Source: a virus
IMG/VR virus record: IMGVR_UViG_3300022698_000083
Coordinates: 1 to 26,900 of that record
Strand: one strand, 5' to 3'
DNA length: 26,900 nt
Part shown: piece after piece, positions 1 through 26,900 of the stretch
Numbering within the stretch: position 1 is the first letter of the stretch
How the letters are laid out: every line of letters starts with the position of its first letter
Position numbers and translations under genes: made by a program
The notes under the pieces: generated by a model
Databases searched by the model: none
Seen by the model: only the letters and a program-made list of their open reading frames with translations
Told to the model about the DNA's origin: nothing

Positions 1-2
1 CC

Positions 3-1235
3 ATCAAACCTATGTACGACACGTGGCCACGAGAGATAGACAAGTATGAGGAGTTTTGCCATCTCACATGGTGCTTCCTCCATGGGCCAGATAAGGAATG
101 GCACTTGCGAAACACCGAGGCCGACGTTTACTTCATCAACCCTGAGGGTATTCAATGGCTCGTTGATCGGTGCGACCCCTCCAAGCTGGCCGACGTTCTG
201 TGTGTGGATGAATCCACCAAGTTTAAGAATACCGCTTCCAAGCGGTTTAAGTCTCTGCGTAGAATATTCCCCCGGTTTCGTTACCGTTGGATTGGAACCG
301 GAACCCCCTCTCCCAATGGGCTGGAAGACTTGTTCGGCCAGATATTTATCCTAGACGGAGGTGCAGCGCTCGGCAAGTACATCACCCACTTCCGCCAGCG
401 GTGGTTCTACCAGGAGGGGTGGAATGATTACGACTGGATCCCCCACGAACACGCTTTTGAAGAGATAACTCAGGCTATTGCTCCGCTAGTCGTGGTGATG
501 GAAGCCGAGGACTACCTCGAGATGCCAGACATGGTATTCCTAGACCGCCTCGTTGACTTGCCTCCTGCGGCGGCAAAGATGTACGAAGAGGTGGAGCGGG
601 AGTTTATTGCCAATGTGCCCGATACTGATGGCGTTGTTGTGGCCCAATCCAACGCAGCCGCCGGGGGTAAGTGCCGCCAGATTGCCAACGGGGCGGTCTA
701 TGTATCCACAGAACACGAGAGCCGTAACTGGAAAACACCTCGGCACAAATATGAAAAGATACACGATGCAAAGCTGGATGAGCTCGACCTGCTGAGCGAA
801 GAAATAGGTCAGCACCCGGCGCTCATAGTATACGAGTTTCAGCACGACCTACACCGCATCAGGGAAAGACATCTAGACTGGCCATGTCTCACCGGCATGG
901 AAGGGGAGTGTCTCCAGTATACGATTCGAGCCTTCAACGAGGGAAAGATAAACAGGCTGCTTATCCAGTCGAACGGAGCGCATGGCCTGAACATACAGGA
1001 AGGATGCCACCACCTCGTATTCTACGGCCTTACCTGGAACTGGGAAGACTACCGCCAGATGCTTACCCGCTTGTATCGCCAAGGCCAGAGCAGTAGTATG
1101 GTGCTGGTGTACCGCATACTGGCAAGAAACACTTTGGACATTACTGTGGCGGCACGCCTAGAAGAAAAAGCCAAGGAAGAGCTACTTGTTAAGAGGAGAG
1201 CAACCCATCACAGACAACAGCTCATGGGAGAATGA
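3..1235 (+). CDS. SNF2-type DNA helicase, 5'-truncated by the window edge
   Basis: Superfamily 2 helicase of the SNF2-like phage type, acting on DNA in replication or recombination. The reading frame is open to the left edge, so the ATG at 12 is probably internal. Counted from that Met, the DEAH-equivalent box reads VDEST (residues 65-69), motif III is the TGTP segment near residue 95, and motif VI is the arginine-finger segment LTRLYRQGQ near residue 350. The Walker A lysine loop that should precede the PMYDTWP motif Ia is missing and must lie outside the window. The C-terminal RecA-like lobe is complete. The 3' end overlaps the next gene by 50 bases, suggesting one early transcript. The family call is firm; which helicase role it plays is not known. 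Confidence 0.85.
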   Translation: MKPMYDTWPREIDKYEEFCHLTWCFLHGPDKEWHLRNTEADVYFINPEGIQWLVDRCDPSKLADVLCVDESTKFKNTASKRFKSLRRIFPRFRYRWIGTGTPSPNGLEDLFGQIFILDGGAALGKYITHFRQRWFYQEGWNDYDWIPHEHAFEEITQAIAPLVVVMEAEDYLEMPDMVFLDRLVDLPPAAAKMYEEVEREFIANVPDTDGVVVAQSNAAAGGKCRQIANGAVYVSTEHESRNWKTPRHKYEKIHDAKLDELDLLSEEIGQHPALIVYEFQHDLHRIRERHLDWPCLTGMEGECLQYTIRAFNEGKINRLLIQSNGAHGLNIQEGCHHLVFYGLTWNWEDYRQMLTRLYRQGQSSSMVLVYRILARNTLDITVAARLEEKAKEELLVKRRATHHRQQLMGE

Positions 1236-1482
1236 CATAGCCATTCTCTTCAATATGTACGGGGAGCCAGTGGTCGTAGTGGCCGAGAGTGACAGAGCTA
1301 GGGTTCTGTTTATGCAGTGGGGCGTGCCCGAAGAAGCCGATGGCATACTGCCACCTGAACACCCAAATTCGTTGACGGCTTCTCTGCCGTCCAACTGGAC
1401 AGTGATGACTCGCATGGCTGATAAGGCCAGCTATGCATGCGCGGAAATCACTTTACCGCAGCCTAGAGCTGTGCTACATTGA
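1186..1482 (+). CDS. hypothetical phage protein, 98 aa, TTG start
   Basis: Unrecognised small soluble protein. The start is read as TTG at 1186, because an AAGGA ribosome binding site at 1173-1177 lies 8 bases upstream. The next in-frame start, ATG at 1255, has no ribosome binding site. The first part has a beta-strand-like segment (GEPVVVVAESDRARVLFMQW) that resembles a small alpha/beta or barrel fold, but no motif identifies it. The gene overlaps the 3' end of the helicase, so it is probably translationally coupled to it. A possible promoter for the next gene lies inside its last codons. No function is claimed. Confidence 0.55.
   Translation: MLRGEQPITDNSSWENDIAILFNMYGEPVVVVAESDRARVLFMQWGVPEEADGILPPEHPNSLTASLPSNWTVMTRMADKASYACAEITLPQPRAVLH
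1452..1480 (+). promoter_or_regulatory. possible sigma70 promoter for the 98-aa gene at 1537
   Basis: TTTACC (1452-1457) and TACATT (1475-1480) are separated by exactly 17 bases. Each hexamer matches 4 of 6 consensus positions. The placement, just upstream of a gene that carries its own terminator, supports the reading. A 6-bp hairpin (1487-1503, GTGGTC/GACCAC, loop GATAA) lies in the predicted leader. Confidence 0.35.
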
Positions 1483-1536
1483 GCGTGTGGTCGATAAGAC
1501 CACCTAACTTCAACGTGAAAACAAGGAGAGGCGATA

Positions 1537-1833
1537 ATGCCTGAAGCAGCATCCCCCAAGACGGGCAAGACCACCAAAGCGAAAACTACGACCACCGAAG
1601 GTACGGAAGACAAGAAGCCTGCGGCGGCGCGAAGCAATTTCGCGAAGCTGTACCCCGAAGACGCACCCCTGTCTCTCGTGGCTACCGAGAACCCGAAGCG
1701 CAAGGGTAGCAAGTCGGCCGAACGCTTCGAAGGCTACACGGGCGCGGACACGGTCGGCGCGGCGCTGGCGAACGGCGTCACCTACCAGGACATCGCGCAT
1801 GACGTCGGTCGTGGTTTCATCAAGGTCGGCTAA
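1537..1833 (+). CDS. conserved small phage protein, 98 aa
   Basis: Small basic protein of a type common in phage genomes, with no assigned function. The N-terminal 30 residues are rich in Lys, Thr and Ala and are probably disordered. The C-terminal half has a pattern I recognise from other phages: NPKRKGSKSAERFEGY, then TVGAALANGVTYQDI, then a DVGRGFI ending, which suggests a compact helical domain. The start is ATG at 1537 with a strong AAGGAGAGG ribosome binding site. It is flanked by a possible promoter (1452-1480) and an intrinsic terminator (1848-1876), so it looks like a single-gene, highly expressed early unit. Membership in the recurrent phage family is from memory; the function is unknown. 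Confidence 0.8.
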   Translation: MPEAASPKTGKTTKAKTTTTEGTEDKKPAAARSNFAKLYPEDAPLSLVATENPKRKGSKSAERFEGYTGADTVGAALANGVTYQDIAHDVGRGFIKVG

Positions 1834-1847
1834 CGGCCGAACCCCGA

Positions 1848-1876
1848 AGCCCTCGCTGTAGAGCGGGGGCTTTTTT
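1848..1876 (+). terminator. intrinsic terminator
   Basis: A perfect 10-bp stem allowing one G-U pair (AGCCCTCGCT 1848-1857, AGCGGGGGCT 1862-1871, loop GTAG) is followed directly by a run of T residues ending at 1876. It lies 12 bases after the stop codon of the 98-aa gene and separates it from the DNA-modification operon. Confidence 0.9.
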
Positions 1877-1893
1877 GTGGACAGGAGTAAATA

Positions 1894-2655
1894 GTGAACA
1901 TAGTTATCCCTACCCTTGGTCGAGCAGACCGACAGATCACCTTCGACAACATGCCTCCCAAATGGCAGCAACGAACCACGCTGATCGTTCAGCACCACGA
2001 AGCGGACGACTACCACCCTTACCCCCGGATCGTGCTGCCCAAGCACATCAAAGACATCGCCAATACTCGGCACCACCTCGTACACGAGCACCCGTTCGAC
2101 AGTCAGTATATCGTCATGCTAGACGATGACCTCGTGTTCAGTGCGCGGCGGCTGGACGAACCTACCAAATTCCGCCCCATGCAGCCCGACGACTGGGACA
2201 ATATGTTCTACCATCTGGAACGTATGTTGAGGAAGTACGCGCATGTCGGCATCAGCCACCGGGAGGGAGCGAACCGCTGCACCGACGATATTATCTACAA
2301 CAGTCGGCAGATGCGGGTACTGGCGTTTGACAAGACGGTGCTCAGGTCATACGACATGGGTTACGGCAGAATCCCGGTTATGGAAGACTTCGATATGACC
2401 CTGCGCCTGCTCCGGGCAGGGCATCCCAACGTGCTCCTCAATAGTTGGGTCCACAATCAGGGCGGCAGCGATCAGTCAGGCGGATGCTCCACTTTCCGCA
2501 CGCCGGAGATGCAGAAGGCGGCTGCTCATAAGCTCTCGGCGCTCCATCCTGGCTTTGTCAAGGTGAGGGTAGTCCCTCCCAAGGGCGGCTGGAAGTACGA
2601 GCGAACCGACGTCACTATCTACTGGAAGAAAGCCTATGAATCCTCTCAGCAATAA
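1894..2655 (+). CDS. TAGT-like glycosyltransferase (DNA base modification)
   Basis: Predicted GT-A-fold glycosyltransferase of the TET/JBP-associated (TAGT) type, which is proposed to transfer a sugar from a nucleotide-sugar donor to a hydroxymethylated or otherwise modified base in phage DNA. The N-terminal IPTLGRADR segment (residues 5-13) is a typical donor-site start. LDDDL (76-80) carries the metal-binding DxD motif. MEDFDM (163-168) supplies a likely second acidic motif near the active site. The start is GTG at 1894 behind an AGGAG site, and the gene begins just after a terminator. Its 3' end overlaps the next gene by 20 bases. Fold and DxD are visible in the sequence; the TAGT assignment rests on family resemblance and on the two downstream thymidine-modification genes. 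A generic phage glycosyltransferase is the alternative. Confidence 0.75.
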   Translation: MNIVIPTLGRADRQITFDNMPPKWQQRTTLIVQHHEADDYHPYPRIVLPKHIKDIANTRHHLVHEHPFDSQYIVMLDDDLVFSARRLDEPTKFRPMQPDDWDNMFYHLERMLRKYAHVGISHREGANRCTDDIIYNSRQMRVLAFDKTVLRSYDMGYGRIPVMEDFDMTLRLLRAGHPNVLLNSWVHNQGGSDQSGGCSTFRTPEMQKAAAHKLSALHPGFVKVRVVPPKGGWKYERTDVTIYWKKAYESSQQ

Positions 2656-3457
2656 GGAACTGTTCTGCTACTGGATACGGGAGCGAGAACACATACGGGT
2701 GCTGAAGGAACAGGGCAAGGAGAAGCCTTGGTCCAACGACCGTGTCTTCCAAACCACCTACTTCTGCAACGTACGCCGGGAGCATGACAAGGTAACTCAG
2801 GGCATCCGCCGCCTGTGGGAATCCGCTCCCATAATGAGCGCCGCCGTACCGAATATGATCATGGCTCGTATGGTCAACAAAGTGGAGTCCTTGTGGGGGA
2901 TGGGATGGCCGTGGCTTCTGTTTTACGGCGACGCATGGGACGAAGTAATGTCCCGCAAAGGGTCCTGGGGAGGAGCTTACATAGTCAGCACCAACGGCAA
3001 CCCCATGCCCAAGCATGAGTACGTTGCAGGGCTGCTCGAACGGGCGTTCGAGGCGTTTACTGGCCCGGCCCATGCCACCCTACCGGGCACGCTGGCCGGG
3101 GCGCACAAGGCGCTACAGGGCGTCTCAGGGCTGGGGTCATTTATGGCTGCGCAGGTTGTGGCTGACCTTAAAAACACTGAGGACCATCCTCTTGGCGAAG
3201 CTGAGGACTGGTTTGGGTTCGCCTCCCATGGGCCGGGCAGTCTACGGGGACTGTCATGGTTCCACGAAACCAAGGTGACGCCCTCTAAGTTTATGGAAGC
3301 CCTTGTGTCTGCCCGCCAATGGGTGCAAAATAGAGACCCTGCACTGGTAGCACATCTGTGTAACCAGGACTTGCAGAACTGCTTCTGCGAGTACGACAAG
3401 TACATGCGGGTGAAGACCAATACAGGTCGCAGCAAGAGGAAATACGATGGCAGTTAA
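2636..3457 (+). CDS. alpha-glutamyl/putrescinyl thymine pyrophosphorylase-like protein (aGPT-PPlase)
   Basis: Member of the helical, DNA-glycosylase-related family described with phage thymidine hypermodification. In the known pathways such proteins act on DNA carrying phosphorylated or pyrophosphorylated 5-hydroxymethyluracil and install an amino acid or polyamine. Diagnostic segments are WIREREHIRVLK (13-24), PWSNDRVFQTTYFCNVRRE (31-49), the glycosylase-like VSGLGSFMAAQVVADL (163-178), and the C-terminal NCFCEYDKYMRVKTNTGRSK (248-267). The last matches the family's usual LCEFDKY...GRP ending, with Cys251, Asp254, Lys255 and Tyr256. At 273 aa it is the usual size for a stand-alone member. 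The start is ATG 2636, with a GGAAG site inside the preceding gene. It overlaps the thymidylate-synthase homologue by 11 bases, so the three genes are probably co-translated. The exact conjugate cannot be read from sequence. Confidence 0.88.
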   Translation: MNPLSNKELFCYWIREREHIRVLKEQGKEKPWSNDRVFQTTYFCNVRREHDKVTQGIRRLWESAPIMSAAVPNMIMARMVNKVESLWGMGWPWLLFYGDAWDEVMSRKGSWGGAYIVSTNGNPMPKHEYVAGLLERAFEAFTGPAHATLPGTLAGAHKALQGVSGLGSFMAAQVVADLKNTEDHPLGEAEDWFGFASHGPGSLRGLSWFHETKVTPSKFMEALVSARQWVQNRDPALVAHLCNQDLQNCFCEYDKYMRVKTNTGRSKRKYDGS

Positions 3458-4382
3458 TGTGAACGACTGGTTTAGCGACGCCTTGTGGGCGCTGAGAGCC
3501 GAGGGAGTGAAGCAAGACAGCAGAAATGGGAGGGTGATAGCAATAGAAAGGCCAATGCTCTTTACCGTGGCTCGCCCGGAAGAGCGCGTGCTTTTCAACC
3601 CTAAACGAATGGCCAACCCCTACCTCCACGTGATGGAGACGGTGTGGATGCTCGCTGGAGACAACGAAGTTGACTTTCTGCTAACCTTCAGCAAGCAGAT
3701 GGAAGCCTACGCGAACGGCGGGGTCATCAACGGCGCTTACGGCCATAGATGGAGAAACCACTTCGGCCGGGACCAGATAAAAGGCGTGGTCAAAGAGCTC
3801 ACAGAAGACCTCAACAGCCGACAAGCGGTCATCGGTATGTACGACCCAGCCGTGGACCACCACAGACACTGGAATGATCGACCTTGCAATACGCACATCT
3901 ACTTCCGCGCCGACGGTGGCGAGCTCGACATGACGGTGTGCAACCGCAGCAACGACGTTGTGTGGGGCATGTGTGGAGCGAACGCTGTGCACATGACTTA
4001 CCTGCAAGAGCTGGTGGCCCGAGCTTTGGGCATGGAGGTAGGTTTCTACAACGTAATGACCAACAACCTCCACATCTACGAGCATCACTGGCATCTGCTG
4101 GAGGGTCCTGGCAGCTACAACCTCTACGGACCGAAAGTCAAACCTTACCCTATCCTCCATGAGGGTGAAGAGGTGCGGGACCTACTCATAGACTGCGAAA
4201 ACTTCGTACAGCACCAGGAAGATTGGTATTACCGAACCAAGTGGATGAAAGACGTGGTTCTGCCCATGCACGGACACTATATGTGTCGACTTAACGGAGA
4301 CAAGGACACTTATGACATCAATGAAAACAAAGCTACCGACTGGAGAACCGCTGAAGAATTGTGGAGGTCTTGGAATGCCTAG
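3447..4382 (+). CDS. thymidylate synthase-family dUMP hydroxymethylase (5-hmdUMP synthesis)
   Basis: Thymidylate synthase/hydroxymethylase fold enzyme. Recognisable sites are the phosphate-loop segment DSRNG (24-28), ETVWMLAGDN (64-73), AYGHRWRNHF (97-106), catalytic Cys147 in RPCNTH, NRSNDVVWG (166-174), Asn179 in the substrate-recognition loop, and LHIYEHH (208-214). Asn at the position occupied by Asn177 in E. coli ThyA favours a uracil over a cytosine substrate. Cys147 is followed by Asn rather than the His usual in thymidylate synthases, and the canonical C-terminal lid sequence is absent, as expected if the enzyme hydroxymethylates rather than methylates. With its neighbours this points to 5-hydroxymethyl-dUMP production. 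The start is ATG 3447 behind AGAGGAAA. An atypical thymidylate synthase is the alternative. Confidence 0.82.
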   Translation: MAVNVNDWFSDALWALRAEGVKQDSRNGRVIAIERPMLFTVARPEERVLFNPKRMANPYLHVMETVWMLAGDNEVDFLLTFSKQMEAYANGGVINGAYGHRWRNHFGRDQIKGVVKELTEDLNSRQAVIGMYDPAVDHHRHWNDRPCNTHIYFRADGGELDMTVCNRSNDVVWGMCGANAVHMTYLQELVARALGMEVGFYNVMTNNLHIYEHHWHLLEGPGSYNLYGPKVKPYPILHEGEEVRDLLIDCENFVQHQEDWYYRTKWMKDVVLPMHGHYMCRLNGDKDTYDINENKATDWRTAEELWRSWNA

Positions 4383-4872
4383 AGCCACGTTCGACCTGCG
4401 GCTGACACGGGAGGCCAATAAGGTTCTCCGCTTTCACGGCTCGCCCCGGCACCAGCAAGAGACCATCGGTCATCACAGTGCGAATGTATGCGCGATACTC
4501 ATGTGGCTGGAACCAGATTGCCGCAAGGAACTGCTGGTGTTCGCCCTTATGCACGACTGGCCGGAGGTGTACACGGGCGACATCCCTTATCCGGCCAAGA
4601 GTGATAGCGAACAACTGAAGATGGCCACCCTGGAGTTAGAAGAGCACTTCTGGGTAGAGCGGCTTGGCTTGATACCGCCGGAGCTGACCGAGGCTGAGAT
4701 GTATTTGCTCAAGCTGGCAGACATGCTCGACTTGGTGCTGTCAGCCCAAGACGAGCTTCACATGGGCAACCTGTATATGGACCAGATGGTACACGCAGGA
4801 ATGAACTACATTGCTGACATGGACCTGCCCGAACACCTGAGGCAGAAAGTAGCGGAGGCTATTGAACAATGA
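4375..4872 (+). CDS. HD-domain nucleotide phosphohydrolase (YfbR-like)
   Basis: Metal-dependent HD-superfamily phosphohydrolase, 165 aa, resembling small 5'-deoxynucleotidases. The motifs are His33-His34 in TIGHHSANV, His60-Asp61 in LMHDWPEVYTGDIP, and a distal Asp116 in LKLADMLDL, giving the H...HD...D metal site. The start is taken as ATG 4375 because a GGAGG ribosome binding site ends 8 bases upstream; longer in-frame starts would lie deep inside the preceding gene. It overlaps that gene by 8 bases and the next by 4. In this operon a plausible job is hydrolysing dTMP or another deoxynucleotide to favour the modified precursor; that is inference from context. Substrate specificity is not visible in the sequence. 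Confidence 0.85.
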   Translation: MPRATFDLRLTREANKVLRFHGSPRHQQETIGHHSANVCAILMWLEPDCRKELLVFALMHDWPEVYTGDIPYPAKSDSEQLKMATLELEEHFWVERLGLIPPELTEAEMYLLKLADMLDLVLSAQDELHMGNLYMDQMVHAGMNYIADMDLPEHLRQKVAEAIEQ

Positions 4873-5105
4873 GCGCAAACGACAAACAAGTAGGTGGCGA
4901 CCACTACCAGCGGGGGAAAGTCCAGCATTGGGACTGGGCGCAGCACAAAGACTATCTAGTTGGTGCTTCCACGAAGTACCTAGACCGCCACGAGGAAAAG
5001 GGTGGCATCAAAAGCGTGGAGAAGGCCGTCCACTACATACAGAAGCTGGTAGAGCGGGACTACCCCGACTACGAGCTTACATTCGAAATCAAAAAGAAAA
5101 ACTAG
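4869..5105 (+). CDS. DUF3310 family protein
   Basis: Small soluble protein with the signature of DUF3310: QVGGDHY (residues 7-13), HWDWAQH (20-26), and GASTKYLDRHEEKGGIKSVE (32-51), followed by a helix KAVHYIQKLVERD. This family is widespread in phages and usually sits among nucleotide-metabolism or early genes; some members are labelled nucleotide kinases on weak grounds, and no P-loop is present here. The ATG overlaps the stop codon of the HD gene as ATGA, and this is the last gene of the rightward operon before the convergent late genes. Its biochemical role is unknown. Confidence 0.9.
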   Translation: MSANDKQVGGDHYQRGKVQHWDWAQHKDYLVGASTKYLDRHEEKGGIKSVEKAVHYIQKLVERDYPDYELTFEIKKKN

Positions 5106-5129
5106 GTGTAGCATGAAAGCTTGGAGCCT

Positions 5130-5585
5130 TCACTCGCTTGATCTTTCTTCCAGCCTGTAAACCCTGTTACTCAAGTCACGCTGCTCTTCGCGCAGGTAGT
5201 TGCGCTCCATCCGGCTGGCTGCGTGCTCCTCGCGTGATTGCAGCATCTCGTCCAGCACTCGTCGGTCAAAACGGCGAGCCTCCTGCAAATCCATCTCAAT
5301 CGGGCGCTGCGCGAGGCTCACGTAGTTTGCAACACCCATCATTGCGCCTGATGCGGCAAGCACAAGCGAGAAAATAATGCCGATCCACCCCACGTAGTTG
5401 ATCGGGCGAGACTTGTCCGCGAGGACAATCGTCTTAACGTCCTTGAGACCCTCCGCAATCGATCCAACCTCGACACTGACTCCTGCGAGAGCTGCCTTGA
5501 CCTCGCCAACCTCGGTTTCAAGGTGCGTTATTCTAGGGTCGTCGCTGCGCCTGCGTGGAGGTTCTTGTTCCTCATTAGAGCTCAA
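5130..5585 (-). CDS. one-pass membrane protein with coiled coil, possible lysis-related protein
   Basis: Protein of 151 aa with a charged N-terminal region, a heptad-like stretch (about residues 20-52), one clear membrane segment (about 64-87, beginning NYVGWIGIIFSLVL), and a long, highly charged coiled-coil tail (about 95-148, Arg/Glu-rich). There is no signal-peptidase site. The start is TTG at 5585 with GGAGG 7 bases upstream; the TTG overlaps the stop of the fibre gene as TTGA, so it is coupled to it. Being the last gene of the late operon and carrying this topology, it could be a holin or spanin-like accessory, or a virion-associated membrane protein. No family motif decides between these. 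Confidence 0.65.
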   Translation of the reverse strand: MSSNEEQEPPRRRSDDPRITHLETEVGEVKAALAGVSVEVGSIAEGLKDVKTIVLADKSRPINYVGWIGIIFSLVLAASGAMMGVANYVSLAQRPIEMDLQEARRFDRRVLDEMLQSREEHAASRMERNYLREEQRDLSNRVYRLEERSSE

Positions 5586-6949
5586 TTACGAGCCTCCAAG
5601 GCGTCCAGTCTTCTACGCAAAGACTGTATTTCTTTCAACAACATGGGCACGAGCTTGGACGGATCCACGCCCCACATATCGTCTTCGGTCTCGCCCTTGG
5701 TCACTGCCTCAGGGGCAACAGGTTCAAGGTCCTGTGCAATGAAACCGAACGCCTGATGGGCACCGTCAGCCTTCCAGTTGAACTGGACTACCTCTATGGT
5801 ATCAATCAGGAAGCCCGGCTCCATAGAGGGCTTGATGTTCTCCTTGAGTCGTACGTCAGAGGAAGTGTTGAAGGAGGTGGACGTGCCGCTGATTGAGATG
5901 CTGCCGACGGTGCCGTTTGGGTTGTAGAAGGCTGCGGTAGTGGCTGCTCCGGTGCCGCTTTTTGAAACGCGGAGTACGCCGTTTGATCCGTCAAGGCCCA
6001 CGGCATCGTCACTGCCTGCGATAATGTTCGACTCGCTGTCCGTACCCACCAGCAGATCGCCGCTAGAGGCGATGCGCATAAACTCGACGGTCGGGCCAGC
6101 GACGGTGTCGTTGCCGGTAAAGATGATGCTGCCGGGATCAGTCTCTCCACGGGAGTTGATCGTCAGGTTGTCGCCAGCCATCGAGAAGCTGGCGTTTTGA
6201 TTGTCTACCGGACCTTCAAGCAGTAGTTGATTACCGCTGCTGTGGTTGATCCGCAGTTGCATATTCTTGCTGTCGCCTACCTGCAACACGTTGGGAGCGA
6301 GTCCCTCGTAGTAGAGTGCACCGTTACCTACGGTAAACTGAGAACTACCTGACGAAGCGAAGGTCGCGCCCGATGAAGTGAGCGAAGTGGCCTCAAGACC
6401 GCCGAAGTTGTTGATAACGACCTCGCTGCCGCTGGCCCCCAGCCGGAGGTCCCACGCTTCAAAGCCCTCCTGCACCTCCTCGGTGAGCAGGCGGATCCTA
6501 GACTCGATGGTGGGGTTGCCCTGATCGTTGTTCGCGGTGAACGTGATCTGGCCGCCGACATCGGAATTGGCTGGGCTCGCGCTGTTACGCACCAGATTCA
6601 AGAACGGGCCTGCGGAAGCTCCCGCGTCAGTATCCACCAACTGGAGTGAACCACCAGAAAACGAGGCTACCTGCTGCCCGAGGATAGAAACCCCCATCAC
6701 TCCAACAGAAACTCGATAAAAGCCCGTACCGGGTTCATTACCGAACGCTATTCCCGGAGATCCCACAGCGCCGTCGAAGTTGAGCAAGGGAGCCTGCATG
6801 GAACCATTGCCCGTCCTGTCCAGACTGTTGGTCAAGGCAGAGGCAATGTCGCTCATCGTGGTATTGGCCCACGACGATTGAATGGTGGTGCCGCTGACGA
6901 CCGGGTTGCCGACCGGCAGCGTGTAGTTTCCGTTACTGTCGCGCGCCAT
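5582..6949 (-). CDS. tail fibre/spike with C-terminal S74 intramolecular chaperone
   Basis: Receptor-binding appendage of 455 aa. The N-terminus (about residues 1-80: NYTLPVGNPV, WANTTMSDIASAL, SLDRTGNGSM, GFYR) is a widespread fibre N-domain that anchors or trimerises such proteins. The middle is Gly/Ser/Thr-rich and beta-structured. The C-terminal 93 residues are a peptidase S74 chaperone: SSDVRLKENI with the nucleophilic Ser at about 364, FGFIAQDLEP, and a terminal heptad helix LLKEIQSLRRRLDALE. In this family the chaperone trimerises, helps the shaft fold, and then cuts itself off before that Ser. The gene lies 2 bases after the preceding ejection-type gene. Which host receptor it binds is not visible. 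Confidence 0.9.
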   Translation of the reverse strand: MARDSNGNYTLPVGNPVVSGTTIQSSWANTTMSDIASALTNSLDRTGNGSMQAPLLNFDGAVGSPGIAFGNEPGTGFYRVSVGVMGVSILGQQVASFSGGSLQLVDTDAGASAGPFLNLVRNSASPANSDVGGQITFTANNDQGNPTIESRIRLLTEEVQEGFEAWDLRLGASGSEVVINNFGGLEATSLTSSGATFASSGSSQFTVGNGALYYEGLAPNVLQVGDSKNMQLRINHSSGNQLLLEGPVDNQNASFSMAGDNLTINSRGETDPGSIIFTGNDTVAGPTVEFMRIASSGDLLVGTDSESNIIAGSDDAVGLDGSNGVLRVSKSGTGAATTAAFYNPNGTVGSISISGTSTSFNTSSDVRLKENIKPSMEPGFLIDTIEVVQFNWKADGAHQAFGFIAQDLEPVAPEAVTKGETEDDMWGVDPSKLVPMLLKEIQSLRRRLDALEARN

Positions 6950-6951
6950 GG

Positions 6952-7665
6952 TTAATCCTCTTTGCCGGCAATCGCCGCTGCTGCTCTTTCAATGCCTCTT
7001 CGGCTAACAGGATGCATTGCATACCAGAGAGCCGCCGCCTTACTGTTTGAAACTCCTAGCTGCTTGGCTAGCTGACTGATACTCATTCTGCCGATAGGGG
7101 TGTTCACAGCGAGGTTTTTGAGGGCCTTAACTTTCTCTCCCCCAAGAATCTTTCCGGCGATGCCGCCGGCTATGACTCCCTCCACGGCTCCTTGAACTGC
7201 GTTGGTGTCAGGGTCCAGGGCACCCATTGTACCCCCAATTCCTGCGTTCATGGCTGCGCCGCTGGTTTTAACTCTACTAGCTCCGCGCCTGAGTGCTGCG
7301 GTGGTGGCCTTGGCAAGCCCCTTGCCCCCGGCAGCGGCTCCACCCCCACCTGCGACGATGCCCGTAGCCAGACCAGCCCTCCGCAGGGCCTTGCTGAGAC
7401 CGGGATTCTTCTGGGCTACCGCCTTTTCCTCGTCGTCAGCAATTTGTTTGTACGATTCGTACGTACCTTTCCAGTCCCCACCCCAGAAATCGGGCTGGGT
7501 AGCCTTCTCCATGAAAGTGCCGAGGGCGGCGCGGCCTGTATCGGCCACGTCCCCCAGCGCCCCCCTTCCAAACTCGGCCAGCTTCTCCATGCCGCTGAGC
7601 TCTTCGTTGGGAATCAGCCCGCGCCTGCGAGCTTCCCGTACAAGTTCTTCTCGTGCGATGCTCAT
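6952..7665 (-). CDS. Gly/Ala-rich probable internal virion (ejection) protein
   Basis: Protein of 237 aa with a charged helical N-terminus, a long Gly/Ala-rich section (about residues 90-180, including IVAGGGGAAAGGKG and GVIAGGIAGKILGG), and a C-terminal helix-turn-helix-like stretch (SISQLAKQLGVSNSKAAALW). Such low-complexity amphipathic or membrane-active regions are common in podovirus ejection proteins that enter the host envelope with the DNA. The ATG overlaps the stop of the upstream gene (ATGA). Its place in the four-gene cluster between the neck proteins and the fibre supports a virion role. The exact function and homology are inference. Confidence 0.6.
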   Translation of the reverse strand: MSIAREELVREARRRGLIPNEELSGMEKLAEFGRGALGDVADTGRAALGTFMEKATQPDFWGGDWKGTYESYKQIADDEEKAVAQKNPGLSKALRRAGLATGIVAGGGGAAAGGKGLAKATTAALRRGASRVKTSGAAMNAGIGGTMGALDPDTNAVQGAVEGVIAGGIAGKILGGEKVKALKNLAVNTPIGRMSISQLAKQLGVSNSKAAALWYAMHPVSRRGIERAAAAIAGKED

Positions 7666-8483
7666 TTACGCACTCCCAGAGCTTTCAGCAACTCTTCGTC
7701 ACTCATGTCCTTTGCGCTGGTGGGCGTCCCAGGAGAGCCTTCAATAATGTCTCCAAAGCCGTAGTCTGTTTCGAGCATGTTGTCCACATACTCGCGGTCC
7801 CAGCCCTTGCGCTCAGCTCCCTTGCGCATCTTTTGAATCGCTTTCTTGGTCAGGCGCTCGAGAATGGTCAGCTTCGTGCGAGTAGCTTCAGCAGACTCCC
7901 CGGGAGAAGGTGCAGCTCGGTTCCATTCTTTGAGCTCGCCCGTAGTGAGGGCTGAACCGAATAAGGCGTTACGGGTCGGCAGCTCCCAGACCTGCTTGAG
8001 TGCCGCCCACCATTCGGCTTGGTCCTTATTGCCGACACCAAGGTTTTGAGCGACGGCATTCTCAGCATTGGCTAGAGGACGGAAAGGCAGTAGGGACTGA
8101 TACTCGTCTTTGTAGCTGTTGGCGATGGACAAGAGCATGTTGGCATTGGACGCTGCCTCCTCAAACTTCTCCAGCGCCGAGTTGGAAGCTTTGGATGCCC
8201 AGTCAGGTCGGCTGTCGTCTTCCCCTTTCATGCTGGAGAGCGTACGGGCCAGACTCATTCGCTCCTGGGAGGCGAGGGTGTCGGCTTTCGCTTTTTGCAG
8301 CCCGATATTCTGGGCGGCGTCCTGAGCGAGCGTCTGCATATTCTGCCCTTGGGAAGCTACCTCAGGGATGCTGCTGGTAGAAAGAGCACCTCCTGCCCTA
8401 GCCTGTCCACGGAGCATCTGCGCCATCATGCGCCGACGTTCTTCGTCGGGCAGTTGGCCCATCATTGCCAGAATAGGGTCCAT
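7662..8483 (-). CDS. probable virion ejection protein, 273 aa
   Basis: Mostly helical protein. The N-terminus is Met- and Arg-rich (LPDEERRRMMAQMLRG), followed by an amphipathic helical body. A recognisable phage segment lies around residues 170-195: a WELPTRNALFGSALTTGELKE stretch that resembles motifs seen in other phage DNA-injection proteins. The start is ATG 8483 with a GGGGAG site. It overlaps the next gene by 4 bases and is part of the continuous late operon. I cannot assign it to a named family; position and composition favour an internal virion protein. Confidence 0.55.
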   Translation of the reverse strand: MDPILAMMGQLPDEERRRMMAQMLRGQARAGGALSTSSIPEVASQGQNMQTLAQDAAQNIGLQKAKADTLASQERMSLARTLSSMKGEDDSRPDWASKASNSALEKFEEAASNANMLLSIANSYKDEYQSLLPFRPLANAENAVAQNLGVGNKDQAEWWAALKQVWELPTRNALFGSALTTGELKEWNRAAPSPGESAEATRTKLTILERLTKKAIQKMRKGAERKGWDREYVDNMLETDYGFGDIIEGSPGTPTSAKDMSDEELLKALGVRK

Positions 8484-8484
8484 A

Positions 8485-9114
8485 TCATCTCCCCATCATG
8501 CGTGCCATGCGGAGAGCTCGCAGACGTCTGCGTTCTTCCGGGCTGAGAATGAACGGCGGCGGCTGCATTGCCCCCTCAGCGCCCTGTACGGCCACGCTGG
8601 GCATGCCCTGTGGGGTGGTACCGCCTTGCGGCTGTGCGGGCCGCTGTGGCTGCGCAGGGGCGGTCCTGGGGGCTGCTGTGGCCCCTGCCGGGGGTGTTGC
8701 CCCTGCCGGGGCGGCTGGCGTGGGCGTAGGGCCGCGCATTGCATCGATAAGCCTCGCCGTACGGCCCGCAGCGACCTGACCGCCCGCTCTGCGGCCCATT
8801 GCTTCCTTGGCAGCAAGCCCTTCTAGCCCCGCACGAGCTTGGTCCTGACGCTTCTTGCCGACGTAGGTGTTGGCCAGACTGGCCGCATACTCCAGCGCAT
8901 TAGGAGCCGAGTACACGTTTCCTGCCTGCCGAGCTTGAGGCAGCTTGTTCATCTGCTCACCAGCGGAAAGGTAGTCGGCGTTCAGCACATCCCTCTCAGC
9001 AGCGTAGGCCGTGTAGAGCGCGTCAAGCTCCTCTTCCGTAAGGTCATCCAGCGCCTTGCCGAACTTACGGAGGGCTTCCTGGTTCAGCTTTTCTACATCT
9101 TCTGTATAGCTCAT
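8485..9114 (-). CDS. virion-associated protein with Pro/Ala/Gln-rich linker
   Basis: Protein of 209 aa. The N-terminal about 125 residues are helical (EDVEKLNQEALRKFGKALDD, then a Tyr/Ala-rich part). Residues from about 128 to 185 are a Pro/Ala/Gly/Gln linker (TPTPAAPAGATPPAGATAAP and on) and the C-terminus is a short Arg/Met-rich helix (SPEERRRLRALRMARMMGR). The DNA of the linker is GC-rich and repetitive. The ATG overlaps the previous stop codon (ATGA). The similar Arg/Met-rich motif at the start of the next gene's product (EERRRMMAQML) hints at interacting or related ends. The function is unknown; it is probably a virion protein. Confidence 0.55.
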   Translation of the reverse strand: MSYTEDVEKLNQEALRKFGKALDDLTEEELDALYTAYAAERDVLNADYLSAGEQMNKLPQARQAGNVYSAPNALEYAASLANTYVGKKRQDQARAGLEGLAAKEAMGRRAGGQVAAGRTARLIDAMRGPTPTPAAPAGATPPAGATAAPRTAPAQPQRPAQPQGGTTPQGMPSVAVQGAEGAMQPPPFILSPEERRRLRALRMARMMGR

Positions 9115-10184
9115 CCAAAGAGTCCTCCGGTAATGGCGGCACCGCCCAATCCAGTCAAGCCGCTGAATATACTGTTGAGGCCCATCTGCTGGAAGTTACC
9201 TGCGTCAACCGCCCCTTGATAGATGGGAGCAGGCTGAGCCGCTGCGGCAGCGTTGAAGCTCGGCATTTGAGGGGACTGTACCTGTTGCCCCGACAGCAGA
9301 GCATTTATTTCGTTAAGACTAAAGCCTCGACGCTGCATAGCTTCGGCCAGTTGCTGTTGACGAAGCTGAGTAGCGAACTGGTTCGAGCGCATGGCCTGAT
9401 TGAAGTTTGCCTCGTTGGCACCGAGCGCCTGCTGGAACCCTTGACCCGCAGCTTGGTTTGCGAAATTGGCCATGCGGTCGGCTTCACCCGTAGCCATATT
9501 CCTCAGGGTAGTGCCCTGACCAAAGAGCTGAGCTTGCTCACCCAGACCCGCCCTAACGGCGTCTGATTGAAGCTGGCCAAATGCGTCAGTCTCCTGCATA
9601 GCCAGCCCAGCCATTTGAGTTTTCCAGGCTTGATCTTCAGGGTTTAACCCTTGATTGCGAAGCTTGATCTCTAAGTCACGCCTGCGGTTCTCAAACTGAG
9701 GCTGAAGTCTGCTGGCCCCTTTTTGAAATACCGCATCTTCTGCCCTTTGTCGCAGAGCAGTGGGGTCTCCCACCTCCGGAGCATTGCTGTAGTCCAGAGA
9801 CCGTTGAAGCTGCTCGGGCATCGTAAACTGATTGACCGGCACTTCCCCCATGGGCGTGAGACCACGGAAGTCCATAGGTGTGCCGAACTCCTGGTTCATG
9901 CGCCCGGTCAAAGCACCGGCTAGGTCGCTCCTGGCCCCCTGCATGCTGACTTGCTTGTTGAGAATGCTTTGCAGCTCAGGAGTGAGGGACTGCGTCTGCT
10001 GCCACGCTGTCGTCGCCTCTCCGGTGGCGGGGTCCGTCGTCTGGTACGGGTTCCACGTGACACTGCCAAACGGAGTAAACTGGTCGGGCCGGTTGGCGAA
10101 TGTTTGGTCGCGTACGACCTCACGATTTGCCTCCCCCTGCGCTACAGCCGCGCTCCGGTAGTCCGGTTGTGATTTTCCGCCCAT
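9111..10184 (-). CDS. Gln-rich probable ejection/internal virion protein
   Basis: Protein of 357 aa of a type I recognise from many short-tailed phages. Residues 1-70 are polar and contain RPDQFTPFGSVTW; then comes a long Gln/Ala/Arg-rich helical region (about 75-300) with regular polar heptads (QLQSDAVRAGLGEQAQLFGQ, LRQQQLAEAMQRRGF); and it ends in a Gly/Leu hydrophobic tail (FSGLTGLGGAAITGGLFG) that could insert in membrane. The start is ATG 10184 with a strong AAGGAG site. Such proteins are thought to line or form the DNA delivery conduit during ejection. No enzymatic motif (such as a transglycosylase) is present. Confidence 0.6.
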   Translation of the reverse strand: MGGKSQPDYRSAAVAQGEANREVVRDQTFANRPDQFTPFGSVTWNPYQTTDPATGEATTAWQQTQSLTPELQSILNKQVSMQGARSDLAGALTGRMNQEFGTPMDFRGLTPMGEVPVNQFTMPEQLQRSLDYSNAPEVGDPTALRQRAEDAVFQKGASRLQPQFENRRRDLEIKLRNQGLNPEDQAWKTQMAGLAMQETDAFGQLQSDAVRAGLGEQAQLFGQGTTLRNMATGEADRMANFANQAAGQGFQQALGANEANFNQAMRSNQFATQLRQQQLAEAMQRRGFSLNEINALLSGQQVQSPQMPSFNAAAAAQPAPIYQGAVDAGNFQQMGLNSIFSGLTGLGGAAITGGLFG

Positions 10185-10194
10185 CGTCTACTCC

Positions 10195-11379
10195 TTAAAC
10201 CGGCTTCACGCCGCCGCCAGCTCCACCGGATCCACCGCCAGCCACCCACGACATAGTTCCGGGATCAAAGAAATACGAAGCGCCGCCTCTTTGATACCCG
10301 TAACTTGAGTTTCCAAAGCCCTGACCTGGAACAGGAGCCGCGTAGCCGCTCTCCATAATCTCTACTTCTGGCAGGGTAGTCCAAGACCAGTCCGTCGGCA
10401 TTGCCTGCATCGGGTTTTCCGCTGCTTCCTGCCGAAGTCGGTTGGCCATAACCTGATTGCGTTGAAAGCCCTGTGACTGGCGAATAAGGTTGCCGAACTG
10501 GTTCTGGTAGAAGTCACGGTTGTCCCCAGGAAATTGGTCACTACCCCATGTAGCTCCTTCGCCGGGGCTGTACCGGGCGCTGGCGTCGTAGTTGGGGAAG
10601 TACTGACCGAAGCCTCCTGTGTCCGTCTGGGTGCCAAACCTGCCCCAGTCCCAGTCCATGCTGGGAGCTTCTCCGCCGCCCCCGACGGGAGTAAACTTCT
10701 CTCCCGGATTCCAATCGATGACTGTTTCTGGGTCGTTCGGGTATCTGGGCGGAACGATAACTTCTCCGCCTTCGGGAGCGCCTATCATCTCCCCCGTTTC
10801 GGTGTCGTAGGTGAAGCCGTCTCCGTCAACGTAGTTGTTGTCAGCATCTAGCATTCCCGGATCGCGCCCCAAGTTCTCGCCGCCCCAATCGGTCACTCCC
10901 GGAGCCGTCGGATCTTGAACACCAGGACCTCCGGGCAGGGGTTGCGCACTTTCTGGCAGCGGTATCTCGTTGACGCCCCGCGCCGGAGTTCCGCCGTATC
11001 CCGGCGCACTGGAGCCGTCCGTATACACGCCGGTCCAGTTGGCGTCGGTGTCGACAAGATTTCCGCTTTCGCCAGCCCCGCCCTGCGCAGACGTGCCGAG
11101 CAAAGAATCCAATCTTTTGGTGGCGGCAAAGCGGGCTTCGTCCCGGTCAATGTATCTGGGCAGATTGGCACCTTCTCTAACGATGGCGTTCAATTCTGCC
11201 ATTGAAAGCCCCGAGACGTAGTCTGCGGCAGACGGAACCACAGAACGCTCAGGCTCAGGCTCATTCATTTGCTGGCGAATTTGCGCAGCGCGGGCACGAG
11301 CGGCGTTGGCCTGAGTTACCGGGTTATCAACGTCGCCCCAAGAATATGATTGACCGTTTTGCGTAACGATCCAGCCCAT
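10195..11379 (-). CDS. Gly/Pro-rich virion-type protein, 394 aa
   Basis: Unrecognised protein. The start is ATG 11379 because GAGGGAGG precedes it and its A is shared with the stop codon of the GNAT gene (TAATG). A longer in-frame start exists but lies inside that gene. The N-terminus begins MGWIVTQNGQSYSWGD, a short beta-like module, followed by a helical Ala/Arg segment. The middle (about residues 90-260) is Asp/Gly/Pro/Thr-rich and probably disordered or collagen-like. The C-terminus has Tyr/Gly-rich stretches and ends in a poly-Gly run (GGGSGGAGGGVKPV). It is probably structural or an ejection partner; the function is unknown. Confidence 0.6.
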   Translation of the reverse strand: MGWIVTQNGQSYSWGDVDNPVTQANAARARAAQIRQQMNEPEPERSVVPSAADYVSGLSMAELNAIVREGANLPRYIDRDEARFAATKRLDSLLGTSAQGGAGESGNLVDTDANWTGVYTDGSSAPGYGGTPARGVNEIPLPESAQPLPGGPGVQDPTAPGVTDWGGENLGRDPGMLDADNNYVDGDGFTYDTETGEMIGAPEGGEVIVPPRYPNDPETVIDWNPGEKFTPVGGGGEAPSMDWDWGRFGTQTDTGGFGQYFPNYDASARYSPGEGATWGSDQFPGDNRDFYQNQFGNLIRQSQGFQRNQVMANRLRQEAAENPMQAMPTDWSWTTLPEVEIMESGYAAPVPGQGFGNSSYGYQRGGASYFFDPGTMSWVAGGGSGGAGGGVKPV

Positions 11380-11813
11380 TATGCGGCCTCCCTCATTCTC
11401 TCTGGCAACCAGCGACACTCACTTTTTTCTAAGCCGAGTACCTCATAATGCACCCCATCTTCAAGAGCGTTGGGTATGGTGGCTATGTGCTTCATGCCGA
11501 GATGATAGTTAAGTTTCAAGGCTTTCTCGTTTGTGCTAGGGACTAGTCCAAACAACCGTTGTCGATTTCTTTCTATGAACGTGTAGTGCGCGATACTCTC
11601 AAAAAATCCGTGTCTCAGTACCATCGGGCTTTCAATCGCCATATGTACGTTACAGGCAACCGGCGTAAAGCTGTCAAATAAGACAATGGCCACGATGATA
11701 CCACGAGCATTGCGGGCAACCATACCACAGGTGTCGCCACAGAGAATAGGGTGTGCGCGACTATGAATCCAAGTCCATTCTTCGGCGGTCGTCAGTGGGC
11801 TCAGGGCAATCAC
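11379..11813 (-). CDS. GNAT-like acetyltransferase-fold protein
   Basis: Protein of 144 aa with the layout of a GNAT N-acyltransferase: a central beta strand with ARNARGIIVAIVLFD, a following MAIESPMVLRHGF segment, and a C-terminal SMN-type end (STNEKALKLNYHLGMKHI) that matches the N-x-x-A-x-x-x-Y...G motif typical of the fold. The start is GTG 11813: it forms a GTGA overlap with the upstream stop and has GGAAGG 9-10 bases before it, while the longer TTG start would overlap the upstream gene by 37 bases. Phages often carry a GNAT in the neck/ejection region; its substrate is unknown. The acetyl-CoA loop (R/Q-x-x-G-x-G/A) is not obvious, so catalytic activity is uncertain. Confidence 0.7.
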   Translation of the reverse strand: MIALSPLTTAEEWTWIHSRAHPILCGDTCGMVARNARGIIVAIVLFDSFTPVACNVHMAIESPMVLRHGFFESIAHYTFIERNRQRLFGLVPSTNEKALKLNYHLGMKHIATIPNALEDGVHYEVLGLEKSECRWLPERMREAA

Positions 11814-13483
11814 AGAAAGCCGCCTTCCGCCACCATAAGGTCCCAAGAGACCACATCAATCCTAGACTGAGAACTACCACGCATACCGATAGCAACACTG
11901 CGACCAATGCCATATGTCCCACGGATGAAATTAAGTGCCTCAATGTTGAATGTCCAGTTTGAACCATCCCAAACCGCGCTGTCCCATAGTACATCGCCTC
12001 CTACATTACTGGAGCCTGCGTTGCTGAGTGTAGCCTCTACATCAAAATCATACACCGCCGTAAGAGTGACGTTTGTCTTTTTACTGAGAAGACCCACCAC
12101 GCGAATCATGCCGACATTCTTGAAGTGAGCCATGTTTCCATAAGACTGAAAGCTCGTCAAGGTGCGGAAGGAGATAGCTCTTCCCCCATCCCCGGATAAG
12201 TCTCTGTCGTCGAGCACTCCAGAATAAAGCCACAGCTCGCCACTGTTGGCTTCATAATCTAAAGCGCCCATGTAGTACCGACCGTTAAAGGTCTCTCCAC
12301 ATGCGATTGGAACGCCTTCCCAGAAGCCCCACGCTTTCGTATTAAGGTTTTGATTGTACTGAATGACACTGGCCCCGCCATCAGTAGAAGGAGCGATTAC
12401 CTGCATGAACCCATCGGCGGGATGCAGAAAGATAGACCAGTAAGGGCTATTGATAGCTTGGTCTAGTGCAGTCCTCAAAATTCTGTTTACCTTAGCGGAA
12501 GCACTTGTGCGTAGATTGTCTGCCGCGGAACCCTGTAGCAGATCTCGCATACTGGTGATGCCGAACGTGGATAGTACATACATCTCGCTGCCATACTGAG
12601 CGGCGATTCTGCGACTATTGGGCGTAGCGCCTACGAACCAGTTGCCGTTAAGAGCGAAATCTGCCCCCTCAGGGTCTCCGCCTCGGTAGACAATGACGTC
12701 TCCACCCCGGCCAACGCCTACCAGATAGTCGTCGACTCCGTCACCACCATCAAGAGTCCAAGACCATAGCCCCTGGAGCGTACCCCCGTACTTCATCTTA
12801 GCGCCAAAAGTGAACTTTTTCAGTTCCCCTGCTATGCTGGCGATAGGTAGGTACCACGCATCACTGCTATTCCTGAGTATTACCCAGATGCGCAGCTTGT
12901 GAACCATGATGTACGCGACTTCATCTACGGGAAAGCCGACCAAACCAGCGCCAAGGTCGTACGACCATTCTCCCGTGCCGGTGCCGCTGACAGGTACCGA
13001 CCAAGTGCCCGTGGATTCCTCATACTGGTGCAGCCCATTCTCGTAGTCTGCATAGAACAGGTAGTGATTTCCAGCGTCGTTAGTAAACTCAAGCCAAGTG
13101 CCGAACCCAGCGTTATCGCCCTGTACTGAAAATGCTACTTCTTGAGTGGGGGATGTCTCGCCGTCAGTTGTGGTATTGTAGATACCGTTTTCTGTCACAG
13201 ACCAGAGACGGTCATTGGCTGTGTCAGCAGAGTTGGATTCATAAGCGATTATGGTACGGACCTCACCGTCAGCTCCCGTAGCATATCGTCTCCACCCTTG
13301 GCGAAGTTGAAGCCCATATTCTACGGGCATCAAATTGTAGGTGTAGATGCAATCCTCTGGTGGCATCGCCGCATAGCTGTCAAGGGAGTTTACCCCTCCA
13401 ACGCTTGCGGGGACACTAAACGGTCTCGCGGTCTGGGGTACTCCTCGTCCTAGCCTACCGAAATTGCGACGGTTAAGAGCCAT
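11810..13483 (-). CDS. P22 gp10-like neck/tail stopper (beta-propeller) protein
   Basis: Protein of 557 aa, all-beta. It opens with a basic tail and FSVPASVGGVNSLDSYAAMP, a start common to podovirus packaged-DNA-stabilisation/tail-hub proteins, followed by YNLMPVEYGLQLRQGWR. Repeated blade-like segments follow (RLWSVTENGIYN, GNHYLFYADYENGLHQYE, RIWVILRNSSDAWYLP, DYLVGVGRGGDVIVYRGGDP), then SKVNRI-type helices and a C-terminal beta domain. This fits the family that sits below the portal-adaptor ring and closes the DNA channel. It overlaps the adaptor gene by 11 bases and the GNAT gene by 4. The start has no good ribosome binding site, so it probably relies on coupling. The family assignment rests on architecture and position, not a catalytic motif. 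Confidence 0.72.
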   Translation of the reverse strand: MALNRRNFGRLGRGVPQTARPFSVPASVGGVNSLDSYAAMPPEDCIYTYNLMPVEYGLQLRQGWRRYATGADGEVRTIIAYESNSADTANDRLWSVTENGIYNTTTDGETSPTQEVAFSVQGDNAGFGTWLEFTNDAGNHYLFYADYENGLHQYEESTGTWSVPVSGTGTGEWSYDLGAGLVGFPVDEVAYIMVHKLRIWVILRNSSDAWYLPIASIAGELKKFTFGAKMKYGGTLQGLWSWTLDGGDGVDDYLVGVGRGGDVIVYRGGDPEGADFALNGNWFVGATPNSRRIAAQYGSEMYVLSTFGITSMRDLLQGSAADNLRTSASAKVNRILRTALDQAINSPYWSIFLHPADGFMQVIAPSTDGGASVIQYNQNLNTKAWGFWEGVPIACGETFNGRYYMGALDYEANSGELWLYSGVLDDRDLSGDGGRAISFRTLTSFQSYGNMAHFKNVGMIRVVGLLSKKTNVTLTAVYDFDVEATLSNAGSSNVGGDVLWDSAVWDGSNWTFNIEALNFIRGTYGIGRSVAIGMRGSSQSRIDVVSWDLMVAEGGFL

Positions 13484-14210
13484 AGTTGGTGTCTGGAGTG
13501 TTGTAGTACGGGTTCAGGTAGGGGAACCGGGTGCCGGGGCCGGAGGCGCTGAGAATGGGTGCTCCAGTGTCTTTGCCCGTGCGGCTGACCATCATGTTTT
13601 CAAACTCGAGGCGGGCTGCGGTAGAGTCAAACCCTTTGGCCTCTAAAAACTTAGCCTTCAAAAACTTAGTGATCAGTATTGGTTCGTAGAATACTACATC
13701 GCTGCCGACCAAGATTCGGTCTTGGTTGGGGGTGGTGGAACCAAAGTCTCCAGCCCAATTCCGCTGGATGTACCGGAAAGATATTTCCAGGTTGGAAGGG
13801 GGAGGCTGAGGAAAGATGCGCATGTTGCCGTCGAGCAAGCGGAAGCTCACATAGATTGTGGAGCTAGCTAGATCACGACCCCGCAGGTAGGCCCAATCCT
13901 GGACTGTCAGCGGGCCACCGACCGGGAGCTTATTCGTGTTGTCCCAGCCAGTTTGGTCAATCATGTAAGAGAAATCTGCGGGCAGGTCGTAGACCCCCGT
14001 AGCTCCATCGTCATCGGTGTTGAAGGAGTATTCTTTTTCCAGTGTTTGCCAAGGATGAAGCTCTACTAGCTCCCGACCAGCGGAGGACAGCAAACCAGTC
14101 ATCTGCACGAAGTTTTGATCCGCGCTACCCACTGGGTCAGGGTCAGGGGATAGCCCCACGTCCAACGCAGCGTCGTTAATGATCTGGTTTGCTGTCTCAA
14201 TCCTGGCCAT
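13473..14210 (-). CDS. P22 gp4-like head-to-tail adaptor
   Basis: Protein of 245 aa. It starts ETANQIINDAALDVGL, the amphipathic helix typical of gp4/TTA-like adaptor proteins, followed by LLSSAGRELVELHPWQ and a beta part (YDLPADFSYMID, TIYVSFRLLDGNMRIFPQPP) that is very characteristic of the family. The C-terminal third has a helical ITKFLKAKFLEAKGFD segment followed by a Pro/Tyr-rich tail that probably docks on the portal. It precedes the gp10-like gene and overlaps it by 11 bases, matching the usual neck gene order. Confidence 0.78.
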   Translation of the reverse strand: MARIETANQIINDAALDVGLSPDPDPVGSADQNFVQMTGLLSSAGRELVELHPWQTLEKEYSFNTDDDGATGVYDLPADFSYMIDQTGWDNTNKLPVGGPLTVQDWAYLRGRDLASSTIYVSFRLLDGNMRIFPQPPPSNLEISFRYIQRNWAGDFGSTTPNQDRILVGSDVVFYEPILITKFLKAKFLEAKGFDSTAARLEFENMMVSRTGKDTGAPILSASGPGTRFPYLNPYYNTPDTNYGS

Positions 14211-14213
14211 GGG

Positions 14214-14834
14214 TTATGCCTCGGCTTCTTCCTCTTCGCCTTCTTCGTAGTACTCCTCTTCTACGTCGTCAGCTTCCTCGGCTTCCTCAGCTTGGTCGCC
14301 AGCTTCCAGGGCGGCGAGACGTGCCTCGAGGCTGGCGATGTGCTCGTCTCGCTTCTTGATGGCTTCTTTGTCAGCAAGGTCCAAGAACTCCTTGGCCTTC
14401 TGCTTGAGCATGTTGAAGCCCATGATGTTGCGACCATTGTTGTCGCTCATGGACACCAGTTGCTCCACCGTGCGGACGTTGAAAAAGCGAAGCTCTTCCA
14501 CCTGACTGCGAGTGATGCCCGGCCACTCTTCCAGGCGCGTGCCCTCGACGTGCTCTTCGGTGATGCGCGCCTCGTACTTCTTCCAGTGCTCCGGAAAGCG
14601 CTCCTTGTCCATCTGAGACGCGGGACGACAGATCACGCTCGTCTTGTTGCCCGGCTGACGGATCTCGATGTAGTCCGTCTCCACGTAGATGGGGCGACCT
14701 TCCGCCTCGCTGGCCGAGCGGTTCAGCCTCGGGTGCCTGAAAAACTTGACGAACAAACTGTCGTCGTTGGCATAGCGAGCGTTGTTGGAGCCTGCCCGCA
14801 TTGCGATGTCTGTAAGCCCGTATCCTGCTTCCAT
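14214..14834 (-). CDS. conserved phage protein with acidic tail, 206 aa
   Basis: Unassigned protein found, to my recollection, near capsid genes of related phages. The N-terminal half is beta-rich (LFVKFFRHPRLNRSASEAEG, YIEIRQPG). The middle has a helix-hairpin-helix-like motif (WPGITRSQVEELRFFNVRTV, about residues 104-123). A predicted coiled coil (KKRDEHIASLEARLAALEAG) follows, and the last 30 residues are almost all Glu/Asp/Tyr. The acidic tail may mimic DNA or bind basic partners during assembly. The start is ATG 14834 with AAAGGAAA. A weak terminator-like hairpin precedes it. The function is unknown. Confidence 0.65.
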   Translation of the reverse strand: MEAGYGLTDIAMRAGSNNARYANDDSLFVKFFRHPRLNRSASEAEGRPIYVETDYIEIRQPGNKTSVICRPASQMDKERFPEHWKKYEARITEEHVEGTRLEEWPGITRSQVEELRFFNVRTVEQLVSMSDNNGRNIMGFNMLKQKAKEFLDLADKEAIKKRDEHIASLEARLAALEAGDQAEEAEEADDVEEEYYEEGEEEEAEA

Positions 14835-14852
14835 TTTTGTATTTCCTTTGTG

Positions 14853-14872
14853 TAAAGGGGGCCGAAGCCCCC
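14853..14872 (-). terminator. hairpin, possible weak terminator after the 137-aa gene
   Basis: On the - strand GGGGGC-TTCG-GCCCCC forms a 6-bp all-GC stem capped by a very stable TTCG loop, followed by TTTA. The short T run suggests partial termination or transcript processing just before the 206-aa gene. Confidence 0.55.
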
Positions 14873-14877
14873 ATCGG

Positions 14878-15291
14878 TTATGCTACCTCGTTCTGCACCC
14901 AACCCGTGTTCGCATCGGTAACAGAGAAGGTGTCGTTGAGGTCCGCCACATCAAATGCGTTGATGGGAACGGTACCCTTGCCGCTCGCGCCGCCAGAGCT
15001 CGGCCAGTCAGTAGAACTGCGGTCCACGAAACCGGCACCACCGATAAACTGGCTGTCCTGAGGGTTCCGGGAGCTGCCGTCCTGGTCCTCCAGAGTCCAG
15101 TCATTCGGATTGAGCGCACCGTTATCGGTAGCAATACCGATACCGGGAGCATTGGAACCCGCGCGGTTGCAGCCGAGATAGCTGTTATACGAACCGTCGC
15201 CTGCCGTGTCGCTCAGGGGCGTCCCTGAGTACTCGGCGTTGCGCGACGTAACGTCCGCAGGTGTCTGGAAAAACGATGCTACATTGGCCAT
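14878..15291 (-). CDS. small virion-type protein, 137 aa
   Basis: Unrecognised protein rich in Asn, Gly, Ser, Asp and Thr, typical of exposed beta-structured virion proteins. It starts MANVASFFQTPADVTSRNAE, has loops such as GSYNSYLGCNRAGSNAPGIG, and ends FSVTDANTGWVQNEVA. No enzymatic motif. The start is ATG 15291 behind AAGGAGGA, one of the strongest ribosome binding sites in the window, which suggests high expression. Placed two genes after the capsid protein, it may be a capsid decoration or head-completion protein; that is inference from position. Confidence 0.6.
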   Translation of the reverse strand: MANVASFFQTPADVTSRNAEYSGTPLSDTAGDGSYNSYLGCNRAGSNAPGIGIATDNGALNPNDWTLEDQDGSSRNPQDSQFIGGAGFVDRSSTDWPSSGGASGKGTVPINAFDVADLNDTFSVTDANTGWVQNEVA

Positions 15292-15315
15292 CTAACTATC
15301 CTCCTTTCCGGCCTG

Positions 15316-15831
15316 TTACGCCGGAGCCGTGTTCAGCGTGTAGGGTCGATTCAGAGCTACATAAGCGTTAGCAGCCGCCGGGTCCCCGTCGTCGCTCAGG
15401 CTGAAAGCGCCGTAGATAAGGTCGCCGGACACCGCAGCATCATCGATCCGTCCCACAGAGCTGCTCAAATACAGCGCGCGCCCTGCCGCAACGTCTGCGA
15501 CGTAAGCAACCGCACGACCACGCACCTGAACCCACATATAGTCGTTTGTGGTGAACGAAAGGAGCGATACTCCAATCAGGCCAACGTCATTTGCCGTCGC
15601 CGGGGCGCACGTCCAGTCGAGCGGGTTAATTGAAACCACGAACCCAGGAAGTGTCGGGTCGTCTGACGGAAACGTATCCGCCCCACGAACCAGCATGAAC
15701 TCGGCCTCCCCCGCAAGGGTGGTAGGGTCCTTGTCTTCCGCGGTAACGATGGTGCCGAGATCAAAGCCAGGACGAGCAGCTGAGACGTTGTACAGGTCCG
15801 CGCCGATCGCGCTTTTGGACTGCCACTCCAT
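15316..15831 (-). CDS. probable capsid decoration/head protein, 171 aa
   Basis: All-beta protein with no catalytic motif. Segments such as SFTTNDYMWVQVRGRAVAYV and AGRALYLSSSVGRIDDAA resemble the beta-barrel decoration or capsid-associated proteins that often follow the major capsid gene (the VQVRG/VAAG pattern is frequent among phage head-decoration candidates). The start is ATG 15831 with GAGGAG 7 bases upstream. It sits four bases from the preceding 63-aa gene. Family membership is not certain. Confidence 0.6.
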   Translation of the reverse strand: MEWQSKSAIGADLYNVSAARPGFDLGTIVTAEDKDPTTLAGEAEFMLVRGADTFPSDDPTLPGFVVSINPLDWTCAPATANDVGLIGVSLLSFTTNDYMWVQVRGRAVAYVADVAAGRALYLSSSVGRIDDAAVSGDLIYGAFSLSDDGDPAAANAYVALNRPYTLNTAPA

Positions 15832-15834
15832 ACT

Positions 15835-16026
15835 TTACTCCTCGTCTTCTGAAAAATCGTCTTCTGAAGAATCGTCTTCTGAAGGATTGTCTTCTGAAAC
15901 CTCAGAAGTAACGAGTGCCTCCAAACGAAAATGCTGGACATGAGTGTCGATGGGATCCCCCGTCACCGGGTCAACCGGACACGACTTGCCAGCGGGTATC
16001 GGTCGGAGCGTTGCTTCTTTATCCAT
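15835..16026 (-). CDS. 63-aa acidic protein with Ser-Glu-Asp repeats
   Basis: Short protein in two parts. Residues 1-35 include a Pro/Lys/Cys segment (RPIPAGKSCPVDPVTGDPID) that recalls a small beta or metal-free knuckle found in other phage head proteins. Residues 42-63 are an acidic tail built from five-residue SEDDx units, encoded by a 15-bp tandem repeat. The start is ATG 16026 with AGGAG. It is the first gene after the capsid terminator. It could be an assembly helper or decoration peptide; the function is unknown. The repeat region may vary in length between relatives. Confidence 0.6.
   Translation of the reverse strand: MDKEATLRPIPAGKSCPVDPVTGDPIDTHVQHFRLEALVTSEVSEDNPSEDDSSEDDFSEDEE
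15845..15904. repeat. four tandem copies of a 15-bp repeat
   Basis: Units start TCTTCTGAA at 15845, 15860, 15875 and 15890 on the + strand; the last six bases of each unit vary. The repeat is in frame within the 63-aa gene and encodes the SED-rich acidic tail, so copy number can change without a frameshift. Confidence 0.9.
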
Positions 16027-16039
16027 AAGATTCTCCTGG

Positions 16040-16062
16040 AAAAAGGAGGGGTCTAGGACCCC
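16040..16062 (-). terminator. intrinsic terminator after the major capsid gene
   Basis: On the - strand GGGGTC-CTA-GACCCC (16062 to 16048) is followed by TCC and five T residues. It lies 16 bases after the capsid stop codon and before the ribosome binding site of the 63-aa gene, so it probably reduces read-through from the very highly expressed capsid message. Confidence 0.75.
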
Positions 16063-16078
16063 CCAAGCGGGCTACCGA

Positions 16079-17038
16079 TCATGCGTTGCTGTCGTAGCGA
16101 CCCTGGAACTGTGCGCCGGAGCACGTGAGGTTTCCGGCCCACGCCATGATCTGCACTTCCGCATCCTGGTTCGTCGCGTAGCGGCGATTCGGCGACAGCG
16201 GAACCATGTTGCGATTGGCGTGCGGACGATAGTGCATGTACTTGGTGTTCAGGAAAAACGCTGTTCCAGCCGGGCAGAAGCCTCCGATACCGCCGTCCAG
16301 GCACACATCGGCGTCCATGAACTTGATGGTCGGGAAACCGAGGTTGCCAACTTCCGGCGACATGAAACGCTGCTGCGCCTGGAGGCTCGCCATGTAGGCT
16401 TCCCAAACCGTGCTGTCGCAGATGATCAGGTCAGGCCGATCGCTACCGCGAACTGTAGACGCCCACAGGCCGTTCCAGTCTGCCTGAATGGTAGACGTGT
16501 CAGCGGAGTCCTGCACCTGATTGCGCCAGAAAGTCCACGTGGCGCGGTCGATGCCGCCGTAGGTGCCGGTCGTCGGGTCCAGGGGAACCGCAGCGTTGAG
16601 GCCGTCGATTTCCTTGCCGCCCGAGCCAGTGCCGTCAGAGTACAGGCCGTCGGAGATCAGGTTGGCCAGAGTGGATTCTGCTACCGTGAGGCGAGACTCC
16701 ATCAGATCGATCATGCGCTCCTTGCCAGAGTTCTGGAGCATTTCCAGGCCGGAGATCACCACCGGCACCGCAGCCTGCTTGATGTCGAACTCAGCGGCGC
16801 TGATCACGTCGCTGACGCCGACCGGCAGGATGTCGTAACCGCTGTAGAAGCCAGCGTTGGAGTTCTCGGCGAAACTCAGTTCCTGAAGAATGCGGTCGCC
16901 GCCGGAAAAAGTCTTGGTTCGACCGGCCAGCTTCATCTTCATCAGGAAGACGTTGTTCTTGGTGACGTTGTCCGCAACCTGTCTGGTGCGAGACTCAATC
17001 GTGGTAGCGAGAATATCGCTAATGTTGGGGAAAGCCAT
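16079..17038 (-). CDS. major capsid protein
   Basis: HK97-fold-type major head protein of 319 aa. The N-arm (FPNISDILATTIESRTRQVADNV) is followed by YDILPVGVSDVISAAEFDIK and a long spine-helix region (SGKERMIDLMESRLTVAEST). The A-domain part includes RPDLIICDSTVWEAYMASLQ and FLNTKYMHYRPHANRNM, a pattern common to phage capsid proteins of this size. Length, position right after an acidic scaffold, strong GGAGG ribosome binding site, and a private terminator all fit. There is no sign of an N-terminal protease-cleaved delta domain, so a separate scaffold is expected, and one is present upstream. The leader is unusually structured. Confidence 0.9.
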   Translation of the reverse strand: MAFPNISDILATTIESRTRQVADNVTKNNVFLMKMKLAGRTKTFSGGDRILQELSFAENSNAGFYSGYDILPVGVSDVISAAEFDIKQAAVPVVISGLEMLQNSGKERMIDLMESRLTVAESTLANLISDGLYSDGTGSGGKEIDGLNAAVPLDPTTGTYGGIDRATWTFWRNQVQDSADTSTIQADWNGLWASTVRGSDRPDLIICDSTVWEAYMASLQAQQRFMSPEVGNLGFPTIKFMDADVCLDGGIGGFCPAGTAFFLNTKYMHYRPHANRNMVPLSPNRRYATNQDAEVQIMAWAGNLTCSGAQFQGRYDSNA

Positions 17039-17042
17039 GGTA

Positions 17043-17133
17043 TCCTCCGTGTTTTCCCTAAGTTAATGAGTGGTTTCTTGCTTCCACCCTTGCGGGCTTC
17101 TGCTTAACTTAGGGAACTTATCCTTGCGGAGGA
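17043..17133 (-). promoter_or_regulatory. capsid leader RNA with ribosome-binding-site-sequestering hairpin
   Basis: In the - strand transcript a perfect 13-bp inverted repeat (TTCCCTAAGTTAA at 17054-17066 and its complement at 17104-17116, 37-base loop) is framed by a second 7-bp pairing: TCCTCCG (from 17133 to 17127) against CGGAGGA (from 17049 to 17043). The latter contains the GGAGG ribosome binding site of the capsid gene. The loop holds a small GCCC-GCAA-GGGT hairpin, and the 5' arm can alternatively form TCC-GCAA-GGA. Pairings are read directly; control of translation is inferred. Confidence 0.6.
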
Positions 17134-17135
17134 GT

Positions 17136-17170
17136 CCCCAGTTGCAGTGAGTGTAGCACTACAACCGGGG
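17136..17170 (-). promoter_or_regulatory. 14-bp hairpin between scaffold and capsid genes
   Basis: CCCCAGTTGCAGTG (17136-17149) and CACTACAACCGGGG (17157-17170) pair along all 14 positions on the - strand RNA (two G-U pairs) with a 7-base loop. There is no T run after it, so it is not a standard intrinsic terminator. An RNase processing site or stability element separating scaffold from capsid message is more likely. Confidence 0.65.
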
Positions 17171-17179
17171 CATTGCAAG

Positions 17180-18241
17180 CTAAACCCGGTCGACCGCCCC
17201 CCAAGCCTGCTCGAGCGCTTCTCGGGCTGTGGTAGGGGTAGGGGTAGCGGGGGTGCCGCGCTGCGGCCTGTGCACCGTTGTAGCGGCTGTACGCTTGGCT
17301 TCCAAGCTGTTGGCAGCAGAGCGGCGTTGAACAATAGCCTGGATCTCAGGGTTCATCTCGCAAGCGAGCTTGTACGCCTGAGCCAGCGAGATATCACGCC
17401 CACTGTTCCCGTAGGCCTCCAGGATATTGGCCATGTCGTTCCTGACATCGCTGTAAAACTCGTTCTTGGGATCCTGGGCGAAAGCGGTCAGCTCGTTTTG
17501 TATGGCTTTCTCTTCGTTCTGCAGAACCTGCTGCTGGGACTGCTGGTATTGATTGACAAACTGTTTCAGTGGGGCCAGCTCCCTTTGCAAGTCCTCAGGG
17601 ATCGAGCTCCCCTGCTGAACATTCTGGCCCTCGGGCTGCTTCCCCACTAACAGGTCATCGAGGGTGCCGATATCAATACCGAACCTTTGAATGATGTTAG
17701 CGACCGTCTGCGCCTTCTGCATGGGCGAGCCCATCTGCAGAGTCGCGCCCGTTTGCAAGAGGCCCTCTATCACCGGCTGAGCGCCGCCGCTCATGGCGAA
17801 GAGCTGCTGGTAAGGCGCGAGTGAACGATCCATGGCTTTGGCTCGTTCCGCGTTCTGGCGGTGCTTCTCCAGCCCTTCCGCTACCTGCTGCTCGCGGAGG
17901 CGGATGTACTCGCGGGCCTCCTTCGGCAGTTCTTTCCACATTTCCCGGCCCTGTGCGTTCCAGCTCTGTGGAGGTACGTCGATTTCGCTGGTCTCGGCCT
18001 CCCCATCTTCTTTGCTGGCTTCGGCAGTTTCTGCAGAAAGCTCTTCTTTGGCCTGCTCTTCAGCATCTCCATCAGCATCTGCTTCATCCCCAGCAGAGGC
18101 TTCTGCACTGGAATCCTCAGTGCTGTTCTCTGTAGGCTCTGGGGAGTCCACAGTATCGTCACTGTTGTCAACTTCTGACGCAGACCATGCGTCTGCCAGC
18201 AGCTCCTCGGTAGACTTTTCGTCCTGCTGTTCATCGTCCAT
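17180..18241 (-). CDS. capsid assembly scaffold protein
   Basis: Protein of 353 aa. The N-terminal 110 residues are extremely acidic and Ser/Glu/Ala-rich (EQQDEKSTEELLADAWSASE and following), then a conserved VPPQSWNAQGREMWKELPKE segment (about residues 109-128), long charged helices (YIRLREQQVAEGLEKHRQNA), a Gln-rich helical part, and a basic Pro/Thr/Arg-rich C-terminus (about 305-340) that probably binds the capsid lattice. The order portal, scaffold, capsid and the composition are classic for a scaffold lost or cleaved at maturation. The DNA of the acidic region is Ser/Glu-codon repetitive. The ATG overlaps the upstream small gene by 11 bases. Confidence 0.85.
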   Translation of the reverse strand: MDDEQQDEKSTEELLADAWSASEVDNSDDTVDSPEPTENSTEDSSAEASAGDEADADGDAEEQAKEELSAETAEASKEDGEAETSEIDVPPQSWNAQGREMWKELPKEAREYIRLREQQVAEGLEKHRQNAERAKAMDRSLAPYQQLFAMSGGAQPVIEGLLQTGATLQMGSPMQKAQTVANIIQRFGIDIGTLDDLLVGKQPEGQNVQQGSSIPEDLQRELAPLKQFVNQYQQSQQQVLQNEEKAIQNELTAFAQDPKNEFYSDVRNDMANILEAYGNSGRDISLAQAYKLACEMNPEIQAIVQRRSAANSLEAKRTAATTVHRPQRGTPATPTPTTAREALEQAWGAVDRV

Positions 18242-18557
18242 TTCTTTCAGCCCTTGTAATTGCTTCGTATAGTTGTTGCTTCCTTTGGAAGCTTACTTTC
18301 GGGTCTACATGACCCTTGTAGAACTTCTCCCGCTCCCTTGCTTTGCGTTCGAAGAACTCTTTGCTGAACTCCCCTGCTGGTACGACGTTGTGTCTGTCAC
18401 AGTGAGCTTTGAGCTCACGGGAGTTACGGATTATAGATCCGTCAATCGGTGACTTAAAAGCCTCGAAATGCCGAACAACGTCCATGCTACGAGGCTCCGT
18501 AGTGTCAGTTATCAGCTCCAGTTCCAGAGTCACTGGATTTTGTCTGTAGCGACGCAT
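18231..18557 (-). CDS. small conserved protein between portal and scaffold, 108 aa
   Basis: Basic helical protein. The central segment SPIDGSIIRNSRELKAHCDR (about residues 36-55) followed by HNVVPAGEF resembles a small conserved phage family usually found at this position, in which a short knuckle-like turn precedes long charged helices (KEFFERKAREREKFYKG). No Cys pair for a metal knuckle. The start is ATG 18557 with GAGGG; it overlaps the portal gene by 53 bases and the scaffold gene by 11. It is probably involved in head assembly; the function is unknown. Confidence 0.7.
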   Translation of the reverse strand: MRRYRQNPVTLELELITDTTEPRSMDVVRHFEAFKSPIDGSIIRNSRELKAHCDRHNVVPAGEFSKEFFERKAREREKFYKGHVDPKVSFQRKQQLYEAITRAERNGR

Positions 18558-20718
18558 TTGCCCTCATCTCCTGCATCTTGTACTCGTGTTCAGTGTCCAT
18601 CTCCACGAGCTCGTTTTCGTGATTAACCTGAGCCTCCGCTGCCGCGTTGGTTGCCTGAGACTCTTCTGTGGCCAGATCTGCGTTGAGTTTAGCAGCGATA
18701 ATCTGCAAGTCTCCTCGCAGATCCGCCATAATCTTCTGCATGTCCCCTTGGCTCTTGGCAACGGCTTCTGACATCTTGGCCTGATGCTGCTGCTGAAGCT
18801 CTTGCACCCTCTGCTCGAACTTTTGCTGCTGAAGCTGTTGGTCGGCCTGCGCTTTGCCCTGTATGCGAGCCATTTCCATCTGGTGCTCCATCTGGGCACG
18901 CTGCTGGTCCGCTTGCTGCTGCTGAGCCTGTTGCTGGTTGGGGTCAGGAAGCGGCTGCTGCTTGGCCATGTCGATAGCTTGGTCCAGCATACCCTCGAGG
19001 TAGTCAGACCCTTTGAAGCCGGACATGGAGAACTTGAGCATTTCCATAAGCACGGGCAGCGCCTGAGGCACTGAACCGAGCATTGCTCCGGCAGACTGGA
19101 CATAGGTCGCCATCGCAGTCAAAAACTCCACCCTCTCGGCTTTTAGCTGGGCGTAGTCCACCATGGCAATAGATTCGGGCTTAATGTTGATCCGCCACTG
19201 TACTTCTGGCGACTTGAGCATTTCAATCGCCGGACCAACCTTGTCTCGGTCAAACTGACCGATGAATGCTGCGTTGCTGTGACGAGCAATGGTCTCGAAG
19301 GAGAAGTGCTTGCTGATGATCTCAGCCTTCAGCGCTTCTAGGTCGCTGGCAAAACGAGCGAACTCGTCCTGAAGAGCTTGTACGCGAATACTGGCGAACT
19401 TGGCCTTCATTTCTTCTTGGCCGACACCAGCATACTGATTCGAGTGGCCGCGCAGAATGTCACTCAGCCCGGTGCTCTCGTAAAGGAGCTGAATAGTGTC
19501 TTGTTGGATTTGCTTCAGCGTTTGAAGGACTGCCACTACATCTTGGATAGGGAACCAGTCGATCTGGCCCTTCAAACCGCCTTTTTCGGCGAACATGGCC
19601 CAGTTATCCACTGGAATAAGTTCGTTTTCCACGCCCTCGTTCAGCATCCGCTTTACGGCGGTACTGGACTTGTCATAGACGCCAACGACCTTGATAGCCT
19701 TGGTAATGATGGCAATGCGGGTCTGCAAAGTGTCGATTTCGTTGTACAGGTCTTGGCTGATAGTGAAATCAGCCTTGGGCATGAACAAACTGGTAGTCAA
19801 GTTAGCCATCATCGGCTTGGGGCACGGCCAGAAGCCCTCGAGGCCCAGCGGGTCGTCTCTATGGTCTAGAAGATACTGCGCACCGGGACTCCACCAGCAC
19901 ACAGTGCGGTCTTCCTTGCACCAGATCTCCCAAACCTCCGCTTGCATCACGTTATTACGCTGATCGGCGTTAAATTCGTCGTTGGTCTTACCGTCGCCGC
20001 CTGGAGTCTGCACTTTGTACTCAAGTTGCTCGCAAACCTTGTCTCCAAAGCGTTTGCGACACTCTTCTTTGTCCATCCAGCTACGGAAGGCCAACCAAGG
20101 CAGCTCTTTCCACGTGCGACACCACCCCCAACGAACGTCTTGCCAGTGGACGTAATCCGTGTGGACTTTTTCGTCCTTGAGAATTTCCTCTGTGACCGCT
20201 TCTTCCTCCCCGGTCTCAAAATCAACGACGGTAGAGGACATCTCTTCTACTTCTACATCGTACCTCACCCGACCGATACCCATTCCAGGAAGCAAGCGGT
20301 CCTGAAGTGCCGAGCGAAGCACGTCTGCGGTCTCTCCAGATGTAAAATCAGCCTCTTTCAGGAGCATCCGCTCAAGCAGCACGCCGCCAACACGAGCGAT
20401 GTCGTCATCTGGGTCACCAAACTCGCGAGTGACGTCAATTTTGGGTGTGCGTCCATACAGCATGCTCGACACTGTAGTGACATTGGAGTGAAAAAGGTTG
20501 ACACGGAAGGGGAGCTCTGGTCCAAGCGTCTCTTTGTCCCTTTCATCAAGGAACCGCTGAACAATGCAGTTGCCTTGACGAAGGTATTGCCGCATTCTCT
20601 TGTGTGCGGCGTTCATTTCTTTGGTCCAGTGCTGGCACTGCTGACGGGGGCTCTTTTCCGTCGGGGCAGCGGAGTCAGTCTCCTTAGATTCTGAGTATGT
20701 TTCTGCGCCAGTCTCCAT
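18505..20718 (-). CDS. portal protein, P22-like
   Basis: Protein of 737 aa forming the dodecameric DNA entry channel. Helical start (WTKEMNAAHKRMRQYLRQGN) and LPFRVNLFHSNVTTVSSMLY (about residues 69-88) with GRTPKIDV are diagnostic for this portal family. The wing and stem regions follow, with FWPCPKPMMANLTTSLFMPK (about 301-320) and LSDILRGHSNQYAG. The C-terminal about 150 residues (from about 595) are a Gln/Glu/Met-rich coiled coil that matches the barrel/tail extension of P22-type portals. The start is ATG 20718 with GGAGCGAG; it overlaps the large terminase end by 35 bases. The barrel suggests a pressure-sensing headful packaging motor. Confidence 0.92.
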   Translation of the reverse strand: METGAETYSESKETDSAAPTEKSPRQQCQHWTKEMNAAHKRMRQYLRQGNCIVQRFLDERDKETLGPELPFRVNLFHSNVTTVSSMLYGRTPKIDVTREFGDPDDDIARVGGVLLERMLLKEADFTSGETADVLRSALQDRLLPGMGIGRVRYDVEVEEMSSTVVDFETGEEEAVTEEILKDEKVHTDYVHWQDVRWGWCRTWKELPWLAFRSWMDKEECRKRFGDKVCEQLEYKVQTPGGDGKTNDEFNADQRNNVMQAEVWEIWCKEDRTVCWWSPGAQYLLDHRDDPLGLEGFWPCPKPMMANLTTSLFMPKADFTISQDLYNEIDTLQTRIAIITKAIKVVGVYDKSSTAVKRMLNEGVENELIPVDNWAMFAEKGGLKGQIDWFPIQDVVAVLQTLKQIQQDTIQLLYESTGLSDILRGHSNQYAGVGQEEMKAKFASIRVQALQDEFARFASDLEALKAEIISKHFSFETIARHSNAAFIGQFDRDKVGPAIEMLKSPEVQWRINIKPESIAMVDYAQLKAERVEFLTAMATYVQSAGAMLGSVPQALPVLMEMLKFSMSGFKGSDYLEGMLDQAIDMAKQQPLPDPNQQQAQQQQADQQRAQMEHQMEMARIQGKAQADQQLQQQKFEQRVQELQQQHQAKMSEAVAKSQGDMQKIMADLRGDLQIIAAKLNADLATEESQATNAAAEAQVNHENELVEMDTEHEYKMQEMRANASLQTKSSDSGTGADN

Positions 20719-22018
20719 CTTCTCGCTCCTGGAATAATTCTTCGAGCCTGTACTCAGGCGCTTTCAACAGTGGTTCCGCTACCTTAGCGGTCGCCTGCTC
20801 GATTTGCAAGGCTTCAGCGGCTACGAGACAGAAATACCTGAACGCATCCGCTCCGTTACTTGACCAGTCGTGGTGGGGGCTCTTACTGAACTGTTTGTTG
20901 ACCTCGTCGTACTTTCTACGATAAGCTCGCAGCGCCTCGATTCCAATGAAACACGAAACTTGGTCAAATGTAACCCTCGGTAGAATCTTACGCACAGCGT
21001 CGATCCCGTGTTGGACGGCAAGTTTCGGGACAACCTTACATGGAAATCCGGCCGCAATAAACTGCTCGATTGTAGATCGGCCAGTTTGAAACGATTTTGC
21101 GATCGCATCATGGGGTAAGTAGATGGTTTCATACAGATACCGCTTTTCTTCAAGCATATCAAAGTAGTGCTGAAGAGGCTGCCCGTTGGCTTCGTAATAA
21201 TCGATGAGCCTGGGTCCAGTTTCGCCGTCTTGCCAGAACCACATTGCGGTGCTGTCGGTAAATCCAAGGTCTGTAGCAACAAAAACAGGCTTCTCAGGGT
21301 CGTGCGGCTCCTCCCGCATCTTGCCCTGCTCTTCCATCTTACTGATGATGTCTGCATAGTACGTACCACGGACAGCAGCAGTGAAGCTGCACTCCATCTC
21401 CTGCTCATACTGCTCGTCAGTCATTTGCGAGCGCATCTCTTGCAGGTCTGTTTCGTCAAGTAAGCCAGACTGACTAGCTTTGAGCTCCATATGAAACCAA
21501 GAGTCCTCTTTCTTGGCTCGCTCATTCATGTGGTAGAAGTGATTTTTGCCCTTCGGCGTTCCTATGAAGACTGCCCACCCTTTTCGATCCATGAGAGTGG
21601 GAAGTATAACCTCAGCCCAGAGACTAGGACGACAGTCACCAAATTCGTCGAGAACGATACCGTCAAAATAGAGTCCCCGGAGCGCATCAGGGTTGTCAGC
21701 GCCGTACAGGGTAATCCACGCGCCATTAGGCAGTTCTACACGAAGTTCACCATTCTTAACCTTCGTAGCGATTCCATCCGTGGCTTCCTTGAGGTACTCC
21801 CACGCGACATCTTTGGCCTGCCTGTAGAAAGGGGCTACGTAGGCATATCGGGCGGCTTTCTTCTTAGTACGAAGTGCTTTGGCTACTAAGTCGTTAATGC
21901 AGGCGACCGTTTTACCTGCTCGACGGTGGCAAACTAGAGTACTGAATCGCTGACTGCGGGCGTGAAAAGGAATAAACTGAGATCTAGGAGAATAGTTTAC
22001 CTCGACTACATTTGTCAT
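20684..22018 (-). CDS. terminase large subunit
   Basis: DNA-packaging motor with ATPase and headful nuclease domains, 444 aa. Walker A is HRRAGKT (31-37), Walker B IVLDE (121-125) with catalytic Glu125, and motif III is in FIGTPKGKN (151-159). The RNase H-like nuclease has Asp250 and Asp255 in VATDLGFTDS, Asp304 in LPHDA, and Asp391 in the terminal WSSNGADAFRY segment. All expected catalytic residues appear intact. ATG 22018 overlaps the upstream stop codon by 4 bases and lacks a strong ribosome binding site, so translation is probably coupled. Confidence 0.95.
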   Translation of the reverse strand: MTNVVEVNYSPRSQFIPFHARSQRFSTLVCHRRAGKTVACINDLVAKALRTKKKAARYAYVAPFYRQAKDVAWEYLKEATDGIATKVKNGELRVELPNGAWITLYGADNPDALRGLYFDGIVLDEFGDCRPSLWAEVILPTLMDRKGWAVFIGTPKGKNHFYHMNERAKKEDSWFHMELKASQSGLLDETDLQEMRSQMTDEQYEQEMECSFTAAVRGTYYADIISKMEEQGKMREEPHDPEKPVFVATDLGFTDSTAMWFWQDGETGPRLIDYYEANGQPLQHYFDMLEEKRYLYETIYLPHDAIAKSFQTGRSTIEQFIAAGFPCKVVPKLAVQHGIDAVRKILPRVTFDQVSCFIGIEALRAYRRKYDEVNKQFSKSPHHDWSSNGADAFRYFCLVAAEALQIEQATAKVAEPLLKAPEYRLEELFQEREDGDWRRNILRI

Positions 22019-22434
22019 CGCATCTGCAGAAGCTTTTTGACGGCTTCTGCTTCCTCACTGCCCACCGAAATCATGCGGTCAAGCTCTTTCATAGCCTCTT
22101 CTTTTGGAAGCTTTTCCATATCTTCCATCAAGTACTTGACTTGAACATTGAAAATGCGATTGGCATCGTTGTAGTCAGGGCGAAAAACAAGCTCTTCCGG
22201 AGCCCTTTCTGCTTGCCGCAACTTTTTCGCCTTTTTCGCAGCTCGTGCAGGTCCTCCAATCAGTGGAACAGCAGAAAGATAGTCCAGGGCACCGCCGTTG
22301 CCACGAAGTACATTAGCCACAGAGGAAATTGTTCCATAGGGCTCTGTCATCTCCATAGTTGCTTGAACCATAGGGCCATTTTCCCTGAGCATTTTGGCCA
22401 AGACCCTACCTCGATCACTTCGTCTAGTTGGCAT
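22015..22434 (-). CDS. unknown protein upstream of large terminase, 139 aa
   Basis: Unrecognised helical protein. Basic N-terminus (MPTRRSDRGRVLAKMLRENG), a central Gly/Pro/Ala hydrophobic stretch (GALDYLSAVPLIGGPARA, about residues 48-65) followed by a Lys cluster, and a charged C-terminal helix pair (EEAMKELDRMISVGSEEAEA). It sits where a small terminase might be expected, but the hydrophobic section and lack of a clear helix-turn-helix make that reading weak; a better small-terminase candidate lies at 25515. The start is ATG 22434 behind GGAGTAA; the stop overlaps the large terminase ATG. Confidence 0.6.
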   Translation of the reverse strand: MPTRRSDRGRVLAKMLRENGPMVQATMEMTEPYGTISSVANVLRGNGGALDYLSAVPLIGGPARAAKKAKKLRQAERAPEELVFRPDYNDANRIFNVQVKYLMEDMEKLPKEEAMKELDRMISVGSEEAEAVKKLLQMR

Positions 22435-22437
22435 AGC

Positions 22438-23904
22438 TTACTCCGGAACCAAGTCAGCGTTGCTCAGGAAAAATGCGAGTTCTCGATCGTTTAACGCGCC
22501 TTGTGAGAATCCGTTGATAGCCAATAGGTTTCTCCAGTCATCCATTCTGTTACCGCTTGGCGACACGAGGAACAGGGCAAGCATCTGTCGCCAAGCATCG
22601 TTGAGGTTGCTGCTGGTGGCGCCGAGTCCTTGCAACCACGCAATCGTTTGATCGTTGAGGTCACCGAAGTATCCGCGCAGGGCGAAATACTGGCGCATCG
22701 CGTCATTGAGCGCGCCAGTGTCGAAGCTGCCCCCAGTGTTGATGGCGATCGGCAGCGCGTTGTCGTACTCTTCGGCTACACCGAACTCTAGAATGACGGT
22801 GGTCAGCAGGGACAGCGGGAGCGCTTCGTCTTGTTCTTCCGCGGCGTTGAAAAACAGCGTAGTTGTGGCAGAAAGCAGGAGTGGCAACGCCTCATCAACT
22901 TCCTCGGCAAGACCCAACTCAACAATCTGGTTCGCCTGAATGATGAGCGGCAACGCCTCGTCATCTTCTTCCGCCAAGCCGAGAACAAGCGGGATGTTCG
23001 GTTGAATCGTCAGCGGCAGTGCTTCGTCGTCTTCTAGTGCTTCAGCGAAGAAAATCGTGGTGTTGACGGTGATGTTGATCGGCAGCGCTTCATCTTCCTC
23101 GATCGCGGTGTTGAAATCAAGGAGAACGGGAATCTGTATCTCGAGCGGAAGCGCCTCGTCTTCTTCTACCGCTTCGCCAAGATTCAGCAAAACCGGAATT
23201 TGAAGTTCGAGCGGAAGCGCCTCATCTTCTTCTACCGCTTCACCCAGCGTCAGAGTTACATCGCCAACCGCAGAAGAAGGGGCAGCATCACCGTTAGTGC
23301 CGACACCTATCCAATCATAGGTAATCCCAGCGCCGGAAAAATCCCAAATTCCGGCCTTGCCAACGCCAGTAATGGAAGAGTCCGTAGTAGTAAGGCCCCA
23401 CGTTCCCGGCTCATTCCCGAGAGTACCGCCCCATACTTTCGCCCTGATTGTCGTCCCTGTAATTTGAAATCGACAATAGATATACGTGTCAGTTGCTGCA
23501 TTGGGAGCGGTACCGCCAGTCGCAAGGGCCGAAAAACTGCCGCTGACGTATCTGGCAAGACGGAACTCCGTCGGAGAACGAAGAAAGACGTAATAAGCGG
23601 TGGCAGTGCCGGAAGAGGCCCCACTCCCACGACCAAAAACAACCGCGCCGCCAAGTGTTCCGAGACCGTCGTATTTGAATCGTGTGAGTATTTCTACATC
23701 ATCGCGATTGGCGTCGGAGTCGATGTCGTCCCAAGACGCACCTTGTCGCGTATTGGTGAGTCCATCAAATAAAAGAGCCTTTCCACCCTCGGCGCCTGCG
23801 TCCGCTTCCACTTCAAACGCCGTAGGCGTGCTTAGGAACGTAGACCAATCAGCCGGGGCGCTGCCTATCGTGTCACCTGAAAAGTCAGTCCAATACTGAG
23901 CCAT
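22438..23904 (-). CDS. tail/receptor protein with lectin-like domain and eight EDEALPL repeats
   Basis: Protein of 488 aa in three parts. Residues 1-210 form a beta-sandwich resembling LamG/concanavalin-like carbohydrate-binding domains (DFSGDTIGSAPADWS, VEILTRFKYDG, YYVFLRSPTEFRLARY, GITYDWIGVGTNG). Residues 214-389 are eight tandem 22-residue repeats with core A-x-EED-EALPL between hydrophobic strands. Residues 390-488 hold repeated LND-type helical motifs (GALNDAMRQYFALRGYFGDL, LNDAWRQML, GALNDRELAFF) that are common in proteins beside phage tail fibres. The repeats resemble the ETDTA-x-P-type repeats of phage fibre-associated proteins, here acidic. It is probably virion surface or tail tip, contacting host glycans. 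Confidence 0.75.
   Translation of the reverse strand: MAQYWTDFSGDTIGSAPADWSTFLSTPTAFEVEADAGAEGGKALLFDGLTNTRQGASWDDIDSDANRDDVEILTRFKYDGLGTLGGAVVFGRGSGASSGTATAYYVFLRSPTEFRLARYVSGSFSALATGGTAPNAATDTYIYCRFQITGTTIRAKVWGGTLGNEPGTWGLTTTDSSITGVGKAGIWDFSGAGITYDWIGVGTNGDAAPSSAVGDVTLTLGEAVEEDEALPLELQIPVLLNLGEAVEEDEALPLEIQIPVLLDFNTAIEEDEALPINITVNTTIFFAEALEDDEALPLTIQPNIPLVLGLAEEDDEALPLIIQANQIVELGLAEEVDEALPLLLSATTTLFFNAAEEQDEALPLSLLTTVILEFGVAEEYDNALPIAINTGGSFDTGALNDAMRQYFALRGYFGDLNDQTIAWLQGLGATSSNLNDAWRQMLALFLVSPSGNRMDDWRNLLAINGFSQGALNDRELAFFLSNADLVPE
22738..23265 (-). repeat. eight tandem 66-bp coding repeats
   Basis: Eight consecutive 22-residue units, each ending about 5 residues after an EDEALPL-like core. 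Units 1 and 2 are nearly identical in sequence (both GEAVEEDEALPLE), while later units have diverged, with the last changed to EYDNALPIA. This suggests expansion by recent duplication at the N-terminal end. Confidence 0.85.
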
Positions 23905-24176
23905 TACAACCCACCGACCCTTCCAAACGGCTTCGCGGAATAGCCGTCTTGCGCCAAAATCTCTGACACAGTTACCAGACTGGCTTGCGGCAAAGTCGCA
24001 ACCGCATCAGGGGACCGAACGGCAACCATCTGAGTGCCGCCAATTTCCGCATACCAAGCGCAGCCTTTCGGTATCTGGTCAAAGGTCCATCCCGGCGAAT
24101 CATCAGCCGGAATGGCGGTAGCGACGTACCAGTATCCGCCATCGCCTATTTCTGGCACCTGCGCCTGCTGGATCAT
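23904..24176 (-). CDS. small tail-cluster protein, 90 aa
   Basis: Unrecognised protein, probably beta-rich, with an aromatic start (IGDGGYWYVATAIPADDSPG) and segments CAWYAEIGGTQMVAV and SLVTVSEILAQDGYSAKPFG. It lies between a CBM-like protein and the repeat protein, sharing a TAATG overlap with the latter and 4 bases with the former, so the three are co-translated. It may be a fibre connector or cap. No specific function is supported. Confidence 0.55.
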   Translation of the reverse strand: MIQQAQVPEIGDGGYWYVATAIPADDSPGWTFDQIPKGCAWYAEIGGTQMVAVRSPDAVATLPQASLVTVSEILAQDGYSAKPFGRVGGL

Positions 24177-24589
24177 GGCGCAGGACCGAGGTCAGTCCAG
24201 CCAAACACTCCCGGCTGGAACGTGTTATCGGGCGACGTGTTCTCCCAGATGTTGCCATTGAAGGTGACGCGCGCCGGATCTCCACGCACGTCCGTGAGCG
24301 GGTAGGCATCCTGAGCCCCAGCCGGCTGAATCCACAGAGGCGGAACAGTTGGGTCTAGCTCTCCCTCGCGGACGATGCCGAAGATGTCGACGTACAGGTT
24401 GTCCGTGACGGCGAGCGTGCCGTCCGGGTTTTCTGTGCCCACCGTGCAATAGCTCGTGCGCTCCCCCGGCTCGCCAACGCGGGCCACGCTCGCGTTCACC
24501 ATCACAGACTTGATCTGGTTGTAGATGAACTGGGCGTTCCCGGCGTCGTCTTCAAACGACACCATCGCCAGCACGACGGTGGTGGTCAT
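24173..24589 (-). CDS. tail-cluster protein with CBM5/12-like C-terminus
   Basis: Protein of 138 aa. The N-terminal two thirds are beta-structured (TTVVLAMVSFEDDAG, TDNLYVDIFGIVREGELD). The C-terminal part (about residues 104-138) has a pattern of small carbohydrate-binding modules of the 5/12 type: a VTFNGNIWENTSPDN strand-turn, then FQPGVFGWTDLG, with the NG, W/Y and P...W spacing of chitin/cellulose-binding modules. Such modules are frequent at phage tail tips. The start is ATG 24589 with a strong AGGAGG site. The CBM reading rests on a short motif and is moderate. Confidence 0.6.
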   Translation of the reverse strand: MTTTVVLAMVSFEDDAGNAQFIYNQIKSVMVNASVARVGEPGERTSYCTVGTENPDGTLAVTDNLYVDIFGIVREGELDPTVPPLWIQPAGAQDAYPLTDVRGDPARVTFNGNIWENTSPDNTFQPGVFGWTDLGPAP

Positions 24590-24597
24590 AAAACCTC

Positions 24598-25038
24598 CTA
24601 CGCTATGTGCTCAAGCACCTTGTCGATGGTTTCGACGAGGCCCTGCAATTCTTCAGGCGTCATTTCAAAGTCGATGGGTTCGCCACTACGCCAAGCAACC
24701 ACCGGCTTCACATTCACATCCTTCGGCGCGTTCTGGGAAATCCACGCCATCATAGCCGAAATGCGATCGTCCAGCTCCAGCACCTCGACGGCGAAATTGT
24801 AGGGCTGGGGCTCTACTACCGTCGGCACGCTGTCGACTTTTTTCGCGCGCCGGAAGGTGTTGATGTTTTGCCGGAACTGCCGCACGTCCTCGTAGAACTC
24901 CTTGAGAACGCCCAGACTGCACCCTACTTCCGAGAAAAGTCTGCGCTCGTGCTCCAGGAATTTCTTCAGGCCCCGGACGGTCTGCTTGAGCGCAATGTAA
25001 GCCTCGAGGGCCTCGCTGTCGCCCGCTATGAAAGTCAC
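24598..25038 (-). CDS. helical protein in tail cluster, 146 aa
   Basis: Unrecognised, mostly alpha-helical protein. N-terminal helices (DSEALEAYIALKQTVRGLKK, FYEDVRQFRQNINTFRRAKK) are strongly charged, the middle contains a Val/Pro-rich strand part, and the C-terminus has a second helical pair (MTPEELQGLVETIDKVLEHI). It could be a chaperone or fibre-assembly partner for the adjacent receptor proteins; this is inference from position. The start overlaps the preceding gene by 4 bases. Confidence 0.55.
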   Translation of the reverse strand: MTFIAGDSEALEAYIALKQTVRGLKKFLEHERRLFSEVGCSLGVLKEFYEDVRQFRQNINTFRRAKKVDSVPTVVEPQPYNFAVEVLELDDRISAMMAWISQNAPKDVNVKPVVAWRSGEPIDFEMTPEELQGLVETIDKVLEHIA

Positions 25039-25505
25039 GGCTGCGATGCTCGGTACACGTTGGCTGCGGCGACGACAAGATCCTGGCCGTTGGTCGTAGC
25101 CGAAGCGTCCTGCGCGGTCAGCGGGATCATGTTGGCGTCCACGTCGGTGCCCAGCGGGTCGTAACAGATGATGCCCTTGACGATGGTGTTGTCCAACGTG
25201 CCGCCCGCGCTGGTGATCGTCTTCTGCACGATGGCCGAGGTCTGCCGATCCAGGGTATCGTCGACCGTCGGGTCAACGATGTCGGAATCGGTAAACACGA
25301 CCCGCGCGTAGTTTGTGAAATCACACTCCACGTTCGATCCGGCCAGCAGGGCGGAGAGCGTGTCGTAGTCGCGCAGCGTCGCGTCGGCTTCCGCTGTCTT
25401 CAGCAGCACGATTGTGATTACAGAAGCGGCGGGGTCGTTGTTGACCACCCGCCGCCAGTATTCGTTGACCCGGCCAAGGGCCACGTTCATTACGATGTCA
25501 GCCAT
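25035..25505 (-). CDS. probable virion structural protein, 156 aa
   Basis: Beta-rich protein with a pattern I recognise from phage structural clusters: NVALGRVNEYWRRV, ITIVLLKTAEADATLRDYDT, LLAGSNVECDFTNYARVVFT (about residues 53-72) and DTLDRQTSAIVQKTITSAGG. The TNYAR segment is recurrent in such proteins. No catalytic residues. The start is ATG 25505 with GAGGAG. It probably belongs to the tail/receptor apparatus with the four genes that follow it; the exact part is unknown. Confidence 0.6.
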   Translation of the reverse strand: MADIVMNVALGRVNEYWRRVVNNDPAASVITIVLLKTAEADATLRDYDTLSALLAGSNVECDFTNYARVVFTDSDIVDPTVDDTLDRQTSAIVQKTITSAGGTLDNTIVKGIICYDPLGTDVDANMIPLTAQDASATTNGQDLVVAAANVYRASQP

Positions 25506-25514
25506 TGCTGCTCC

Positions 25515-25901
25515 TCACTCATCTAGTGGACTGTGTGGCACCCGCATGACTATTTCTAGCCGGTTTGATTCGCCTAGAGCTGAACTAGCTTGGCTGGGGA
25601 GCAGCCTCGCGTACAGCTTGGCGAATTCTGTGTAGTTCTCATTGGCCCAGAGAGCCAGACGGGGGACACCGCCCACGAGATCGAACGCTTGCTGGAAGGA
25701 GTTAACTACGTCTTTACGTGTGAAGTGCGGGTTCTTGGGAACCCTGACGGCCTTCCCATCTGCGATATGGCGCAAAGGCTCCATGTCCAGAAACAAGTCT
25801 TTCGTATCCGGCTCGGGTGTCTGTGTCAGCGAGCTGGATTTCTCGGCTGTGTCTGGTATAGTGTCGGAACCAACGATCAATTCCTGCTTGGAGTCGGTCA
25901 T
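25515..25901 (-). CDS. candidate terminase small subunit, 128 aa
   Basis: The C-terminal half has the pattern KDVVNSFQQAFDLVGG (residues 63-78), PRLALWANENYTEFAKLYAR (about 80-99) and LLPSQ, a motif I associate with small-terminase or packaging-related phage proteins (aromatic GG...LA.WA..N...F..LY..LLP). The first 45 residues are polar and low in complexity, overlapping the 3' part of the kinase gene. The start is ATG 25901 with GAGG 7 bases upstream; an in-frame ATG at 25784 would reduce the overlap but has a poor ribosome binding site. In a small terminase this domain would recognise the packaging site and stimulate the large subunit. The assignment is from motif memory and is moderate. 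Confidence 0.5.
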   Translation of the reverse strand: MTDSKQELIVGSDTIPDTAEKSSSLTQTPEPDTKDLFLDMEPLRHIADGKAVRVPKNPHFTRKDVVNSFQQAFDLVGGVPRLALWANENYTEFAKLYARLLPSQASSALGESNRLEIVMRVPHSPLDE

Positions 25902-26280
25902 GGTGACCTCGCCGCTGCATTCGTGCGCAACATACCATTTTTGGCGGCATCACTGCAACAAGAATGCAGTGATGAGTGCGGGAGATACGGTCTATCCAGT
26001 GCTGCTTGCTTTCCCGCCTATTGGCTCCGGTGGTAAAGACGAATGATTCCCTGGAATTACAGGCTTCTGTGATCGCATTGGAGCGGAGACGCAACTTCTG
26101 TCGGTGGGGTCCGCGAAATTTGTCAATATCGACTAATTTGAGGTGCTTGTGGAACTCTTTGTATAGCGTGGTCTTCCCTGCGCCGGGTGGTCCAGTCAGA
26201 ATTATACAGACCGGCTGAGTGTACGCGGTGTCCTGTGCTCCTGGTGGTTCTGTAGCGTTGTATCTATTGAAATTTGACAA
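25714..26280 (-). CDS. P-loop kinase, candidate 5-hmdU DNA kinase or zeta-like kinase
   Basis: Protein of 188 aa with a clear P-loop, GPPGAGKT (residues 30-37), followed by VDIDKFRG (50-57, likely Walker-B/substrate Asp) and a C-terminal R-rich lid (RMQRRGHHDRLQAGIDRWFR). This is the layout of small P-loop nucleotide or polynucleotide kinases and zeta-type kinases. It opens the leftward operon. In the context of a pyrophosphorylase-like and hydroxymethylase gene elsewhere in the window, a DNA kinase that phosphorylates 5-hydroxymethyluracil is an attractive role. The start is read as TTG 26280 with no good ribosome binding site; no ATG or GTG lies upstream in the frame. The last 63 codons overlap the next gene, which is odd. 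Kinase fold is firm; substrate is inference. Confidence 0.7.
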   Translation of the reverse strand: MSNFNRYNATEPPGAQDTAYTQPVCIILTGPPGAGKTTLYKEFHKHLKLVDIDKFRGPHRQKLRLRSNAITEACNSRESFVFTTGANRRESKQHWIDRISRTHHCILVAVMPPKMVCCARMQRRGHHDRLQAGIDRWFRHYTRHSREIQLADTDTRAGYERLVSGHGAFAPYRRWEGRQGSQEPALHT

Positions 26281-26512
26281 AGATTTTGTCCAGGGGTTGA
26301 GAGAGAAAGTGTCCCGGCCGGATTTTAAAAATGCAAGGGGGGTGTCATATTATTTTGGCATAGTAGACGCCAGCATATAGCAAAACGGTATAGACTTTTT
26401 TGCGCTAGGTGCTTGCATATGCATGGCGCTGCACCTATACTGTGTCCATAGCGTAGGGGCAAGGGCATACCGCGCTATACCACACAACCCAACCAGCCCA
26501 CAAGGTGTATAC
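26281..26512. promoter_or_regulatory. divergent regulatory region
   Basis: About 230 bases between the leftward kinase/late operon and a rightward small gene. It holds an AT-rich core around 26340-26400, copies of a GGTATAG/CTATACC inverted motif (near 26387 and 26475), a strong + strand promoter and a palindrome. On the - strand a TAATAT box near 26347 could act as a -10 for the late operon, but no convincing -35 accompanies it. Confidence 0.5.
26413..26441 (+). promoter_or_regulatory. sigma70 promoter with internal palindrome
   Basis: TTGCAT (26413-26418), exactly 17 bases, then TATACT (26436-26441): near-consensus in both boxes and spacing. A perfect 10-bp palindrome TGCATATGCA (26414-26423) covers the -35 box and could be an operator. 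The next gene starts about 70 bases downstream. Confidence 0.75.
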
Positions 26513-26513
26513 C

Positions 26514-26747
26514 ATGCAAAAGGTAAAGATTGTAAAGCAGCCCACCCACGCACCCCGCACGCAGTACAATGCGGCCATGTGGCAAGCGGTACAGGAGTGC
26601 AAGGGTATTGCCACTGGGGTAGCGGTGGCTGACTTGGTGGCCCACTGCATGCAGCAGGTACCGGAGCAGCAGCCCAGCCACGCGCTGGCCCATGTTAAGT
26701 ACCTGTTGCGCAGCAAGGGCGCGCTGGAGCAAGTGGCCAGCAAGTAA
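26514..26747 (+). CDS. small protein of unknown function, possible early regulator, 77 aa
   Basis: Begins MQKVKIVKQPTHAPR, then AAMWQAVQECKGIATG and ADLVAHCMQQV, and ends with a HVKYLLRSKGALEQV helix, which could be a compact winged-helix or helical DNA-binding fold. The start is ATG 26514 (AAGG 9 bases upstream); GTG 26505 is an in-frame alternative. It has its own strong promoter and a double hairpin/terminator after it, so it is a single-gene unit at the divergent control region. Position suggests an early regulator; no motif proves DNA binding. Confidence 0.75.
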   Translation: MQKVKIVKQPTHAPRTQYNAAMWQAVQECKGIATGVAVADLVAHCMQQVPEQQPSHALAHVKYLLRSKGALEQVASK

Positions 26748-26753
26748 CCCACC

Positions 26754-26771
26754 GGGGGCGGCAACGCCCCC
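26754..26771. other. GNRA-capped hairpin after the small gene
   Basis: GGGGGCG-GCAA-CGCCCCC, a perfect 7-bp GC stem with a GCAA tetraloop. It is not followed by a T run; it probably protects the 3' end of the message or works with the terminator that follows. Confidence 0.7.
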
Positions 26772-26783
26772 TACCATACCCGG

Positions 26784-26811
26784 CCCCGGCGTGCAAGCGC
26801 TGGGGTTTTTT
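26784..26811 (+). terminator. intrinsic terminator
   Basis: CCCCGGCG / CGCTGGGG (8-bp stem with one G-U pair, loop TGCAAG) followed by six T residues, closing the small + strand gene unit. Confidence 0.9.
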
Positions 26812-26828
26812 GTGCCCGCCGACTAGAT

Positions 26829-26847
26829 GCAAATGATTATCATTATC
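26829..26847. promoter_or_regulatory. Fur-box-like sequence
   Basis: Matches the 19-bp Fur operator consensus GATAATGATAATCATTATC at 16 of 19 positions, with the right half (TCATTATC) intact. It lies just beyond the terminator, upstream of whatever gene follows to the right. Binding by host Fur is a prediction only. Confidence 0.5.
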
Positions 26848-26864
26848 ATGAAGGACGACGCATC

Positions 26865-26885
26865 CTCCGATCTCCGATCTCTGAT
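26865..26885. repeat. three tandem 7-bp repeats
   Basis: CTCCGAT, CTCCGAT and CTCTGAT follow one another directly, about 20 bases after the Fur-like site. They could be a binding array or simple-sequence variation; nothing else supports a role. Confidence 0.6.
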
Positions 26886-26900
26886 TTGAGTTCCGAGGCT

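Follow-up and report, generated by a model that had tools for sequence, protein, structure and literature searches.

The 26.9-kb phage record fragment analysed here (hereafter, the window) carries a five-gene operon that probably makes DNA containing a sugar-capped, base-J-like 5-hydroxymethyluracil, in which a helical protein of family PF18723 (HEL) would be the shared partner presenting 5-hmdU to exchangeable modifying enzymes, or writers. This reading, the one we favour, draws on the gene order, the protein families, the catalytic motifs, the mutual exclusion of kinases and glycosyltransferases beside HEL, and their repeated exchange, all as read from the sequences.

Organization of the operon

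The operon is an overlapping run on the + strand, downstream of a gene encoding an SNF2-type DNA helicase whose 5′ end is cut by the window edge (3–1235, +; phrog_62, 1.7e-96). The helicase is a conserved upstream neighbour, since the order Pol-SNF2-writer-HEL-HMase also occurs in relatives, and it is outside the modification chemistry. An intrinsic terminator (1846–1873, +), composed of a 12-bp stem, a 4-nt loop and a subsequent U run, gave a folding energy of -23.4 kcal/mol (z -2.46) in the strand-fold computation; the same hairpin was absent from the list produced by a simple terminator scan. This strong terminator separates the operon from the gene upstream.

The original prediction of three overlapping genes at 1894–4382 was confirmed by open reading frames at exactly these positions and by profile matches. 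The first gene encodes a TAGT-family (GT-A) glycosyltransferase (1894–2655, +; PF20691, phrog_842) and starts with GTG, preceded by an AGGAG-type ribosome site; the second encodes HEL, annotated 'HMUDK_hel' (2636–3457, +; PF18723); and the third encodes a thymidylate-synthase-superfamily protein, best read as a dUMP hydroxymethylase (HMase; 3447–4382, +). The first two genes overlap by 20 bp and the last two by 11 bp. An operon of these three genes had been proposed; it is in fact longer, and the overlapping run is extended by an HD-domain 5′-deoxynucleotidase gene (YfbR-like; about 4375–4872, +; PF12917, 1.3e-14), whose longest reading frame begins at 4312 and whose likely ATG, as read from the sequence, lies at 4375, and by a final gene encoding a DUF3310 protein (4869–5105, +; PF11753 at 1.6e-4, just under the cut-off; phrog_236 nucleotide kinase, 7e-13). 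The DUF3310 domain is common to a phage nucleotide kinase family, and this protein is possibly dNMP kinase-like. The order glycosyltransferase-HEL-HMase was found again in dozens of distinct contigs, and with this recurrence the gene set is far beyond chance.

The structural genes of the window are located on the minus strand. Among them is a gene encoding a GNAT-type acyltransferase (11379–11846, −; phrog_4470), and beside them lies a gene for a P-loop NTPase/kinase-like protein (25714–26280, −; AAA_33, with weak similarity to zeta toxins and polynucleotide kinases), for which no relatives were found in IMG/VR. The latter was considered as the missing 5-hmdU kinase and rejected, as it had neither a blastp match to M6 gp54 nor a PF18748 match.

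Protein families and the identity of the modified base

The profile search placed the first protein in PF20691 at 67.4 bits (cut-off 27.5; E 2.2e-18), with a phrog_842 match at 1e-44, which bears out its predicted membership of the TAGT family. Its acidic GT-A metal-binding motif, formed by D77, D78 and D79 together with D165, was conserved in at least 60 of 62 HEL-linked homologues, and the DDD motif itself (residues 77–79) was kept in 61 of them. Searches of PDB sequences with TAGT and with HEL returned nothing usable. Judging from its family and motif, this enzyme would glycosylate a hydroxymethyl base in DNA. The TAGT of T2/T6 has been described as adding glucose onto an existing glucose and not onto the hydroxymethyl base, and solitary TAGTs are singled out there as likely novel transferases (PMC13216743).

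The third protein matched the thymidylate synthase superfamily (PF00303, 75.5 bits against a cut-off of 24.3; E 4.8e-21) and PHROG 5131 (3e-83). It was 36% identical to M6 gp58 and could be aligned along its length to HMases from M6-like phages; its closest full-length relatives are M6-type enzymes, and M6-like phage DNA has proven 5-hmdU-derived bases (PMC6449724). It fell under every NCBIfam thymidylate synthase equivalog cut-off (best 78 bits against 174.55), while all three proteins scored above the cut-offs of their own Pfam families. Both the nucleophile, C147, and the residue that reads the base, N179, were invariant in 101/101 relatives; N179 aligned with the asparagine of thymidylate synthases, where CMP hydroxymethylase has an aspartate. 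A dUMP hydroxymethylase, as originally predicted, is therefore the best reading of this gene, and the similarity to M6 gp58 points to a hydroxymethyl and not a methyl product. An alternative in which the gene encodes a dCMP hydroxymethylase or a normal thymidylate synthase, and the modified base is something other than 5-hmdU, appears very improbable to us. A CMP hydroxymethylase is the best solved-structure match, the homologue in phage LuckyBarnes has been called a dCMP hydroxymethylase (PMC6588365), and T4-type TAGTs act on cytosine (PMC13390438); against this stand the asparagine typical of dUMP enzymes at position 179, the scores below all the equivalog cut-offs and the M6-type affinity. 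The prediction of a thymidine-type (5-hmdU) modification is thus supported.

HEL matched PF18723 at 106.2 bits (cut-off 25; E 2.5e-30), a family currently named HMUDK_hel, for 5-hmdU DNA kinase helical domain. The name aGPT-PPlase spans two families: aGPT-PPlase2 is the older name of PF18723 and aGPT-PPlase1 that of PF18724. In Pfam, M6 gp51 belongs to PF18724, the amino acid:DNA transferase (ADDT), M6 gp55 to the PF18723 helical domain, and M6 gp54 to PF18748, the 5-hmdU DNA kinase. The window HEL is a homologue of gp55 and not of gp51. No PF18724 match was found among the window proteins, while the positive control M6 gp51 matched at 1.4e-46; likewise, none of the window proteins scanned, the P-loop protein among them, matched PF18748, although the window is an incomplete 26.9-kb fragment and a kinase gene could lie in the missing part. 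A function of HEL as an amino acid transferase was rejected on its family, though the folds are related, and the amino acid or polyamine conjugation originally predicted for the middle gene was not supported.

The AlphaFold2 model of HEL (pLDDT 94.9) was all-helical. In a Foldseek search against the PDB, EndoIII, MagIII, MutY and OGG came out on top, and HhH glycosylases made up most of the top 11 matches, at weak values (E 0.3–3, TM up to 0.5); a fold resembling HhH-GPD DNA glycosylases is thus weakly predicted and is best treated as a lead. In BFVD, HEL matched ADDT proteins and aligned over 310 columns of the 637-aa SP10 5-hmdU DNA kinase, whose name and length suggest that in SP10 a HEL domain forms part of a larger kinase. 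Among the fetched loci, no fused glycosyltransferase-HEL or kinase-HEL proteins were found. A PF18723 relative was also observed on a Haloarcula marina plasmid (L145, 3953–5587), with a dTMP-kinase-like gene as its neighbour and a restriction endonuclease gene nearby, which suggests that the 5-hmdU kinase pair has a cellular or archaeal counterpart.

HEL itself could conceivably catalyse a separate step on 5-hmdU, such as phosphoryl transfer, with the glycosyltransferase acting on the product, for example by placing a sugar on a phosphorylated hydroxymethyl group. The Pfam and RefSeq names call HEL a kinase domain, it has many invariant polar residues, and in ViI its homologue is encoded on its own, well away from the kinase gene. 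We nevertheless consider a catalytic HEL unlikely, given that it is all-helical with a glycosylase-like architecture, lacking a P-loop or any known kinase fold, and that its partner is a kinase or a glycosyltransferase, never both, as documented below.

Writers beside HEL and their exchange

Loci were gathered through HEL, through the glycosyltransferase and through the HMase, and each set represents the nearest relatives of its query and not a random draw. De-replication of the HEL-centred set at 90% HEL identity left 106 non-redundant loci, each with one writer class: 58 had a TAGT, 36 a kinase, 6 a GT-B-like protein and 6 a protein of a family that we call X. The kinase was encoded within the locus in 34 of the 36 kinase loci; for PhiW-14 and L040, the kinase match lay elsewhere in the record. 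TAGT and kinase occurred together in 0/106 loci (Fisher p 7.6e-17, not corrected for relatedness), and most close relatives of the window HEL adjoin a glycosyltransferase and no kinase. All 14 loci with an ADDT (14/14) were kinase loci. Searches of whole records agreed with this pattern, as neither PF18748 nor PF18724 was found in 36 TAGT-bearing relative records, and no TAGT scored above its cut-off in 16 kinase-type records. The writers were again exclusive in the HMase-centred sample, where HEL was present in 77/80 loci (42 with a TAGT, 22 with a kinase, 5 with family X, 3 with a GT-B and 5 others). Three of these five others were cut at the contig end, one (L265) had a divergent GT-A-like gene, and one (L254) had a methyltransferase-like gene. 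The latter (L254:6121–6957) immediately preceded HEL, in the position taken elsewhere by the kinase or the glycosyltransferase, and is possibly another type of writer.

These counts bear on the composite base originally proposed, in which a single operon would both conjugate an amino acid or polyamine and glycosylate. This idea could appeal to the older name of the middle gene, aGPT-PPlase2, and to the P-loop protein and the GNAT acyltransferase of the window, both on the other strand. It is not supported: neither an ADDT nor a 5-hmdU kinase family match was detected in the window or in the 36 TAGT-bearing relative records, ADDT was seen only with a kinase, the P-loop protein had no PF18748 match, and the GNAT gene is located among structural genes. 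We regard a composite base as highly unlikely.

The six members of family X (L114:7042–7995, L119, L026, L118, L106 and L135) occupy the writer slot beside HEL and had no Pfam match. The structural model (pLDDT 80.6) gave clear GT-B matches, closest to Gtf3, T4 BGT and T4 AGT, at E of about 1e-6; among them was a T4 AGT structure in complex with DNA that carries a hydroxymethyluracil base, and family X is probably a new DNA glycosyltransferase family. The writers associated with HEL would thus be a kinase or one of three unrelated glycosyltransferase groups, all plausible modifiers of the hydroxymethyl group. Some relatives carry additional genes between TAGT and HEL that fit sugar chemistry, namely a nucleotidyltransferase gene (L036) or a radical SAM/SPASM gene (L021:8282–9241, L035:8976–9980, L070:1411–2529). 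A further radical SAM/SPASM gene lies beside the GT-A-like gene and HEL in L265 (5271–6245), and an epimerase gene adjoins the cassette in L031. The radical SAM/SPASM proteins could serve to tailor either the sugar or the base, and the extra sugar genes in relatives suggest varied sugars.

The distribution of writers over the HEL tree indicates repeated exchange. The kinase/glycosyltransferase label requires 18 changes, several of which are forced by strongly supported branches alone, and the well-supported phylogenetically independent pairs ran in opposite directions in 6/6 cases (p 0.03). The clearest pair consists of L062, with the order glycosyltransferase-glycosyltransferase-HEL, and L066, with the order kinase-HEL. 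Their HEL proteins are 90% identical, and their DNA is 84% identical from 7 bp into HEL through the HMase, HD and DUF3310 genes, while no blastn match was found between the two loci upstream of HEL. As judged from these alignments, the writer was swapped at the HEL boundary and HEL was retained. On the same kind of evidence, kinase and glycosyltransferase appear to have replaced each other many times as alternatives at one slot, and a base both conjugated and glycosylated is therefore unlikely.

An exchange breakpoint at the 5′ end of HEL would also fit a HEL that has no role in glycosylation and is simply carried along, the writer slot being a recombination hot spot in a cassette derived from kinase phages. 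Four loci with TAGT and HMase lack HEL (ctUhy936, that is L002, and L150, L161 and L163), so a strict need for HEL does not extend to all TAGTs. In L150 and L163, another small gene was observed in the gap where HEL is missing. Nevertheless, HEL was kept in 75/80 loci of the TAGT-centred sample, its conservation extends across deep divergence, and it is paired with glycosyltransferases of three unrelated groups, which makes a mere passenger improbable.

In the route that we favour, with HEL as the shared partner, the HMase would convert dUMP to 5-hmdUMP, the HD nucleotidase and the DUF3310 protein would tune the nucleotide pool so that 5-hmdU enters DNA, and a phage polymerase encoded outside the window would incorporate it. 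After replication, the TAGT would use a nucleotide-sugar as donor to glycosylate the 5-hydroxymethyl group. HEL, as a non-conjugating, glycosylase-like HhH partner, would recognise 5-hmdU and present it, probably by flipping, to exchangeable writers. The writer of other phages would be a 5-hmdU DNA kinase feeding amino acid transferases, and here a glycosyltransferase would occupy the kinase slot. What we infer is the chemistry of each step, the kind of sugar used and the physical contact between HEL and its writer. The M6 kinase is sequence-selective for TG/TC (PMC6449724, PMC7653180), a selectivity that a shared recognition protein could explain. More tentatively, and with somewhat less than an even chance in our estimation, PF18723 proteins may be universal adaptors that flip 5-hmdU, derive their fold from glycosylases and serve as a dock for interchangeable writers, including the P-loop kinase, the GT-A TAGT, at least two GT-B families and possibly others such as the methyltransferase-like protein of L254; phages would then switch DNA chemistry by a one-gene swap, and the window would represent the glycosylated-5-hmdU chemotype.

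Comparison with known systems

The gene combination has been partly reported before (PMC9599517, PMC6588365). We found no report, in the open literature searched, of the mutually exclusive pairing of kinase and glycosyltransferase with PF18723, and no demonstration in phage DNA of glycosylated 5-hmdU made by such a route. The analysis corrects a misleading annotation, as the 'kinase helical domain' protein mostly neighbours, in close relatives, a glycosyltransferase and no kinase, and sugar-capped 5-hmdU DNA is predicted for a large class of phages, most of them uncultured. The proposed plug-in architecture would allow a single gene swap to change the DNA chemistry and, presumably, which host defences are evaded; it is also a possible tool for site-selective glycosylation of 5-hmU.

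Phages M6, ViI and PhiW-14 have the dUMP HMase family and a PF18723 protein in common with the window, and in M6 the HD nucleotidase and DUF3310 genes are also in the neighbourhood, near PolA. In contrast, their kinase (PF18748), ADDT (PF18724), PLP and radical SAM genes were not found in the window, where a TAGT stands in the kinase's place. In pelagiphages, a region of the HTVC023P type has been reported to carry a TAGT with a TS, an aG/PT-PPlase and a nucleotidase (PMC9599517); going by the description there, the middle protein is an aG/PT-PPlase1, and an exchange between kinase and glycosyltransferase is not mentioned. The cultured Brevibacterium phage LuckyBarnes (NC_047851) has been described with an HMase, annotated as dCMP hydroxymethylase, and two glycosyltransferases (PMC6588365). 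It resembles the window in having HMase, TAGT and PF18723 genes in one gene run, and differs in its two TAGTs, its gene order and its distant sequence (32% for TAGT).

The T-even TAGT (beta-glucosyl-HMC-alpha-glucosyltransferase) shares the PF20691/phrog_842 family and the DDD motif with the window enzyme, but it acts after the alpha-GT on glucosylated cytosine (PMC13216743), whereas the base in the window would be uracil-derived. Neither an alpha- nor a beta-GT was seen among the window genes examined. Base J is made on thymine already in DNA, whereas the window phage is proposed to supply 5-hmdUMP before replication. The likeness lies in the proposed product class, a glycosylated 5-hmU, which the window phage would share with base J (beta-glucosyl-hydroxymethyluracil) of kinetoplastids (PMC7055916).
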